Below, in pieces: positions 1-64,000 of a DNA stretch of 64,000 nucleotides (its first letter is position 1; every line of letters begins with the position of its first letter). Below the pieces are notes generated by a model. It did not search any database, was not told where the DNA came from, and saw nothing but the letters and a program-made list of their open reading frames with translations. A program made the position numbers and the translations under genes. The stretch covers positions 1,692,001-1,756,000 of the forward strand of contig NZ_NQYC01000001.1 of assembly GCF_003600835.1 (NCBI RefSeq), read 5' to 3'. Source of the DNA: Bacillus sp. PK3_68 (GTDB lineage Bacteria; Bacillota; Bacilli; Bacillales; Domibacillaceae).

Positions 1-1207
1 TGCCAGAAACAGCTAGCACTTTTTGAATACGCTCGATCGCCCAATCCAATTCTTCTTTCGAAATAATGAGTGGAGGAGCGAAACGAATGACCGTGTCATG
101 AGTTTCTTTACAAAGTAGTCCCTCTTCTTTCAATGCTTCACAATACTTACGTGCCGGCTCATTCAATTCTACACCAATAAATAAACCTCTGCCGCGTACA
201 TCTTGAATCATTGGGTTATCAATTTCTTTCAGTTTACCCACAAAATATTCTCCCAATTCGAGAGAGCGATCAGCCAATTTTTCATCTTCAAGAACTTCAA
301 GAGCAGCGATTGAAACGGCACAAGCCATCGGGTTGCCTCCGAAAGTAGAACCGTGAGAGCCTGGGTTGAATACACCAAGAATATCTTTATTTGCTGCTAC
401 ACAGGAAATAGGGAACACGCCGCCTCCAAGCGCTTTACCAAGAATGTACATGTCCGGCTCAAAATCATCCCATTCGCAAGCAAACATTTTACCTGAACGC
501 GCAAGCCCAGCCTGAATTTCATCAGCGATAAACATTACCTTGTTTTCTTTACAAAGCTCGTAAGCTGCTTTCAAGAATCCAGCTGGCGGAATATTAATTC
601 CCGCTTCTCCTTGGATAGGTTCAATGATAAAAGCTGCTGTGTTTGGAGTGATAGCTGCTTTAAGCGCATCAAGATCACCGTACGGCACCAATTTAATTCC
701 TGGAAGCATCGGACCGAAGCCGCGTTTGTATTCTTCATCTGATGACAACGATACTGCCCCCATTGTACGACCATGGAAGTTACCTTCGCAAGCAATAATT
801 TCAGCTTGATTGTCTGAAATACCTTTTACATCGTATCCCCAACGACGAGCTGCTTTCAAAGCTGTTTCTACCGCTTCTGCACCAGTGTTCATCGGTAATA
901 CCATTTCTTTGTTTGTTAGTTTGGAAACTTTTTCATACCATGGTCCAAGCTGGTCATTATGAAATGCACGGGATGTTAAAGTTACTCGATCTGCTTGCTC
1001 TTTTAGAGCTTGAATAATTTTTGGATGACGATGCCCTTGGTTCACAGCAGAGTAAGCACTAAGCATGTCCATATATTTATTACCTTCTGGATCTTGTACC
1101 CAAACACCTTCCGCTTCAGAAATAACGATTGGTAGTGGATGATAGTTGTTTGCTCCGTACTTTTCTGTTTGCTTGATAATTTCTTGTGACTGAACTGTAT
1201 TAGCCAT
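1..1207 (-). CDS. rocD: Ornithine--oxo-acid aminotransferase (partial at window edge)
   Basis: This is a PLP-dependent class III aminotransferase that converts ornithine and 2-oxoglutarate to glutamate semialdehyde and glutamate in arginine/ornithine catabolism. The frame is open from the ATG at 1205-1207, which has the purine-rich RBS GGAGGGAAAAAG, to the left edge. It gives about 402 residues, close to the roughly 400 of Bacillus RocD, so at most a few C-terminal residues are missing. Visible motifs are the [11 protein letters not shown] segment with the cofactor-binding Asp and LGKALGGG with the PLP lysine near residue 255. The next gene upstream on the same strand is a rocA remnant, so rocA-rocD was probably one operon. 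GabT at 51.5-52.9 kb is a distant paralogue. The assignment is secure. Confidence 0.95.
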
Positions 1208-1221
1208 CTTTTTCCCTCCGT

Positions 1222-1687
1222 TTATTTATATTTTTGCCTTAAGAGTCTCCCCACTGGCATACCGTCTTTCATTCTTAGCATCTGACGGCCGTAGCATTCA
1301 AAGAAGTCGATCTGTTCAGCTGTATCAGCATCTGCCTTATTCCAAGGTTTTCCGGCTTCTTTTACAAGTACAAGGAGAGCAGAGAACTCATGTTCACGGC
1401 AATGGATAATCGCTGCCGCTTTGAACAAGATACCTGCACGGATTTCTGACTTTACTTTTTCCAAATACCAAACGTCTTCAACAGCGACTCGCTTTTGGCG
1501 CACGTCCCCTTACTTCTTCTTTATCAGTTGGATGATAAGCAACAACTTTATCCTCAACTGTTACTTTATTTCCACAGATCACCAGCGGATAATCCTAGCC
1601 AAGATAGCTTTCTATAAGCTGAAAAGCCTTCTTGCTTTCTGGTTTTGAAAAGTCAGTAAATGGTTCATGCTTATATGGAATCAGCAT
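1222..1687 (-). pseudogene. rocA: Decayed remnant of 1-pyrroline-5-carboxylate dehydrogenase
   Basis: Reading from an ATG at 1685-1687 behind a good RBS (AAAGGAGGAAGG), the product begins MLIPYKHEPFTDFS, the typical RocA N-terminus. It then hits an in-frame TAG at the position of the Gln in SYLGQDYPL. The similarity continues (DYPLVICGNKVTVEDK), changes frame and loses about ten residues near 1500. It resumes as [33 protein letters not shown] and [14 protein letters not shown], with a two-residue duplication ([10 protein letters not shown]). It stops at a TAA at about 1222, roughly 150 residues into a protein that is normally about 515. The remaining two thirds, including the catalytic Cys and Glu, are absent. 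Stop, frame damage and deletion together show real decay. The step after RocD must be supplied from elsewhere. Confidence 0.9.
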
Positions 1688-1743
1688 CCTTCCTCCTTTA
1701 AGATGATCAAAACTATAATTTTTATGTGACTGATAAAGTTTTA

Positions 1744-1763
1744 TGCGCAAATTTTTTTTGCAC
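1744..1763. promoter_or_regulatory. Palindrome between rocA remnant and rocR, candidate RocR-type operator
   Basis: The 20-bp site has arms TGCGCAAA and TTTGCAC around a T-rich centre. It lies in the divergent region between the rocA remnant and rocR. A second site with the same arms (15 of 20 bases identical in reverse orientation) lies at 3447-3466 behind rocR. RocR-type activators bind palindromic enhancers in such regions, so an operator role is inferred. No sigma-54 -24/-12 promoter facing rocA was found nearby. Confidence 0.45.
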
Positions 1764-1784
1764 TAATAAATCTCTTACACTTAT

Positions 1785-1790
1785 TATAAT
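1785..1790 (+). promoter_or_regulatory. Candidate -10 box of rocR
   Basis: A perfect TATAAT lies about 70 bp before the rocR ATG. The only -35-like hexamer (TTGCAC at 1758-1763, inside the palindrome) is 21 bp away, which is too far for a strong sigma-A promoter. An ATGCAAAAT motif (1789-1797) overlaps the -10 and also occurs twice upstream of nhaC. Confidence 0.35.
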
Positions 1791-1859
1791 GCAAAATATT
1801 ATTGCTTTTTTCAAGTGTTTTTTCTTAAAATAGAAATATATTTTAAAGAGGGGGATTCT

Positions 1860-3272
1860 ATGAATGCAAAAAGTTTAGAATCGCTAGTAACCATGTATAA
1901 AGAAATCTTAGAAAAGATCGACCTTGGTATTCATGTAATCGATCCCAATGAAAGAACAGTTATTTACAATAAAAAAATGCGGGAAATCGAGGGAATGGAT
2001 ATTGAGGATGTTCTCGATAAAAATCTAATGGATGTTTTTAACTTTGGGGCTGCCGAGGAAAGTACATTACTTCAGGTTTTGAAATCAGGAGAAAGCATCC
2101 AAAACGTTAAACAAACTTATTTTAATAATAGAGGACAAGAAATCACCACCATTAACCACACTTTTCCTATTGAAGAGAACGGAACTGTTATCGGCGCAGT
2201 AGAGATCGCAAAAGATGTGACGAAGCTCGAAAAGATGATACAAGAAAATATGAATAAAAAAGAGGACATCCGCTATACATTTGATCAGATCCTTGGGCAA
2301 AGCCCCCTGCTCAAGGAAGCGATTGAAACAGGCAAGCGGGCCGCCCGCACTGCCTCTTCAGTTCTAATCGTCGGCGAGATTGGGACTGGAAAAGAACTAT
2401 TTGCCCATAGCATTCATAATGGCAGCCCACGGGCTGACCAAACCTTCCTTTCACAAAATTGCGCCGCACTTCCGGATACACTAATGGAAACTTTGCTATT
2501 CGGCGTGGAAGAACAGGCAGGAGCAGAGAAGCGTCCAGGGTTATTGGAACAAGCACATGGAGGGACAATTTTACTTGATGAAATTGATTGCCTGAGTCCC
2601 GCCCTACAAACAAAGCTTTTAAAAGTTATCCAGGAAAAGAAAATACGCCGGGAAGGCGGAAAAGAAGATATTCCTATCGATGTCCGCATTCTTGCCACTA
2701 TTAGCGAAGACCCCATTGATGCCATTGCAGCCGGAAGCTTAAGAAAAGATCTGTATTACCGTTTAAGCGTTGTCTCAGTTTTCATTCCGCCTTTAAGAGA
2801 ACGGAAAGAAGACATTGATTTGCTCGCTTCAGCTTTTATCGACAAATACAATCACTTATTCGGCATGAACGTAGCCTCTATTGACGAGGAAGTAAGAAAC
2901 TACTTCCTGGAATATGACTGGCCAGGAAACATCCGAGAATTAGAACATGTTATTGAAGGTGCCATGAACTTAATGGATCATGAAGATGCCATTTCTTTTG
3001 AACACCTCCCTATCCAATTTCGCAACAAATCCGGCAGTCACGGCCTATCAAGTGACTTAGAGAAAGTAGAGAGCTTTCTTTATCAACCTGATAAAGCGAT
3101 TTTGCCGCTTGATGATTATATCCAAGAAGCGGAAACATACTATATTACAAAAGCATTGCAGCATCACGATTTCAATGTGACGAAAACAGCGAAAGCTCTC
3201 GGTATGAGCCGTCAAAATTTACAATATCGCATTCGTAAATATAATATTGTAAAAAACATTGCCAACCAGTAA
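1860..3272 (+). CDS. rocR: RocR-type sigma-54 activator lacking the GAFTGA motif
   Basis: This 470-residue regulator has a PAS domain (about residues 8-120), an AAA+ domain (about 145-375; Walker A GEIGTGKE at 172-179, Walker B GGTILLDE at 234-241, WPGNIRELE) and a C-terminal Fis-type HTH (VTKTAKALGMSRQNLQYRI). The start at 1860 is preferred over 1815 because AAAGAGGGGG lies directly before it. It is divergent from the roc remnant, as rocR is in Bacillus. The sigma-54 contact loop, normally GAFTGA, reads FGVEEQAGAEK at about 215-224: the central Phe-Thr pair is missing and the loop is two residues short. In this family that loop is required to remodel sigma-54 RNA polymerase. The protein may therefore be inactive or act at sigma-A promoters. 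The RocR name rests on architecture and neighbourhood. Confidence 0.85.
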   Translation: MNAKSLESLVTMYKEILEKIDLGIHVIDPNERTVIYNKKMREIEGMDIEDVLDKNLMDVFNFGAAEESTLLQVLKSGESIQNVKQTYFNNRGQEITTINHTFPIEENGTVIGAVEIAKDVTKLEKMIQENMNKKEDIRYTFDQILGQSPLLKEAIETGKRAARTASSVLIVGEIGTGKELFAHSIHNGSPRADQTFLSQNCAALPDTLMETLLFGVEEQAGAEKRPGLLEQAHGGTILLDEIDCLSPALQTKLLKVIQEKKIRREGGKEDIPIDVRILATISEDPIDAIAAGSLRKDLYYRLSVVSVFIPPLRERKEDIDLLASAFIDKYNHLFGMNVASIDEEVRNYFLEYDWPGNIRELEHVIEGAMNLMDHEDAISFEHLPIQFRNKSGSHGLSSDLEKVESFLYQPDKAILPLDDYIQEAETYYITKALQHHDFNVTKTAKALGMSRQNLQYRIRKYNIVKNIANQ

Positions 3273-3280
3273 TGCTGATA

Positions 3281-3316
3281 AAAAGGAGCACTGAAAATTT
3301 CAGCTGCTCTTTTTTG
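3281..3316 (+). terminator. Rho-independent terminator of rocR
   Basis: A hairpin (GGAGCACTGAAA paired with TTTCAGCTGCTC) followed by six T residues starts directly after the rocR stop codon. Confidence 0.8.
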
Positions 3317-3691
3317 CCTCCCTATTGCACCGATCTTTTCAAACTGCTTCCAATTGATGGCTATTCCCTTAACAACCACTTAGGTGTAAAAACTAACTAA
3401 CAAATTGTCTCAGGTAACAAACAGTTAAAAAACTAACAATCACGTAGTGCAAATTTATTTTGCGCCAAATAAGCGGATAAAGAACTAAATCTACTTTCTA
3501 CTAAGCGGTTTCTGTTTGTTCGTCTTCTTTCACTTTAAGATCTGTTAGGAGCTCCCCCTTTTACACTATTTCCTTTCAATCCGACGCTAAAAAATAAGTC
3601 TTGTTTTTTAATCATGTCATCCTCTGGCTTTCTAAATACTTTAAATTTACTGCACGCAGATAGGTCCCTTTAAACCACTTTATTTCTATAA
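3317..3691. other. Gene-free stretch with one RocR-like palindrome
   Basis: No convincing reading frame lies between the rocR terminator and the yugI terminator. The only recognisable element is the palindrome at 3447-3466. The rest is AT-rich and may be what remains of a lost gene, but nothing could be identified. Confidence 0.5.
3447..3466. promoter_or_regulatory. Second RocR-like palindrome, downstream of rocR
   Basis: GTGCAAATTTATTTTGCGCC has the same outer arms (GTGCAAA and TTTGCGC) and the same 20-bp length as the site at 1744-1763. In B. subtilis a RocR enhancer can lie downstream of a target gene (rocG), so a site here could be functional, or it could be left over from a lost roc operon. 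The function is inferred. Confidence 0.4.
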
Positions 3692-3728
3692 ATAAAAAAG
3701 AGCATGAGTGCTTAAAGCGCTCATGCTT
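3692..3728 (-). terminator. Terminator of the yugI-like gene
   Basis: The stem AGCATGAGCGC / GCACTCATGCT (minus strand) is followed by six T residues just after the stop codon. Confidence 0.8.
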
Positions 3729-3738
3729 TCTCTGCTAC

Positions 3739-4101
3739 TTATTTTCCTTCTCCCGACTGATCGATCCATTCTTGCAGCTTATCTTTTAACGTATTAAAGC
3801 CTTCACTGTCTTCAGCAATTTTCAAGCGACGGACCGGCTGAACAGCAGCTGGCTTTGCTTCTTCGGTTGCCCGGATAGATAAGCTAATTTTCCCCTCATC
3901 TTTGTTAACGGACATCACCTTTACCTTTACTTCTTCCCCGACCTGAAGGTAATCATGAATGTCCTTGACAAATCCATGAGTAATTTCTGAAATATGGACG
4001 AGCCCCTGTGTACCGTTATCCAGCGCAATAAACGCCCCATAAGGCTGGATTCCTGTTACCTTTCCTGTAATAATTTGTCCTTGTTCAATCTGATTTCCCA
4101 T
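3739..4101 (-). CDS. yugI: S1-domain RNA-binding protein, YugI/GSP13 family
   Basis: This protein of about 120 residues has one S1 (OB-fold) RNA-binding domain at its N-terminus (GQIITGKVTGIQPYGAFIAL, then GLVHISEI and KVKVMSVN). A charged tail of about 45 residues ends in an amphipathic helix. Proteins of this type bind RNA or ribosomes, and B. subtilis YugI is a general stress protein. The ATG at 4099-4101 is chosen because AGGAG lies seven bases upstream; an earlier in-frame codon at 4128 has no RBS. In B. subtilis yugI adjoins alaT-alaR. Here the same three genes are present but separated by yerD and an SDR gene. Confidence 0.9.
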   Translation of the reverse strand: MGNQIEQGQIITGKVTGIQPYGAFIALDNGTQGLVHISEITHGFVKDIHDYLQVGEEVKVKVMSVNKDEGKISLSIRATEEAKPAAVQPVRRLKIAEDSEGFNTLKDKLQEWIDQSGEGK

Positions 4102-4229
4102 CCAAACACTCCTAAATGTTAAATTCATTATCTACGCATCACAAAATTATATCACATCTCCTTATATATTTCTAAACATAGCCACCTTTCTCCAGCTCTT
4201 CATATAAGTAGGAAATTATTTTTAACTAT

Positions 4230-4342
4230 TTGGAGAAAAGAGGAATAACTCCTCTATAAACAGGGAAGAGTTAGTATATGCAACATTCCCTATTTTCCCC
4301 TTAACTTGAGAAGGCAGCCGTTGCAGCTGTCTTCTTTTTATA
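4230..4342 (+). ncRNA. Candidate C-rich small regulatory RNA
   Basis: No ORF longer than eight codons is present and both flanking genes are on the minus strand, yet a plus-strand intrinsic terminator lies here. Its stem is AGAAGGCAGC (4309-4318) and GCTGTCTTCT (4326-4335), followed by a T-rich tail. Upstream are a small hairpin (4239-4244 with 4250-4255) and an inverted pair AGGGAA/TTCCCT (4262-4267, 4286-4291). Two C-rich motifs (ATTCCC and TTTTCCCC) precede the terminator. Exposed C-rich motifs before a terminator are typical of Firmicutes sRNAs that pair with Shine-Dalgarno sequences, such as RoxS and FsrA. A weak promoter (TTGGAG at 4230, TATAAA at 4255, 19-bp spacer) would give an RNA of about 75 nt. 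Function and expression are inferred. Confidence 0.45.
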
Positions 4343-4377
4343 TTTTATATTCAAAGCATAGCAATTGTTCATCTTAT

Positions 4378-4432
4378 ATAAACTCAAACAAAAAAACTAC
4401 ACTTCGGGTGTAGTTTTTTTGTTTGAGTTTAT
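4378..4432. terminator. Long perfect inverted repeat, bidirectional terminator
   Basis: Arms of more than 20 bp (AAACTCAAACAAAAAAACTA and its complement) flank a TTCGG loop. The A- and T-rich stem sides provide U-tracts in both directions. It probably ends the minus-strand yerD-like gene and isolates it from the small-RNA locus. Confidence 0.8.
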
Positions 4433-4461
4433 TGTTTTACTTCTAAAAGGAAAACTTATTA

Positions 4462-6069
4462 TTATGCTTCTTTTTTTCGTTGCGCCCGTTCTGCCGCTAT
4501 AATAATATCCTCGAGCGGCATAAGCCGCCCAAGTTCATCTTTGTAAACAATATGTTTGCGTTCAAATTTCGTTGGAGAATCAATCCCTGCAGCTGCTGCC
4601 AGATTATATAGTCCTTCTCGGAGCGATATCACATAGTTACACACACGATAATACTTCTCCTCAACGACTAATCCGTCCTGCAGCTTTTCATCAGTTGTAG
4701 CTACGCCAACTGGGCATGTATTATTGTGGCATACTTGAGCCATAATGCAACCAACACTAATCATAAATCCGCGGGCGATGTTAACAAGATCCGCTCCCAT
4801 AGCGAGCGCAATGGCTATCTTGTCAGGAGTAATGAGTTTTCCCGAAGCGATAATCTTTACTCTGTCACGAATCTCGTATCTTTTTAACATTTCATCAAGA
4901 ACCGGCAGAGCAGACATAATCGGCAAGCCAACTGTATCAGCTAGTTCCTGGAAAGTAGCACCTGTTCCACCCTCACCGCCATCTACTGTAATAAAGTCAG
5001 GCCCTTTGCCGCTTTCTTTCATATAGGAAATCATATTTTCCAGTGCATCAAGGTCTCCAACAACAATTTTGATACCAACCGGCTTACCTCCCACGGAACG
5101 CAGCTGCTCAACAAAATCGAACATTGACGGCACATCATCAAACTCATAGAAACGGTTTGGACTGTTAATCGTTTTTCCTGGTTCTACAAGGCGGATAGCA
5201 GCAATCTTTTCTGTAACTTTCTCACCTTCCACATGACCGCCTCGTGTTTTGGCTCCTTGGGCTAATTTTAATTCGAACGCTTTCACATTCTCTATCTCAC
5301 TTTTCTTTTTAAACTCTTCCCACGAAAATTCACCACTTGGTTTCCGCACACCGAATAGATCAGGGCCAATCTGCATAATGATATCCGGACCGCCTTCAAG
5401 ATGATATTCGGACAAGCCACCTTCCCCTGTATTCATCCAAGTGCCGCCGGCAAGACCTAGACCTTTGGAGAGAGCCGTGATCGCTCTTTCGCCAAGCGCT
5501 CCAAAACTCATCCCCGATTGGCCAACCTGGCCTCGCAATTTAAATGGATGACGGCATGTTTTCTCGCCAAGGATGATCGCGTCTTCCTCTCTCAAATAAT
5601 AGGGATCGACCAAACGTTCCTCACTGTGTTCCTTGCGGGTAAATAAATTGTCAGAGTCCACTTTATATACATGTGTTTTTATCTTTTCAGTATTATCCAC
5701 TTTCATTTCTTCACGCTGCTTCGGAAATAAGGTATTGCGTATAAAAAAACCTTCCTCATTAAAATCACGCTTTGAGCCGAATCCAACGAGCCGCTCTTTA
5801 TACTTCCCGGCTTTCACAATATCCTGGTATTCTTTTCTCGAAAAAGGCTTTGCTTCATTATCGCCTTCGAATAAATATTGCCGCAGCTCGGGGCCAATAT
5901 GCTCGGTAAAGTACCTCACTTTACCGATAACTGGGAAGTTACGCAAAATAGCATGCTGCTTCTGTCGATCATCTTTAATATAAATATAGATAAAGAGACC
6001 GACAGGCACCACAATAACTAATGCGAGAAAAATAATAAGAGCAATAATTAATCCTGATGTTAAACTCAT
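4462..6069 (-). CDS. yerD: FMN-binding glutamate synthase-like protein, YerD type
   Basis: The 535-residue protein has an N-terminal transmembrane helix (about residues 7-32) followed by a glutamate-synthase-type FMN/TIM-barrel domain. Recognisable segments are GQVGQSGMSFGALGERAI, LAQGAKTRGGHVEGEKV, DFITVDGGEGGTGATF, IIASGKL and AMGADLVNIARGFMISVGCI, followed by CHNNTCPVGVAT. The last two include the cysteines that bind the 3Fe-4S cluster in glutamate synthases. The glutamine amidotransferase domain of GltB is absent, so this is the stand-alone archaeal-type domain. The substrate is not known, and a role in glutamate or methylamine metabolism should not be assumed. The RBS AGGAGGGG precedes the ATG at 6067-6069. 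It sits between yugI and alaT-alaR, which adjoin in B. subtilis. Confidence 0.85.
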   Translation of the reverse strand: MSLTSGLIIALIIFLALVIVVPVGLFIYIYIKDDRQKQHAILRNFPVIGKVRYFTEHIGPELRQYLFEGDNEAKPFSRKEYQDIVKAGKYKERLVGFGSKRDFNEEGFFIRNTLFPKQREEMKVDNTEKIKTHVYKVDSDNLFTRKEHSEERLVDPYYLREEDAIILGEKTCRHPFKLRGQVGQSGMSFGALGERAITALSKGLGLAGGTWMNTGEGGLSEYHLEGGPDIIMQIGPDLFGVRKPSGEFSWEEFKKKSEIENVKAFELKLAQGAKTRGGHVEGEKVTEKIAAIRLVEPGKTINSPNRFYEFDDVPSMFDFVEQLRSVGGKPVGIKIVVGDLDALENMISYMKESGKGPDFITVDGGEGGTGATFQELADTVGLPIMSALPVLDEMLKRYEIRDRVKIIASGKLITPDKIAIALAMGADLVNIARGFMISVGCIMAQVCHNNTCPVGVATTDEKLQDGLVVEEKYYRVCNYVISLREGLYNLAAAAGIDSPTKFERKHIVYKDELGRLMPLEDIIIAAERAQRKKEA

Positions 6070-6114
6070 AAAACCCCTCCTCTATCCTTTACTTTTCCAA
6101 TAAAAACTCTTCTT

Positions 6115-6744
6115 TTATGCGAGAGTATGTATGGCCTCGCTAATTGTAGTATCACCGCTAGCTACTTCAAATACCTGGTTAAAGGCTGCTTCACTTTCAA
6201 GTGCAGCTACCAATACAGCGGCCATGTCTTCGCGGGGAATCTTATCCTTCTTCGCAACTGAACTTGCGATCGTTACGGTTCCCCTGCCAGGCTCATCTGT
6301 CATTTGTGCCGGTCGGATGACTGTATGCACAATCGATTCTTCCTTAACTAATTCATCCGGCATATCCTTTGCCCCAATCATTTCGCCGCTGTCTGTTGCA
6401 TTCTCTCCTGCCCGTACAGCGCTCATCATAATAAAACGTTTAACTCCATTTTTCTTTGCAGCCTGAACAGCATCAATGACAGCACGATGGTCCACCAAAA
6501 CAGTCTTGCCCGCTCCTGTTTTCGGACTGGAATCAGAAATGAAAATAACAGCATCGCACCCTAAAAAAGCAGAGGTGAAATCTCCCCGGCCATTCGTTTC
6601 TACCCTGGAGGCGCCAAGCTTTTTCATATCGGGCACTTTGTTTTCCTCGTTGATTACAGCAATCGCTCGATGGCCTCTCTCCCTTAAGTGTTTAATAACA
6701 AATTGGCCAACCTGACTGTCTGCACCGATTACGATAACTTCCAT
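6115..6744 (-). CDS. NAD(P)-binding atypical SDR, YhfK-like
   Basis: A 209-residue Rossmann protein with the N-terminal nucleotide-binding motif VIGADSQVGQFV, a SDSSPKTGAGK segment, and FIMMSAVRAGEN where the SDR active-site strand lies. The late segment IPREDMAAVLVAAL is typical of NmrA/YhfK-like reductases. It lacks a classical YxxxK pair, which is common in these atypical SDRs. The substrate is unknown. A closer paralogue is encoded at 39.7 kb. It stands 46 bp upstream of the yerD-like gene on the same strand and could be cotranscribed with it. An RBS (AAGGAGGGATC) precedes the ATG. Confidence 0.8.
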   Translation of the reverse strand: MEVIVIGADSQVGQFVIKHLRERGHRAIAVINEENKVPDMKKLGASRVETNGRGDFTSAFLGCDAVIFISDSSPKTGAGKTVLVDHRAVIDAVQAAKKNGVKRFIMMSAVRAGENATDSGEMIGAKDMPDELVKEESIVHTVIRPAQMTDEPGRGTVTIASSVAKKDKIPREDMAAVLVAALESEAAFNQVFEVASGDTTISEAIHTLA

Positions 6745-6820
6745 CTAGATCCCTCCTTTTGCATTATCCTTTCTTTTCCACTCCTTTCTTTCTTTAAAAC
6801 CTGACTAAATGAAACGAAAA

Positions 6821-6851
6821 AAGAAGACAGCCTAAGCTGTCTTCTCTTCTT
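6821..6851 (-). terminator. Terminator of alaR-alaT
   Basis: The stem AGAAGACAGC / GCTGTCTTCT with a CTAA/TTAG loop is directly behind the alaT stop codon. The minus-strand tail is T-rich. Confidence 0.75.
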
Positions 6852-8013
6852 ATCTATTAATAAAATGATTGATCCGTCTTACCGCTTCCTGCAGCTGCTC
6901 CATTGAAGAAGCATAGGAACAGCGAATAAAACCTTCACCGCTGTTTCCAAAGACGGAGCCAGGTACGACGGCTACTTTTTCTTTCTTTAACAATTCTTCT
7001 GCGAATTCCTCTGACGTTAAACCGGTGCTTTGAATAGATGGAAACACATAAAAGGCTCCTCCCGGTGTATGACAATCTAATCCCATCTCATTAAAAGACT
7101 GGACAATATAATTACGTCGACGCCGGTAGTCTTTTTTCATCTCTTCCACATCATTCATTCCCGCTTTTAATGCTTCCAGCGCTGCATATTGGGCAGGCGT
7201 AGAGGCACACATCATGGCATATTGATGAATCTTGAGCATAGCTGCTGCAAGTTCAGCCGGAGCACAAATAAACCCAAGCCTCCATCCCGTCATTGCAAAG
7301 CCTTTTGAAAAACCATTAATCAAAATCGTCCGTTCTCTCATGCCTTCCAAGCTGGCAATGGAGGTATGGGGGACATCATAAGCAAGTTCTGCATAGATTT
7401 CATCAGCGATAACTAGTAAGTCGTGTTTCTTAACAATCGTTGCAATCGCCTCTAAGTCCTCCTTGTCAAGCTGGGCTCCCGTTGGATTATTAGGCGAACA
7501 AAGCAGCAACGCTTTTGTTCTCGGGGTAATTGCCTCCTCAAGTGCTGCTGCCTGCAATTTAAACTGCTGCTCGCTGGTTGTTTCAACTGTCACTGTTTTT
7601 CCACCTGCCAGTTCAACAAGCGGGGAATAAGAAACGAAGCAAGGCTCTACGATGACCACCTCATCGCCTGGGTCAAGAATAGCACGCAATGCTAAGTCAA
7701 GCGCCTGGCTGGCACCGACCGTGAGGATAATTTCCTCTTCAGCATCGTAAGGAACATAAAAACGACTGCTCACATACTTCGCTATTTCTTCCCGTAGTTC
7801 CAGAAGGCCGGCGTTCGCTGTATAGGAAGTCAAGCCACGCTCTAGTGATAAAATAGCTGCTTCCCGTGCTGACCACGAAGTAACGAAATCAGGTTCTCCT
7901 ACTCCAAGAGAGATTACGCCTTCCATTCCTGCAGCTAAATCAAAAAATTTGCGAATTCCTGAGGGTCTCATTGATTCTACCGACTTAGCAATATAGCTTT
8001 TTGTTCCTAACAT
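6850..8013 (-). CDS. alaT: Class I aminotransferase, alanine transaminase AlaT (YugH)
   Basis: This 387-residue PLP enzyme of fold type I has the motifs VGASQALDLALRAIL, CSPNNPTGAQ, VIADEIYAEL (cofactor Asp) and NGFSKGFAMTGWRLGF with the Schiff-base lysine. The C-terminal arginine region GEGFIRCSYA binds the substrate carboxylate. In B. subtilis the AlaR-AlaT pair makes and controls an alanine transaminase. The same arrangement is seen here: alaT starts within the alaR stop codon (one base shared), so the two are translationally coupled. General PatA-like transaminase activity is an alternative, but the Lrp-type partner supports AlaT. Confidence 0.88.
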   Translation of the reverse strand: MLGTKSYIAKSVESMRPSGIRKFFDLAAGMEGVISLGVGEPDFVTSWSAREAAILSLERGLTSYTANAGLLELREEIAKYVSSRFYVPYDAEEEIILTVGASQALDLALRAILDPGDEVVIVEPCFVSYSPLVELAGGKTVTVETTSEQQFKLQAAALEEAITPRTKALLLCSPNNPTGAQLDKEDLEAIATIVKKHDLLVIADEIYAELAYDVPHTSIASLEGMRERTILINGFSKGFAMTGWRLGFICAPAELAAAMLKIHQYAMMCASTPAQYAALEALKAGMNDVEEMKKDYRRRRNYIVQSFNEMGLDCHTPGGAFYVFPSIQSTGLTSEEFAEELLKKEKVAVVPGSVFGNSGEGFIRCSYASSMEQLQEAVRRINHFINR

Positions 8014-8513
8014 TATGGAGACACCACGATTCTATTATCAGTTTGCTTTTCTTCGAAGACTCTGCCGTCATGCTTATATTTCTTCAGCTGGAAATGCGTA
8101 GTGGTAGAAACGACCTCTTCCAGAACTGATAATTTTTCAGAAACAAATCGGGCTACTTCGTTCATTGACTTTCCTTCTACCGTTACCGATAAATCGTAAG
8201 CTCCTGACATTAAATATACGGAACTTACTTCTTTAAACCGGTAAATCCTTTCCGCTGTATCATGAAAGCCCACCCCTCGTTTCGGTGTTACTTTCACATC
8301 AATCATTGCTGTTACCCGCTGATCATCTTCATCTTTAGACCAATCTACAAGAGCTGTATAATGAACAAGCACCCTGGCTTCTTCTAATCTTTTGATCATA
8401 GTTCTTACTTCTTCTTCTTTTTTCCCTATCATCTTACTAATATCAGATGCATTCAGACGAGCATCTTTTTCGAGGATTTCTAGTATCTCTCGTTCGCTAT
8501 TGTCTATTTTCAC
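8013..8513 (-). CDS. alaR: Lrp/AsnC-family regulator AlaR (YugG)
   Basis: A 166-residue Lrp/AsnC protein with an N-terminal winged HTH (residues 1-60, SEREILEILEKDARLNASDISKM) and a C-terminal RAM ligand-binding domain (about 65-145, with VYLMSGAYDLSVTVEG). The family senses amino acids, and in B. subtilis AlaR activates alaT in response to alanine. The start is a GTG (8511-8513) with a strong GGAGG RBS. It is the first gene of the alaR-alaT operon, with a candidate extended -10 (TGCTATAAT) 34 bp upstream. Confidence 0.9.
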   Translation of the reverse strand: MKIDNSEREILEILEKDARLNASDISKMIGKKEEEVRTMIKRLEEARVLVHYTALVDWSKDEDDQRVTAMIDVKVTPKRGVGFHDTAERIYRFKEVSSVYLMSGAYDLSVTVEGKSMNEVARFVSEKLSVLEEVVSTTTHFQLKKYKHDGRVFEEKQTDNRIVVSP

Positions 8514-8546
8514 AACTATTCCTCCAAATTTTCATCAATTATCACA

Positions 8547-8552
8547 ATTATA
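8547..8552 (-). promoter_or_regulatory. Candidate extended -10 box of alaR-alaT
   Basis: On the minus strand TTTGCTATAAT gives a TGnTATAAT extended -10 about 34 bp before the alaR GTG. No strong -35 hexamer is visible, as is common for extended -10 promoters. Confidence 0.5.
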
Positions 8553-8597
8553 GCAAATATGTACCTAATAACACGACCCCTTTTATGTATTTTTATA

Positions 8598-8634
8598 TAA
8601 AAAAACCGGACAGCGCTATTTCGCGCTGTCCGGC
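8598..8634 (-). terminator. Terminator of the lysP-like gene
   Basis: An 11-bp perfect GC-rich stem (CCGGACAGCGC / GCGCTGTCCGG) lies just after the permease stop codon and is followed by seven T residues on the minus strand. Confidence 0.85.
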
Positions 8635-8641
8635 ATATTAT

Positions 8642-10126
8642 TTAGTTATGCTTTTCTTCATCCGCAAAATCAAACTCACATTCTTGAAGCGGAACTACTT
8701 TTGTTTTCTTAATAAATTTATATCCAAACCACAAGAGAAGGAAGAGTGGAATTCCCATATAAGCGGCTACTACACTGCCCCAGTCAATTTTATCAGCAAG
8801 GAACGCCTGGAAGTTTTGAGCAAGAATGACAATTAAGCCTACCACGATAGCAAAAATTGGTCCGAATGGATACCATTTTGCCTTATATGGAAGTTCGTCT
8901 AAAGAATGTCCTTGCGCTAAAAATGCTTTCCGGAAGCGATAATGACTGATAGAGATCCCGAGCCAGAAAATAAAACCTGTAATACCAATAGAGTTCATCA
9001 GCCATACGTATACGATACCATCGCCAAAAATGGATGAGAAAAAGGCAAGCATACCGACCACACATGTTAAGATGATCGCTGCAACAGGCACACCGCGTTT
9101 GTTCAGCTTGGCAAAAAGTTGTGGGGCTTGTCCCTCTTTAGCCATTGAATATAACATACGAGTCGATGCATATAGACTTGAATTTCCGGCAGATAAAACC
9201 GCTGTCAAAACAACAGCATTCATCAATGAAGCAGCAAAGGCAAGTCCGGCTTTTTCAAACACCATTGTAAACGGGCTGACCATAACGTTTTCACTTTGTA
9301 AATTTGGGTTTGTATACGGGATGATAAGCCCGATAACAAAGATCGCCAACACGTAGAAAAGAAGAATTCTCCAGAATACACTTTTAATCGCTTTAGGTAC
9401 ATTTTTCGCTGGGTCTTCACTTTCACCAGCAGCCACACCGACGATTTCTGTTCCTTGAAACGAGAAACCGGCAGCAACGAAAACAATAAACACCCCGAGA
9501 AAGCCACCGGAGAAAGGTGCTTCATCTACGGTGAAGTTTTTAAACCCGATCACTTCGCCACCCATAATACCAAAAATCATTAATAGGCCTACGATAATGA
9601 AAATAATAACAGCGGATACCTTAATGAAAGAAAACCAATACTCTCCTTCTCCGTATCCTTTAACAGATAAATAATTCAAGAGGAAGATAAGAGCTAAGAA
9701 TGACATGCTCCATAACAAGGAAGGACTGTCCGGAAACCAGAACTTCATAATCATTGTGGAAGCGGTTAACTCAGCGGCAATAGTCATGGCCCAGTTAAAC
9801 CAGTACGTCCAACCTAACGCAAATCCAAACGCAGGGTCAACAAACTTTGTCCCGTACGTGCTAAACGCACCGCTAACCGGCATAAAAGCAGACATTTCTC
9901 CTAGACTGGTCATAACGAAGAATACCATGGCCCCGACTAACGCATAAGCAAGTAGGGCTCCTCCAGGACCTGCCGTATGAATCGCGGCACCGCTTCCAAG
10001 AAACAGCCCGGTACCGATTGCCCCACCGATAGAGATCATCGTTAGATGGCGGGACTTTAAGCCTCTCTTTAACTTTTGTTCTTCTTGCCCAGGCTCTGGG
10101 ATGCTGCGCTCTTGTTGTATAGCCAT
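8642..10126 (-). CDS. lysP: Amino acid permease of the APC family, LysP-like
   Basis: A membrane transporter of about 494 residues with twelve hydrophobic segments. It opens with the APC signature RGLKSRHLTMISIGGAIGTG and contains FSFQGTEIVGVAAGESEDP, AVLSAGNSSLYASTRMLYS and a C-terminal KWYPFGPIFA/IDWG segment that closely recalls the lysine permease LysP. Proton-driven lysine import is therefore the best guess, with other basic amino acids possible. The start at 10124-10126 is chosen because AAAGGATTGGAACAT gives a well-placed RBS; an upstream in-frame codon at 10162 has none. No lysine riboswitch (L-box) was recognised in the AT-rich leader. Confidence 0.8.
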   Translation of the reverse strand: MAIQQERSIPEPGQEEQKLKRGLKSRHLTMISIGGAIGTGLFLGSGAAIHTAGPGGALLAYALVGAMVFFVMTSLGEMSAFMPVSGAFSTYGTKFVDPAFGFALGWTYWFNWAMTIAAELTASTMIMKFWFPDSPSLLWSMSFLALIFLLNYLSVKGYGEGEYWFSFIKVSAVIIFIIVGLLMIFGIMGGEVIGFKNFTVDEAPFSGGFLGVFIVFVAAGFSFQGTEIVGVAAGESEDPAKNVPKAIKSVFWRILLFYVLAIFVIGLIIPYTNPNLQSENVMVSPFTMVFEKAGLAFAASLMNAVVLTAVLSAGNSSLYASTRMLYSMAKEGQAPQLFAKLNKRGVPVAAIILTCVVGMLAFFSSIFGDGIVYVWLMNSIGITGFIFWLGISISHYRFRKAFLAQGHSLDELPYKAKWYPFGPIFAIVVGLIVILAQNFQAFLADKIDWGSVVAAYMGIPLFLLLWFGYKFIKKTKVVPLQECEFDFADEEKHN

Positions 10127-10390
10127 ATGTTCCAATCCTTTCTCATTGTTGGCTGACTTCAAAAAAATTGCTATTTTTTCACAAAACCTTTAAAGATATT
10201 GTAATAAACTTTTATATTTCTGAAAAGCATTATTTTTTAGAGTTATAGACTCTCCACCTCCTTGGAATTACTTTTCCAAAATATGAAATAATTATTTTTC
10301 CATTCATTTCCCCTTCTATAAACGTCTTTCGAGAAGAAAAGATAATTTTATTTCTTTGGTATTATCGACAAAACATTATATATTTTTATA

Positions 10391-10654
10391 TTACAACTCA
10401 CAAGAATCTTCATTTTTTATTTGCAGCAATTGTTCTGCTACCTTTTGACAACTTTCCACCGAAAGTGGCTTTTCAAATGAAAATTCATAAATTTCTTTAA
10501 TTCTTTGCGTTAACGCTTCCTTATCGTCCAATTGATGCACAGCTTGAATCGCATCAGCCACTTCTGTATCGTAAAAATCGCCGCCTTCTTTAAATGGATC
10601 CCATTCACGGAGAATGCGGTCAAACTTTCTATTTGCTTCAATGTCCTTATTCAT
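10391..10654 (-). CDS. yugE: YugE-like DUF1871 protein
   Basis: A small acidic helical protein of 87 residues with the DUF1871 pattern: WDPFKEGGDFYDTEVADAI, then a helix ending in IYEFSFEKPLSVESCQKVAEQLL. No catalytic motif or membrane segment is visible and the function is unknown. In B. subtilis yugE lies beside patB, as here, and the two genes are divergent. A good RBS (AAGGAGGCATCAGAAAAT) precedes the ATG. Confidence 0.8.
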   Translation of the reverse strand: MNKDIEANRKFDRILREWDPFKEGGDFYDTEVADAIQAVHQLDDKEALTQRIKEIYEFSFEKPLSVESCQKVAEQLLQIKNEDSCEL

Positions 10655-10753
10655 ATTTTCTGATGCCTCCTTAAATAAAAAGACAAATCATTGCCCTTTT
10701 TTCTAAAAATAATTTAACATGATTATATATTACTTGTCAGGATGGTGAAGATT

Positions 10754-11920
10754 ATGAGTAGATTTGATCGAGTTATTAACCGTACAGGTACAAACGCTGT
10801 AAAATGGGACAATATAAAAGCTGTCTTTGGTGTAGAGGACGCACTTCCCATGTGGGTAGCCGATATGGACTTTGAGGCACCCGATGCCGTCAAAAAAGCC
10901 GTTGTTGAGCAAGCCGAGCATGGCATATACGGTTATACAGCTATTCCGAATTCTATGAAAGAAGCCATAAAAAACTGGATGGCTAATCGGCACTCTTGGG
11001 AAATTGATACAGACTGGCTGTTATTCAATCAAGGTGTCGTTCCATCACTCGGCACAGCTATACAAGCATTTACCGATCTGGGAGATTCGGTCTTACTGCA
11101 ATCACCGGTTTATACACCGTTCTTCGATATGATCGAACGCAACGGCCGGCTTGTCGTTAACAGTGAACTCATCTTGCGTGATAATCGCTATGAAATAGAC
11201 TTTGCGGATTTAGAAGAGAAGCTATCGCGCGCAGAGGTAAAGATGTTCTTACTGTGCAGTCCCCATAACCCCGGCGGCCGTGTCTGGACAAAAGAAGAGC
11301 TTACAACGATCGCTGAGCTTTGTCAAAAACACAAGGTGCTCATCGTTTCCGATGAAATACATAGCGATTTAACAGCTCAGCCGTATAAGCATATACCGAT
11401 TGCTTCTATTCGCAAAGAATATGAATCCATAATCGTTACGTGTATTGCACCAAGCAAAACATTTAATTTAGCCGGCCTTCAGACTTCTTCCATGATCGTA
11501 CCTAATCGCGAGCTGCGGGCTAAGCTGCAGAAGGTTCTTGCTAAGCAAGGCTTTTTCTCACTCAATATGATAGGCATCGCTGCTACAGAAGCTGCCTACC
11601 GCGAAGGCGGCCCATGGCTTGACGAAGCGATTGAATACATTCGCAGCAATGTTCGGCTTGTGAAGGAATTTATCGATCGAGAGCTGCCAGAATTAACAGT
11701 TATCGAACCGGAAGGAAGCTATTTAGTCTGGATCGACTGTCGCAAGCTAGGGCTGAGCGATGACGAGTTAATGAAAAAAATCCTTTTAAAAGGAAAACTC
11801 GCTCTCGGACAAGGCTCTAAATACCGAAGCGGTGGAGAAGGGTTCATGCGTATGAATGTAGCCTGCCCGCGTTCAATTGTGGAGGACGGATTGCAACGAT
11901 TAAAAGCAGCCCTTTCTTAA
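10754..11920 (+). CDS. patB: PatB/MalY-type cystathionine beta-lyase
   Basis: A fold-type I PLP enzyme of 388 residues that cleaves cystathionine or cysteine conjugates (C-S lyase activity). It begins with the family signature LPMWVADMDFEAPDAV. Later come GYTAIP, LCSPHNPGGRVW, IVSDEIHSDL (cofactor Asp) and APSKTFNLAGLQTS with the PLP lysine. A C-terminal GGEGFMRMNVACPR binds the substrate carboxylate. The start at 10754 (MSRFDRV) is preferred over 10742 because AGGATGGTG then lies at a usable distance. Next to yugE, as in B. subtilis; kinB, which follows patB there, is missing. Confidence 0.9.
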   Translation: MSRFDRVINRTGTNAVKWDNIKAVFGVEDALPMWVADMDFEAPDAVKKAVVEQAEHGIYGYTAIPNSMKEAIKNWMANRHSWEIDTDWLLFNQGVVPSLGTAIQAFTDLGDSVLLQSPVYTPFFDMIERNGRLVVNSELILRDNRYEIDFADLEEKLSRAEVKMFLLCSPHNPGGRVWTKEELTTIAELCQKHKVLIVSDEIHSDLTAQPYKHIPIASIRKEYESIIVTCIAPSKTFNLAGLQTSSMIVPNRELRAKLQKVLAKQGFFSLNMIGIAATEAAYREGGPWLDEAIEYIRSNVRLVKEFIDRELPELTVIEPEGSYLVWIDCRKLGLSDDELMKKILLKGKLALGQGSKYRSGGEGFMRMNVACPRSIVEDGLQRLKAALS

Positions 11921-11929
11921 TCAAAAGAT

Positions 11930-11962
11930 AAAAAGAGATGCCTAAGTTGGCATCTCTTTTTC
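11930..11962. terminator. Bidirectional terminator between patB and queE
   Basis: The perfect stem AAAAAGAGATGCC / GGCATCTCTTTTT lies between the convergent patB and queE stop codons, with U-tracts for both directions. Confidence 0.85.
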
Positions 11963-11964
11963 TA

Positions 11965-12687
11965 TTATACACCTTGCTTATTCCCCCACACAAACGTATG
12001 AAGCTGCGGCAAAACGCGCACATTTTTCCATTCTGGATCCGGCATTACTTTGTTAATAAGCCACTCATACCGGCTCACTAAATAAGGCAAAAGGTTACCC
12101 GGATTCTGTTCTTGCAAACGATCATTTCCGACTTGCAAAAAGAATGGTAAATTCGGATAGAGCCGGTGGACACTTTTCGCAAATGCTAAGTCTTTCTCAT
12201 CAAAAATAACAAGCTTTAAGCTGACAGCTTTTTCTTTCTCTATTAAACGTTCAATAATGAAGGATAATTTCTCAAAATCTGTTTCCATCCCTGAGCTGGG
12301 CGGCTTGGGAGAAATCGTTAAATCATCGATCTTATAAAACCAGTCCTGCCAACGACTCCCCTGTGTTTCAAGAGCTGTTTGAATACCCTTCTCATTCAAT
12401 TTAGCCAGCAAATCATCTATTTGTGGCAACAGCGCTGGATTGCCACCGGAGATCGTGACGTGATCAAACGTATCTCCTCCTATTCTGACAAGCTCTTCCC
12501 AAACTTCCTCAGCGGTTAATAGCTGAATTTGTTCTTTGGCGGAACCATCCCATGTAAATGCAGAATCACACCAGGCACAACGATAGTCGCAGCCAGCTGT
12601 CCTCACAAACATCGTCTTGCGGCCTACTACCGCTCCTTCGCCTTGCACAGTCGGCCCGAATATTTCTAATACAGGAATCTTTCTCAT
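11965..12687 (-). CDS. queE: 7-carboxy-7-deazaguanine synthase
   Basis: A radical SAM enzyme of 240 residues that converts 6-carboxytetrahydropterin to 7-carboxy-7-deazaguanine in queuosine precursor synthesis. The 4Fe-4S motif is CDYRCAWC (Cys33, Cys37, Cys40). It is preceded by EIFGPTVQGEG and followed by TISGGNPAL, the SAM-binding glycine motif. The ATG at 12685-12687 is chosen from the family N-terminus and an AGAGGA RBS. It overlaps the queD stop by four bases (ATGA), which implies translational coupling. It is the third gene of queC-queD-queE under a preQ1 riboswitch. Confidence 0.93.
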   Translation of the reverse strand: MRKIPVLEIFGPTVQGEGAVVGRKTMFVRTAGCDYRCAWCDSAFTWDGSAKEQIQLLTAEEVWEELVRIGGDTFDHVTISGGNPALLPQIDDLLAKLNEKGIQTALETQGSRWQDWFYKIDDLTISPKPPSSGMETDFEKLSFIIERLIEKEKAVSLKLVIFDEKDLAFAKSVHRLYPNLPFFLQVGNDRLQEQNPGNLLPYLVSRYEWLINKVMPDPEWKNVRVLPQLHTFVWGNKQGV

Positions 12688-13121
12688 TGGAAATCCTCTT
12701 TTTGCGGCCGGAATACCACGTAACTTGTCGGTGTTTCTCTCAGAAATACTTGGATACAACGCGGTTTATTCGGCAATTTATTCAACGATTCCTGAATAAC
12801 CTCCCAGAACTTTCTTGCGACTACTTCGGTCGTTGGAAAATCGTTCGGGTCCATTTCGTTGAATAAGGCATCTTCATTTAAAACTGTATGGTCAAAGCGT
12901 TTATGAATTAAATTCTTGATAGCCTGAAAATTGACTAAAAAACCGGATTCATTTAAATCATTGCCGACAACAGTTACATTGGCAAAATACGTATGGCCAT
13001 GCAGACGGCGGCATGCTCCTGCTTCTTCATGAGGCACGTAATGCGCCGCGGCAAATTGGAAGTCTTTATTTAGTTCATAACGATAAGCGTGCATAGGCGC
13101 CGGATAAATTTGCTGCATCAT
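12684..13121 (-). CDS. queD: 6-carboxy-5,6,7,8-tetropterin synthase (tetrahydropterin synthase)
   Basis: A 145-residue PTPS-fold enzyme converting dihydroneopterin triphosphate to 6-carboxytetrahydropterin. The zinc histidines are His27 (FAAAHYVPH) and His41/His43 (LHGHTY), and Cys37 in GACRR is the catalytic cysteine of the bacterial subgroup. The [12 protein letters not shown] segment near the C-terminus includes the conserved pterin-binding Glu region. The gene overlaps both neighbours by four bases (ATGA), so queC, queD and queE form a coupled operon. Confidence 0.93.
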
Positions 13122-13779
13122 CTGGACCCTGCCTCCTTTTTCGCCAAATACTTATTTAAACCATTTTGGCGGAGTTTACATGCCGGACATTCGCCGCAAC
13201 CGCTCCCTTTTATCCCGTTATAGCAAGTGAGCGTACGTTCTCTTACATACTCAAACGCGCCAAGCTCATCAGCTAATTCCCATGTTTCCGCTTTGTCCAG
13301 CCACATGAGCGGCGTATGGATAACGAATGAATAATCCATGGATAAGTTTAATGTCACATTCAATGACTTAATGAATACATCCCGGCAGTCTGGATAACCG
13401 CTGAAATCCGTTTCACACACACCTGTGATAATATGACGGGCATCGTATTGCTTAGCAAGTACTGCAGCAAAGGATAAAAACAACAGGTTGCGACCTTCGA
13501 CGAAGGTGGAAGGCGGCTCTCCCTCTTTTTCTGTAATGTCTATATCCCCCGGGTCAACGCATTAGGGGCAAGCTGGTTTAATAAAGACATATCTAAAATG
13601 TGATGCGGTATATTTAAATCCTTGGCAATGTCAGCGGCACATTCTAATTCCAGGCGGTGACGCTGTCCATAATCAAATGTAACGGCAATGACTTCGTCAA
13701 AACGTTCTTTCGCCCAAAATAAACAAGTCGTACTGTCCTGACCGCCACTGAATACAACTACTGCTTTTTCTTTCCCCAT
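13118..13779 (-). pseudogene. queC: 7-cyano-7-deazaguanine synthase, frameshifted in a G run
   Basis: QueC makes preQ0 from 7-carboxy-7-deazaguanine using ATP and ammonia. The first part (from the ATG at 13777-13779, RBS AAGAGGAAAG) has the PP-loop [12 protein letters not shown] and runs to [13 protein letters not shown], then meets a TAG. The second part continues in another frame with [42 protein letters not shown] and the zinc cluster CGECPACKL. The break is at the C5 run 13546-13550 (G5 in coding sense); six G restore TRGDIDIT and a full protein of about 220 residues. No other damage is seen, so a sequencing under-call or a very recent deletion is likely. It is the first gene of the queCDE operon. 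Confidence 0.9.
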
Positions 13780-13864
13780 CTTTCCTCTTCCTTTCTTCTT
13801 TTCCTTTGAAAGAAGAAAGAGATTCAAGAACTGTGACTCTAAATAACCTTTTTTCAGGCAATAG

Positions 13865-13891
13865 AAAAAAACCTTCTAGACATAGACAGGC
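13865..13891 (-). terminator. Expression-platform terminator of the preQ1 riboswitch
   Basis: On the minus strand the bulged stem CCT-G-TCTA / TAGA-AGG is followed by seven T residues, directly 3' of the riboswitch and before queC. This suggests control by premature termination. Confidence 0.7.
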
Positions 13892-13898
13892 TTTTCTC

Positions 13899-13931
13899 TT
13901 AGTTTTTTATAGAGGGAGTTCGCGAACCTCT
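13899..13931 (-). promoter_or_regulatory. preQ1-I riboswitch aptamer
   Basis: On the minus strand the 33-nt element begins AGAGGTTCGCGAACTCCC and ends CTATAAAAAACTAA. This matches the class I preQ1 aptamer: a short P1 stem (GAGG/CCTC), a C-containing loop and the A-rich 3' tail that forms the H-type pseudoknot. It lies about 120 nt before the queC ATG with a terminator in between. Binding of preQ1 is expected to shut off queCDE. Confidence 0.9.
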
Positions 13932-14016
13932 CCTGCCTAAAGCAGAATTCTTCCTTTTATTCTGATACACTATAACACACATTGGCCAAAATGAAAAACA
14001 TACAGCAAGTGCCTCG

Positions 14017-14205
14017 TTATTTTTTCATTTCACTATATTTTTTGTTAACTTTCTCTTCCTCTTTTTTGGAGATCCTCCGAAAATACAGAAAGACAGCTAC
14101 AGCGGCTGCCGTAAAAATTGCCATTGAAATAACTGCGGGAATATATTCCGTCTTATCCTCCGGGAAATATAAAAAGAACATTCCCAATATAAATGATTGC
14201 AGCAC
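14017..14205 (-). CDS. Small single-pass or double-pass membrane protein, unknown
   Basis: A 62-residue protein starting at a GTG (14203-14205) with AAAGGAGA seven bases upstream. It has two hydrophobic stretches (LQSFILGMFFLYF and AVISMAIFTAAAVAVFLYF) followed by a strongly basic and acidic tail (RRISKKEEEKVNKKYSEMKK). A longer in-frame reading from 14328 has no RBS and was not used. The family was not recognised. It lies between the PPIase gene and the que operon on the same strand and may share a transcript with the PPIase. Confidence 0.55.
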   Translation of the reverse strand: MLQSFILGMFFLYFPEDKTEYIPAVISMAIFTAAAVAVFLYFRRISKKEEEKVNKKYSEMKK

Positions 14206-14361
14206 GATTCCGTCTCCTTTCACTGTAAAAACAGCAAATTCTTCAATCCAGTGCCTTCTTTCATTATAGCAATTTCTCTTTTCCAAACCAACCGCTCCCA
14301 CAAAATAAGACGAACTGATTGCCATCAATTCGCCTTCTCTCTCTAAACTCTGTGTGTTGAT

Positions 14362-15089
14362 TTAGTTAATTACTGTAACCTTTTCAATCACTACATCTTC
14401 CTTCGGCTTGTCCTGTGCGCCAGTTGGTATGCTAGCAATTGTATCGACAACATCCATGCCCTCCACCACTTGTCCAAACACAGTGTGACGGAAGTCAAGC
14501 CATGGTGTTCCTCCATTTTGCATGTAGAAGTCTGTCACTTCCTGAGGATATCCTGCTTTTTCCATTTGCTCTTTAAAGCCTGGGTCCATCTTGCTGTTTT
14601 GCACGATAAAGAACTGGCTGCCATTCGTATTGGGACCAGCATTAGCCATTGAGAGAGCTCCCCTGAAATTGAACAATTGCTGAGAGAACTCATCTTCGAA
14701 GGCCTGACCGTAGATGCTTTCGCCCCCTGTTCCTGTTCCTTGCGGGTCTCCCCCTGGATCATGAAATCAGGAATGACACGGTGAAAGATCAGTCCGTCAT
14801 AATAACCATTTTGGCTATGAGTAACGAAGTTTTCAACCGTTTTGGGAGCTTGTTCAGGAAACAATTTAATTTTAATTGTTCCTTTATTTGTTTTCATTTC
14901 AACAAGCTTTTCATTCTCTGCTACTTCTGCTGTGAATTGTGGATAACTCATTTTCTTATCTCCTTCCTGTTCTTTCCCAATCTTCGCTGCTGGCTTTAAA
15001 GGTTCTGAAGAGGCCTTTTCCGATTCTTTGTTACAGCCAGCAAGCAAGAGAAGGAATGCTGCGAATGTGATGAAAATCAAACGATACAT
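14362..15089 (-). pseudogene. Cyclophilin-type peptidyl-prolyl isomerase lipoprotein, frameshifted in a G run
   Basis: The N-terminus has a lipoprotein signal (FLLLLAGC, lipid-attachment Cys19) and then a cyclophilin domain: [34 protein letters not shown]. After that the frame is lost. The correct continuation ([54 protein letters not shown]) follows in another frame. The break is at the C5 run 14750-14754 (G5 in coding sense); six G would give [11 protein letters not shown] and an intact protein of about 240 residues. The enzyme would assist folding outside the membrane. As in queC, only one base is missing from a homopolymer, so an assembly error is the simplest explanation. Confidence 0.88.
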
Positions 15090-15210
15090 CCTCTCACCTC
15101 TGCCTTTTCTACTTTAACTGATTGCTAAAAAAAAATCACCTGCTATCCCCCGTATTTCTTTCATCCAAAGATTCTGATAGAGTGAAGAGAGCAGAGGAGG
15201 GTAAAAAACT

Positions 15211-15606
15211 ATGATAAAAACAGGAGATATTGTAACTGCTTTTTATAAAACAGGAAAATATATTGGGGAAGTCAGCGATTCTCACCCAGACAGCTATACA
15301 GTTAAAATACTGGCTGTGCTGCGTCATCCTGCCCAAGGAGACCTTCATCACCCCAAGCAAGTAGATGTGCCTTTTTTCCATGAAAGAAAGGCGCTTGCCT
15401 ATACAGAACGAGCCAACATTCCAGCATCAACCGTTAAGCATTATGAAGGAAGCATTCCCGATTACAATGAATCACTGAAGGAGGCCGTCACTGCGCTCAA
15501 AAGCAGGCTAGAACAAGAAGACAGCGAGTTTTCCAAAAAGAGCCTTATGTCGCTACAAGCAGTTCAGAGAGAGTATGAGCTGATGTATAACATTGCTTGG
15601 ACTTAA
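15211..15606 (+). CDS. kapB: Kinase-associated protein KapB
   Basis: A 131-residue protein matching KapB: VTAFYKTGKYIGEV, the diagnostic VLRHPAQGDLHHPKQ-type segment and DVPFFHERKALAY. In B. subtilis KapB is needed for the sporulation kinase KinB to signal to the phosphorelay. Although called a lipoprotein there, this one shows no signal peptide or lipobox. The start has a GGAGGG RBS. kinB is not beside it: upstream on the other strand are the PPIase and que genes. Its stop overlaps the convergent kapD stop by three bases, so there is no room for a terminator between them. Confidence 0.9.
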   Translation: MIKTGDIVTAFYKTGKYIGEVSDSHPDSYTVKILAVLRHPAQGDLHHPKQVDVPFFHERKALAYTERANIPASTVKHYEGSIPDYNESLKEAVTALKSRLEQEDSEFSKKSLMSLQAVQREYELMYNIAWT

Positions 15607-16217
15607 GCCATGCGGTTAAGCAATTGTGAGAAGTCAACGAGGTCGCCGATTGTCGGCGGCTTTGACTTTTTCATATAAGCCTTGTCTTTTTCAACGAGAT
15701 TGTAAATATGATAAGTAGTAAGAGCATCGTCTAGTGCTCGATGATGCTTGCCTGTCCCTTCCTTGCCGTATTCTTGTACCGCCTTCCATAGCCCAGTCTG
15801 ATTGCGGTCACCGAAAAAGGTTTTGTACTCCATTGATAGGTCAATAAATTGTCCTCTTAGCGGAAAAACAAGTCCTGCTTCCTCACAGTTTCTTCTCAAT
15901 ACCTTCATATCCATATTGCCCCACGTAATAACGGAATGGCTGTCGGTTCCGCTTAATTCTGCGAGTAAACAAACTAGCTCCTGAAGAGACATCCCCTCGT
16001 CCACCTGCTTTTGTTCAATATGGAGAAAACGCTTGCATCTTTCAGTTAACTTAGGAAAAGCAGAGGGTTTTATATAAGAAGAAAAGGTATAAATAATTCT
16101 CTCTCCTTCAGCAATCACTATGCCGGCTTCAATAATTTCTGGATAAAACCCTTTTGCTGTTAACCCGGCATCCGGCATCGAAAATTCAAAATCAATGAAA
16201 AAGAACTTCTTACTCAC
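15603..16217 (-). CDS. kapD: KapD, DEDDh 3'-5' exonuclease-like sporulation inhibitor
   Basis: A 204-residue DnaQ-fold protein with the exonuclease motifs in order: Exo I FFFIDFEFSMP (Asp8, Glu10), Exo II region ITWGNMDMKVLRR, and Exo III HHRALDDALTTYHIY. All metal-binding acidic residues appear to be present, so nuclease activity is plausible. In B. subtilis KapD inhibits the KinA route to sporulation. The start is a GTG at 16215-16217 with a strong GGAGGAGG RBS; the in-frame TTG at 16235 overlaps that RBS. It is convergent with kapB. Confidence 0.9.
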   Translation of the reverse strand: MSKKFFFIDFEFSMPDAGLTAKGFYPEIIEAGIVIAEGERIIYTFSSYIKPSAFPKLTERCKRFLHIEQKQVDEGMSLQELVCLLAELSGTDSHSVITWGNMDMKVLRRNCEEAGLVFPLRGQFIDLSMEYKTFFGDRNQTGLWKAVQEYGKEGTGKHHRALDDALTTYHIYNLVEKDKAYMKKSKPPTIGDLVDFSQLLNRMA

Positions 16218-16688
16218 AAAAACCTCCTCCTTCAACCAAAATAGCTATTTATTTTACCTTAATTTATTTTATTATAATCTCTAGCCAATCATGATGTATA
16301 TAATGGCTTGATTCCGTATTCTTAAAGTTTCTCCTGCTAGACAGGAGGCCTACAAGACTATTGTACTTACTTTCCACTCTTTATAAAAGCCCCGGCAAAC
16401 AAATAAAAATGAATCATACGGCTCCTTTTGACAATTTGCAACGCCAATAGACGAACAGAAATGCGCTTATCATGCTTTTCCCTTACCTTTTAAAAAAAAT
16501 CTTTGCTGCTTTTTATTTCTTAAGTTAGTAGATTTATACCAGTTCATCCGGGCCTCTCAGATTTTCCTATTTTTCTCATGATATCCTCTTTCTAAATTGC
16601 CCTCTTTCGATTATGATGATGAAAGGATTATTTTTTACTTGTTTTTCCACAAGTATAACAAACTAGAAAGAAGAAGGCGGTTTAGGGA
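16218..16688. other. Intergenic region kapD-pbpD
   Basis: No gene was found in these roughly 470 bases. There is a hairpin CTCCTG/CAGGAG near 16332-16348 without a T tract. A dyad ACTTGT (16637-16642) and ACAAGT (16649-16654) abuts TATAAC at 16654-16659, which may be the -10 of pbpD, so the dyad could be an operator. No other structure was recognised. Confidence 0.4.
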
Positions 16689-18539
16689 ATGAGGACAGTT
16701 TTTGGTTATATGTTAATAGTTTTGCTCCTCCCTGTAGCTGTGTTTTTATTTTACTTCGCAAACGCAGAAGCACATAAAGTCAGGAGCTTTGATGAGGTTG
16801 TCGATGAAAAGATCGTCATTAAAGATGTCCACCTTTCTCAGGCAAGTAAATTTGTCGATAAAGATGGGAACCCCTATTTGGAGATTCATCAGCCTTACCG
16901 GATTGTAGCAGATGGAAAAAATATTCCCCCATTTTTAAAGGAATTGTTTTTACAGTCTGAAGACAAGCACTTTTATGATCATGCCGGTATTAATGCGGCG
17001 GCTGTTATGCGCGCCGTGCTCATTAATGCTAAAGCTGATGGGATCGAACAGGGAGCAAGCACAATCACACAGCAGCTTGCACGTAACATTTATTTGAATC
17101 ACGACCGGACATTGGTACGAAAAGTGTCAGAAGTATTATATGCATACGAACTTGAGAAAAGGCTGTCGAAAGATGAAATTTTAAATCTTTACTTAAATGC
17201 CATTTATTTCAATCATCAAGTATACGGTGTAGAAGCAGCTTCGCAATTTTATTTTCAGAAACACGTCAATGAATTAACGAAAGCACAGCTGGCTTTTATC
17301 GCTGCTATTCCAAACAATCCGTCATTATATGACCCCGTCCGGCATTTCGAAAATACGAAAAAACGCCAAGAACGGCTCATTGATATGATGCAGCGAGAAA
17401 AGTTTATTACGGCATCTGAAGCTGAGGAAATAAAAAAAGAACCTATTAAGCTTCAAATGAGAGACCGTATAGACAAATATGCTAGCTACTCTACTTATGT
17501 GGAAGATGAGCTGAAGCAATTAATTGCCAAAACAGAAGGCTTCGATCAGCAATTGCAAAATGCCAAAGGGGACGAAAAAATCACTATTGAACACAAATTG
17601 AACGACCGTGTTGAAAAAGTAAAATCTTCGGGCATTGTTGTTCATACCTCTTTAGATCCTTCCATGCAGCAGCGAGCAGAAAACGCTGTTAACTCGGTAC
17701 TTAGCGGATCATCGGTGCAATCATCGGCCGCAGTTATCAAAAATGATTCGCGTAATATCGTTGCGCTTGTCGGCGGAAGAAACTATGACCGGACACAATT
17801 CAATCGGAGCTTCCAAGGGTTCCGGCAGCCTGGATCGACAATTAAACCATTGCTCGACTATGGACCATACATTGATACGACCCATGCCGATGTTAACAGC
17901 CTAGTGAGCGCAGATAAATATTGTATTCGCGGCTGGTGTCCAAAAAACTATAGTGGTAAAGAATACGGAATGGTCACCTTAAGAACAGCTTTGTCGAAGT
18001 CGTATAATACAGCTGCTTTACGTTTATTTGTGAAAACGGGAAATGAAAAAGCCTATTCTTACTTGGAAAAGTTTGATTTTGAGCGATTGACCGAGACCGA
18101 TCGAGCGTCCGATGGGAAAGCTCTTGGAGGTTTCCAACACGGAATGACTACTCTTGAAATTGCAGGAGCTTACACTTCTTTTATTGATGGGACATTTACA
18201 AAGCCTCATGCAATTGAAAAAGTGACAGACCGTCAAGGCAATCTGCTCTATGAATGGAAAGAGGAAACGAAGACAGTTTGGTCAAAATCAACAACCTATA
18301 AAATGCGGTACTTGTTATCAGATGTAATCCATAATGGAACAGGTAAAAAAGCGAATCCTGGCACTGCCTACGCAGGTGGGAAGACTGGTACAACGAACAG
18401 TACAAAGGACCTCTGGTTTGCTGGTTTAACAGATCAGTATACTGCAAGTGTCTGGGTCGGAAAAGACTCGCCGAAAAGTATTCGCTATTTAGAAAGCTAT
18501 GCACCAAATCAATTGATCTGGCGCAGAATCGTGCGATAA
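16689..18539 (+). CDS. pbpD: Bifunctional class A penicillin-binding protein (PBP4, PbpD)
   Basis: A 616-residue peptidoglycan synthase with one N-terminal membrane anchor (residues 5-24). The glycosyltransferase domain has QSEDKHFYDHAGI (catalytic Glu91), GASTITQQLARN and RKVSEVLYAYELEKRLSK. The transpeptidase domain has the three penicillin-binding motifs SxxK (PGSTIKP, Ser about 383), SxN (KSYNTA, about 438) and KTGT (GGKTGTTN, about 564). Length matches B. subtilis PbpD (about 624). Location between kapD and the mrp region also fits B. subtilis. A hairpin terminator follows immediately. Confidence 0.92.
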   Translation: MRTVFGYMLIVLLLPVAVFLFYFANAEAHKVRSFDEVVDEKIVIKDVHLSQASKFVDKDGNPYLEIHQPYRIVADGKNIPPFLKELFLQSEDKHFYDHAGINAAAVMRAVLINAKADGIEQGASTITQQLARNIYLNHDRTLVRKVSEVLYAYELEKRLSKDEILNLYLNAIYFNHQVYGVEAASQFYFQKHVNELTKAQLAFIAAIPNNPSLYDPVRHFENTKKRQERLIDMMQREKFITASEAEEIKKEPIKLQMRDRIDKYASYSTYVEDELKQLIAKTEGFDQQLQNAKGDEKITIEHKLNDRVEKVKSSGIVVHTSLDPSMQQRAENAVNSVLSGSSVQSSAAVIKNDSRNIVALVGGRNYDRTQFNRSFQGFRQPGSTIKPLLDYGPYIDTTHADVNSLVSADKYCIRGWCPKNYSGKEYGMVTLRTALSKSYNTAALRLFVKTGNEKAYSYLEKFDFERLTETDRASDGKALGGFQHGMTTLEIAGAYTSFIDGTFTKPHAIEKVTDRQGNLLYEWKEETKTVWSKSTTYKMRYLLSDVIHNGTGKKANPGTAYAGGKTGTTNSTKDLWFAGLTDQYTASVWVGKDSPKSIRYLESYAPNQLIWRRIVR

Positions 18540-18556
18540 AAACGGTAAATACAGCT

Positions 18557-18594
18557 GCAAAAAAGCTGCGGAGAATCATTCCGCAGCTTTTTTA
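18557..18594 (+). terminator. Terminator of pbpD
   Basis: The stem AAGCTGCGGA / TCCGCAGCTT is followed by T6. The A-rich left flank also allows termination from the other direction. Confidence 0.85.
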
Positions 18595-18668
18595 TATAGT
18601 CCTACCTATCCGAACATTCGTTAACCGCCAAGCCCGTGGTTTTTCCTTTCCCCTTTATACTTGACTAC

Positions 18669-18690
18669 AAAAAAACCGCCAAAGCGGTTC
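18669..18690 (-). terminator. Terminator of the yufK-like gene
   Basis: AACCGC-CAAA-GCGGTT lies next to the stop codon, with seven T residues on the minus strand. Confidence 0.7.
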
Positions 18691-19248
18691 TTAAAGCGGC
18701 AAACTGCCAAGCAGGCCATTGTAGACTTTCATTCCTAGAAGAGCCAATGAAACTCCTAAAGCTGACCATGAAACAATTTGGAAAGTAACTATTCCAATTA
18801 AATTAGCTATCGAAAGGGAAGAGCTAGTTTTATAAACAAAAAAGATCAAGTAGCCAGCGGCTGTTAATAGAAAGATTGCTAAAATCCCTATCAATGAGGA
18901 AAAACTAATCAAGGAAAGCAGACCACCTACAAAAAAGATAATCGAGCCGTTACGAACAGCTTTTAACAATTCTCCTTCTGTATCTTTGGAGAAAAACAAC
19001 AAAGACAATTCATTCACCGTATTGGCGATCACTTTTAAGCCGGCAATTACAAAAAAGAAGGCAATCATTAATGAAACGGTAATCACCAGATTGATCTCTG
19101 TCTTTGTAAATAGCTCAAGCATTTCGTTGTATAAGCCTACTTTCTTAAATAAAGAGATAATAATTCCTTGGACAAACAAAGCAAACGACAAACTAAATAA
19201 TAGAATAGCTATGAGAGGCAAGTAGCCTGTTAAATAAGTGTTTTTCAT
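18691..19248 (-). CDS. yufK: YufK-like membrane protein (DUF5366)
   Basis: A 185-residue protein with five to six predicted membrane helices. Hydrophobic runs begin near residues 10, 52, 98, 118 and 150, and the connecting loops are short. No catalytic residues are evident. Size, topology and position between pbpD and the mrp operon match B. subtilis YufK, whose function is not known. It is divergent from mrpA and has its own terminator. Confidence 0.65.
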   Translation of the reverse strand: MKNTYLTGYLPLIAILLFSLSFALFVQGIIISLFKKVGLYNEMLELFTKTEINLVITVSLMIAFFFVIAGLKVIANTVNELSLLFFSKDTEGELLKAVRNGSIIFFVGGLLSLISFSSLIGILAIFLLTAAGYLIFFVYKTSSSLSIANLIGIVTFQIVSWSALGVSLALLGMKVYNGLLGSLPL

Positions 19249-19351
19249 AAAGAATATACTCTCCTGTTCCGTTCAATCCATTTTATTATGCAAGAGCTGA
19301 CAAACAAAGACAAGTTCTTTTTTAATAATTTTTGGAAGTCCCAAACATTTT

Positions 19352-19367
19352 TTGGCAAAAAAGTTGC
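19352..19367 (+). promoter_or_regulatory. Possible sigma-54 -24/-12 element upstream of mrp
   Basis: TTGGCAAAAAAGTTGC has GG and GC at the exact spacing of the -24/-12 elements (TTGGCA-N6-TTGC). It is 255 bp from mrpA and misses the usual C after GGCA. A chance match in AT-rich DNA is possible. Confidence 0.25.
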
Positions 19368-19514
19368 GGGCAAGAAGGACGAAAAAAAATTTTTTAATGA
19401 GTGATAATGCCATGTTTCTACATATTTATTATTATTGACCGACTTTTCAGCAAGTTTCACTTTTTGACCATGCATGAAGTAATTTTTTACGTTATAATGC
19501 TCTAGGAGATCAAA

Positions 19515-19567
19515 ATTTGCATCATCAACGATGAGTATAGTTGAAAAAGGGATCGTTATATGCAAAT
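19515..19567 (+). other. Nested inverted repeat in the mrpA leader
   Basis: The outer arms are ATTTGCAT (19515-19522) and ATGCAAAT (19560-19567). The inner arms are AACGAT (19527-19532) and ATCGTT (19552-19557). Just beyond lies CCTTTTT (19573-19579), which could instead pair with AAAAAGG (19544-19550). Two mutually exclusive folds upstream of a sodium-antiporter operon suggest a regulatory leader, though no known riboswitch class was recognised. Confidence 0.4.
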
Positions 19568-19622
19568 AGTCACCTTTTTCTTTTGTACATATTATCGATT
19601 TAGTTTATGAGGGGGGATTTTT

Positions 19623-22040
19623 TTGTCTTTACTACATCTAGCCATCTTTTCTCCTTTTTTAATGGCTATTTTAGTTCCTTTTTTTTATAAAGGGCTACGG
19701 AGTATACATACAGGCTGGTTTGTTCTAATTTTACCGATTTTGCTTTTCACTTATTTTATCGGATTTCTCCCGGTTACCCGGAACAACGGGACAGTCGAGA
19801 AATCTTTTGATTGGATCCCATCACTTGGCATCCGCTTTACTGCCTATGTAGATGGATTAGGGCTGTTATTCGCTCTGCTTATTACTGGAATCGGTTCACT
19901 CGTCGTGTTATATTCCATCTTTTACTTATCAAAGGAAAAAGAAAGACTGCACAACTTTTATGTCTATTTACTATTGTTTATGGGTGCCATGCTTGGCGTT
20001 GTGCTGTCAGACAACTTGATCACTTTGTATATGTTCTGGGAATTGACATCCATTTCTTCTTTCCTGTTGATCGCCTACTGGTACGACCGTGAACGCTCTC
20101 GTTATGGAGCGCTCAAATCTATGCTTCTAACGGTATTTGGCGGTCTTTCTATGCTGGGCGGCATCTTGTTGCTTTCCATTATGGGCGATACATTTAGCAT
20201 ACGCGAGCTCATTTCTCAAGCCAGTGAACTAAATGGTCATCCTCTCTTCCTGTTTGCGCTGATCCTTATTCTACTAGGAGCCTTTACAAAATCAGCTCAA
20301 TTTCCATTTTATATTTGGCTACCTGATGCCATGGAAGCACCTACACCTGTGAGCGCATACTTGCACTCGGCTACAATGGTGAAAGCGGGAATTTATTTAG
20401 TTGCCCGCCTCAGTCCAATCTTTGCTTTCTCAAGCTATTGGTTTTGGATTGTTGGAGCAGTTGGCATTTTCACTATGTTCTGGGGATCATTCAATGCAGT
20501 CAAACAAACAGATTTAAAAGGGATTCTTGCTTTTTCAACGGTCAGCCAGCTCGGTTTGATTATGTCGCTTTTGGGAGCGGGAGCCGCCGCTCTTCACTTT
20601 GACGCATTAAATGACAATATCTACATTGCTGCTGTTATTGCCGCTGTCTTTCATTTAATCAACCATGCAACATTTAAAGGCAGCTTATTTATGGTAGTTG
20701 GTATTGTCGATCATGAAACAGGCACAAGAGACATCCGCAAGCTTGGCGGACTGCTCAGCTTTATGCCTATTACTTTCTCGATAGCTGTCATCGGAGCTTT
20801 CTCTATGGCTGGTCTTCCTCCATTTAACGGATTTTTAAGTAAGGAAATGTTCTTTACTGGAATGATTCAGCTTGTTGACTTAAACATTTTCAACTTACAA
20901 ACATGGGGCATGTTATTCCCTATTCTCGCTTGGATTGGAAGTATTTTCACATTCATTTATAGCATGATGTTTGTATTTAAGACATTTTCCGGGAAATATC
21001 AACCCGAAAAGCTCGACAAAAAACCGCATGAAGCACCTGTTGGCATGTTGATTTCACCTATCATTCTTGCTGTTCTTGTCGTCCTATTCGGTCTTTTCCC
21101 AAATTTGCTGTCTTACAGCCTCATTCAGCCAGCAGCGGCTGCGATTGTCCCTTCGCTAGTTGAGCCTGGTGAGCTGCTATCAGTTCATATTGTCCATTGG
21201 CATGGAGTTACGACTGAGTTGCTAATGACGATTGGTGTGATAGCTGTTGGTATTCTAATGTATTTGACTTTAAGCAAATGGATCAAGCTATATACGCTAT
21301 TCCCTGGAAAAGTAACACTTAATACGTTATATGATACGAGCTTGTATGCTGCTGAACGCGGTTCTTACACGTTCACAAAGGCTTATATGAACGGATTTAT
21401 CCGTACATATCTCGTCTATATTTTTGTTTTCTTTATCGGTATTCTTGGTTTCACAATGTGGACAGAAGGCGCGTTGAAGATTGATAAGAGCAACTTAGCT
21501 CCGATCGGTGTATATGAAATTGTCCTCGTTATTATTATTTTAGCGGGTATTTTCACTATTTTATTCGCCAAGTCCCGGCTGACGTCCATTATCGCTTTAG
21601 GAGCAGTCGGCTATACAGTCTCCCTCTTTTTCGTTATTTTTCGGGCACCGGATCTAGCTCTTACACAATTGGTTATTGAAACCGTGTCGGTTGCTTTATT
21701 TCTGCTTTGTTTCTACCATCTTCCAAAACTTAATCGCCATGAAGAGCGAATGGGCTTTAAACTTGGCAACTTAATTATTTCTCTCGGAGTTGGAACCGTT
21801 ATCGCTTTAATGGCCATCTCCTCCCACAGCAACAAAATGTTTGAATCAATCGCCAGCTACTATGTTGCGAACACTTATAAAGAAGCAGCGGGCAAAAATA
21901 TGGTCAATGTCATCCTCGTCGATTTCCGTGGATTTGATACCTTGTTTGAAATCAGCGTGCTGGCGATTGCCGGTCTCGGCATTTTCGGCCTGATTAAACT
22001 ACGGCTAGCAAAGAAAGGAGGAGAAGCAGATGAAAACTAA
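19623..22040 (+). CDS. mrpA: Na+/H+ antiporter Mrp complex subunit A
   Basis: An 805-residue, roughly 20-helix membrane protein. The N-terminal two thirds resemble complex I subunit NuoL (WELTSISSFLLIAYW, AFTKSAQFPFYIWLPDAMEA, PVSAYLHSATMVKAG with the conserved charged residues of the proton path). The C-terminal part contains FRAPDLALTQLVIETVSVALF, typical of MrpA. It is the largest subunit of the seven-protein Mrp antiporter, which exports Na+ in exchange for H+ and is central to alkali and salt tolerance. The start is a TTG (19623) behind a G6 RBS. It overlaps mrpB by 11 bases. Confidence 0.95.
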   Translation: MSLLHLAIFSPFLMAILVPFFYKGLRSIHTGWFVLILPILLFTYFIGFLPVTRNNGTVEKSFDWIPSLGIRFTAYVDGLGLLFALLITGIGSLVVLYSIFYLSKEKERLHNFYVYLLLFMGAMLGVVLSDNLITLYMFWELTSISSFLLIAYWYDRERSRYGALKSMLLTVFGGLSMLGGILLLSIMGDTFSIRELISQASELNGHPLFLFALILILLGAFTKSAQFPFYIWLPDAMEAPTPVSAYLHSATMVKAGIYLVARLSPIFAFSSYWFWIVGAVGIFTMFWGSFNAVKQTDLKGILAFSTVSQLGLIMSLLGAGAAALHFDALNDNIYIAAVIAAVFHLINHATFKGSLFMVVGIVDHETGTRDIRKLGGLLSFMPITFSIAVIGAFSMAGLPPFNGFLSKEMFFTGMIQLVDLNIFNLQTWGMLFPILAWIGSIFTFIYSMMFVFKTFSGKYQPEKLDKKPHEAPVGMLISPIILAVLVVLFGLFPNLLSYSLIQPAAAAIVPSLVEPGELLSVHIVHWHGVTTELLMTIGVIAVGILMYLTLSKWIKLYTLFPGKVTLNTLYDTSLYAAERGSYTFTKAYMNGFIRTYLVYIFVFFIGILGFTMWTEGALKIDKSNLAPIGVYEIVLVIIILAGIFTILFAKSRLTSIIALGAVGYTVSLFFVIFRAPDLALTQLVIETVSVALFLLCFYHLPKLNRHEERMGFKLGNLIISLGVGTVIALMAISSHSNKMFESIASYYVANTYKEAAGKNMVNVILVDFRGFDTLFEISVLAIAGLGIFGLIKLRLAKKGGEADEN

Positions 22041-22452
22041 TGATGTCATTTTGCAAACAACGAGTAAGGTTGTGTTTTTCATCATTATTCTCTTTGCCAT
22101 CCATTTGTTCTTTGCCGGGCATTATCATCCCGGCGGTGGATTCGTCGGCGGGTTGATGACATCGGGAGCGATCGTACTGCTTCTGCTTGCCTTTGATATT
22201 AAAACTGTAGCGAAAGGTTTTCCTATCGATTATAAAATTTTGATCGGAATCGGCTTGCTGTTCGCGATCGGAACAGCGGCAGGTTCACTTATTTTCAATG
22301 TTCCATTTTTTACTCATGTATTTGGCGACGTATATTTGCCGATCTTTGGAGAAACGTCTCTCCATACTGCTATGTTATTTGATTTAGGTGTTTATTTAGT
22401 TGTCATTGGTGTGACCATGACCATTATTCAAACGATAGGAGAGAGTGAATAA
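22030..22452 (+). CDS. mrpB: Na+/H+ antiporter Mrp subunit B
   Basis: A 140-residue protein with four membrane helices and the MnhB signature [20 protein letters not shown] in the first third. It starts inside the end of mrpA, with AAAGGAGGAG as RBS within that gene, and its stop overlaps the mrpC ATG by one base. It is an obligatory component of the Mrp complex. Confidence 0.93.
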
Positions 22453-22793
22453 TGGAGATTTTAATGTCAATTATTATTGGTGCTTTATTTGCAAGTTCTA
22501 TCTATTTAATGCTTTCAAAAAGCTTGCTCCGTATTATTATCGGGACCGGGCTATTAAGTCACGGAGCTCATTTGTTAATTATTACAATGGGCGGCTTAAA
22601 AAGAGGGGCGGCTCCTCTTCTCGGTGAAAAGGCAGCCTCTTATGTAGATCCCTTGCCGCAAGCACTGATCTTAACGGCCATCGTTATTAGCTTTGGCGTT
22701 ACCGCCTTGTTTCTTGTGCTCGCCTACAGAGCTTACCAGGAACTGGGAACAGATAATATGGATGAAATGAGAGGTAATGAAGCAAATGATTAA
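22452..22793 (+). CDS. mrpC: Na+/H+ antiporter Mrp subunit C
   Basis: A 113-residue NuoK-like protein with three helices. It has the typical [19 protein letters not shown] segment and the [20 protein letters not shown] signature. It overlaps mrpB by one base and mrpD by eight, so translation is coupled. In complex I the homologous subunit is part of the proton path. Confidence 0.93.
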
Positions 22794-24267
22794 CCTGTTA
22801 GTTTTGCCGTTGCTTATTCCTCTCTTGACTGCCGCTTTATTAATTTTTGTGTCTAAATCTGTCGGAGTCCAGCGAGCCATTTCAGTCATCTCTGCCATTG
22901 GTACATTAACCGCTGCTGTTGTTTTATTGATAACCGTTAAAAAAGACGGGATTCAAACGGTCAATGTCGGCAGCTGGGATGCCCCGTTTGGCATTACGCT
23001 TGTTTCCGATACCTTGTCTGCGCTGCTTGTCACTACATCGTCACTGATCACGCTGTGTGTCATTCTTTATTCTTTCCGTTCGATTGGTGCGGCACGCGAA
23101 CGATTTTATTACTATCCTGTGGTCCAATTTTTGCTTGTTGGTGTAAACGGCGCCTTCACAACGGGCGATATCTTTAACCTGTTTGTGTTTTTTGAAGTGA
23201 TGCTGATGTCCTCTTATGTCCTGATTGTCATCGGCGGCACAAAAGTCCAACTGCGTGAATCAATTAAATACATTCTTGTGAACGTCATTTCATCGGCGCT
23301 TTTTGTGATCGCCGTGGCTATGCTTTATTCTGTCGTTGGCTCTCTGAACATGGCGGATATTTCCCAGCGCATCGCAGAAATTGGCCAGCTGCCGATCCTA
23401 ACGGTTATCGCTGTATTATTTTTAATCGTATTCGGTTTAAAAGGAGCCATTTTTCCGCTGTATTTCTGGCTTCCTGGTTCTTACTATGCACCACCTGTAC
23501 CAATTCTTGCTCTGTTTGGTTCCCTGTTGACTAAAGTAGGCGTATACTCTATCCTGCGAAGCTACTCACTATTCTTTTACCACGATCAGGCTTTCACGCA
23601 TGAACTGTTAGGCATTCTCGCTATTATTACAGTGATCGCCGGCTGCATTGGCGCGATTGCTTATTGGGATGTAAAGAAAATTGTCATTTACAATATTGTA
23701 ATTGCAGTAGGTGTGCTCGTATTTGGAATCTCAGTTGCTACAGAAGAATCCTATAAAGGCACGGTCTTTTACACGATTCATGATATGATTATAAAAGCCG
23801 CTCTATTCTTGCTCATTGGTGTAATGATCAAGATTACCGGGACAAGCGACTTACGCAAGATGGGCGGTTTGATGAAGAAATATCCATTGCTCGGCTGGAC
23901 CTTCCTTGTTGCTTCTTTTGCACTCGCCGGCATTCCACCGCTCAGCGGATTTGTCGGAAAGCTGTTAATCGTACGCGGAGGGCTGGCGGAGGGAGAATAT
24001 GTAGGCTCCTTAATTGTTCTTTTATCCAGTCTTGTCGTGCTTTACTCTGTAATTAAAATTTTTATGAACGGTTTCTGGAGAGCTCCGAAAGAATACCCAG
24101 GAGAAGAAAATCAGCCTGTTCTCTCTCTATGGGCACCAGGAGCGATTCTCGTACTTGCCTCAATTTTCTATGGGGTAGGAGCGGAAATAATGTATCCAAT
24201 TATTTCTCAAGCCACTGATGCACTCGTACATCCGGCAATCTATATTGATGCAGTGTTAAAGGAGTAA
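22786..24267 (+). CDS. mrpD: Na+/H+ antiporter Mrp subunit D
   Basis: A 493-residue NuoM/NuoN-like antiporter module with about 14 helices. Motifs include [20 protein letters not shown] (the conserved Glu of the proton channel), [20 protein letters not shown] (conserved Lys) and [15 protein letters not shown]. The start at 22786 ([12 protein letters not shown]) is preferred over 22777 because the AGAGG RBS is only two bases from the latter. It is followed by mrpE after six bases. Confidence 0.93.
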
Positions 24268-24273
24268 TGTCTT

Positions 24274-24750
24274 ATGGCTTTTCAAATTTTACTTAATTTC
24301 TTTTTAGCGTTTCTGTGGATGTTTCTACAAGTATCCTTTAACAGCAAAACATTTATTATCGGATACTTAATTGGCTTGATTTTAATTTATGGCATGCGCC
24401 GGTTCTTTAAAACAGAACTGTATGTGCGCCGTGTGTTTGCCATCGTTTACTTAACCCTTCTATTCTTTAAGGAATTAATTATGGCGAACATCGACGTATT
24501 GAAAGTGATCTTAAAACCTAAACTTGATATCCAGCCAGGAATTTTCGCCTTGCCGACTGAGCTGAAATCAGACTGGGAAATTACCTTGCTTGCTAATTTA
24601 ATTACCTTAACTCCCGGCACATTAGTCATCGATGTATCAGATGATCAAAAGACATTATACGTCCATGCGATTGACGTACCGGATGTGCAAGATGCAATTA
24701 ACGGCATAAAAGAATCATTTGAAAAAGCGATTATGGAGGTGAGCCGCTGA
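24274..24750 (+). CDS. mrpE: Na+/H+ antiporter Mrp subunit E
   Basis: A 158-residue protein with two to three N-terminal helices and a cytoplasmic domain carrying the MnhE signature LLANLITLTPGTLVIDVSDD. The homologous subunit is needed for complex stability rather than for ion translocation. It overlaps mrpF by one base. Confidence 0.93.
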   Translation: MAFQILLNFFLAFLWMFLQVSFNSKTFIIGYLIGLILIYGMRRFFKTELYVRRVFAIVYLTLLFFKELIMANIDVLKVILKPKLDIQPGIFALPTELKSDWEITLLANLITLTPGTLVIDVSDDQKTLYVHAIDVPDVQDAINGIKESFEKAIMEVSR

Positions 24751-25034
24751 TGTTGGTAATGGTTATGAAGCTGTCGCTCATTTTAATTACCTTGGCAATG
24801 CTCGGCTTCATCTATCGGCTTGTTAAAGGTCCAACCGTCCCTGATCGGATTGTCGCTTTAGATGCGATTGGCATTAACTTGGTCGCCATGATCGCCATTC
24901 TCTCTATGCTGTTTAAGACCTATGCGTTTTTAGATGTTATTTTGTTGCTCGGCATTTTATCTTTCATCGGTACGACTGCTTTCTCCAAGTTCCTTGAGAA
25001 AGGAGAGATCATTGAAAATGACCGTAATCATTGA
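24750..25034 (+). CDS. mrpF: Na+/H+ antiporter Mrp subunit F
   Basis: A 94-residue protein with three helices and the MnhF motif RLVKGPTVPDRIVALDAIGI, whose Asp is essential in studied homologues. It overlaps mrpG by 17 bases. Confidence 0.93.
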   Translation: MLVMVMKLSLILITLAMLGFIYRLVKGPTVPDRIVALDAIGINLVAMIAILSMLFKTYAFLDVILLLGILSFIGTTAFSKFLEKGEIIENDRNH

Positions 25035-25356
25035 GATCATGATCATTCTCTTTTTACTGCTTGGTGTCTTTCTTACTCTTGTTGCATCTTTTGGAGTGAT
25101 TCGGCTGCCTGATGTCTACACGCGCAACCATGCAGCTTCAAAAAGCGCCACACTTGGAGTGATGTTGATTCTGCTCGCTTGTTTTCTCTATTTTTATTTA
25201 ATCGAGGGACACTTTAGCTCGCGTGTCCTGCTCGGAATTGCCTTTATCTTTATAACGGCTCCTGTTGGCGGTCACTTAATTAGCCGTGCTGCCTACAACT
25301 CAGGCGTCAAATTGTGGGATAAAAGTTCCCGAGATGATTTAAAGGATAGAAAATAA
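25018..25356 (+). CDS. mrpG: Na+/H+ antiporter Mrp subunit G
   Basis: A 112-residue protein with three helices and the MnhG motif FGVIRLPDVYTRNHAASKSA. The start at 25018 (MTVIIEIM) has AAAGGAGA as RBS; an upstream in-frame codon at 24934 lies deep in mrpF and was rejected. This is the last gene of the operon and is followed by a strong terminator. Confidence 0.93.
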   Translation: MTVIIEIMIILFLLLGVFLTLVASFGVIRLPDVYTRNHAASKSATLGVMLILLACFLYFYLIEGHFSSRVLLGIAFIFITAPVGGHLISRAAYNSGVKLWDKSSRDDLKDRK

Positions 25357-25358
25357 TT

Positions 25359-25394
25359 AAAACCAGCCAACGCTTGATTTGTTGGCTGGTTTTT
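25359..25394 (+). terminator. Terminator of the mrp operon
   Basis: The stem AACCAGCCAAC / GTTGGCTGGTT is followed by T residues right after mrpG. Confidence 0.85.
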
Positions 25395-25441
25395 CACTTA
25401 AAATTATGCTCTTTTCTTTTATTATAGCGCTCTGTGAAAGC

Positions 25442-25825
25442 TTAGTTTTCATAGAGACGTTTTTCCTCGCTTCCATCAGCGCGGTGAATAATCAGAATTC
25501 CATCATGCTCTTTTACATAATCCTTTGCCTTATCTGATAACCCTTCTTTCGTGTGGTCTGACAAGATACTATGCTCTCCCTTTTTCTTGACGAGCTGCCA
25601 GCCCTCACCGTCTTCTTTCGGCTGCAGATGATAGACAGAGCGTTCTTCATCGTTTCCATGCCCTTTACCAACAGAGCTGCGGGCACGATCAATAGCAATA
25701 GCAATGGCTCTTCCTTCATCATAATTCTCATCAAGCAGTGCATTCGCAATTTCAATCGCTTTTTCACGCACCTGCTGGGGCAAGTTTTTCATTGAAGCAG
25801 GATAATCATTTTCATTCCAGGGCAT
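25442..25825 (-). CDS. DUF2188-domain protein
   Basis: A 127-residue soluble protein. The first half (MPWNENDYPASMKNLPQQVR, then AIEIANALLDENYDEGRAIAIAI) is a helical segment common to small Bacillus proteins. The second half (VYHLQPKEDGEGWQLVKKKG to ILIIHRADGSEEKRLYE) is a DUF2188 beta domain. The function is unknown. The strong RBS AGGAGGAGA supports the start. It lies alone between mrpG and a YuxO-like gene. Confidence 0.75.
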   Translation of the reverse strand: MPWNENDYPASMKNLPQQVREKAIEIANALLDENYDEGRAIAIAIDRARSSVGKGHGNDEERSVYHLQPKEDGEGWQLVKKKGEHSILSDHTKEGLSDKAKDYVKEHDGILIIHRADGSEEKRLYEN

Positions 25826-25887
25826 GGGTTCTCCTCCTAGTCATTCAACTACCCTTCTTCTTCCCCTATTTTTTCCCTTCAAAACTT

Positions 25888-26274
25888 CTACACTTTCTTC
25901 GGTACTATCGCTACTGTACAACGTGAGAGGCAAATAAGCTGCTCTTGCTCATCACGAATATCAATCTGCCAGACCATTGTTGTTCGTCCCTGATGTACGG
26001 ATTGCGCTGTAGCGGTAACGATTCCTTCCCTTTTGGCTTTAATATGATTAGCATTGATCTCCAGACCAAAGCATATTTGTGTGTCTGGATCAATTAAATA
26101 AGCCGTACCAATGCTTGCAGCTGTTTCAGCCAAAGCAACGGAGGCGCCACCGTGTAAGTACCCAAGCGGTTGGCGTGTACGCTCATCGACCGGCATGGTC
26201 ATGACAACTTTTCCTTCACTCATTTCTACAAGTTCCATTCCTAACGTATGAGACAAGTTGATATTTTCTTTCAT
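25888..26274 (-). CDS. yuxO: Hotdog-fold acyl-CoA thioesterase, YuxO family
   Basis: A 128-residue PaaI/YuxO-type hotdog protein with the catalytic segment PLGYLHGGASVALAETAASI: His-Gly-Gly plus the Glu on the long helix. Close relatives hydrolyse 1,4-dihydroxy-2-naphthoyl-CoA in menaquinone synthesis or other aromatic acyl-CoAs, and which one applies here cannot be told. In B. subtilis yuxO lies between the mrp operon and comA. Here the mrp side is conserved but the comQXPA quorum-sensing genes are absent, and an nhaC gene follows instead. Confidence 0.85.
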   Translation of the reverse strand: MKENINLSHTLGMELVEMSEGKVVMTMPVDERTRQPLGYLHGGASVALAETAASIGTAYLIDPDTQICFGLEINANHIKAKREGIVTATAQSVHQGRTTMVWQIDIRDEQEQLICLSRCTVAIVPKKV

Positions 26275-26358
26275 TTTTATTTCCTCTCTTTCTCTCTATA
26301 AAATGAACAATAATTCATTTCATTATATTACATTCTGTCTTTTTAGAAAAATCCCTCC

Positions 26359-26390
26359 TTTTATGCAAAATGGTATATTTTATGCAAAAT
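26359..26390 (+). promoter_or_regulatory. Direct repeats upstream of nhaC, candidate activator sites
   Basis: The 13-bp sequence TTTTATGCAAAAT occurs twice (26359-26371 and 26378-26390), 19 bp apart and about 90-120 bp before the -24/-12 promoter. That is a typical position for an enhancer of a sigma-54 activator. A further dyad TTATGC (26422-26427) / GCATAA (26446-26451) lies closer to the promoter. The core ATGCAAAAT also occurs upstream of rocR (1789-1797). Confidence 0.5.
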
Positions 26391-26478
26391 CACATGAAAC
26401 CCGACATTTATCCTTATGTTTTTATGCATAGATTTAGTCTTTTTAGCATAAGATCGACTTTTCAGATAATTAGATCTA

Positions 26479-26495
26479 TTGGCATGGTTCTTGCA
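26479..26495 (+). promoter_or_regulatory. Sigma-54 (SigL) promoter of nhaC
   Basis: TTGGCATGGTTCTTGCA fits the -24/-12 consensus YTGGCACGNNNNTTGCW at all positions but one. Transcription would start near 26506, about 30 bp before the nhaC ATG. Confidence 0.8.
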
Positions 26496-26535
26496 ATCTA
26501 TTTAGATAGAATACTAGAAAGAAAGAGGGATGATA

Positions 26536-27963
26536 ATGAAAAAAACTAAAGCACCTTCACTCGCCATTGCGCTAATCCCTATTATTGCTATGGTTACATT
26601 CCTGTTCGCCGGGATTTTTATTTTTGAAGCTGATGCTCATATTCCACTTTTATTAAGTGCAGTCGTAGCAGCTATCATAGCGATTTATCTCGGCCATACG
26701 TGGAAGGAAATAGAAAAAGGGATTATTAGTGCAGTGACGCTAGCGATGCAGGCTCTTTTGATCTTAATGGTTATCGGGACGATCATCGGCACATGGCTTG
26801 CCGGCGGAATCGTTCCAACGATGATTTATTATGGGCTTGATATTTTATCGCCTGCCTATTTCCTGCCGGCTGCTGCCGTCATTTGCAGCATTGTAGCCAT
26901 TGCTTCAGGAAATGCTTGGACAGCAGCCGGTACTATCGGCATCGCCATCATGGGAATCGGAGCAGGTCTCGGTGTTAACTTAGCGATGGTGGCCGGAGCA
27001 GTAATTTCCGGCTGTTATTTTGGGGATAAAATTTCACCGCTTTCCGAAACAACGAATATGTCACCAGGGATTACCGGGGTGGAGCTATTCGATCATATTC
27101 GTCATATGCTATATACAACGATTCCTGCCTTAATTCTCTCTGTTATTATCTATTTCTTTATGGGACTCTCATTTAAAGGAAAAGGGGCCGGCATTGATGA
27201 GATTACGGCTCTTCAAAATCAGTTGAATGACATTTTTATTATTAGTCCATGGCTTTTACTTGTCCCTATTATTGTACTCGGTCTGATCGCCATGAAAACA
27301 CCAGCGCTTCCTGGACTTGTCATTGGCTCGATCTTAGGCGCAATCGTAGCCATTACTGTACAAGGCGTAGCTATTGGGGACATTTTGGGTATCATGGTCT
27401 ACGGATTTGAGATGGAAACAGGCAATGAGGTTCTTGATAATCTACTAAATAATGGCGGTACAGAAGCCATGATGTATACGGTATCGCTTGTCATGATCGC
27501 TATGAGCTTCGGAGGAATTCTAGAAGTGAGCGGTGTGCTTGAAACACTCGTCAACAGCTTGCTAAAGCTTGCTAAATCTACCGGAAGTCTGATCGCCACT
27601 ACAGTTGTTACTTGTATTACAGCAAACGTTATTGCTTGTGATCAATACTTATCCATCCTTCTTCCGGGGCGTATGTACATTAAAGCATATAGAAAGCGCC
27701 GACTTCATCCAAAGAATTTATCGAGAACATTGGAAGATGCCGGTACAATGACTTCTCCACTTGTCCCTTGGAACACATGTGGAGCTTTCATGACTGCTAC
27801 TCTGGGAGTTTCTACTTTCCAATATGCCCCGTATGCTTTGCTTTGCCTTATTAGCCCAGTCATTGCTATATTATATGGATTTACCGGTTTTAAAATAGAA
27901 AAACTTTCCCAAGCAGAAATTGATCGCTTGGATGCAGAGGAACAGGCTATCAAAGTTAGTTAA
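26536..27963 (+). CDS. nhaC: NhaC-family Na+-coupled antiporter
   Basis: A 475-residue membrane protein with about 12 helices and NhaC-family motifs: IGTWLAGGIVPTMIYYGL, SGNAWTAAGTIGIAIMGIG, SGCYFGDKISPLSETTNM (conserved Asp and Ser-Glu-Thr), CITANVIACDQYLSILLPGRM and TSPLVPWNTCGAFM. The ATG at 26536 has an AGAGGG RBS six bases away; the in-frame ATG at 26530 is too close to it. The family exchanges Na+ for H+, but some members exchange organic acids such as malate for lactate. Control by sigma-54, which in Bacillus governs mostly amino-acid and carbon catabolism, hints that a metabolite might be the true substrate here. Confidence 0.88.
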   Translation: MKKTKAPSLAIALIPIIAMVTFLFAGIFIFEADAHIPLLLSAVVAAIIAIYLGHTWKEIEKGIISAVTLAMQALLILMVIGTIIGTWLAGGIVPTMIYYGLDILSPAYFLPAAAVICSIVAIASGNAWTAAGTIGIAIMGIGAGLGVNLAMVAGAVISGCYFGDKISPLSETTNMSPGITGVELFDHIRHMLYTTIPALILSVIIYFFMGLSFKGKGAGIDEITALQNQLNDIFIISPWLLLVPIIVLGLIAMKTPALPGLVIGSILGAIVAITVQGVAIGDILGIMVYGFEMETGNEVLDNLLNNGGTEAMMYTVSLVMIAMSFGGILEVSGVLETLVNSLLKLAKSTGSLIATTVVTCITANVIACDQYLSILLPGRMYIKAYRKRRLHPKNLSRTLEDAGTMTSPLVPWNTCGAFMTATLGVSTFQYAPYALLCLISPVIAILYGFTGFKIEKLSQAEIDRLDAEEQAIKVS

Positions 27964-28007
27964 AAAACTCGCAGGGCTGCAAACGCTTTATTTTTATCTC
28001 TATGAAT

Positions 28008-28044
28008 AAAAAGAACCTCCACACATACGCGGAGGTTCTTTTTT
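28008..28044. terminator. Bidirectional terminator behind nhaC
   Basis: The stem AAGAACCTCC / GGAGGTTCTT is flanked by A5 and T6. It serves nhaC and the convergent small gene. Confidence 0.8.
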
Positions 28045-28224
28045 CTAATAATATCCATAAGGGCCAAAGGGACCTACAAATGGAGGAGCATATGGAGGGT
28101 ATGGAGGATAGTATGGTCGATAACCATAAAACGGACGTGCAATCGCTCCGCCGATTAACCCTCCGAGCAGCCCTCCGACAAATGGGCCGCCAAAAAAAGG
28201 GGGAAAGCGAGTGTTTCTGTACAT
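28045..28224 (-). CDS. Small Gly/Pro/Tyr-rich protein, unknown
   Basis: A 59-residue protein from the ATG at 28222-28224, which has a very strong RBS (AAAAAGGAGGCTTTTCATA). It has a Gly-rich hydrophobic part (FFGGPFVGGLLGGLIGGAIA) and then a tail of Pro-Tyr repeats (YRPYYPPYPPYAPP). Such composition occurs in spore coat and surface-associated small proteins of Bacillus, but no specific family was recognised. It lies between yuiF and nhaC. Confidence 0.65.
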   Translation of the reverse strand: MYRNTRFPPFFGGPFVGGLLGGLIGGAIARPFYGYRPYYPPYPPYAPPFVGPFGPYGYY

Positions 28225-28269
28225 TATGAAAAGCCTCCTTTTTCTCTGCCTACTATGTTTTATGCAGAA

Positions 28270-28316
28270 AGAAAGAAAAAGGCATGGGCGGGCTTTACAA
28301 TCAAGCCTCCCATACC
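28270..28316 (-). terminator. Terminator of yuiF
   Basis: On the minus strand the stem GGTATGGGAGGCTT / AAGCCCGCCCATGCC is followed by a T-rich tail. Confidence 0.75.
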
Positions 28317-28329
28317 TGCAATGCATCAG

Positions 28330-29649
28330 TTATAAAACCATAGCAGCCAGCCAGCCAAATAAGATAACCGGGATATTATAGTGCAAGAAAGTTGGCACAC
28401 ACGTATCCCAAATATGGTTATGCTGCCCGTCTACATTCAAGCCAGCTGTCGGTCCTAACGTGCTGTCCGAAGCAGGAGATCCGGCGTCTCCAAGTGCTCC
28501 TGCTGTTCCGACAAGTACAATCGTCGCCATAGGGCTAAAGCCAAGCTCAAGTGCGAGCGGCACGAAGATCGTTGCAATAATTGGAACAGTCGAGAACGAT
28601 GAACCAATTCCCATGGTTACGAGCAAGCCGACGATCAGCATCAATAATGCCCCGAGTGACTGGTTGCCTCCAATGAGGTGGGCCGACTGTTCTACAAGCC
28701 GCTCTACATCCCCTGTTGCACTCATTACTTTGGCAAAGCCGGAAGCGGCAATCATAACAAAACCAATGAACGCCATCATTCGCATTCCAGCTGTTAACAC
28801 ACTGTCGGCTTCATTCCATCGCAATGCTCCCGTAACGTATAGGACCATAATGCCTCCTAATGCTCCAAACACCATTGAATCTGTCCAAAGCTGGGCGGCA
28901 AGCGCTGCTACAATAGCAATAATAGCCATTATTACTCCCGATTTTGTATATCCTTCCGTTTCTACATCAGCAGCCATTACTTCTTTTTGTTCATACACTC
29001 TCGGCTTCCGGTAAGAAAAGAAGACAGCAATGAGCAGGCCGCAAAGCATTCCGATTGCCGGATAAATCATCGCCGTTGCTATCTCATTTGTTTCCACCTT
29101 TAATCCACTTTCCGTGATGTTTGTAGCTACAATTTCATGAAAAATTTGCCCAAAACCGACAGGAAGCAGCATGTAAGGCGTGACAAGGCCGAATGTCAGT
29201 ACAGACGCTATGAGGCGACGGTCTATTTGCATTTCGTTTAAAATTTGTAAAAGCGGTGGAATTAATATCGGAATAAAAGCAATATGAACAGGAATTAAAT
29301 TTTGAGAAGAAATTGCGACTAATAAAATAAAAAAGACAATAAGAGCTTTAGGCAATTTTTTCTTGCGTGCTTCTTCTTTATTTCCAATACGCTTTAATAC
29401 AAATTCAACAAGCGCTGTCGGCAGTCCTGTGCTGGATAAAGCGACTGCAAAGCCGCCAAGTGCCGCATAACTAAGAGCGACGTTTGCTCCGCCTCCAACT
29501 CCCTCTGAAAAAGCACCAACCGTTCCTTCTATTCCTAAACCGCCAATTATTCCCCCGATCAGTGCACCCGTAATTAATGAAAACACAACGTTCACTCGAA
29601 GTAGACTGAGGAGGAGCATGGCGATAACAGCTATTACTACAGCATTCAT
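28330..29649 (-). CDS. yuiF: Na+/H+ antiporter family protein, YuiF-like
   Basis: A 439-residue protein with about 11-12 membrane helices. It has the conserved [20 protein letters not shown] start, [19 protein letters not shown] in the middle and [20 protein letters not shown] with several polar residues within the last third. It belongs to the ion-transporter superfamily. In B. subtilis yuiF stands next to the leucyl aminopeptidase gene, as here. Substrate specificity is inferred only from family annotation, and amino acid or organic anion transport cannot be excluded. Confidence 0.85.
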
Positions 29650-29747
29650 CTAAGATGCCCCTTTCGCTTTAGTTTGCTAAATTGGTAGAGAACTAAAAAC
29701 AAGATAGCAAACTTTACAGATGATTGTCAATGCCTTTTCAAAAGAAA

Positions 29748-29770
29748 AAACCTTCAACAGCTGAAGGTTT
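29748..29770 (-). terminator. Hairpin terminator behind a gene fragment
   Basis: AAACCTTCA / TGAAGGTTT with six T residues on the minus strand lies about 30 bp after the stop of the fragment. Confidence 0.6.
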
Positions 29771-29801
29771 TAAAGTAACTATATAGGGACAGATAGCTTG
29801 A

Positions 29802-29930
29802 CTACTTTATTTGTTCCATTGCCTGTTTAACATTCTTATATGTATGAATCGAAGAATGACCTCATTCAAGGATCACTGGCTTCCAGCCGGAATCCGAACG
29901 AACTTGCGCTGCAATCCCCTTAAACTAAGA
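29802..29930 (-). pseudogene. Fragment of an unidentified gene
   Basis: One minus-strand frame reads KGIAAQVRSDSGWKPVILE, a TGA, then GHSSIHTYKNVKQAMEQIK and a TAG at 29802-29804. The second piece looks like a normal protein C-terminus and is followed by a terminator hairpin at 29748-29770. No start or upstream coding part was found. The family could not be recognised. Confidence 0.35.
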
Positions 29931-30130
29931 ATATGGTAGACACTAAATAGATGCTTTTCAACCATAGTGTCCAATTAGAGAATGTCGTCCTGCAACGGAG
30001 CAACCGGCGCAGATAAACCCATTATCTCTTTATGCGCTTTTTTATAATAGCGTTCGTTACCCTTTCGAAAGCAAAAATCTATTATATTCTAAAGGAAGGC
30101 AGGAAACATTAAATTGCTTTTTATCTTTAT

Positions 30131-30182
30131 TAAAAAGAAGAGAGGCATAGCTGAACATGTCGTCGTTCAGCACGCCTCTCTA
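30131..30182 (-). terminator. Terminator of pepA
   Basis: On the minus strand AGAGAGGCGTGCTGAAC pairs with GTTCAGCTATGCCTCTCT and is followed by CTTTTT. Confidence 0.8.
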
Positions 30183-30188
30183 ATTTAA

Positions 30189-31688
30189 TTATGCCTCTGT
30201 TTTTCTTACCGCCAATAAGGCAAGCGTGCGTGCCATGACACCTGTAGCTCCAGCAGGACCTAGAGCCCCTGCCTTATTTGTATCAGCTGTTCCAGCGATA
30301 TCTAGATGGACCCATGGCGTCTCTTCAGCAAATTCTCCAATAAAACCTCCTCCCATGATCGCATGGCCCTCGCGACCTGGTGAATTATTTAAATCGGCAA
30401 TTTTACTGCTGCGAATGCGCTTTTTATCGTTTTCTGTGAGCGGCAATTGCCAAATAAACTCCCCTGCTTCCTTAGATGCAGCTAATACTTCCTCCAGGAA
30501 ATCCTTATTATTCGTGAGCGCACCTGTCTTATCAGTTCCAAGTGCTACAATGACTCCTCCTGTTAAAGTGGCTACGTCGACTAAATAATCAGCTTTGTGA
30601 TGCTTAGCATATGTCATCGCATCTGCTAGCACGAGCCGTCCCTCTGCGTCCGTATTCAACACTTCAATCGTCTTCCCGCTCATGGATGTAATCACATCAT
30701 CAGGCTTCAGCGCCTCACCATTGATCATATTGTCTGTTGAAGGAATGACAGCTACTACATTTTGATCTGGCTTCAGTTCACCGATGATTTCCATCGCTCC
30801 TAATACGGCAGCTGCACCACCCATATCCATTTTCATACCAACAAGTCCGTCCTTTGTTTTCAAAGAATAGCCACCGGTATCAAAGGTAATGCCTTTTCCA
30901 ACGAATCCCAATACATTTTGCCACTCTTCCTGGGGCTGATATTTTAGCGTAATCATTTTTGGAGGCGCTACCGATCCTTTGTTCACAGCAAGCAGCGCTC
31001 CCATTCCAAGCTTTTCCATATCTGCTTTTTCAAGAATTTCCAATTCAAATCCATATTTATCGGCCAGTTTTTTAGCATGTTCTGCTAAATCAGCAGCTGT
31101 TAGCATATTGGCTGGTGTATTGACAAGTGTGCGGGCAGAATTGGTTCCCTGGCTGAGCACATAGCCAACATGCAGGGCAGCTTTTACCTCTTCACTGTCC
31201 GCCCCTGTATAGATGGTCATTTGTTCAATGAATTGTTCAGGCTCATTAGAGGGTTGTTTGTATCCTTTAAATTCATAGGAAGCCAGACCGAACGCTTCAC
31301 TAAAAGCTTGGGCCGCTTCATCTGGTTCAATCGTTTCACATACAAAGCTATCGAGAGCGACAGCCGCAGAACTTAACTTGATTCTGTTCATTTTTTGTAT
31401 AGCTGCACCGATAGTCTCTTTTATGGTATGAAACTCAGCTTGCTTTTCTTTGCCAAGCCCTACGAAGAGCAGCCTTTTAGCAGAAATTCTTCCTAATGTC
31501 GGAATGATGATGATTTCACCTTGCTTCGCCGAAATGTCCCCTTCTTTGACAAGCTCTGTTAATTCGCCATTCATCGCTTCATCAAGCCTAGCGAGTTCGC
31601 CGTCAAACTTGAGGGGACGGTCATACAGACCGATAAGCAAGAGCTCTTCTTTTTGGCTATAAAATGAGTCGGTTTTCACATTAAACAT
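30189..31688 (-). CDS. pepA: Leucyl aminopeptidase (M17 family)
   Basis: A 499-residue metallopeptidase. The N-terminal macro-like domain spans about residues 1-170. The catalytic domain has [16 protein letters not shown] (metal-binding Asp), [13 protein letters not shown], the family signature [14 protein letters not shown] (Asp and Glu ligands), and [19 protein letters not shown]. It releases N-terminal Leu and other residues from peptides in the cytoplasm, with two metal ions. In B. subtilis it is YuiE, beside yuiF, the same arrangement as here. It ends in a strong hairpin terminator. Confidence 0.93.
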
Positions 31689-31780
31689 TCTTCCACCTCC
31701 ACTGTCATTATACAGGAAAGATTTTTAAGGAACGAATGCCTTCCCTTTTTTTGCACTTGTTGGTATTTATGATGTAGCTA

Positions 31781-34207
31781 TTATACTTTTTTCCGGTAAG
31801 GCATGTATGGAGGAAGCGGTGTATTGATAACGGATAGTGGAATCTCAAGCGACTCTCCCATTTGGATATCATAAGGAGTAGTTAGCTGATTGGCTCTTTT
31901 CAAATCTTCTACTGACAAACCGTATTGTTCTGCAATGTATTCAAGCGACTCTCCTGAATCAACTTGATGCTCTCTCCGAATTTTCTCTACTCTACAGGCA
32001 GCTTGTTTGAAAGTTGGTTGCTTAGAGAGCGGATCTGTAAAATCAGCTGTTAATTCGTTCGCAGCTTCTTTTTTCTCCCAGCTGCCAAAATGAAAAGGCA
32101 CAAACACTAATCCCTGCTGAACAACATCCCCTATCCGTGCTGGTACTTCGATCCATCCTCGCGGAGAAGAAACACGAACAACTTCTCCTTGCACAATTGC
32201 CCACTTTTTCGCGTCTTCTGTATTAATTTCGACATACCCGTGCTGGGCTGCCATTTGCAAGTGCGGGGAGCGCGCTGTTTTTGTCCTTGTATGCCAATGC
32301 CAGACGAGCCGTCCTGTTGTTAACCAGGTTGGATAGTCTGAAGTTGGCTGCTCGGCTGGCGGTATATAGTGAGTCGGATGAAGGATGGCACGTCCTTCCG
32401 CTCCTTTTCTCTCAAACTCTGTTTTTGTTAATACCCGGCCGGTGAGCTGATCCTTGCCAAAACTTTGGGCGTCATCTGTAGTCGTATGGAAGACAAATTC
32501 AGAATAAAGGCGCACAGTCCCAGGAGAGTTTTCATCCTTCACTGGCCAGCGCAGCCCGTTTTCCTTCTCTAATCTTTCATAAGTGATTCCTGTCATATCA
32601 CATGGTCTGCCTTTAGATATTTTCTTGAACTCTTCAAAACACTCTTCAGGAGTTGTATACGAAATCAACGGCTGACCGTCTCTGTCTTTAAAATCCATCC
32701 GCTTGGAAAAGTCTAAAAAGATGTCAAAGTCTGACTTTGCACCTTCTGGCGGTTCAACTGCTTTCCGAAGAAGGTTGATCGTACGGTCCGCATTTTCCAT
32801 CGTTCCTTCCTTTTCTCCCCACAAGGCCACAGGCAAAACAACATCTGCGACTGTGGCTGTTTCAGTCAAGAAAGCATCCTGAACGACAACAAAGGTACTC
32901 GCGAGTGCTTTCTTCGCACGCTGACGGTTTGGAAGGGAAACAAGTGAATTCGTACCTATATTCCAAAATAGGCCGATTTCTCCGTTTTCAATCATGGAAA
33001 TTTGTTCTTCAATCCCTTTTTCTGGACCAACTGGGAGCGTAGCTTTATCCACATTCCATAATTGAGCCATTTCCTCTATATGTTTAGGATTTGCAGGATT
33101 GCGGTGTGCTGGATAGGTTCCTACTCCTCCCGCTGTTCGGTTCGCCGATGAACTTGGCTGTCCGGCCATATGTAGTGGCCCGCAGCCCGGCTTGCCAATT
33201 AATCCGCGGATTAAATGTAAATTATTAATAGCTACACAAGCCGTAGTAGCATCTGCGCTCTGGTATGTGCCCTGAAGTGTAGTAGTAACAAGTGATGCAG
33301 ATGTACCTAACTTCTCGATAGCTTTCTCTAACTTTGCTTTCGATATTCCAGTGGTATCTGCTGTTTTTTCGAGTGTCCACTCCTTCAAAGATTCTGTCAT
33401 CCCATTAATGCCAATTGTGTAAGCATCAATAAACGCTTGATCGACATATCCTCTTTTGACAATTTCGTTAATGACCCCATTTAATAGGGCCACATTCGTT
33501 CCAGGATATAGCTGCAGATGCAAATCTGCTTCTTTTGCTGTTAAGGTTTTTCTCGGATCCACCACAATTATATAAGGCTTCCCTGTCTTTTGCTTTCTTT
33601 CCATAATCCTTTCAAATAAGACCGTACCTGTTTCCACAAGATTATGACCAAACAGCATTAACGTATCTGTTTCATCGATGTCATCAAAGGAAGCCGGCGT
33701 CCCATCTGCACCGAAAGACTGCAACAAACAAAATTCTGTTGTCGCTGTACAAAGGCGAGTATTGGCATCAAGAAGGTGGGTCCGTAATCCAGTCCGGCCA
33801 AACTTAGCGATTGTATAGTAATCTTCTAAAAACCCCTGTCCTGTCGAATAAATAGCCACGCTGTTTGAGCCGTTCTCTTTGAGTGTTTGTTTCGCTTTCT
33901 TCACAAAGAGATCCATTGCCTCATCCCAGGAAGCAGGCTCCAGATTTCCTGTTTCGTTGCGAATTAATGGAGTCCGCAACCGGTCGGGGCTATTGTTCGC
34001 ATACCATTGATTCTCTCCTTTTGGCCCAAGTCTTCCTCTGTTAATCGGATGTTCACTATTCCCTTTGATACCAACGATTTCTCCGTCTTTTACAGCTGTA
34101 TAACAGCCGCAGCCTACCGAGCAAATATTGCAGGTGCTATACACCCACTTCTCCACTTCTCCCTGGCTGTATATGTTCATGTCTACCCGTTCTTTTTCCC
34201 AAGGCAT
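31781..34207 (-). CDS. Molybdopterin oxidoreductase with C-terminal LysM-like domain
   Basis: An 808-residue protein of the DMSO-reductase superfamily, resembling assimilatory nitrate reductases and formate dehydrogenases. The N-terminal cluster motif is CNICSVGC (Cys26, Cys29, Cys33), but the fourth ligand position reads GRLGPKG instead of GRLCPKG. NTRLCTATTEFC contains a probable Mo-ligand Cys153. Segments GHNLVETGTVLFE, PLHMAGQPSSSANR and LTTGRLVWHWHTRT belong to the cofactor-binding domains. The last 60 residues (HQVDSGESLEYIAEQYGLSV to MGESLEIPL) read as a LysM-like repeat. There is no Tat or Sec signal. The substrate is unknown. AGGGGG precedes the ATG by seven bases, and the gene follows an unknown 140-residue gene after 11 bases. 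Confidence 0.85.
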   Translation of the reverse strand: MPWEKERVDMNIYSQGEVEKWVYSTCNICSVGCGCYTAVKDGEIVGIKGNSEHPINRGRLGPKGENQWYANNSPDRLRTPLIRNETGNLEPASWDEAMDLFVKKAKQTLKENGSNSVAIYSTGQGFLEDYYTIAKFGRTGLRTHLLDANTRLCTATTEFCLLQSFGADGTPASFDDIDETDTLMLFGHNLVETGTVLFERIMERKQKTGKPYIIVVDPRKTLTAKEADLHLQLYPGTNVALLNGVINEIVKRGYVDQAFIDAYTIGINGMTESLKEWTLEKTADTTGISKAKLEKAIEKLGTSASLVTTTLQGTYQSADATTACVAINNLHLIRGLIGKPGCGPLHMAGQPSSSANRTAGGVGTYPAHRNPANPKHIEEMAQLWNVDKATLPVGPEKGIEEQISMIENGEIGLFWNIGTNSLVSLPNRQRAKKALASTFVVVQDAFLTETATVADVVLPVALWGEKEGTMENADRTINLLRKAVEPPEGAKSDFDIFLDFSKRMDFKDRDGQPLISYTTPEECFEEFKKISKGRPCDMTGITYERLEKENGLRWPVKDENSPGTVRLYSEFVFHTTTDDAQSFGKDQLTGRVLTKTEFERKGAEGRAILHPTHYIPPAEQPTSDYPTWLTTGRLVWHWHTRTKTARSPHLQMAAQHGYVEINTEDAKKWAIVQGEVVRVSSPRGWIEVPARIGDVVQQGLVFVPFHFGSWEKKEAANELTADFTDPLSKQPTFKQAACRVEKIRREHQVDSGESLEYIAEQYGLSVEDLKRANQLTTPYDIQMGESLEIPLSVINTPLPPYMPYRKKV

Positions 34208-34218
34208 ATTTGTTCCCC

Positions 34219-34641
34219 CTAGCGAATTATGGGAATATAAAAAGATGGAATCACATACTTTATATTCTCAGATCCATAGATTTTTTCGAGCTCCATTGCC
34301 GCCTCTTCTAAATGACGTTTCATCTTCTCCATAACTGGAGTTAGTCTTTCCGCTTCTTCTTCGGAAGGGAGCTTCATCCATTTATTCGCTCTCTTCCATG
34401 AATGAAAGATTGGAGAGGCTACTTCATGGTCATGATAAACAATACTGATGAATTCTTTTACCTTTTCTAATTCAATTTCTTCACTTCCTAATTGCGGCAA
34501 AAGCTTGTCCAATGTTTCTTTTTGTTCGTCTAGCAGCTTTTTTAACAGAATTAAAAGCGAATGGTCAAATGGCGCCACCCCACTTTGCAGCTGGCAATTA
34601 CATTCAGATATTTCAAAAAACAACCGATGCAACGTTGACAT
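34219..34641 (-). CDS. Unknown 140-residue helical protein, partner gene of the Mo-enzyme
   Basis: The protein is soluble, mostly helical and charged, with a Cys pair near the N-terminus (ECNCQL), a YHDHEV segment around the middle and a hydrophobic end (YVIPSFYIPIIR). No family was recognised. The start at 34639-34641 has an excellent RBS (AAAAAGGAGGAGGCCA). It lies 11 bases before the molybdopterin oxidoreductase ATG, so they form an operon. A dedicated chaperone or small subunit is conceivable but not shown. Confidence 0.7.
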   Translation of the reverse strand: MSTLHRLFFEISECNCQLQSGVAPFDHSLLILLKKLLDEQKETLDKLLPQLGSEEIELEKVKEFISIVYHDHEVASPIFHSWKRANKWMKLPSEEEAERLTPVMEKMKRHLEEAAMELEKIYGSENIKYVIPSFYIPIIR

Positions 34642-34688
34642 TGGCCTCCTCCTTTTTGTTCCTCTTCTCACCGCTTTTCCCTTTCCAA

Positions 34689-34723
34689 GCCCTTCCTGAA
34701 AAAACTAGACAGGAAAGGCTTAA
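34689..34723. other. Imperfect hairpin between the AlsS-like gene and the unknown gene
   Basis: AAGCCCTTCCTG pairs with CAGGAAAGGCTT around an A-rich loop. No T tract follows on either strand, so it may be an mRNA processing or stability element rather than a terminator. Confidence 0.4.
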
Positions 34724-34737
34724 ATTACTGTTACCAC

Positions 34738-36369
34738 TTAGCAAAGAATATCTCCTAGTTTTTCTGTTAACTTCATATTCTCACTGTAATCTACTGGACA
34801 ATCGATCAGCACTGGCTTATGAAGAGAAATCGCCTGTTCGATAGCTGGTTTAAGCTGTCCTGCACTCGTTATTTCTATCGCTTCAAACCCATAAGATTTA
34901 GCCAGTTGAATAAAGTCCGGATTGCCAAATTTAATATTGGATGACCGGTTAAATCTGCTAAGCTGCTTCCACTCTATTAATCCGTATCCTCCGTCTCTCC
35001 AAAGCAAAATAACAATAGGCAGATTTAATCTCTTTGCCGTTTCTAATTCAGCGCTTGACATCTGAAAGGAACCGTCTCCGCATACAGCGACAACATTTCG
35101 CTCAGGACGCACCATTTTGGCAGCGATTGCCCCGGGAATAGAGACGCCCATAGAGGCTAGTCCATTTGAAATCAAGCAAGTATTCGGCTGGTACGTATGA
35201 TACATTCTCGCTATCCACATTTTATGTGCTCCAACATCAGAAACAAGAATGTCCTCTTCTCCCAAAACAGAACGGACATCTGAAATAATCTTTTGCGGCT
35301 TTACTGGAAAGCTTTCGCTGTCCTTATATTCTGCCAACTCTGCCAATGCATTTTGGCGCACATCTGCAACCCACTCATGGTTTCTTCTTGTAGAAGAGAT
35401 AGCAGTGCCTAGTTCTTTTAAATTTTCATCAATGTTTCCGATTACATTCAATTTGACAGGATAATGAGCATCTGTTTCTGCCTCCTGGGTATCAATATGC
35501 AAAATAGGCACTGATCCTTTAGGATTCCAATTCTCCGGCGGATATTCAGCCATATCAAAGCCTATCGCAATGATTAGATCGGCTTTTGTAAAGCCGCATG
35601 TAATGTAATCCTTCCCAACTAATCCGGCTGTCAGCAAGCTTAAATCATCGTTCCAGGGCAAGGCCCCTTTTCCCATAAATGTATGGACGACCGGAATAGA
35701 TGTTTTGTTCACAAATGAACGCAGACTGTTTGCCGCATGTCCTCTTGCAATTCCATTTCCGGCTAAAATAAGCGGACGCTTTGATTTTTCTATTAAACTA
35801 ACTGCATCCTGGATCACCCGTTCACTGGCTTCTGACAAAGTATGATCCATTAAATTTAATGGGAATGCGCTGACCTCCATAGCGGCAATATCTTCAGGAA
35901 GATCGATATGTGTAGCTCCTGATTTCTCTTGAGTGGCAACTCTGAATGCTTTCCTGACTACCTCCGGAACAATTTCTCCTGCTTTGACCTGAGTGTTCCA
36001 CTTGGTAACAGGCTTGAATACAGAAACTAAATCGTAGTATTGGTGGGACTCTTTATGCTGGCGACTCAAATCTGCCTGGCCGGTAATGGCAACCAATGGA
36101 CAATGATCCATATTGGCATTAGCTACACCTGTTAATAAATTGGTTGCTCCCGGGCCTAATGTGGATAAACAGACACCAGGCTTGCCGGTGAGCCTTCCAT
36201 ACGTCCCCGCCATAAATGCTGCACTTGTTTCATGCCTCGTAACGATAAATTCAATATGTGAGTCAAGCAAAGCATCCATAATATCAAGGTTTTCTTCACC
36301 TGGCACTCCAAAAATATATTCTATCCCTTCATTTTCAAGACATTTGACAAATAACTCAGCAACTTTCAT
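34738..36369 (-). CDS. Acetolactate synthase-like TPP enzyme
   Basis: A 543-residue enzyme with the three domains of the TPP-dependent acetolactate synthase family. The N-terminal PYR domain has FGVPGEENLDIMDAL and RHETSAAFMAGTYGRLTG with the catalytic Glu. A central FAD/NAD-like domain follows, then a PP domain with CGDGSFQMSSAELETAKRL and RDGGYGLIEWKQ (ThDP-Mg site). Acetolactate from pyruvate is the likely product, but it may use other 2-oxo acids; it is not clearly IlvB or AlsS. No regulatory small subunit or alsD is adjacent. The ATG at 36367-36369 (MKVAELF) is chosen over an upstream GTG because of the AAAGGG RBS. Confidence 0.8.
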   Translation of the reverse strand: MKVAELFVKCLENEGIEYIFGVPGEENLDIMDALLDSHIEFIVTRHETSAAFMAGTYGRLTGKPGVCLSTLGPGATNLLTGVANANMDHCPLVAITGQADLSRQHKESHQYYDLVSVFKPVTKWNTQVKAGEIVPEVVRKAFRVATQEKSGATHIDLPEDIAAMEVSAFPLNLMDHTLSEASERVIQDAVSLIEKSKRPLILAGNGIARGHAANSLRSFVNKTSIPVVHTFMGKGALPWNDDLSLLTAGLVGKDYITCGFTKADLIIAIGFDMAEYPPENWNPKGSVPILHIDTQEAETDAHYPVKLNVIGNIDENLKELGTAISSTRRNHEWVADVRQNALAELAEYKDSESFPVKPQKIISDVRSVLGEEDILVSDVGAHKMWIARMYHTYQPNTCLISNGLASMGVSIPGAIAAKMVRPERNVVAVCGDGSFQMSSAELETAKRLNLPIVILLWRDGGYGLIEWKQLSRFNRSSNIKFGNPDFIQLAKSYGFEAIEITSAGQLKPAIEQAISLHKPVLIDCPVDYSENMKLTEKLGDILC

Positions 36370-36595
36370 TTGCCACACCCTTTCTCATTCAGTTGATAGA
36401 GAGATCCGATTTACCGTTTTCACCACAGGATAATTATTTTTTTATGGCTGAATGGTTTCCTTTCTCCTTTTCCACTAGGATTGCCGAATAAACGAAAAGA
36501 TACGTATCATCAAACAGGCTTTTTTTAAAGTTTTATATAGCGATTTTTCTTTACCGAAGGGAATCTGTTACTATTTAAAGGAAGGAGGCGTTTGA

Positions 36596-37437
36596 ATGAG
36601 ACTTATTTCTCTTTGTCCGAGCAACACAGAGGTGATGGACTTTCTCGGTTTAACGTCCCAGCTTATCGGTGTGGATGATTATTCCGACTGGCCTGCTGCA
36701 GTAAATACTCTTCCCCAGCTCGGCCCGGATCTTGATATTAATATGGAAAAAGTAGAAGCCTTGCAACCTGATTTAGTTATAGCATCGCTGAGCGTACCGG
36801 GGATGGAGAAAAATGTGGAACGATTAAGAGCCCGAGGAATTCCACATATTGTGACTAACCCGCAGTCACTTTCTGAAATAGGAGAATCTATTGAAGAAAT
36901 AGCAATAGCATGCGGCATTCCTGATGAGGGAAAGATGGTCGCCAAAAGATATCGGGAGCAACTGAAGCAGTTTCGTGATGCTGCCTCTCTCATTAAAGCC
37001 CCCCTTTTGTATATTGGGAGTGGTGGCCAAAACCAGTTTTTACCCCTGGAAATGTGAACTGGCTAACAGAGATAAGCGAGCTGGCTGGCGCCCGGAATAT
37101 ATTTGCAGATAAAAATACAGCTAATTTCCAAACGGACTGGGAAGAGGTAAGAAAGCGGAATCCTGATTTTATTTTGCTTTCCTGGGTAGGGGTTCGCACA
37201 GAAAAAATTAACCCGGACGTTGTGCTGAAACGGCCAGGATGGAGTGAACTTTTCGCTGTAAAGCAGCAGCGCATTGCTGTTATGGAAGAAAGCTTTTTCT
37301 GCCGGCCATCGCCACGCCTTATTATTGGTCTCGAAAAATTAGCAAAAATGATTCATCCAGAAGTCTTTCAAACTATTGAATTAGATCCTTTATTTCTTGG
37401 AAAAGACAGTTTGGTTCATCGATTAGATGAGAAATGA
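36596..37437 (+). pseudogene. BtuF-like cobalamin-binding protein, frameshifted in a C run
   Basis: The first part (MRLISLCPSNTEVMDFLGL, LIGVDDYSDWP, VEALQPDLVIA) and the second part (EWWPKPVFTPGNVNWLTEI, SELAGARNIFADKN, RPSPRLIIGLEKLA) belong to one periplasmic-binding-protein fold of about 280 residues. The frame is lost at the C6 run 36999-37004; seven C restore APPFVYWEWWPKPVFTPG. There is no signal peptide, so this version may be cytoplasmic, unlike true BtuF. Substrate binding of corrinoids is inferred from family. Everything else is intact, so a homopolymer error is likely. Confidence 0.85.
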
Positions 37438-37493
37438 AGGGCACAACCGAGAAGATATGAACGATAGATAATAAAAAAGAAACATAGACAAAT

Positions 37494-37520
37494 AAAAAAC
37501 GGCCTGTTATAGGGCCGTTA
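37494..37520 (-). terminator. Terminator of yuiB
   Basis: AACGGCCC / GGCCGTT with a T6 tract on the minus strand overlaps the stop codon. Confidence 0.7.
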
Positions 37521-37835
37521 AAACATTTGATATCCTTTTTGCCTTAAAACTCTCATTGTTACGCCCGATGTCAGTGCACCGATAAAGCCGCTCCCTAAAA
37601 TGATGATGTCTGGCAGTTTTAAAGAAACTGCTCTTGTTCCTAAAGTACTGAATGCTTCACTCGCATTAAAGATATAGTCAAATGTACTGATTCCATCCAC
37701 AATGGCAATCGTTACGAGCGGATAAAGAATCGCCATGATCCAAGTCATTCGAAGGAGCATATTGAGTAAAAAGCCAATACCGAAAAAAAGCACGAAAAAC
37801 AGTAAAACCGAAACGAGTAAAACGGCTACATGCAT
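37518..37835 (-). CDS. yuiB: YuiB-like membrane protein
   Basis: A 105-residue protein with three membrane helices (VLLVSVLLFFVLFFGIGFLL, WIMAILYPLVTIAIV and IIILGSGFIGALTSGVTM). Size, topology and location beside yuiA and yumB match B. subtilis YuiB, whose function is not known. RBS AGGGGGGAAACAG precedes the ATG. Confidence 0.8.
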   Translation of the reverse strand: MHVAVLLVSVLLFFVLFFGIGFLLNMLLRMTWIMAILYPLVTIAIVDGISTFDYIFNASEAFSTLGTRAVSLKLPDIIILGSGFIGALTSGVTMRVLRQKGYQMF

Positions 37836-38036
37836 TCTGTTTCCCCCCTAAATCACTATTGAATAGTGTACTCAATTCTACTGAAAACGTCAACTATACT
37901 AGCAATAACAGAGATCTGTCTTCAGACCCTATAGATATCTCTCTTTGATATGGGTTTAAGCGAAAAAGGAGATTGATCGTTTTTGAGGAACATGATATAT
38001 TATCAGAAAATTCTAAACGGAAGAGGGGGACGATAT

Positions 38037-38162
38037 ATGTCAGTCCAAACAAAAACAGAAACATGCAGCTACTGTGGAGGCCAGGGCTATTTCCAACTAC
38101 TGCTAGGCGGTTCAGAAACATGCCCAAGTTGCAAAGGAAAGCAGCAGCCAAAAACAAAATAA
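38037..38162 (+). CDS. yuiA: YuiA-like zinc-ribbon microprotein
   Basis: A 41-residue protein, with a strong GAGGGGGA RBS before its ATG. It has two CxxC pairs, CSYCGGQGYFQ and CPSCKGK, like half of a DnaJ zinc domain, and would bind one zinc ion. B. subtilis yuiA lies in the same place between yuiB and yumB. The function is unknown. Confidence 0.8.
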   Translation: MSVQTKTETCSYCGGQGYFQLLLGGSETCPSCKGKQQPKTK

Positions 38163-38163
38163 A

Positions 38164-38195
38164 AAAAAGGCCAGCTGGAAGCTGGCCTTTTTTAG
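38164..38195. terminator. Bidirectional terminator between yuiA and yumB
   Basis: AAAAAGGCCAGCT-GGA-AGCTGGCCTTTTT lies between the convergent stop codons. Confidence 0.85.
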
Positions 38196-38200
38196 CACAA

Positions 38201-39421
38201 TTAAATAAAGTTAAATTTACCTTTTTTCAGTACAAGTGATGGGCCGCCAATCATGAGCAAAGCACGGTTGTCGATCATTTTCTTCATAAAGGATGCTTTT
38301 GTGCCTGTTAATTTCTTACCAAACACCACACCAATGGCATCGTCATCACCTAAAGAACATACTGTTCCTTTAATATCTGGTTTAAACGTTTCTAATTCGC
38401 CTTCTCCGCCTCTAACAAGCTTCACTAAGTTGCGGGCACAAACTTCACCTTGCTGCATCGCAATTTGAGCTGTTGGTGGGTATGGACGATTTGTTTCTTC
38501 ATTGATAATAAGTGAAGAATCTCCCAGAACAAAAATGTTCTCATGTCCTGGAGCACGAAGGTCAGGATTTACTTTTACGCGGGCACGCATATTGTCAATT
38601 CCTGCTTTTTCAATGACGCTATTGCCACGAACACCAGCCGCCCAGATAACTGTGCCAGCTTTGATCTCTTCCATCTCATTTTCGCCTTTAGCCACTTTAA
38701 TGCCATCCGGTGTAGCCTCTTTAATGGCTGTACCAATTTTAAATTCAACACCTTTTTTCTCAAGCAAAGCGACGGCATATTGCACAAGCTCAGGATCAAA
38801 TCCAGGAAGAACCATAGGCGCTGCTTCCACACAATAAATGCGTACTTTTGCATAGTCAATGTCATATTCACGGCAAAGCTCTGGTACACGGTTTACCAGC
38901 TCACCAAGGAACTCAATACCAGTGAATCCAGCGCCGCCAACAACGATTGCCAAGCGCTCTTCTTGTTTCTCTACTTCAGTTGCATATGTAGCAAATTGAT
39001 AGTCAATGTGCTCACGAATTTGACGAGCTGCGTTCACATTAGAAATAGTGAAAGCATATTCTTTCAAGCCTTGAATACCAAATGTTTCTGACTCGCCACC
39101 CAATGCAAATACTAGGTAATCATAATCCACTTCACCAGTATTTAAGATGACTTTCTTTTCATCTGTTTTAATGTCTTCTACTTCTGCACGAATAAATTCG
39201 ACTTTACTGCGGTTGATCACACTGTCAACATCATAACGAACACGGTCATGATGAAGCGTGCCTGCAGATGCTTCATGCAGCCAAGTTGTTTCATAATGAT
39301 AGTCATTCTTATTTACAAGAACGATATCTGCTTCCTCTTGTCCTAAAGTTTTTTGAAGACGTGTAACCGTCATCAATCCACCATAACCTGCACCTAGAAC
39401 AACAATTTTTGGTTTTCTCAT
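38201..39421 (-). CDS. yumB: Type II NADH dehydrogenase (YumB/Ndh family)
   Basis: A 406-residue flavoprotein that oxidises NADH and reduces menaquinone without pumping protons. It has the FAD motif [17 protein letters not shown] at residues 6-22 and [16 protein letters not shown], the NADH motif [16 protein letters not shown], and [14 protein letters not shown] / NIFVLGDSS in the second FAD region. The C-terminus carries the amphipathic membrane-binding part. The start at 39419-39421 is chosen from the family N-terminus and the GGCAGGG RBS; the open frame extends upstream to 39610 without support. Confidence 0.92.
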
Positions 39422-39721
39422 AATATTCCCTGCCACCTTCTGCACATATTTTGCGAATGTCTCGCTTGAATATTTAATAGTCTGCCACTTATTCGTTGAA
39501 AATGTGATGTTTTTCACGAATAGTTGTAAAAAAACACAATAAAAATTGTCATGAAGTTTTAACAAAGCTATATCTAGTTCAATAATATGCTTTTTATACT
39601 GCTTTTTCAAGACATTTAACTGATTTCATTGAATTGCTTTTCGTTATTATTCCTCCCGTTTTTTTTGCTATCAAAAGGGTAAACTATTTAATAAAATTTC
39701 CTTAAGAAAAGGGTGATTTCC
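39422..39721. other. Divergent region between yumB and an SDR gene
   Basis: No gene. It is AT-rich and carries one dyad at 39492-39520 (TTCGTTGAAAA / TTTTTCACGAA) on the yumB side. Promoters were not clearly identified. Confidence 0.4.
39492..39520. promoter_or_regulatory. Dyad upstream of yumB, possible Rex-like operator
   Basis: The half sites TTCGTTGAAAA and TTTTTCACGAA are near mirror images around TGTGATG. The redox regulator Rex binds TTGTGAA-N6-TTCACAA and often controls NADH dehydrogenases. The match is partial. Confidence 0.3.
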
Positions 39722-40363
39722 ATGAACGTACTCGTTATTGGTGCAGGAGGACTAACCGGTAGAGAGATCGTAAAGCAACTAGCCCAAAGCAACCAGCATC
39801 TTGTCCGGGCGATGATCCGCAAAGCTGAACAGACAGACGAAATGGAAAATCTAGGAGCAAAAGCCATTCTTGCTGATTTAGAACAGGACTTTAGCTTTGC
39901 TTTGAATGATGTAAATGCAGTTATCTTCGCAGCTGGTTCCGGCTCATCAACCGGTTATGATAAAACCATTGCCGTCGACCAGGAGGGGGCAAAGAAAACG
40001 ATAGACTTTGCAAAAGAAAAAGGCATTGAGCGGTTTATTATGCTTAGCTCTATGGGAACAGCTGATCCCGAGGAAGCCCCTGCCTCCTTGACACCTTACT
40101 TGAAAGCTAAAAAGGCGGCTGATGAACATTTAATTAAAAGCGGATTAAACTTTACAATTGTGCGTCCTGGCGGGTTAACTAGTGACCCAGGAACCGGAAT
40201 GATCGACCTGTCTACACGTTTTTCTCCGCTGGGCGGCACCATTCCCCGTGAAGATGTAGCTCAAGTATTAGTGGAAGCATTGACCACTAAAGAAACCGAA
40301 AGAAAAGTATTTGAGATTATTAGCGGCTATACCCCCATAAAAACAGCGTTGACAAGAATATGA
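39722..40363 (+). CDS. NAD(P)-binding atypical SDR, YhfK family
   Basis: A 213-residue Rossmann protein with VIGAGGLTGREIVKQL at the N-terminus, VIFAAGSGSSTGYDKTIAVD, FIMLSSMGTADP, YLKAKKAADEHL and IVRPGGLTSDPGTG. It is a paralogue of the gene at 6.1-6.7 kb but keeps the Tyr-x-x-x-Lys pair (YLKAK) that the other lacks. The ATG at 39722 has an AAGGGTG RBS; an upstream GTG at 39713 lies inside it. The substrate is unknown. It ends in a strong hairpin. Confidence 0.85.
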   Translation: MNVLVIGAGGLTGREIVKQLAQSNQHLVRAMIRKAEQTDEMENLGAKAILADLEQDFSFALNDVNAVIFAAGSGSSTGYDKTIAVDQEGAKKTIDFAKEKGIERFIMLSSMGTADPEEAPASLTPYLKAKKAADEHLIKSGLNFTIVRPGGLTSDPGTGMIDLSTRFSPLGGTIPREDVAQVLVEALTTKETERKVFEIISGYTPIKTALTRI

Positions 40364-40367
40364 ACAA

Positions 40368-40400
40368 GAAAAAGCGCCACAAAGCAGGCGCTTTTTTTTT
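40368..40400. terminator. Bidirectional terminator between the SDR and DUF1287 genes
   Basis: AAGCGCC / GGCGCTT flanked by A- and T-runs (T9) lies between the convergent stop codons. Confidence 0.85.
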
Positions 40401-40402
40401 GC

Positions 40403-41116
40403 TTAATAGCTGGTTGTTTCATATTTCCAGCGGAAGTGTCCAGCGATGGGCGACGTGTAGGAAGATAATTTAATTTCTGAGGCAAAAGGCGGCGTATTAT
40501 GAATTAAATATGGAATCCCATCTTTTGCCCGCTTATCAGAAATGATACCGATATGGTCTACTCCCTCTAAGTAAACCACGATATCACCTGGCTGCCATTC
40601 CGCTAAGTTTTTCGGATTATCCGGCATCAATTTTGTAGTTAAAGGCTGCGTAAACCGTTGGAAAAAAACGTGCTGATTAGGAACTCTGCGAAAATCAATA
40701 TTAGGATCTGGCTTTCCATTCACTCGTGGATACAGATAAGGTTGATCATGAATATCCTTGTCCATCAGATCTTTTAGATTGATATTGACTCCTTTTAATC
40801 CTCTCCAAATGACATCGGTACATACACCTTCCCTATCCGGTGGATATCCCCCTTCATAATAGGCACTTTTGTACAGTGTCCGTCCTTCTGCCTCTTTTCT
40901 AGCTGCATTGACTATATCAATGGGATCGGCAACACCATTGGCATTTCGATCAATCCTTACATACTCCTCCTCTATGATTACTTTCTTCATGAATGGATGA
41001 GTGATATCGATACCTGCCATATCGAAAATCAGCCCATTTCTAAACAAAAAAGCAAAAAGCAGGGCACTCAACAATAACACCATAAAAAAGACGATAAAGA
41101 ATTTATTCAAATTCAT
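40403..41116 (-). CDS. DUF1287 protein, membrane-anchored or secreted
   Basis: A 237-residue protein with an N-terminal hydrophobic segment (FFIVFFMVLLLSALLFAFLF) and a DUF1287 domain. The domain has the invariant GVCTDVIWRGLKG (Cys-Thr-Asp-Val), FFQRF, WQPGDIVVYL and DHIGIISDK (His). These match an NlpC/P60-like cysteine-peptidase fold with Cys and His in the expected order, so hydrolase activity outside the membrane is plausible but unproven. Confidence 0.85.
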   Translation of the reverse strand: MNLNKFFIVFFMVLLLSALLFAFLFRNGLIFDMAGIDITHPFMKKVIIEEEYVRIDRNANGVADPIDIVNAARKEAEGRTLYKSAYYEGGYPPDREGVCTDVIWRGLKGVNINLKDLMDKDIHDQPYLYPRVNGKPDPNIDFRRVPNQHVFFQRFTQPLTTKLMPDNPKNLAEWQPGDIVVYLEGVDHIGIISDKRAKDGIPYLIHNTPPFASEIKLSSYTSPIAGHFRWKYETTSY

Positions 41117-41178
41117 TTACCTCACATCATGGAAGATCGATTGATTAGATCTTTCTTTATTAAAAAAGAAACTCCGTT

Positions 41179-41658
41179 TTACTTTATACAAGTGACCTGC
41201 CCTTTGGTCATCTCCACTAACTCTGCTGGCGTTAGTCGGAACACTGCTTTAGGATGCCCTGCAGCTGCCCATATTTCTCTGTAATTTAATAAATCCTCAT
41301 CAACAAGAGTAAGAACTGGCTCAGAATGTCCGAGAGGCGGAACCCCACCGATAACAAAACCTGTATGTTTGCGTACATAATCCGCATCGGCTTTTCCTAA
41401 TTCTTCATTTAAATAGTCGCCAATCAATTTTTCATTAATGCGATTGACTCCACTAGCTACAACTAACAATGGACGATTTGAATCTTTCAGCCTGAAGATG
41501 ATTGACTTGGCAATATGAGCGACTTCACATCCTATCGCGTCTGCAGCTTCCTGTGCTGTTCGCGTGCTATCAGGCAGCTCCACAACTTTATTAGAATATC
41601 CGATTTCTTCTAGTTTATCTTGAACCTGTTGTGCACTTTCTTTAAGCTGAGCCTCCAA
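41179..41658 (-). CDS. YbaK/EbsC-family aminoacyl-tRNA deacylase
   Basis: A 159-residue protein with the YbaK/ProX editing fold: VVELPDSTRTAQEAADAIGC, HIAKSIIFRL with the conserved Lys, VVASGVNRIN, and GFVIGGVPPLGHSEPV. Such proteins remove wrongly attached amino acids (for example Cys or Ala on tRNA-Pro). The exact substrate is not clear from the sequence. RBS GGAGGGAAGCG precedes the ATG. Confidence 0.85.
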   Translation of the reverse strand: MEAQLKESAQQVQDKLEEIGYSNKVVELPDSTRTAQEAADAIGCEVAHIAKSIIFRLKDSNRPLLVVASGVNRINEKLIGDYLNEELGKADADYVRKHTGFVIGGVPPLGHSEPVLTLVDEDLLNYREIWAAAGHPKAVFRLTPAELVEMTKGQVTCIK

Positions 41659-41792
41659 AGCGCTTCCCTCCGTTTATGTACCTCTTTCATGGAATAATTC
41701 TGTATTAGCTACGGATATCCTTCTTTTATTAGCCATTAAATCTACTAAGTATATGACACGCCATAGTCCCCTTGAAGAATACCTGTATATAC

Positions 41793-41845
41793 AAAAAGCG
41801 GCCTCTCTTAACACTCTCTTTATCAACTGTTAAGAAAGACCGCTA
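41793..41845 (-). terminator. Hairpin terminator of the yutM-like gene
   Basis: AGCGG-CC-TCTCTTAACA pairs with TGTTAAGAAAGA-CCGCT. A T5 tract follows on the minus strand. Confidence 0.65.
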
Positions 41846-41922
41846 AACCGCTGGATCGCGGCTATTTATGTGATTTTCTATCTTGTATGAGCTTAACCAG
41901 TAGCTTTTTCCTCAAACTGCTA

Positions 41923-42291
41923 TTAACAGTTCTCCGGCTTGCCGGCATTTGCCGCTGTACGGAACGATGAGCCACACCCGCATGACGCGATGGCGTTCGG
42001 ATTGTCAATGGTAAACCCGCCACCCATTAAAGATTGTTTATAATCAATAACTGTTCCGTTCAAAATGGGTGCACTTTCTGGATCAACAGCTATATCAATT
42101 CCATGTTGTTGCAGCTTAATGTCCTTGTCTTTGATATCACGGTCAAATCCCATGCCATAGGATAAGCCGCTGCACCCTCCGCCATGAACGGTTACGCGCA
42201 AAGTGGCTCCCTCTTCCTCATTTTGCTTCATCATTTCCTTTATCTGAAAAGCAGCAGCTTCTGTGATCTTCACTATTTCTTGACCTTGCAA
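41923..42291 (-). CDS. yutM: A-type iron-sulfur carrier, YutM
   Basis: A 122-residue HesB/SufA/ErpA-type protein with the three conserved cysteines: HGGGCSGLSYG (Cys40) and SCGCGSSF (Cys104, Cys106). They carry an Fe-S cluster from the scaffold to target proteins. YutI (NfuA-like) and LipA, a 4Fe-4S enzyme, are encoded in the same window. The length and GGAGGGG RBS fit B. subtilis YutM. Confidence 0.92.
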   Translation of the reverse strand: MQGQEIVKITEAAAFQIKEMMKQNEEEGATLRVTVHGGGCSGLSYGMGFDRDIKDKDIKLQQHGIDIAVDPESAPILNGTVIDYKQSLMGGGFTIDNPNAIASCGCGSSFRTAANAGKPENC

Positions 42292-42486
42292 TGGAACCCC
42301 TCCATTCTTTCATCATTATTATTAGTATATACGCGAAAAAAAACCTTCTCAACCAATCAGCTCGCGAAATTCATTAAAAATTCATCAAAAAGATCAATAG
42401 ACGTAGTTCTTTTTGCATAAAAGAGTTATAATTAATTCAACATTATGAGTAGATAGACTTATAAAATGGATTAGGAGGCAGTTGAT

Positions 42487-43188
42487 ATGGAAAACCTTTC
42501 TCCTCTTTACGAAAAACAAGAAACATGTCATCTATGCGAGCGTACATTTTCATCTATGAAATTAAGAAACCGATTTGTCAAACTCTCAGGACAGGATACA
42601 GACTTAAAACCCATTTATGAGGACCCTGCAATGAATCCGCTGCTCTATAACGTGAAAGTGTGTCCACATTGCGGCTATTCCTTTACAGATGATTTTTCAA
42701 AATCTTTTCCTCCCCGTGCGAAGGAGATATTAAAGGATAAAATTTCGAGCAACTGGGTTTCTCAGGATTACGGAAACAAAAGAACCGTTTACCAAGCTAT
42801 TAACAGCTATAAACTCGCCTTCTATTCTGGTTTTCTAAAAAAAGAAAAGCATTTAACGATGGCCGGTCTTGCCCTTCGTATAGCCTGGCTTTCTAGAGAT
42901 TTATCTTCATCAGAGGAAGAGCGGTTTCTAGCACTTGCGGCTGAACAATATGAAGAAGCTTATTTAAATGAAGACCTAACGCTAACCCCCATGTCGGACG
43001 TAAAAGTCATGTACCTGTTAGGAGAGTTGCATATACGGATTGGGAAATGGAATGAGGCCGTAAAGTACTTCTCCAAAGTGATTGAGAAACAAAGAGAATC
43101 AAACGAAAAACAGCTTATCGAAATGGCGCGGGACCGCTGGTATGAATTGCGTGATGAGATGAAAAAGAATGAAGCAAGCGCAAGCTGA
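42487..43188 (+). CDS. DUF2225 protein with zinc-ribbon and TPR-like helices
   Basis: A 233-residue protein. The N-terminal 60 residues have CHLCERTF and CPHCGYSF, two CxxC pairs that should bind zinc. The remainder is helical with TPR-like character (LALRIAWLSRDL, YLLGELHIRIGKWNEAVKYF). This is the DUF2225 family, of unknown function and common in Firmicutes. RBS TTAGGAGGCAG is strong. Confidence 0.85.
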   Translation: MENLSPLYEKQETCHLCERTFSSMKLRNRFVKLSGQDTDLKPIYEDPAMNPLLYNVKVCPHCGYSFTDDFSKSFPPRAKEILKDKISSNWVSQDYGNKRTVYQAINSYKLAFYSGFLKKEKHLTMAGLALRIAWLSRDLSSSEEERFLALAAEQYEEAYLNEDLTLTPMSDVKVMYLLGELHIRIGKWNEAVKYFSKVIEKQRESNEKQLIEMARDRWYELRDEMKKNEASAS

Positions 43189-43220
43189 CAAACAGATTTC
43201 GCTGTCCTCCAGCGACAACA

Positions 43221-43268
43221 AAAAGGAAGGGGGAATGAAACTCACTCTCATGTCCCTCTTCCTTTCTT
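43221..43268. terminator. Hairpin between the DUF2225 gene and yuzB
   Basis: GGAAGGGGGAATGA pairs imperfectly with TCATGTCCCTCTTCC between the convergent stop codons. T-rich tails follow on both sides. Confidence 0.55.
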
Positions 43269-43270
43269 AT

Positions 43271-43507
43271 TTAAAACATAGGATTTTCCTCTAAATACTC
43301 GTATATATTGTTGACTAGGTCCTCCGGTGTTTCTCCGTCAACTGGCTCGCCATTTACGAGTGCATATAAGCCTTCCGCACATCTTGTACAATAGCCGAGA
43401 CAGCCATATTCAATCACATCAATATTAGAATCCCGCTCTAATATTTCAAGCGCTGCTTGCGCGCCGTTCGCCAGATTGCTGATGCAAAATTCAATAATCG
43501 GTTTCAT
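43271..43507 (-). CDS. yuzB: YuzB family protein (DUF1450)
   Basis: A 78-residue protein with FCISNLANG, the conserved [20 protein letters not shown] segment (three Cys) and [14 protein letters not shown]. The length matches DUF1450/YuzB exactly. The Cys arrangement resembles a thioredoxin-like 2Fe-2S ferredoxin, but a cluster has not been shown in this family as far as can be told here. It is divergent from yutJ. Confidence 0.88.
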
Positions 43508-43713
43508 TTTTGTTCACCTCTGCTTTTTATTTTACTATCCTTTGTGTCCGGAGAAAAGCGGAAAACTTTAAAGCGAAAATGTATGATCTCTGTTGTGAAA
43601 AACGCTGTATTTAGATATACTCAGGATGGCAGACAAAAAAGATGTGAGTCTTTTCACAATCACTTTAAGAACTCTAAAATTTCAATACATACTGTATAGA
43701 AAGGAAAATCTCG

Positions 43714-44781
43714 ATGAAGAATTTAGTGTTGCTTGGCGGCGGCTATGGTAACATGCGTGTGTTACTCAGGCTGCTTCCAAATCAATTGCCTGAAGATGTG
43801 ACGATTACATTAGTAGACAAGTTTCCATATCACTCTTTAAAAACAGAATACTATGCTCTTGCAGCTGGAACGATCTCTGATCAGGAGGTCCGGGTTAATT
43901 TTCCTGAACATCCCCGTTTGAACTTGCTATTTGGCGAAGTAACGAGCATTGATTTAGAAAATAAGCAAGTTCTTATTAAAGATAAAGAGCCCGTTGCTTA
44001 CGATGATCTTGTGGTTGGCCTTGGCTGTGAAGATACTTATCATAATGTGCCGGGAGCCAAGGAATATACACATAGTATTCAATCTATTGATAAGTCGCGC
44101 CGGACTTACCAAACGCTGTCCAATATGCCAGCTGGATCAAAAGTTGGAATTGTTGGAGCAGGGTTGAGCGGCATTGAGCTGGCGAGCGAGCTTCGTGAAA
44201 GCCGGCCAGACCTTGAGATTATATTATTTGACCGCGGACATCGTATTTTAAAAGATTTCCCAGAACGATTGAGTAAATATATTCATAAATGGTTTGTTGA
44301 TCATGGAGTGGAAGTAGTCAACAATGCCAACATTACAAAAGTTGAGCCACATACACTTTATAACCATGATGATGCCTATCCGATGAATGCTGTTGTATGG
44401 ACAGCTGGCATTCAACCAAACGAAGTTGTCCGTGAAATGCCAGTCGAGAAAGACCGTTCCGGACGCGTTAAACTTTCTCAATACCACAACTTGCCAACGG
44501 ATGAGCATGTGTATGTAGTCGGTGACTGTGCAAGCCTTCCGCACGCTCCAAGTGCCCAATTGGCCGAAGAACAAGCGGAACAGATTGTTCAAGTTCTCTT
44601 GAAACGCTGGAAAGGGGAGGCTCTTCCAGAAGAATTACCGGAAATAAAGCTTAAAGGAATTCTTGGTTCACTCGGCAAAAAACAAGGCTTCGGCTTTGTA
44701 GCTGACCGGGCCATTACTGGCCGGGTAGCCCGCTTCTTAAAATCAGGCGTTCTCTGGATGTATCGCTATCATAACGGATAA
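43714..44781 (+). CDS. yutJ: NADH dehydrogenase-like flavoprotein YutJ
   Basis: A 355-residue NDH-2-like protein with the FAD motif LVLLGGGYGNMRVLLRLL at the start, DKFPYHSLKTEYYALAAG, the second dinucleotide motif VGIVGAGLSGIELASEL, VVWTAGIQPN and VYVVGDCASLPHAPSAQLAE. It is shorter than YumB and lacks the same C-terminal membrane part, so it may not be a respiratory enzyme. Position beside yuzB matches B. subtilis. RBS AAAGGAAAA. Confidence 0.88.
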   Translation: MKNLVLLGGGYGNMRVLLRLLPNQLPEDVTITLVDKFPYHSLKTEYYALAAGTISDQEVRVNFPEHPRLNLLFGEVTSIDLENKQVLIKDKEPVAYDDLVVGLGCEDTYHNVPGAKEYTHSIQSIDKSRRTYQTLSNMPAGSKVGIVGAGLSGIELASELRESRPDLEIILFDRGHRILKDFPERLSKYIHKWFVDHGVEVVNNANITKVEPHTLYNHDDAYPMNAVVWTAGIQPNEVVREMPVEKDRSGRVKLSQYHNLPTDEHVYVVGDCASLPHAPSAQLAEEQAEQIVQVLLKRWKGEALPEELPEIKLKGILGSLGKKQGFGFVADRAITGRVARFLKSGVLWMYRYHNG

Positions 44782-44785
44782 TACT

Positions 44786-44834
44786 GTATGGCTGTTTTAA
44801 GTGTATGATACACACTTAAAACAGCCATTTTTTG
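44786..44834 (+). terminator. Terminator of yutJ
   Basis: A 17-bp stem (ATGGCTGTTTTAAGTGT and its complement) is followed by T6. Confidence 0.9.
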
Positions 44835-44857
44835 TGTCCCCTTTTTATTCCTCTGTT

Positions 44858-44887
44858 AGTATAATTCTGCCCCTTTTGAACATACTA
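44858..44887 (+). promoter_or_regulatory. Candidate sigma-G promoter of the ger operon
   Basis: AGTATA, then 17 bp, then CATACTA (44881-44887) fits the forespore sigma-G consensus (TGnATR / CATACTA) with one mismatch. It lies 37 bp before the gerA-type start. Ger operons of Bacillus are known to be sigma-G dependent. Confidence 0.6.
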
Positions 44888-44924
44888 ACTCTATCTGCTG
44901 CTTACAAAGGGGGAAGGCTAAGAT

Positions 44925-46412
44925 ATGAGAAGAAGCAAACGTGATCTATCTGCATTTAACAGCAGCCAATTCGGCCAATTGATTGCTCAGTGTCAAGAAT
45001 CAGCAGATTTTCTAACCTTTCAATTGCAAGATGATTCTCCTTTTTTCATATCTTGCTTCCAAACTATAGTAGATAAAAAAGTGTTTCACCAGGATGTTCT
45101 TAGCACGCTGAAAAAACATCACTTTGCTACTTTGGAAGAGATGAAAAGTGTTGTACCTGTAGAAGATATGACACTTACAGATGATATTTCCTCCATTCGA
45201 AAGCAGCTCATGCACGGAAACATTCTTGTCTATAAGCAGGAAGCCAAGCCAACCTGTCTGCTTATCCCTGCTTTCAAGGCAGAGAAAAGACAAATTTCTA
45301 TTCCTGAAACTGAATACTCTGTTATCGGCCCAAAGGAATCCTTTGTCGAATCTCTGGATACGAATATTAACCTTATTAGAAAGAGGATTCCTATAACTGA
45401 TATTCAAATAAAGGAATTCACTGTTGGTACGCTGACAAAAACTCGGGTAGCCGTCATTTATATTAAAGGAATTGCAGATGAAAAGAATGTTGATACAATC
45501 ATTCAGCGCATTAGAGATATTAATTATGATCAAATAATTGATACTGCCTTTATTAATCAAATGATTTCAGATAACGTCAATTCTCCCTTTCCTCAGCTGA
45601 TCGATACGGAGCGACCTGATCGCACAGCAAGTGTGCTTATGGAAGGAAAGATAGCCATCCTGGCAGATGGATCGGCAAGTGCTTTAACGGGACCTACTAC
45701 CCTTCTGGAATTTTTCTCAGCGTATGAAGATTATTTAATCGTATGGAATTTGGGTTCAATTTTTCGATTGATTCGGATTTTCGCAGTTACTCTTTCCGTG
45801 CTATCGACGCCTTTATATGTGGCTATACTTACCTATCATTATGAGATGATTCCGCAAGACTTGCTGACTACGCTGGTCTCTTCGCGGGCAGGCATTCCCT
45901 TTCCCCCTATTCTTGAAGCGATCATTTTAGAACTAACCATCGAATTGCTAAGGGAAGCTGGGGCCCGTCTGCCGACAAAAGTCGGTCAGACGATTGGTAT
46001 CGTAGGCGGGATTGTCATTGGAACGGCTGCTGTGCAAGCCGGCTTAACAAGCAACGTACTCCTCATCGTTGTAGCTTTAAGTGCGTTAGCGTCCTTTACC
46101 ACACCTGTCTATCAAGTAAGTAATGCTATCCGCCTTATCCGCTTCCCTTTCCTATTCTTCGCCCAGCTTCTCGGGCTGGTAGGGGTTGCAGTTTGTACAG
46201 CTATTCTAGTCGCCCATTTGCTTAAATTAAGATCCATCGGTCGCCCTTTTTTGGAACCTGTTTATCCCCTGCGTTTAAAAGACATGAAAGATGCGCTCAT
46301 TCGTCTTCCCTTTGATAAACAAGTGACCCGTCCTCTGCAGATGCGTTCGGAAAATACCATAAAATTTGAGTCGTCATCCTCGCAGAAGAATAACCGTGAT
46401 ATTGATGAATAA
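44925..46412 (+). CDS. Spore germination protein, GerAA/GerKA family
   Basis: A 495-residue A subunit of a nutrient germinant receptor, located in the spore inner membrane. The hydrophilic N-terminal domain (about 1-240) has IRKRIPITDIQIKEFTVG, VAVIYIKGIADEK and SPFPQLIDTERPD. Then come five helices from about residue 285, with SSRAGIPFPPILEAIILELT and ELLREAGARLPTKVGQTIGI, the family's most conserved stretch. It is the first gene of a three-gene A-B-C operon behind a likely sigma-G promoter. Which germinant it senses cannot be read from sequence. Confidence 0.92.
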   Translation: MRRSKRDLSAFNSSQFGQLIAQCQESADFLTFQLQDDSPFFISCFQTIVDKKVFHQDVLSTLKKHHFATLEEMKSVVPVEDMTLTDDISSIRKQLMHGNILVYKQEAKPTCLLIPAFKAEKRQISIPETEYSVIGPKESFVESLDTNINLIRKRIPITDIQIKEFTVGTLTKTRVAVIYIKGIADEKNVDTIIQRIRDINYDQIIDTAFINQMISDNVNSPFPQLIDTERPDRTASVLMEGKIAILADGSASALTGPTTLLEFFSAYEDYLIVWNLGSIFRLIRIFAVTLSVLSTPLYVAILTYHYEMIPQDLLTTLVSSRAGIPFPPILEAIILELTIELLREAGARLPTKVGQTIGIVGGIVIGTAAVQAGLTSNVLLIVVALSALASFTTPVYQVSNAIRLIRFPFLFFAQLLGLVGVAVCTAILVAHLLKLRSIGRPFLEPVYPLRLKDMKDALIRLPFDKQVTRPLQMRSENTIKFESSSSQKNNRDIDE

Positions 46413-46432
46413 CTTTTCATGGAGGTGGTCGC

Positions 46433-47524
46433 ATGCTGCCGTTACCGTCTGAAGATAAAAAAGTCTCTCCCTACCTGGCTTTTTATATTGTCAATAGTAT
46501 GCAGCTCGGAGTAGTGGCGCTCAGCTTCGAGCGCTTTATCGCCAAAGAAGCTGGTCATGATGCTTGGATTTCTGTGGTGATCGCAGGTTTTGCCATTGGC
46601 ATTATCTTATGGATGACTTATCAAATAGTAATAAAAGGGGAAAATGATATAACGGTTATTCACAGAGATCTGTTCGGAAAATGGCTTGGAGGGTTGCTCA
46701 CCCTGCTGGTACTTGCCTACATGATACTTATTTTTGTCGTTATTATGCGTTCTTACATAGAAGTCATTCAAGTATGGATGTTTCCTCATCTTCAAACTTG
46801 GTATATGGGTCTAATTTTATCTGTCCTTGTTTACCTTTACTTCGTGGGTGGGTTTCGGGTTATGGTCGGTCTGTGTGTGATAGGATTTTTTATGACTATT
46901 CCTCTGTTATTACTAAAAATTTTTCCATTAAGACATGCTCATCTCTCTTATATCCTTCCTGTGATGGAACATTCCCCTGCTGAACTTTTAGCGGGAGCCA
47001 AACAAATGGCAATTATCTTTACAGGATTCGAAATCATTTTGTTTTGTTATCCTTTCATAAAACAAGCGGCCCGTTCACAAAAATGGGCTCAACTCGGTTC
47101 TGCCTTTTCTACATTTATTTACTTATTAGCCGCCCTCGTTTCTCTTCTTTACTTTAGTGAAGGGCAGTTAGAAAGAACGATTTGGCCGACGCTTACTTTA
47201 TGGAAGATTGCTGATTTTCCTTTTGTGGAGAGATTTGAATACGCGGGTATCGCCATATGGCTATTCGTTATGCTGCCAAACCTGTGCCTATATATGTGGG
47301 CCGTTACGCGTGGAATCAAACAATTGTTTTCTATCCAGCAAAAAAAGAGTGTAATTCCGCTGCTTTTTCTCGCTATCTGTGCTTCATCTTTGATTCAAAC
47401 AGGGGTGCAAATCCGGCATTTTAATACCTTTGTAGATTGGATCAGCTTTTATTTTATTTTCGCTTACATTCCTTTTATTTACTTTTTCCAGTTGATCTGT
47501 AAAAAAATGAGGCGAAAGCAATGA
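46433..47524 (+). CDS. Spore germination protein, GerAB family
   Basis: A 363-residue B subunit related to APC amino-acid transporters, with ten predicted helices. It begins VSPYLAFYIVNSMQLGVVAL, and has SYIEVIQVWMFPHLQTW and FTGFEIILFCYPFI in typical positions. In studied receptors this subunit binds the germinant. It starts 20 bases behind the A gene with an ATGGAGGTGG RBS and overlaps the C gene by four bases. Confidence 0.9.
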   Translation: MLPLPSEDKKVSPYLAFYIVNSMQLGVVALSFERFIAKEAGHDAWISVVIAGFAIGIILWMTYQIVIKGENDITVIHRDLFGKWLGGLLTLLVLAYMILIFVVIMRSYIEVIQVWMFPHLQTWYMGLILSVLVYLYFVGGFRVMVGLCVIGFFMTIPLLLLKIFPLRHAHLSYILPVMEHSPAELLAGAKQMAIIFTGFEIILFCYPFIKQAARSQKWAQLGSAFSTFIYLLAALVSLLYFSEGQLERTIWPTLTLWKIADFPFVERFEYAGIAIWLFVMLPNLCLYMWAVTRGIKQLFSIQQKKSVIPLLFLAICASSLIQTGVQIRHFNTFVDWISFYFIFAYIPFIYFFQLICKKMRRKQ

Positions 47525-48597
47525 AAACATTTTTATTCTACTTTGTTCTTATTATTATCTTGGTAGCTAGCTATAACTTGGAGAGCTATGTACTTGAAGA
47601 TGTTCAAATTATGACCGTTACTGGCTACGATTATGTAGACAAAGATACAATAAAAGGAACAGTAGCCACCCCTTTTTATCCACAAGGCCAAAATGTCCAG
47701 CCAATTAATGTTTCCTTTACAGCAACTGGCCACACTGTCTACAATATCAGACAGGAATATCAAAGAGAGGCTCAGAAGAAATTGGCTGCCGGCCGCCTGC
47801 GCAGTTTTTTAATGAGCAAAGAATTAGCCGAGCATGGAGTGAAAAAAATTATTGATCCTCTTTCCCGTTCTACCTTTATTGGAAGGGATATGAAACTTGC
47901 AGTTGTGGACGGCAGTACAGAAAAACTCTTGACCGCTGACTATCCAAATGCACAAAGTTTATCTCGCTATCTTTCTGATTTACTGGAAGACAGTATCATC
48001 AAAATGGCTCCTACCACTGAATTACACACGTTTCTCGCCCAGCTTGCGGGATTTGGTCAAGACCCTTTTCTGCCTATTATTAAGAAAGAACACGAGCATA
48101 TCCGTTATATGGGTGTGGCACTTTTCAAGGATGACAAATATGTCGGTGAGCTTCCTTTTAAAGACAGCTATATTTTCAAAATGCTTCATGAAAGCTTTCG
48201 ACATGGGGTGTATGAAATAAAATATAAAGAGACCTACATTACTATTGAAAATCTCCGCTCTAAAGTCAAGTACAGTATATCAGGATCAAAGAAAAGTCCT
48301 GTAGTCACTATCTCTGTCTCATTAAAGGGAAAAGTACAGGATGCCTCCGGGCTTTCTCTGCATACGGCGAAGAAAGTACAGAATGTGGAAGAAGAGTGGA
48401 AAAGAGAAACGAAGAAAAGAGCAGAAAAAGTAGTTAAAAAGCTGCAAGAATTAAACACAGACTCCCTCGGCATTGGAGAGAGAGTACGGAGTCACTTTCG
48501 TCACTTCGATAAAAGTTCCTGGGAAGACCGTTATCCTGATATTCCTATCTACATTAAAGTGGAGACAGAAATCACCAATACAGGCATTACTGAATAA
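47521..48597 (+). CDS. Spore germination protein, GerAC family, without lipobox cysteine
   Basis: A 358-residue C subunit. The N-terminal hydrophobic segment (FLFYFVLIIILVASYNLES) is where GerAC proteins normally have a lipobox ending in Cys. Here no cysteine is present in this region or anywhere in the protein. The rest is ordinary: VQIMTVTGYDYVDKDTIKG, MSKELAEHGVKKIIDPLSR, YMGVALFKDDKYVGEL and a C-terminal helix with NTDSLGIGERVRSHF. It would be membrane-anchored by its uncleaved segment instead of lipid. It overlaps the B gene by four bases. Confidence 0.85.
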   Translation: MKTFLFYFVLIIILVASYNLESYVLEDVQIMTVTGYDYVDKDTIKGTVATPFYPQGQNVQPINVSFTATGHTVYNIRQEYQREAQKKLAAGRLRSFLMSKELAEHGVKKIIDPLSRSTFIGRDMKLAVVDGSTEKLLTADYPNAQSLSRYLSDLLEDSIIKMAPTTELHTFLAQLAGFGQDPFLPIIKKEHEHIRYMGVALFKDDKYVGELPFKDSYIFKMLHESFRHGVYEIKYKETYITIENLRSKVKYSISGSKKSPVVTISVSLKGKVQDASGLSLHTAKKVQNVEEEWKRETKKRAEKVVKKLQELNTDSLGIGERVRSHFRHFDKSSWEDRYPDIPIYIKVETEITNTGITE

Positions 48598-48598
48598 A

Positions 48599-48628
48599 AG
48601 AGACATCCAGAAGAACCTGGATGTCTCA
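48599..48628 (-). terminator. Terminator of the gab cluster
   Basis: GAGACATCCAG / CTGGATGTCTC is followed by TTTTATT on the minus strand, directly after gabD. It may also slow readthrough from the ger operon. Confidence 0.75.
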
Positions 48629-48636
48629 ACTTGCCA

Positions 48637-50061
48637 TTAAAGGCCTAAAGAAATGTATTTAATTTCTAAATATTCGTCAATTCCGTAGTGGCTGCCTTCA
48701 CGGCCAAGTCCGCTTTCTTTATAACCGCCGAATGGTGCTTGCGCCACAGATGGAAGCCCGTCGTTTAAGCCAACAATACCGTATTCAAGCCCTTCAGCAA
48801 TTGTGATGGCCTCTGTAATATTCTCGCTGAATACATAAGCAGCTAAGCCATATGGTGAATTATTAGCACGCTCAATCACTTCATCCGTTGTTTTAAACGT
48901 AGCAATCGGAGCAAGCGGTCCAAATGTTTCTTCATTCATGCACAGCATGTCGTCTGTAACGTTTGTGATAACTGTTGGCTCAAGGAAGTAACCATTTACC
49001 CCTTCAGCTGTTTGGCCACCAGCGAGCACTTTTGCACCTTTTTGCTTAGCGTCTTCAATCTGGCTGATCACTTTATCTACTGCCTGCTCATCAATTAAAG
49101 GACCGATTGTTACGCCTTCATCTAATCCATTTCCTACTTTTAACTTCGCAACTTCTTGTTTAAATGCTTCTGCGAATTCGGCTTCAATAGATTCATGCAC
49201 GTATACTCTGTTGGCACATACACATGTTTGGCCAGCATTACGATACTTAGAAGCAATCAAGTTCTTTGCTGCTTTTTCAATATCGGCATTAGCCGTTACG
49301 ATAAATGGAGCATGCCCGCCAAGCTCAAGGGAAAGCTTCTTCACCGTATCAGCTGCACCGCGCATCAATAACTTGCCGACTTCTGTAGAACCTGTGAAAG
49401 AAACTTTACGCACACGACCGTCTTTCATCCATGCTTCACTGATTTGACGTGCGCTTCCAGTTACAATATTAATAACTCCTTTAGGAATTCCAGCTTCTTC
49501 TGCCAACTCTACAAGACGAATCGCTGTTAAAGGTGTTTGTGTAGCTGGCTTGATCATGGCTGTACATCCCGCTGCCAAAGCAGGACCGACTTTTCTAGTA
49601 ATCATGGCTGCTGGGAAGTTCCATGGTGTAATAGCCGCAATGACTCCTACTGGCTCTTTTTGGACGAATAAACGCTTGTTTGGATGAGAAGCAGGAATTG
49701 TTTCTCCATAGATACGTTTTCCTTCTTCCGCATACCAGGAAATAAAGCTATTCGCATAGCCTACCTCACCAATGGCTTCCGCCAATGGCTTTCCTTGTTC
49801 TTGTGTCATTAGTTTGCCAATTTCTTCTTTATTTTGGTCAATTAAGTAGTACCACTTCATTAAGTAGTCCGCACGCTCGTTAGCTGTCAGTTTTGACCAC
49901 TCTTTCAATGCCCCGTATGCAGCATCAGCCGCACGCTCTGCTTCTACTGTCCCTCCATCCGGAATTGTTGCAATTACTTCTTTAGTCGCTGGGTTAATGA
50001 CTTCGATTGTTTTTTCTGTTTCCATCCATTCGCCATTAATGTAAATTTTCCAGTTTTTCAT
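48637..50061 (-). CDS. gabD: Succinate-semialdehyde dehydrogenase
   Basis: A 474-residue aldehyde dehydrogenase with the motifs AAITPWNFPAAMITRKVGPA (NAD site), SFTGSTEVGKLLM, LELGGHAPFIV (catalytic Glu) and NAGQTCVCANRVYVH (catalytic Cys). The EETFGPLAPI segment near the C-terminus is typical. It oxidises succinate semialdehyde, the product of GabT, to succinate with NAD(P)+. It is the last gene of gabT-gabR-gabD, which supports GABA degradation. RBS AGGAGGAGAAATAA. Confidence 0.92.
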   Translation of the reverse strand: MKNWKIYINGEWMETEKTIEVINPATKEVIATIPDGGTVEAERAADAAYGALKEWSKLTANERADYLMKWYYLIDQNKEEIGKLMTQEQGKPLAEAIGEVGYANSFISWYAEEGKRIYGETIPASHPNKRLFVQKEPVGVIAAITPWNFPAAMITRKVGPALAAGCTAMIKPATQTPLTAIRLVELAEEAGIPKGVINIVTGSARQISEAWMKDGRVRKVSFTGSTEVGKLLMRGAADTVKKLSLELGGHAPFIVTANADIEKAAKNLIASKYRNAGQTCVCANRVYVHESIEAEFAEAFKQEVAKLKVGNGLDEGVTIGPLIDEQAVDKVISQIEDAKQKGAKVLAGGQTAEGVNGYFLEPTVITNVTDDMLCMNEETFGPLAPIATFKTTDEVIERANNSPYGLAAYVFSENITEAITIAEGLEYGIVGLNDGLPSVAQAPFGGYKESGLGREGSHYGIDEYLEIKYISLGL

Positions 50062-50084
50062 TTATTTCTCCTCCTCTTACTTTA

Positions 50085-51446
50085 TTAATCTTTTATTTCT
50101 CCAATGTACTTTCTTACTTTTCTTGTAGCAGATGACTGACTAATGCCAAGTGCTTTGGCAATTTTATAAGTTGATTTATCCTTATTGTAAGCCTGGACGA
50201 CCATTTTTCGCTCTACTTCTTCAATGACTTCCGGAAGAGTCATCCCTGCTTCCGTTATTTCCTGTTCAAACATATCGGCCGGTAAATCACTGAGGGTAAC
50301 GACCTCATCTCCCGTTACAACGAGTCGTTCCACCATGTTTTCCAGTTCTCGAATGTTTCCTTTCCATTCAAAGCCAAGAAAAGCCTGAAGCACTTTCGGT
50401 GAGAAGCGGACGTTGCTTCCATACAAATGATTAAAGTAGTCCAAAAAATGATACGTGAGGGGAACAATATCTTCTTTCCGTTCACGAAGCGGTGGTACAT
50501 GAATAGGTACAACGTTGAGACGATAATATAAATCCCTGCGAAAACTGCCTCTGCCTACCATATTTTTCAAATCTTTATTCGTAGCGGCAATAATGCGGAT
50601 ATCTAAAGAAATGGGCTGCCGTCCGCCAACCGGGCGAATTTGTTTTTCCTGCAGCACATGCAATAATTTTCCTTGAGCAGCAAGCGGGAGCTCTCCTACT
50701 TCATCCAAAAATAAGGTGCCGTGATTAGAAAGCTCAATCAATCCTTTTTTCCCTTCCCGAAAAGCGCCGGTGAAGGTTCCGCCTTCATAACCAAACAGCT
50801 CTGATTCAATCAGCTGTTCAGGAAGAGCAGCGCAGTTAATTTCATTCAGCGGCTGATCTCTCCGGTCACTTAGCTGATGAATCAGGCGAACAATCTTACT
50901 TTTGCCGACCCCTGTTTCCCCGAGCAAAAGCACAGTCGAATTCACCTTGGCAATCTTGCGGACAAGCAGCATAATTTTATCCATTTGCTCGCTTTTCGAG
51001 ATTAATCCGTCAAATTCAAGCGGCTCTTTCAATTCCTTCTTATATGTAGCCAGCTCATCTTCCATTTCTTCAATTTTATTGCGCAGATGCATAAGTTCTG
51101 TTAAGTCGCGTGAGTAACTGATCACGCTTTTCAAAGAACCATCCGGATGGAAAACGGGCCTTGTACGCACATGAAAATAGCGACCGGTACTGGCCGTCTG
51201 GAATAGCTCAATCGGCTGCAGACTTTCGATTACCTTTAATGTAGCAGAGGGATAAAAAATTCCCATTTTTTCTAAGTCTTTCACATGCTTGCCGACCAAG
51301 TCGCCAGCTGTTCGTTCATAGTTCTTTCGGCAAGTGGCATTCACACGAATGATGATACCATTTGCATCCGTAACTACAATTTCATCGAACGATGATTCGA
51401 AAATATCAAATAATTCATCACGCACAGGATCATGAGATGGGTTCAT
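50085..51446 (-). CDS. gabR: PAS-domain sigma-54 activator of GABA catabolism
   Basis: A 453-residue regulator with an N-terminal PAS domain (about 13-125, FDEIVVTDANGIIIRVNATC). The AAA+ domain (about 145-380) has Walker A GETGVGKS, the sigma-54 contact motif GGTFTGAF, Walker B HGTLFLDEV and EWKGNIRELENM. A C-terminal HTH (STYKIAKALGISQSSATRKV) follows. Unlike the RocR-type protein at 1.9 kb it keeps an intact contact loop. It lies between gabT and gabD, the arrangement described in the Bacillus cereus group, and should act on the sigma-54 promoter at 52940-52956. Confidence 0.9.
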   Translation of the reverse strand: MNPSHDPVRDELFDIFESSFDEIVVTDANGIIIRVNATCRKNYERTAGDLVGKHVKDLEKMGIFYPSATLKVIESLQPIELFQTASTGRYFHVRTRPVFHPDGSLKSVISYSRDLTELMHLRNKIEEMEDELATYKKELKEPLEFDGLISKSEQMDKIMLLVRKIAKVNSTVLLLGETGVGKSKIVRLIHQLSDRRDQPLNEINCAALPEQLIESELFGYEGGTFTGAFREGKKGLIELSNHGTLFLDEVGELPLAAQGKLLHVLQEKQIRPVGGRQPISLDIRIIAATNKDLKNMVGRGSFRRDLYYRLNVVPIHVPPLRERKEDIVPLTYHFLDYFNHLYGSNVRFSPKVLQAFLGFEWKGNIRELENMVERLVVTGDEVVTLSDLPADMFEQEITEAGMTLPEVIEEVERKMVVQAYNKDKSTYKIAKALGISQSSATRKVRKYIGEIKD

Positions 51447-51456
51447 GACAAGCTTC

Positions 51457-51502
51457 CTCTCGAGTAATATTGCTTTTATTATAGCAAAAATTATCTCGAG
51501 AG
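51457..51502 (-). promoter_or_regulatory. gabR promoter framed by an inverted repeat
   Basis: CTCTCGAG (51457-51464) and CTCGAGAG (51495-51502), with further TAAT/ATTA symmetry, frame an extended -10 (TGCTATAAT; hexamer at 51478-51483) on the minus strand. The position fits a sigma-A promoter for gabR within an operator. The binding protein is not known. Confidence 0.5.
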
Positions 51503-51531
51503 ATAAGCATGCCGTTTTTCCTTGTTACAAC

Positions 51532-52890
51532 TTATGCTTGGACAGCCAACTGAGAAACAGCTACTTCCAATGCTTCTTCTAAAATATCTAATCCTTCTTC
51601 TGCTTGTTCGTCAGTAATAACAAGCGGCATCAAAAGACGCAGTACATTGCCGTAAGCTCCTGCACTCATTAACAGCAAGCCGCGGTCATTTGCTTCTTTA
51701 ATAAGCAGGTTTGTTAATTCTTTGTTAGGCTCCTTTGTTTGACGGTCTTTTACTAATTCCATTGCACACATAGAGCCGAGTCCGCGAACATCACCGATTT
51801 CATCATACTTCTCAGCCAGCTTGCGGAGACGATTCATAACAGTCTCACCTAATTTTTCGCCACGTTCATTCAAGTTTTCTTCTTCAATGATATCAAGAAC
51901 AGCTAATCCGGCTGCACAAGCGAGCGGGCTTCCAGAATATGTTCCGCCAAGTTCACCTGGTGTAGAAGCATCCATAATCTCCTTGCGGCCGATTACACCA
52001 CTGATTGGCAATCCTGCTGCCATTGATTTAGAAACAGTGATTAAGTCAGGTACTACATCAAAGTGCTCGATGCCAAAGTAACGGCCAGTACGTGCAAAGC
52101 CAGCTTGGATCTCATCAGCGATGAAAATGATTCCGTGCTTTTGACACTCTTCATACACAGCCTGAACAAAGCGTTTAGATGGAACGATGAATCCGCCTTC
52201 CCCTTGCACTGGTTCCATAACGACTGCGGCAATTGTTTCTGGAGCTGCATCATTAATAAAGAAATCACGGAACTGTTCGATAATCATATCTTCATATTGC
52301 TCTTCTGTTACGCCTTCCGGACGGCGGTAAGCATATGGATAAGGTGCTTTATATACTTCTGGAGCAAATGGGCCAAATTCATATTTGTAAGGTTTTACTT
52401 TGCTTGTCATTGTCATTGTTAATAATGTACGGCCATGGTAACCGCGGGAGAATGAAACAACGCCTGGACGTTTTGTATATTTACGGGCAATTTTCACTGC
52501 GTTTTCTACTGCTTCCGCGCCACTGTTGAAGAAGATGACTTCTTTTTCATGGTCTCCAGGAGCAATAGCCGCTAGCTTTTCAGCTAATTCAATGTATGGC
52601 TCATACATCATTACATTGAAGCCCGGATGAATGTATTGATCCACTTGTTTGTGTACAGCTTCTGTTACTTTTGGATGGCAATGCCCAACATTCATTACCC
52701 CGATTGCACCAACGAAATCAATAAATGTATTGCCATCCACATCATGAATCAACGCGCCCTCCGCTTTTTCAGCAAATGTCGGTACGCCATTTGATACGCC
52801 TTTTGGCACAGCATTTTGTCTTCTCTCTAATAATTTCTTTGCCTTTTCACCTGGAAGGCTGCCGTTTACCTTTGCAAATTTTCTTGTCAT
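51532..52890 (-). CDS. gabT: 4-aminobutyrate aminotransferase
   Basis: A 452-residue class III aminotransferase that converts GABA and 2-oxoglutarate to succinate semialdehyde and glutamate. It has [64 protein letters not shown] and TVSKSMAAGLPISGVIG with the PLP lysine, and GGTYSGSPLACAAG. It heads the gab cluster, has a good AAAGGGG RBS, and a near-perfect sigma-54 promoter 50 bp upstream. Confidence 0.93.
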   Translation of the reverse strand: MTRKFAKVNGSLPGEKAKKLLERRQNAVPKGVSNGVPTFAEKAEGALIHDVDGNTFIDFVGAIGVMNVGHCHPKVTEAVHKQVDQYIHPGFNVMMYEPYIELAEKLAAIAPGDHEKEVIFFNSGAEAVENAVKIARKYTKRPGVVSFSRGYHGRTLLTMTMTSKVKPYKYEFGPFAPEVYKAPYPYAYRRPEGVTEEQYEDMIIEQFRDFFINDAAPETIAAVVMEPVQGEGGFIVPSKRFVQAVYEECQKHGIIFIADEIQAGFARTGRYFGIEHFDVVPDLITVSKSMAAGLPISGVIGRKEIMDASTPGELGGTYSGSPLACAAGLAVLDIIEEENLNERGEKLGETVMNRLRKLAEKYDEIGDVRGLGSMCAMELVKDRQTKEPNKELTNLLIKEANDRGLLLMSAGAYGNVLRLLMPLVITDEQAEEGLDILEEALEVAVSQLAVQA

Positions 52891-52939
52891 GATGTTTTAC
52901 CCCTTTTCTTAAAAAATTACTTTCTACAACAATACTACT

Positions 52940-52956
52940 TGCAAAAATCGTGCCAA
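52940..52956 (-). promoter_or_regulatory. Sigma-54 (SigL) promoter of the gab cluster
   Basis: On the minus strand TTGGCACGATTTTTGCA fits YTGGCACGNNNNTTGCW at every fixed position. Transcription would start about 40 bp before the gabT ATG. Confidence 0.9.
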
Positions 52957-53006
52957 CTTTAAAAAGGCAACAATACTCCTATTATTAGAAATAAACAGTC
53001 TTTTAA

Positions 53007-53044
53007 TAAGTCAGATATGACTTATATAAGTCATATCTGACTTA
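53007..53044. promoter_or_regulatory. Double palindrome, candidate GabR enhancer
   Basis: AAGTCAGATATGACTT (53008-53023) and AAGTCATATCTGACTT (53028-53043) are each nearly palindromic and together form a perfect 36-bp inverted repeat. It lies 50 to 90 bp upstream of the -24/-12 promoter, the standard enhancer distance. It also sits at the 3' end of yuzD. Confidence 0.65.
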
Positions 53045-53054
53045 TATCTTCTTT

Positions 53055-53384
53055 TTAACCATTCCCTGCTTTGTACCCGTGCTTTTCCATTTCATGATAG
53101 ATCGTTTTTAATTTGGGATTTCCTTCTCCTACGATGGTGTCTTCTAATAGAACAACCGGATAAAACATGTCTTCTTCTCTCACTCTTTCCGCAAATGCTT
53201 TTTTCTTTTCATCATCCGGCGGCGATTGAATATCCACATAGCTGATCGTAAATGGCTGATTTGGATATTTTCTCGAAAGTGCTGCTTCAAGCCACTCATA
53301 TGTTTCTTTCGAAGAGGGCAGATTGACACAGCTCGGACAAAGCTGATCTGTTCCATAAATAGTAATTTCTACTTTCTTCTCCAT
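53055..53384 (-). CDS. yuzD: YuzD family protein (DUF1462), thioredoxin-like
   Basis: A 109-residue protein with a thioredoxin-like start (VEITIYGTDQLCPSCVNLPSS, CxxC at Cys15/Cys18) and FYPVVLLEDTIVGEGNPKL. The length and motif match DUF1462/YuzD. The CxxC suggests a redox or metal-binding role. The ATG at 53382-53384 has a GAAAGGATT RBS. It is divergent from yutI, as in B. subtilis. The gab cluster now lies on its other side, where yutJ and yuzB would be. Confidence 0.85.
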   Translation of the reverse strand: MEKKVEITIYGTDQLCPSCVNLPSSKETYEWLEAALSRKYPNQPFTISYVDIQSPPDDEKKKAFAERVREEDMFYPVVLLEDTIVGEGNPKLKTIYHEMEKHGYKAGNG

Positions 53385-53535
53385 AATCCTTTCCTCTCCT
53401 TTTTTTACTTTCATTTTAGCTTAAAATGTACATCTACAAAATAAAACCTCTCTTTAGTAAATATTTATCAATCAATGGATTTTTCTCATTATAATCATTA
53501 TAATAAAAGAGAGAATGAGAAAGGAGTGGATCATA

Positions 53536-53772
53536 GTGGATGAACAACAAATGGAAATGCAAGTACGAGAAGTATTAGATAAATTACGCCCATTTTTGCT
53601 TCGCGATGGCGGCGACTGTGAACTAGTAGATGTAGAGGATGGCATTGTGAAACTTCGCCTTCTTGGTGCATGTGGATCATGCCCAAGCTCCACCATCACT
53701 CTTAAAGCAGGGATTGAGCGTGCCCTTCTAGAAGAGGTTCCAGGTGTCGTTGAAGTAGAGCAAGTATTTTAA
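53536..53772 (+). CDS. yutI: NifU-like iron-sulfur protein YutI
   Basis: A 78-residue NifU C-terminal-domain protein with [17 protein letters not shown] and [18 protein letters not shown], whose Cys46 and Cys49 hold an Fe-S cluster. It delivers clusters to target proteins. The start is a GTG at 53536-53538 with AAGGAGTG as RBS; an upstream in-frame codon at 53515 overlaps that RBS. Confidence 0.92.
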
Positions 53773-53814
53773 TAGCACGCAATACATGATTTCAAATTGA
53801 CACTTCTTCATTAT

Positions 53815-53852
53815 AAAAAAGCAGAGACCCCTTTTGGAGTCTCTGCTTTTTA
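53815..53852. terminator. Bidirectional terminator between yutI and the dehydrogenase gene
   Basis: AAAAAGCAGAGACYCC-type stem (AGCAGAGACCCC with GGAGTCTCTGCT) and TTTT loop, flanked by A6 and T5. Confidence 0.85.
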
Positions 53853-53907
53853 TGTATTGGTCAGAAAAAAAGCAGTTCACACATTTAACTCTCCAGGACA
53901 GCTAGCC

Positions 53908-54894
53908 TTATTTTCTTGAACCTAAAAAATCTTTATTGACGAGTGTTTTTGGCGCCCGATCGGCAAAGATGGCGTCCAGATTATCACAGCATGTTTCCAT
54001 CATGGCGATTCGAGTTTCTCTTGTAGCGCTGCCAATATGAGGCAAGGCGACCACATTCTTTAATTTCAAAAGAGGATGATCAGCATTGATCGGCTCTTTA
54101 TTAAATACATCTAATCCAGCTGCAGCAATGTCTCCTGCTTGCAGCGCCTCATATAACGCCTCCTCATTAACGATCGGTCCGCGGCTGGCGTTAATAAAAA
54201 TAGCGTCTTTCTTCATTTTTTGGAACTGTTCACGCTGGAACATGCCCCTTGTTTCTTTCGTCAAAGGAGCCAGGCAAACGACAAAATCTGCTTCTGCAAG
54301 CAACTCATCGAATGAGCAATAACGAGCACCAAGCATTTCTTCCGCTACTTCGTGGCGCTGCCGGTTATGATAAATAATCTCCATATCAAACCCTGCTGCC
54401 CGTTTGGCGACAACCGTTCCAATCTTCCCCATGCCAACAATGCCAATCGTTTTATGATGAACGTCTGTCCCTGCTAGAAGCAAGGGAGACCAGCTTTTCC
54501 ATTCGCCTTCCTTTATAAACTCAGCCGCTTCGATCATACGACGAGCGGTTGCCAAAAGCAAAGCAAACGCCAAATCGGCTGTGGTATCCGTTAACACATC
54601 AGGTGTATTGCAAATAGCTACGTCATGCCGGCTCGCAGATTCAAGATCAATGTTGTCGTAGCCGACAGCCATATTGGCAACTACTTTCAAATTTTCCCCT
54701 GCCGAGAACATTTCTTCATCCAGCTGGTCTGAGATAACAGTTAAAAGGGCATCCACTTTTTTTACTTTTTCCAGTAAAACCTCGCGTGGCACTTGTACAT
54801 CCTCTTTTGGCCACATATCCACTTCGTAATTCTCTTTTAGTCTTGATACAATTTCTTCTGGAAGCTTTCGGGTTACATATACGAGCGGCTTCAA
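53908..54894 (-). CDS. D-2-hydroxyacid dehydrogenase (glyoxylate/hydroxypyruvate reductase-like)
   Basis: A 328-residue NAD(P)-dependent dehydrogenase with VANMAVGYDNIDLESAS, the dinucleotide motif IGIVGMGKIGTVVAKRA, INASRGPIVNEEAL (catalytic Arg), AAGLDVFNKEPI (Glu) and VALPHIGSATRETR (His). All three catalytic residues are present. The best match is glyoxylate/hydroxypyruvate reductase, though related enzymes use other 2-keto acids. It starts beyond yutH on the same strand. Confidence 0.88.
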   Translation of the reverse strand: MKPLVYVTRKLPEEIVSRLKENYEVDMWPKEDVQVPREVLLEKVKKVDALLTVISDQLDEEMFSAGENLKVVANMAVGYDNIDLESASRHDVAICNTPDVLTDTTADLAFALLLATARRMIEAAEFIKEGEWKSWSPLLLAGTDVHHKTIGIVGMGKIGTVVAKRAAGFDMEIIYHNRQRHEVAEEMLGARYCSFDELLAEADFVVCLAPLTKETRGMFQREQFQKMKKDAIFINASRGPIVNEEALYEALQAGDIAAAGLDVFNKEPINADHPLLKLKNVVALPHIGSATRETRIAMMETCCDNLDAIFADRAPKTLVNKDFLGSRK

Positions 54895-54975
54895 ATCTCC
54901 ACCTGCTTTCTCCTTTATATTTACTTTTTCATTTTAGCATAATTCGGAAAAATGCTCTGTCTTATATCAAAAAGA

Positions 54976-55977
54976 TTACTGAAGCCAGGTGATGGCTGGA
55001 ATATTTAACTGATTGGCAGACAATCCTGCTCGATTATAAAAGGAAGCTAAAAATTGTTCATACTCGTGTGAACTTGCTACATACCTTTTTAGTCTTTCCT
55101 CATTTTCTTTTTTTACGTGCCAAGACCCCTTGGCAAAGTAACTTTCCGCGCATTCAAAGTAATGAACAGGAAATAACAGTCGGGCATAAATAAGGCGCCA
55201 AGTAAAAGCTGTAATGGGTCTAACCTGCTGATATTGCCCAATAAAGTCAACGAAACGGGTGCGATAAAATAAAGATCCCTGCCAATATTCAGAACGAACC
55301 CATTCTGCTATATCACGAGCCGGGTGGTCAAACACCCAGTTAAACGGTTGATGAACGGCAGGTTCTCTCATCCATATTTGTTCGCTAAATGCTGTATGGC
55401 AAATCGTTCCTGAATCCCACTGTTGAGGAGATTCGTCTATTTCCGTATCGACTGTGTATTGTATAGCATTTTCCGTTATCCCCATGTAGTAAGGAAAAGA
55501 CTGAACAATAAGCTGAGCAAAGGGATCATCCTGTTCTTTTACTAATTGGCTGATAGATTTCTCCAGTCGTTCTAAACGCTGTTCCCACCCCTCTCTCCAT
55601 TTCCCCAATTCGCTCGCCGAATGAACCTGAAAGGAGAGCAATTGTCCTCTTAAATGAAAATGTGCCAGCCTCCTCCCAGTGAAAGCTCTTATCGAAGCGG
55701 GCTTTTCACTTACTAAAACGACAAACTCCCGCTGTTCTTCTGTAATTAAAAAACGGCCATTGCGATCACGTAAAAATATAGCTGTGCGCCTATCTCCTTG
55801 CCGAAGCATATGTTGAGACATTTGATGAAGTTCATATAAATATTGTTGTTCCTTCCCAGTCACATCAATAATATGATAAAGTAATCCATTACTTTCATAA
55901 CATATCGTTTCTGCTGGGAAGGAGGCCCTTTCCGCCTCTATATTAAAGTGTTTAATCAATAATTGTTTCCCATCCAT
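54976..55977 (-). CDS. yutH: Spore coat-associated protein YutH (CotS family)
   Basis: A 333-residue protein of the CotS/YutH group, which has an aminoglycoside-phosphotransferase-like fold. It has CHTAFSEQIWMREP and WVFDHPARDIAEWVR in the part that corresponds to the kinase catalytic region, but the HxDxxxxN loop is degenerate (TICHTAF instead). It probably does not phosphorylate. In B. subtilis yutH is expressed in the mother cell and the protein is in the coat. RBS GGAGGAAGG. Confidence 0.82.
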   Translation of the reverse strand: MDGKQLLIKHFNIEAERASFPAETICYESNGLLYHIIDVTGKEQQYLYELHQMSQHMLRQGDRRTAIFLRDRNGRFLITEEQREFVVLVSEKPASIRAFTGRRLAHFHLRGQLLSFQVHSASELGKWREGWEQRLERLEKSISQLVKEQDDPFAQLIVQSFPYYMGITENAIQYTVDTEIDESPQQWDSGTICHTAFSEQIWMREPAVHQPFNWVFDHPARDIAEWVRSEYWQGSLFYRTRFVDFIGQYQQVRPITAFTWRLIYARLLFPVHYFECAESYFAKGSWHVKKENEERLKRYVASSHEYEQFLASFYNRAGLSANQLNIPAITWLQ

Positions 55978-56146
55978 TTGCCTTCCTCCTCTTCTCTGCT
56001 CATTTTTATTGAATAGTCCGCACAGCTTAGGGGTATATAGGTACAGAGTACTTTTTTTATAAAAAAAGGAGTTTTGCTTCTTAACCTGGAATTCCTATTA
56101 CAAGGAAAACTTTCATTATTAACATATTAGAGAAAAAGGTGATTGT

Positions 56147-56653
56147 ATGACTCTCGAAGACAAATCAGTAATGAGCATGTCCGAAAAAACAGCGCGCCGC
56201 TGGCTCGGTGAAAGAGGAGTAACAGTGGATGATATTGCCGATCTGGTCATGTTTTTACAAAAGAAATATCATCCTGATCTGGAAATAGAAGAGTGTAAAG
56301 AAAACATAGAGAAAGTCTTGCAAAAGCGTGAAGTCCAAAATGCCATTTTAACCGGCATCCAACTTGATATGCTGGCGGAACAGGGCCAACTCGATGAACC
56401 GCTGCAATCCATTATTGCCAGCGATGAAAGCCTGTACGGCGTTGATGAAATTCTCGCACTCGCCATTGTGAACGTCTACGGCTCAATCGGTTTTACCAAC
56501 TATGGGTATATTGATAAAGTAAAACCAGGCATTTTAGAGCATTTAAATGATAAATCGACCGGCAAGGTCCACACATTTCTTGACGATATTGTTGGTGCTA
56601 TTGCCGCAGCTGCTTCTAGCCGTCTGGCTCATAAAGCAGCCAACGCCGAATAG
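56147..56653 (+). CDS. yutG: Phosphatidylglycerophosphatase A family protein YutG
   Basis: A 168-residue PgpA-family protein with the conserved ARRWLGERGVTVDDIADLV, LTGIQLDMLAEQG, YGVDEILALAIVNVYGSIGF and LNDKSTGKVHTFLDDIVGAI. The family dephosphorylates phosphatidylglycerophosphate. YutG proteins lack the long membrane segments of E. coli PgpA, so the true substrate in Bacillus may differ. RBS AAAAGGTG. Confidence 0.85.
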   Translation: MTLEDKSVMSMSEKTARRWLGERGVTVDDIADLVMFLQKKYHPDLEIEECKENIEKVLQKREVQNAILTGIQLDMLAEQGQLDEPLQSIIASDESLYGVDEILALAIVNVYGSIGFTNYGYIDKVKPGILEHLNDKSTGKVHTFLDDIVGAIAAAASSRLAHKAANAE

Positions 56654-56660
56654 AATAATA

Positions 56661-56700
56661 AAGCATCCGGTTGAGCTTAAAGCTCAACCGGATGCTTTTT
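56661..56700. terminator. Terminator of yutG
   Basis: An 18-bp nearly perfect stem (AAGCATCCGGTTGAGCTT and its complement) is followed by T5. Confidence 0.9.
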
Positions 56701-56759
56701 CATGGTGTTGCATTAGTAGCCAACTTGTTTCATTTACTGCTCCAAATATGCTGTGACTC

Positions 56760-57527
56760 TTATATTTCCCACTCATCTAAGTTGTTTCTTGTAAAGCGTG
56801 GCTGCTGCTTTATGTGAACGAGGTGTTCCTTTTTCGTCACTCCTGTATGAACGAGCAGGGTATCAATCCCTGCATGGATTCCTGCCAAAATATCGGTTTG
56901 ATAATTATCACCAACCATAAGTGTTTCTTCTTTTTTCGTACCAAGAACCTGAAGGGCTTGCTCCATAATAATGGCCTCAGGCTTTCCAACAAAAGTCGGG
57001 GCTGTTCCCGTAGAAACAGCAATGACGGATGTGAGGGAGCCATTTCCAGGCAGCAATCCGCGTTCAGTAGGAATAGCCGCATCGCTGTTTGTCGAAATAA
57101 ATCCGGCTCCGTTCCTAACAGCAAGGCAAGCGGTCGCCAGCTTCTCATAGGTAATGCTGCGATCAATCCCGCAGACAACAAAATCTGGCCGCTCGTGTTC
57201 AACCAGTGTAAATCCTTTTTCACAAAGAGCTGAACGAAGCCCTTCTTCTCCAATCATATACACAGCGGCTTGCGGTTTTTGCTCAAACATATAATTAGCC
57301 GTCGCTGTAGATGCCGTAAATACTTGTTCTGGTGTTGCGGAAATGCGAAAGCTATTCAGCTTTTCTGCCACCTGTGCTGGCGTACGCGATGAATTGTTCG
57401 TCACAAACAAATAAGGAATCCGTTTCTCTTTTAACCGGTCAATAAAGGAGCTCGCTTCCTTTATCTCTTCTGCTCCTCGATACATCGTTCCATCCAAATC
57501 AATCAAATACCCTTTATATGTTTTCAT
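56760..57527 (-). CDS. yutF: HAD-family phosphatase YutF (NagD-like)
   Basis: A 255-residue HAD hydrolase of the NagD/TIGR01457 group with GYLIDLDGTMYRG (motif I, nucleophile Asp11 and Asp13), LFVTNNSSRTP (motif II), VGKPEAIIMEQAL (motif III Lys) and MVGDNYQTDILAG (motif IV). It dephosphorylates small sugar phosphates or nucleotides; the substrate is not readable from sequence. It lies in the yutE-yutF order of B. subtilis. RBS AAGGAGGAGC. Confidence 0.9.
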   Translation of the reverse strand: MKTYKGYLIDLDGTMYRGAEEIKEASSFIDRLKEKRIPYLFVTNNSSRTPAQVAEKLNSFRISATPEQVFTASTATANYMFEQKPQAAVYMIGEEGLRSALCEKGFTLVEHERPDFVVCGIDRSITYEKLATACLAVRNGAGFISTNSDAAIPTERGLLPGNGSLTSVIAVSTGTAPTFVGKPEAIIMEQALQVLGTKKEETLMVGDNYQTDILAGIHAGIDTLLVHTGVTKKEHLVHIKQQPRFTRNNLDEWEI

Positions 57528-57544
57528 TGCTCCTCCTTATGTAC

Positions 57545-57571
57545 AAAAAACGCTTTCAGAATGAAAGCGCT
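57545..57571 (-). terminator. Terminator of yutE
   Basis: CGCTTTCA-TTC-TGAAAGCG with T6 on the minus strand lies just behind the yutE stop and before yutF. Confidence 0.8.
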
Positions 57572-57576
57572 GCTTG

Positions 57577-58014
57577 TTACGGTTTAAATGCTGAAACTGG
57601 GCCTAACTCATTTGTTAAATATTGTCTTACTTGTTCTGGAAATTGCTGAAGGGCAGAAATGTGATCATTGAACACATTTTCCACTTCCTGATGATCAACA
57701 GCTGTATATTGCTGAACGAGCATTTTTCTTAAAGCAACGACGGCTTTTAAAGAAACGGCCGCTTTTTTTTCAATGACTTGCTCGTCCTCTAGAATATCAA
57801 TAATATCCTCGTAACTGCCGGGATCTCTCATAATAAAACCATCGATCATCGTATTGCCAACATCTAACATCGATTCAATAACCGTGTGAGCAATTCTCTC
57901 AAGAGCAGCCTGTTCGATTGCTGTCTTCCACTGGGATTGTTCAGCAAATGCAGATAGCTTGGCTTCCATAAATGTAAGTGTTTCTTCAATCTTTCCACGA
58001 TCCACAAAATACAT
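57577..58014 (-). CDS. yutE: DUF86 / HepT-like protein YutE
   Basis: A 145-residue all-helical protein with MYFVDRGKIEETLTFMEAKL, LERIAHTVIESMLDVGNTMI and MRDPGSYEDIIDIL. DUF86 includes HepT RNases of toxin-antitoxin pairs. Here the RNase motif RX4-6HXY is not intact (RKMLVQQY, no His), and no MNT antitoxin is adjacent, so a toxin role is unlikely. The ATG at 58012-58014 is used because GAGG lies eight bases upstream. Position matches B. subtilis yutE. Confidence 0.82.
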   Translation of the reverse strand: MYFVDRGKIEETLTFMEAKLSAFAEQSQWKTAIEQAALERIAHTVIESMLDVGNTMIDGFIMRDPGSYEDIIDILEDEQVIEKKAAVSLKAVVALRKMLVQQYTAVDHQEVENVFNDHISALQQFPEQVRQYLTNELGPVSAFKP

Positions 58015-58142
58015 CGCGGGCACCTCTTCTCTATACTTTCTCTAATTTCTCCTTTATTTTATCATGAATCCATGAACAAAACACATCTTCGTCCTAGAAG
58101 AATCATGGTACAATCGAAACAAATAGACAGGAGTGACGCTTT

Positions 58143-58409
58143 ATGCCAGAAAGATTTTTTCTTTATGATGAAACTGAATCAACTAAAACACGCTACATCA
58201 GTTTTATGGGAGAACACCAACGTTTTGATCTCGCTTTAATCCAAACAGACCGTTATTTTGGCAAACGCCTCGTGTTGGATATCCAGGGCAGCCGCTTTGC
58301 CATTATCGGGCAAGATGATTTAGAGGAATCGGGTTATCTTGAACATGCATTCAACTTGACAGAAGAAGAAGCGGCTGAACTCCGAGACTTCTTATGTGAA
58401 GTCATTTAG
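58143..58409 (+). CDS. DUF3055 protein
   Basis: An 88-residue cytosolic protein with the DUF3055 pattern: RFFLYDETESTKTRYISFMG, DLALIQTDRYFGKRLVLDIQ and LTEEEAAELRDFLCEVI. It is acidic with no membrane or catalytic motif. The function is unknown. RBS ACAGGAGTGACGCTTT. Confidence 0.82.
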   Translation: MPERFFLYDETESTKTRYISFMGEHQRFDLALIQTDRYFGKRLVLDIQGSRFAIIGQDDLEESGYLEHAFNLTEEEAAELRDFLCEVI

Positions 58410-58516
58410 AGCATAGACAAGCGTTGACCGGGCATGCTAGCAGTAAGCGCAAGCACTTCAGTTAGCTTCAGAGTGCTTGAAGCGGTTCATCACCAAAGCA
58501 GCCGGAGGTAATGACT

Positions 58517-58822
58517 GTGTTCTTTAAAGATAACGAAGAAGAATATACCGACTTTTCTAATGTGGAAAAAATGCGTAACTTTTTAACTGTTGAGCAAACG
58601 CCCGAAGGTCCCTATGGAGCGCCGCGTGGCAAGTATGAGCCTGTAGAAAATAAATCCACCCCGTGGGAGGAAGGCCAACAATATTATACACCGACCACTT
58701 ATGAAAACAGGTCTCTTCATCAAGGGATGCCACGCCGATTTCCGGGAGCTCATGACACCCATGATGACAAAGAGAAGAGCCAGGAAAGAGAATATCAGGA
58801 TATCCCCCCTAATAACACATAA
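58517..58822 (+). CDS. Unknown acidic, Pro/Tyr-rich small protein
   Basis: A 101-residue hydrophilic protein (NEEEYTDFSNVEKMRNFLTV, TPEGPYGAPRGKYEPVENKS, PRRFPGAHDTHDDKEKS). It is rich in charged residues, Pro, Gly and Tyr, with no hydrophobic core, and is probably disordered. The GTG at 58517 is preferred over the ATG at 58511 because the GGAGG RBS is then eight bases away rather than two. The family was not recognised, though similar cytosolic proteins occur in Bacillus. Confidence 0.7.
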   Translation: MFFKDNEEEYTDFSNVEKMRNFLTVEQTPEGPYGAPRGKYEPVENKSTPWEEGQQYYTPTTYENRSLHQGMPRRFPGAHDTHDDKEKSQEREYQDIPPNNT

Positions 58823-58856
58823 AAAAATCGAGCCTCTGTGCTCGATTTTATTTTTG
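58821..58856. terminator. Bidirectional terminator between the unknown gene and yutD
   Basis: AAAATCGAGC-CTCTGT-GCTCGATTTT with A- and T-runs lies between the convergent stop codons and overlaps the end of yutD. Confidence 0.8.
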
Positions 58857-59123
58857 AATTTTTTTAACGACGAAATAGGCACAGCCAAAATTACAATATT
58901 CATATAAGTACTCTTTCAGCGTACTGATTTTTGAATCAAATGCGGCTTTTTGGTTATCATCTTCATAGAAGCCCTTTAATCGAAGCTGTCCGTATCCCCA
59001 ATCCCCTACGATGTAATCATACTTCGTTAGAATGTCGCTGTAACGCTCTTTAAATACCTCTTCATTGAATCCATTGCTCCGCTCATCAATGACTTCATAA
59101 CAATGATTTTGGATACAAATCAT
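58848..59123 (-). CDS. yutD: YutD family protein (DUF1027)
   Basis: A 91-residue protein with YEVIDERSNGFNEEVFKERY, YDYIVGDWGYGQLRLKGFYED and CNFGCAYFVVKKI. These match DUF1027/YutD. A Cys pair near the C-terminus (CNFGC) is conserved. The function is unknown. RBS CTGAGGAGAG. Confidence 0.85.
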   Translation of the reverse strand: MICIQNHCYEVIDERSNGFNEEVFKERYSDILTKYDYIVGDWGYGQLRLKGFYEDDNQKAAFDSKISTLKEYLYEYCNFGCAYFVVKKIQK

Positions 59124-59229
59124 CTCTCCTCAGTCCTTTCCTTCTCCCTTCATTATAGCCCATCAGCCATTAATTACTAAGAAAAAAATGAACAAAAAGG
59201 GGCAATCTACGTGTTGAGGGGGTGTTAAC

Positions 59230-60108
59230 ATGAAAAAACCATTGTTAACTGTGGGATTTTCCAGTTTATTGATGCTAGCTGCTTGTAATGCAAATGATGG
59301 AAACAATCTTGCCGGCGTAGACAACAATCGAGACGGCAATCGGATAAACGTCGCTGATCGATATGATCGGGATCGCTACGATATGTATAATGGGGATCTT
59401 GGAAATGGAAGAGATGGCAGAATTGGCGGATATAACAAAGATGAACGCTCAGATAGAGGCGGCCTAATGACAAACAATCGCCAAGATGGCTTTGGCTATG
59501 TCCGTCATCAAAAAGGAACCGTTCAAGGACAAACAGTTTCTTATCGAAATATGCATGTTCTTGACCGGGAACGGGCAGCGGATACGATTGGCAGATTAAG
59601 CCTTGACCTGCCTAAAGTGAACGACGCTTCCGTGCTCGTAACAGATCAGGAAGTTTTGGTCGCTTATGATACAAATGCGAAAGAAGATAAAGACCGCAGA
59701 GAAGTGGCAGAGCAAGTAAAGAGAACAGCATTAAGTGTCGTACCGCGTTGGTACCATGTGTATCTTACTGACGATACTGACCTACGCCGTGATATCGAAA
59801 ACATTGCACAAACAAATGGTGGAATGGCTGTAGCGCGTGATTCTGTCGGTCGTACAGTTAAATTGATGAAACAAAGATCACCTCAAGGCTACCAAAAAAC
59901 AGAAAAAAACAACAATCAAAACACTCAGATGAACCAAAATAACGGAATGAACGGAACAGGCGGTACAAACAGAAATCCACAAAACACGGGCACGCCACAA
60001 ACAACAGGCACACCAGGAACAAACTGGACAACTGGTCCGGATGATCAAGATGGGGCATTAGATCATACACCTGGCAGAGCTAACCCTTTTACCAACGGGG
60101 GAAGCTAA
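59230..60108 (+). CDS. yutC: YhcN/YlaJ-family sporulation lipoprotein (YutC-like)
   Basis: A 292-residue lipoprotein with a lipobox (LMLAAC, Cys19). A region rich in Asn, Asp, Arg and Gly follows (about 20-85), then a YhcN/YlaJ domain (about 95-225; VLDRERAADTIGRLSLDLP, VLVTDQEVLVAY, VPRWYHVYLTDDTDL). An Asn/Thr/Gly-rich low-complexity tail (about 230-292) completes it. Such lipoproteins are made in the forespore and are tied to spore membranes. The yutC name is by location and family. The strong RBS GAGGGGGTG precedes the ATG. Confidence 0.82.
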   Translation: MKKPLLTVGFSSLLMLAACNANDGNNLAGVDNNRDGNRINVADRYDRDRYDMYNGDLGNGRDGRIGGYNKDERSDRGGLMTNNRQDGFGYVRHQKGTVQGQTVSYRNMHVLDRERAADTIGRLSLDLPKVNDASVLVTDQEVLVAYDTNAKEDKDRREVAEQVKRTALSVVPRWYHVYLTDDTDLRRDIENIAQTNGGMAVARDSVGRTVKLMKQRSPQGYQKTEKNNNQNTQMNQNNGMNGTGGTNRNPQNTGTPQTTGTPGTNWTTGPDDQDGALDHTPGRANPFTNGGS

Positions 60109-60130
60109 CTACACCGTTTATCACAACTAA

Positions 60131-60200
60131 AAACACCCGGTTTCTCTTTTTTGCATCGTCCTTCGATACTTATAAGAGACCGGGTGCTTCCTTTTTTATG
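60131..60200. terminator. Hairpin between the yutC-like gene and lipA
   Basis: CACCCGGTTTCTC pairs with GAGACCGGGTG across a 30-nt loop, then a T6 tract follows on the plus strand. Confidence 0.7.
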
Positions 60201-60246
60201 CTACTCTTTGACAGCAGACGCTGAACAAAGCCTCTACCATTTCGGT

Positions 60247-61164
60247 TTATGCTTCAAGTGTTTCTTTTTCGCCAAGTTCTTGCTTCGCTTTGGCTGCTGA
60301 GTTTACCTGTTCATCCGCATGATACGAAGAGCGAACAAGTGGACCAGCTTCACAATGGCTGAAGCCTTTTTTCATGGCAATCTCACGGAGCTCCGCAAAT
60401 TCATCTGGGTGGTAATATTTCTGGACTTTTAAATGCTTCTTAGAAGGCTGCAGGTATTGCCCCAGCGTAACGATATCTACGTTGTTTGCTCGAAGATCGT
60501 CCATCGCTTCCATGATTTCTTCTTTTGTCTCTCCAAGGCCAAGCATAATGCTGGATTTCGTTGGAATATCAGGCTGCATTTCTTTGGCTCTTCGCAAAAA
60601 TTCAAGCGAACGCTCATATGTAGCACGCGCACGCACTCTCGGTGTCAAGCGCTTTACTGTCTCAATATTATGGTTGAGAATATCTGGACGTGCATCCATG
60701 AGCATTTTCAAATTTTCTTCTATTCCTCCCATATCAGAAGGAAGCACCTCAATAGAAGTAAATGGATTTTTGCGGCGGATCGCCCGTACAGTTTCTGCAA
60801 ACACAGCTGCCCCACCATCTTTTAAATCATCGCGGGCAACCGCAGTGACTACTACGTGTTTTAAATTCATCAATTCAACAGAGTCCGCAACCCGTTCCGG
60901 TTCTGCCCAATCCAATTCAGTCGGTAAGCCTGTTTTCACGGCACAGAAGCGGCAGGCGCGCGTACATACATCACCAAGAATCATGAAAGTAGCGGTTCGG
61001 CGTACTGCCCAGCATTCATGAATATTAGGGCATTTTGCTTCTTCACACACCGTATGAAGGTTTTTCTCCCGCATCATTTTTTTCAGGCCTGTATAGTTTT
61101 CATTTGTATTCAATTTTATTTTTAACCAATCCGGTTTGCGTAAATGTTCTTCTTTCTTGCTCAT
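60247..61164 (-). CDS. lipA: Lipoyl synthase
   Basis: A 305-residue radical SAM enzyme that inserts two sulfurs into octanoyl groups. It has the auxiliary-cluster motif [12 protein letters not shown], the SAM-cluster motif CTRACRFC and the C-terminal RSSYHADE serine ligand. The ATG at 61162-61164 ([15 protein letters not shown]) matches the family start, and GGGAG lies eight bases upstream; an earlier in-frame codon at 61248 has no RBS. Lipoyl groups serve pyruvate and 2-oxoacid dehydrogenases. It is divergent from lytH, as in B. subtilis. Confidence 0.95.
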
Positions 61165-61355
61165 TCCTTCATCTCCCATCATTCTGCTTTGAACAATAGC
61201 TTCTTTCCTGAAGAAAAACAATCCTGTAGCCACTGTATCATAGTCCATATTCTAACACAATTCTTGTCCTTTTCATGTTTTTCAGACACTTTTCTGTATG
61301 AAACAATCGTAATTTCACAAAATAAAGAAAGAACGCTAAAAGGGAGAGAATTTCA

Positions 61356-62327
61356 TTGCAAAAATTGATTTGGCTTTTATTTATTACTTTCATTTTAACT
61401 GCGTTTCCTGCCGAAGCAGCTGATAATAAAAAAGACGAGCAGATGTATCAAAAACGGATGGAATTGTTTAAAAAAATGGAAGCAGCTACTGCTATTCCAT
61501 GGTATTATTTTGCCGGCATGGACCAATACGAAAGAAATTTACGATTTGTCCGCAAAGATTTGCCTGAACCGGGCACTATCTCTATTCATATACCCGAGAG
61601 CAAATGGGCTGGTCCACTAAACCCTAATCAAAAGGATAAGAATCCCGGCACTATTGCAGTTTTTCAAGGACTAGGTGTAGACGGAGATGGCGATCAGAAA
61701 GCCGATCGCCTAAATGGCGAGGATGTACTTGCTGCAATTGGGCGTTATCTCCTTACCTATGGAACGGATCACGATAATATCAAAATTGCTCTCTGGCGCT
61801 ATTATGGACGTGACAAAGCAGTTAGCATCATCACCGGCAACGCTAAAATGTATAAAGAGTTTGGAAAGCTTGATCTGCAAGAAAAGGCCTTTCCTCTTCC
61901 CCGCCGTTTTAATTACACTTTTAAGAATACATGGGGAGACGCACGCGGCTGGGGAGGGCGCCGCATTCATGAAGGAACAGACATTTTTGCCGATTATGGT
62001 GTCCCTGTCCGTTCTACTTCTTACGGAATTGTTGAAATGAAAGGGTGGAACCGTTACGGAGGCTGGCGGGTCGGCATTCGGGACATCAACAATACGTATC
62101 ATTACTACGCACATTTAAATGGCTTTGCTAAAGACTTAACACTGGGTAAAATCGTTAAACCCGGCACCGTGATCGGTGGAGTGGGAAGCACCGGATATGG
62201 ACCTCCTGGTACCTCAGGAAAATTCCCCCCACATCTTCATTATGGAATGTATAAGGACAATGGACGTACGGAATGGTCCTTTGATCCTTATCCTCACTTG
62301 AGGCAATGGGAAAGAGCCGGCTCCTGA
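61356..62327 (+). CDS. lytH: LytH-type M23 peptidase (YunA)
   Basis: A 323-residue secreted protein with a Sec signal peptide (residues 1-21, ending EAA). A helical part follows, then an M23 peptidase domain with the zinc motifs RRIHEGTD (His205, Asp209) and HLHYG (His293, His295). B. subtilis LytH trims spore-cortex peptides to single L-Ala. The start is a TTG at 61356 with a GGGAGAG RBS. It contains an intact C6 run (62225-62230), relevant to the homopolymer question. Confidence 0.92.
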   Translation: MQKLIWLLFITFILTAFPAEAADNKKDEQMYQKRMELFKKMEAATAIPWYYFAGMDQYERNLRFVRKDLPEPGTISIHIPESKWAGPLNPNQKDKNPGTIAVFQGLGVDGDGDQKADRLNGEDVLAAIGRYLLTYGTDHDNIKIALWRYYGRDKAVSIITGNAKMYKEFGKLDLQEKAFPLPRRFNYTFKNTWGDARGWGGRRIHEGTDIFADYGVPVRSTSYGIVEMKGWNRYGGWRVGIRDINNTYHYYAHLNGFAKDLTLGKIVKPGTVIGGVGSTGYGPPGTSGKFPPHLHYGMYKDNGRTEWSFDPYPHLRQWERAGS

Positions 62328-62344
62328 TGAAGGAGCCGGTTTTA
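62314..62344 (+). terminator. Terminator of lytH
   Basis: GCCGGCTCC / GGAGCCGG is followed by T4. The stem begins inside the last codons. Confidence 0.75.
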
Positions 62345-62412
62345 AGATCGCCTTGACTGATCACTTTCTACACGTAGGAGAGAAAAATATCTCTTTCTTA
62401 CAGCTCAGCAGT

Positions 62413-63167
62413 TTATTTCTTCTTTGAAGGCAATTCAATAGAAGGAGACATTCCGCCGCCGCCATTATAGAAATCCGGTACCTCACCAGGGACAATTCCC
62501 ATAGCGACCGGTATATCCTGTACAACTGTTGTCATCTCAGTAGCGAATGGAACAATAATTTGTACATTTACCTCTACTTCAATAAACACTTCTACATATG
62601 CATTGTTAATGCCATATGGCTTTACATTCGATTTGACATTTGATGTTACCTCACCGATAGCATGAAAGCGAATGGGGATTTTAGGTCCCAAGTTGCCAAG
62701 CAGAACATTGTTTGTCACTTGACCAAGAGGAACATAGTAGACAATCCCATCGGTGCGATTTGTTTGATCAGTTTCAATTTCCACATCAGATAAAATCTCC
62801 AGCGCTTGCAAATTGCCCCGCTCTGCCTCCTTTAAATTTAGTTGAACGAGGTTGGTTGTTTCAGCCATCACCCTGTTAATAATTTTCGCATTTAGCTTTG
62901 TCATCGAAGGGTTTTTCGGATCGCTTTCAATAATGTCATTAATGTCCATTACACTGGCGACCTTTTTGTTAATTGCTTTATTAATGACCATAGCAGCAAT
63001 TTTTTTGTTTCTGCATGAGCATAACCAATTAAAGTTGGTTTTACATTTTTATTGATGATCCACAAACTTGCAGCTGTTGAAAAAGTAAATAAAACAAGTG
63101 TAATTAAGAATACATAGCGAAGAGGGAGCGGCCCTCTTTTCGATCTCCACCTTTTTTGTGCAGCCAA
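62413..63167 (-). pseudogene. yunB: Sporulation protein YunB, frameshifted in an A run
   Basis: The N-terminal part (KRGPLPLRYVFLITLVLF, a membrane segment) ends HAETKK and loses frame. The C-terminal part continues with MVINKAINKKVASV, PLGQVTNNVLLGNLGPKIP, VKPYGINNAYVEVFIEVEV and EVPDFYNGGG. The break is at the T7 run 63000-63006 (A7 in coding sense); eight A give ETKKIAAMVINK and an intact protein of about 250 residues. YunB is required at a late stage of spore formation in B. subtilis. One base missing in a homopolymer again suggests a sequencing error. Confidence 0.88.
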
Positions 63168-63227
63168 AAAAATCCCTCCTTCTTAGCTAATCTATGCTAA
63201 AAAAAGGAAGGATCATGCAACAAAGTT

Positions 63228-64000
63228 TCATTCCTTGCCGTGAAAACCGTAGTGGAGCAATTTCCATTCCATGACGTCCCGCAGAAACTCTGGCATAAAA
63301 TGTTTTTTATTCGGTGACCGGTACAGTTCAGGGAAAAATTGTCCGTAGGCAAACATATCCAATGTGGCGATCTTATATTGCTTACTATCCACGATGTCTT
63401 CCTGATTAATCTTAAAGCTGTAGCGCTCCATATCCACGCTTAAGTGATCATATACAAACCGTCCCATTACTTTTCCTCTAAAGCCCAGTCCCTTGATCGG
63501 CAGATGAGGCCATTTCTCATCCGTTGTCTGCTTGAGTACTTCCTTTAACTCTGCTCCTGAAATTTCAATAATACAAGGATTAATCGGATGGGGGAGCATT
63601 CGGTGAATATCATATTTCGTGACGGTACCAGCCTGGAGGCCACCAAGAAAGAGACCAGCATTTAACAATGCTCCGTCTGCCTTGCACCATTCCCTAAGCG
63701 CCTCACAAAGCAGCTGGGGAAGCTCTGATGGAGCAAACCAATCACTCGTTAACGGAGCCGGTAAAGAGATAACCGGTTGACTGAGCGCTCTCTTCCCCTC
63801 TTGTTCATACCCCTCTATCTCCTGCTGTTCATTGATTGGTGCCGGCAATTCTTCTGCTGTGCTATATACACGTGCTTTCTTTTCAAGAATTTGCTTTTTT
63901 TCCATGTCTACTTGAAGCATAACGTGCCCCACATAATAACCAAATCGACCAGCTGCGGCAAGCAGTGTGTTCTCCATCCTTTTGCCTTCATGAAGCAAAT
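63228..64000 (-). CDS. yunD: Bifunctional metallophosphatase/5'-nucleotidase, YunD (C-terminal part)
   Basis: The reading frame is open at the right window edge, so the N-terminal metallophosphatase domain lies outside. The visible 257 residues are the 5'-nucleotidase C-terminal domain: GALLNAGLFLGGLQAGTVTK, MLPHPINPCIIEISGAELKE, and YKIATLDMFAYGQFFPEL. It would hydrolyse nucleotides or UDP-sugars. No signal can be judged. It follows yunB on the same strand as in B. subtilis, where yunC lies between. Confidence 0.85.
   Translation of the reverse strand, partial: LLHEGKRMENTLLAAAGRFGYYVGHVMLQVDMEKKQILEKKARVYSTAEELPAPINEQQEIEGYEQEGKRALSQPVISLPAPLTSDWFAPSELPQLLCEALREWCKADGALLNAGLFLGGLQAGTVTKYDIHRMLPHPINPCIIEISGAELKEVLKQTTDEKWPHLPIKGLGFRGKVMGRFVYDHLSVDMERYSFKINQEDIVDSKQYKIATLDMFAYGQFFPELYRSPNKKHFMPEFLRDVMEWKLLHYGFHGKE

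Follow-up and report, generated by a model that had tools for sequence, protein, structure and literature searches.

In Bacillus subtilis, where a 2021 review counted only five trans-acting sRNAs with known targets, small terminated C-rich RNAs that pair with ribosome-binding sites are a reviewed class (PMC8464778). With so few characterised in that species, the sRNAs of the wider Bacillaceae are for the most part unmapped. The C-rich regions of RoxS pair with mRNAs, and the G-rich regions of RosA bind C-rich RNAs (PMC8464778). For FsrA, the sole pairing shown in vivo (with gltAB) bypassed the C-rich regions (PMC8464778), and anatomy alone can therefore not settle the mechanism of such an RNA.

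Here we analyse a candidate of this kind in a 64,000-nt stretch (the window) of the genome of Bacillus sp. PK3_68, a member of Pseudobacillus, in comparison with its congeners B. badius NBRC 15713, B. wudalianchiensis and B. aerolatus. A preliminary description had placed a C-rich sRNA at 4230-4342 on the plus strand and had likened its layout to RoxS and FsrA. Judged from sequence comparison, it is very probable that positions 4256-4339 constitute a real sRNA gene (Table 1). Its best explanation, in which we have slightly more confidence than doubt, is a lineage-specific trans-acting sRNA whose C-rich linker would pair with Shine-Dalgarno regions. A blocking of ribosome-binding sites, as in RoxS and FsrA, is plausible by anatomy only. 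The element appears to be undescribed in the sources searched, the working class itself being known, and the literature on transcriptomes or sRNAs of B. badius and Pseudobacillus yielded nothing useful.

The element is neither RoxS nor FsrA. Positions 4230-4342 gave no match to the RoxS/RsaE model (RF01820) at gathering score or at E ≤ 10, and true RoxS is found elsewhere in all four Pseudobacillus genomes (100-107 bits with the same model). The RoxS of this genome lies at G000:C1:3614089-3614196 (106.9 bits). RoxS expression is controlled by ResD and Rex. As predicted, the candidate would be, like RoxS, a small terminated Bacillota RNA with C-rich single-stranded segments (AUACCCCUUUG and UUUCUCCCAUCCCCUUUG in this genome's RoxS), and pairing with ribosome-binding sites is its suggested mode of action too. 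They differ, however, in the order of hairpins, in the single exposed C-rich linker of the element and in length (~85 nt vs. 108-115 nt), and the element evolves far faster, since it is 75-84% identical among the same four genomes in which RoxS is 96-99% identical. FsrA resembles the element in length (84 nt, about equal), C-rich regions and terminator, but the element did not match its covariance model (RF02273), and none of the 24 genomes of the family passed the cut-off, which a B. subtilis control did pass. As FsrA, which is expressed under Fur control in iron limitation, was not found in the family, a functional stand-in for it is conceivable; no Fur-box-like TGATAATNATTATCA was recognised by eye upstream of the element. 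With the sponge RNAs RosA and RsaI the candidate might share sRNA-sRNA interactions within the same regulatory circle, although it is itself C-rich whereas RosA carries G-rich regions. Rfam held no other fitting family for the element at gathering score and at E ≤ 10, and matches on the hairpin at 4383-4427 were microRNA-model noise. If real, a C-rich sRNA limited to this lineage would stand alongside RoxS in a family that yielded no FsrA, and would test how these regulators arise and whether one replaces another.

Table 1. Features of the intergenic region and its flanking genes (positions in the window).
Feature	Position	Strand	Description
gsp13/yugI	3739-4101	minus	S1-domain RNA-binding post-transcriptional regulator of the CvfD/GSP13 family; NCBIfam NF005973 and NF040579 above cut-off
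Upstream hairpin AGAGGA/TCCTCT	4239-4255	plus	Outside the conserved unit; specific to this genome
Possible -10 element AATAAC	4244-4249	plus	Weak; ATAA invariant in five genomes (alignment)
Candidate sRNA	4256-4339	plus	Putative start, ~10 nt uncertainty
Conserved hairpin	4262-4291	plus	AGGGAA 4262-4267 / TTCCCT 4286-4291
Core GCAACATTCCCTATTYTCCCC	4280-4300	plus	21 nt; identical throughout the genus save one T/C position (alignments)
C-rich linker TATTTTCCCCTTAACT	4292-4307	plus	Between hairpin and terminator; putative mRNA-pairing region
Intrinsic terminator	4308-4339	plus	11-bp stem 4308-4336, then T-rich
Terminator of yerD-like gene	4383-4427	both	Bidirectional; separate from the sRNA terminator
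yerD-like glutamate-synthase-domain gene	4462-6069	minus	Pfam PF01645; convergent with candidate sRNA

Extent, distribution and conservation of the element

The strong plus-strand terminator which had been recognised between two minus-strand genes, with no ORF ahead of it, is confirmed: it lies between gsp13 (start codon 4101-4099, minus strand), which is divergent from the candidate, and the yerD-like gene, and no plus-strand gene precedes it. The boundaries, in contrast, had to be redrawn from 4230-4342 to a conserved unit of about 4256-4339, with a 5' boundary near 4254-4262 in the alignment; the upstream hairpin at 4239-4255 is absent from the other four genomes that carry the element. In the alignment, a stretch following the gsp13 promoter, unalignable among species and differing by ~100 nt in length, gives way to the conserved ATAA, then to AGGGAA...GCAACATTCCCTATTYTCCCCYTRAYT and finally to the conserved terminator stem. 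The unit thus delimited reads, from 5' to 3', as the hairpin AGGGAA/TTCCCT, the C-rich linker and the terminator. Conservation of the C-rich part had been set beforehand as a test, and an invariant segment across the five genomes was indeed found: no letters of the intergenic region are better conserved than the C-rich strings, TTYTCCCC being invariant in all five save one T/C, and within the genus the pattern GCAACATTCCCTATTYTCCCC occurs once per genome.

A BLAST search of 61 genomes located the block in each of the four Pseudobacillus genomes, with the gene arrangement unchanged. From these four sequences a covariance model was built; it recovered a fifth copy in one genome of the sister genus (49 bits, E 2.6e-7), which is likewise located between minus-strand gsp13 and yerD, and no convincing copy in the other 19 genomes of the family. 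Four of these 19 have a yerD homologue, and none of the four has gsp13 within 1.5 kb of it. Across 299 genomes of the order, the best inspected matches besides the window's own copy reached 34-42 bits and shared the terminator stem only. The exact core, scanned for in the GTDB contigs, occurred only in the three named Pseudobacillus records and in five others that are unrelated; we took the exact matches in cyanobacteria, Chloroflexota and other MAGs as chance. Two-mismatch matches to the core in two other genomes of the family were read in the same way, because one of them falls inside the reading frame of an IstB-like transposase. Plasmid records that were searched for the element gave no match. 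Among the genomes searched, none outside Pseudobacillus yielded the element except one of its sister genus; it thus appears lineage-restricted, so that the expected spread across Bacillaceae was not borne out.

The identity of the unit decreases to 60-68% with the sister genus. At the four-fold degenerate sites of yerD next to it, identity among the same four species is 30-42%, i.e., close to saturation, and the 75-84% identity of the 85-nt unit therefore reflects purifying selection on a non-coding element. The core, measured as 4280-4302, is 91-100% identical, and the 21-nt core upstream of the stem is more conserved than the terminator stem.

Folding, promoter and coding potential

In the 1.7-kb stretch scanned, nine terminator-like sites were counted compared with 1.0 in shuffled sequences, several being overlapping versions of one hairpin. 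The fold of 4230-4342 was more stable than 200 of 200 shuffles (z -3.85), and RNA folds of four species had z values of -3.3 to -6.6. Folded as 113 nt, the RNA adopts a three-way structure in which GGAGAAAA is paired with UUUUCCCC and TTTTCCCC is hidden; the GGAGAAAA/TTTTCCCC closing helix of this fold is not kept as such in other species. In the four congeners none of the 17 pairs of the conserved hairpin and terminator is disrupted; of the six hairpin pairs one varies between A-U and G-U, and in the sister genus the hairpin is shortened to GGGA/TCCC. Every genome retains the terminator stem, in which one pair is compensated. Because two-sided change occurs in this pair only, covariation neither proves nor denies the hairpin. 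The T-rich tail follows the stem mainly on the plus strand and is clear in four of the five genomes; in the sister genus, T runs flank the stem on both sides.

Of the two C-rich motifs proposed to be exposed, both strings are present, but ATTCCC lies in the conserved hairpin, as its base-paired 3' arm, and the exposure of TTTTCCCC depends on the start of the RNA: its predicted mean probability of being unpaired is 0.67 for a start near 4256 and 0.22 for one 25 nt further upstream. Among short forms from the five genomes the linker is predicted to be mostly unpaired in four (0.57-0.67) and partly paired in P. badius (0.30), while a start 25 nt upstream would bury most of it in this genome and P. 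wudalianchiensis. As predicted accessibility shifts with the 5' end, the start point matters.

With a sigma-A scoring matrix that is approximate and written from general knowledge, no plus-strand promoter scored above shuffled sequence at a position shared by the species, the best site not being common to them. The sole hint of a plus-strand promoter is the invariant ATAA (4245-4248), suitably spaced from the conserved 5' end, and the sRNA might depend on another sigma factor or on an activator. The only strong promoter nearby is that of the divergent gsp13 on the minus strand, which scored 13.7 (shuffled maxima ~9). Together with the start of the leader (TATAATTTTGTGATGCGTAGATAA; 4129-4180, minus strand) it is kept far outside the genus: 26 nt are 96% identical in two genomes of another genus, and the match is weaker in three more. 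This conservation exceeds what an ordinary promoter needs, and a leader element of the gene for this RNA-binding regulator is possible.

No ORF in the unit is conserved among the five genomes. We rejected an 8-codon plus-strand micro-ORF with its ATG at 4278, because this codon is missing or out of frame in other species, and also a minus-strand ORF beginning at the core, which is 10, 19, 21 or >30 aa long, has no conserved codons and is broken in the sister genus.

Proposed mechanism and candidate targets

We infer transcription of the unit, its start point, its pairing with ribosome-binding sites and the direction of the effect. The RNA would be ~80-90 nt long and comprise a short 5' tail, a hairpin with a C-rich 3' arm, the single-stranded linker UAUUYUCCCCYURA and the intrinsic terminator. 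Most likely, the linker would block ribosome binding on several mRNAs by pairing with their G-rich Shine-Dalgarno regions (AGGGGARAA), and opening of the hairpin could lengthen the pairing. Whether blocking of Shine-Dalgarno sequences would be its main activity we regard as an even call.

The linker is complementary to Shine-Dalgarno sequences of the AGGGGARAA type, and in favour of such pairing the core GCAACATTCCCTATTYTCCCC complements a ribosome-binding site together with its start codon (AGGGGARAATAGGGAATG). The pattern AGGGGARAA-N0-9-ATG occurs 43-55 times per genome compared with 18-24 times in the reversed control, an excess expected of any Shine-Dalgarno-like string. The sites retrieved from three genomes include those of five genes that retain this pattern upstream in each species; from their recognisable protein sequences we take these genes to be lgt, spoIIR, flgE, asd and a LysR-type regulator. 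Conservation of a Shine-Dalgarno sequence is in any case to be expected. The extended 17-nt complement had no genome-wide excess over reversed controls (44 vs. 34, 30 vs. 28, 31 vs. 23 and 36 vs. 42). Among its non-self matches a site with the spoIIR sequence comes up in each of the four genomes, three times with two mismatches and once with three. The candidate target sites show no change that would compensate for the T/C position of the linker. Since extended sites are not in excess and the T/C change is not mirrored, spoIIR and flgE are put forward as no more than first candidates. The mRNAs of gsp13 and yerD were unremarkable as targets, ranking 22 and 12 among 55 genes of the window. Target prediction against ribosome-binding sites, as had been proposed, thus produced plausible shared sites (spoIIR, flgE, lgt and asd) without a genome-wide excess. 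The main point of the preliminary description, a conserved candidate RNA that is non-coding, has its own terminator and contains an invariant C-rich segment, has good support from the comparison of the five genomes; its boundaries, its exposed motifs and its spread were wrong.

Alternative readings of the locus

A real conserved sRNA might also act in another way, by binding a protein (for example the neighbouring GSP13/CvfD) or by sponging RNA, with Shine-Dalgarno pairing not being the main mode. The missing excess of extended sites would fit this, as would the loop bases GCAACA and the hairpin arm, which within the genus are conserved as strongly as the C-rich linker, and the constant position divergent from the gene of an RNA-binding post-transcriptional regulator. 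Neighbourhood alone, however, is weak evidence among five related genomes, and in the studied Bacillus sRNA RoxS it is the C-rich regions that pair with mRNAs (PMC8464778), so that we consider such a mode unlikely, though far from negligible. It is quite improbable that the sRNA and the divergent GSP13/CvfD form a dedicated pair, in which GSP13 would serve as matchmaker or stabiliser; if true, this would be a Bacillota lineage with an sRNA encoded beside its own RNA-binding partner.

The block might instead be a conserved DNA or minus-strand element, namely an upstream control site of gsp13, a leader or 3' UTR, or a small minus-strand ORF, for which AGGGGARAATAGGGAATG would supply ribosome-binding site and start codon. 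Although the sole strong promoter nearby is on that strand and the stem of the sister genus is flanked by T runs at either end, we consider this reading improbable: the gsp13 promoter is situated downstream of the block, at widely variable spacing; the minus-strand ORF is kept neither in length nor in codons and is interrupted in the sister genus; in four of five genomes the T run clearly follows the stem on the plus strand; and yerD of P. wudalianchiensis and P. badius likewise has separate terminator-like hairpins. That the region is only a terminator stopping antisense or read-through transcription, the remainder being background, would agree with the promoter search, which found none on the plus strand, and T-rich intergenic hairpins are common. 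The 21-nt core, however, outdoes the stem in conservation next to four-fold sites near saturation, which speaks strongly against it, and no plus-strand gene lies upstream; we hold it to be very improbable.

Two further observations concern the surroundings. The terminator at 4383-4427, between the candidate and the yerD-like gene, is a perfect 20-bp hairpin with A7/T7 runs; P. aerolatus and the sister genus are without it in that form, and there the sRNA terminator almost abuts yerD. Further along the window, a PreQ1 riboswitch (Rfam RF00522, 53.8 bits) is located at 13893-13936 on the minus strand.
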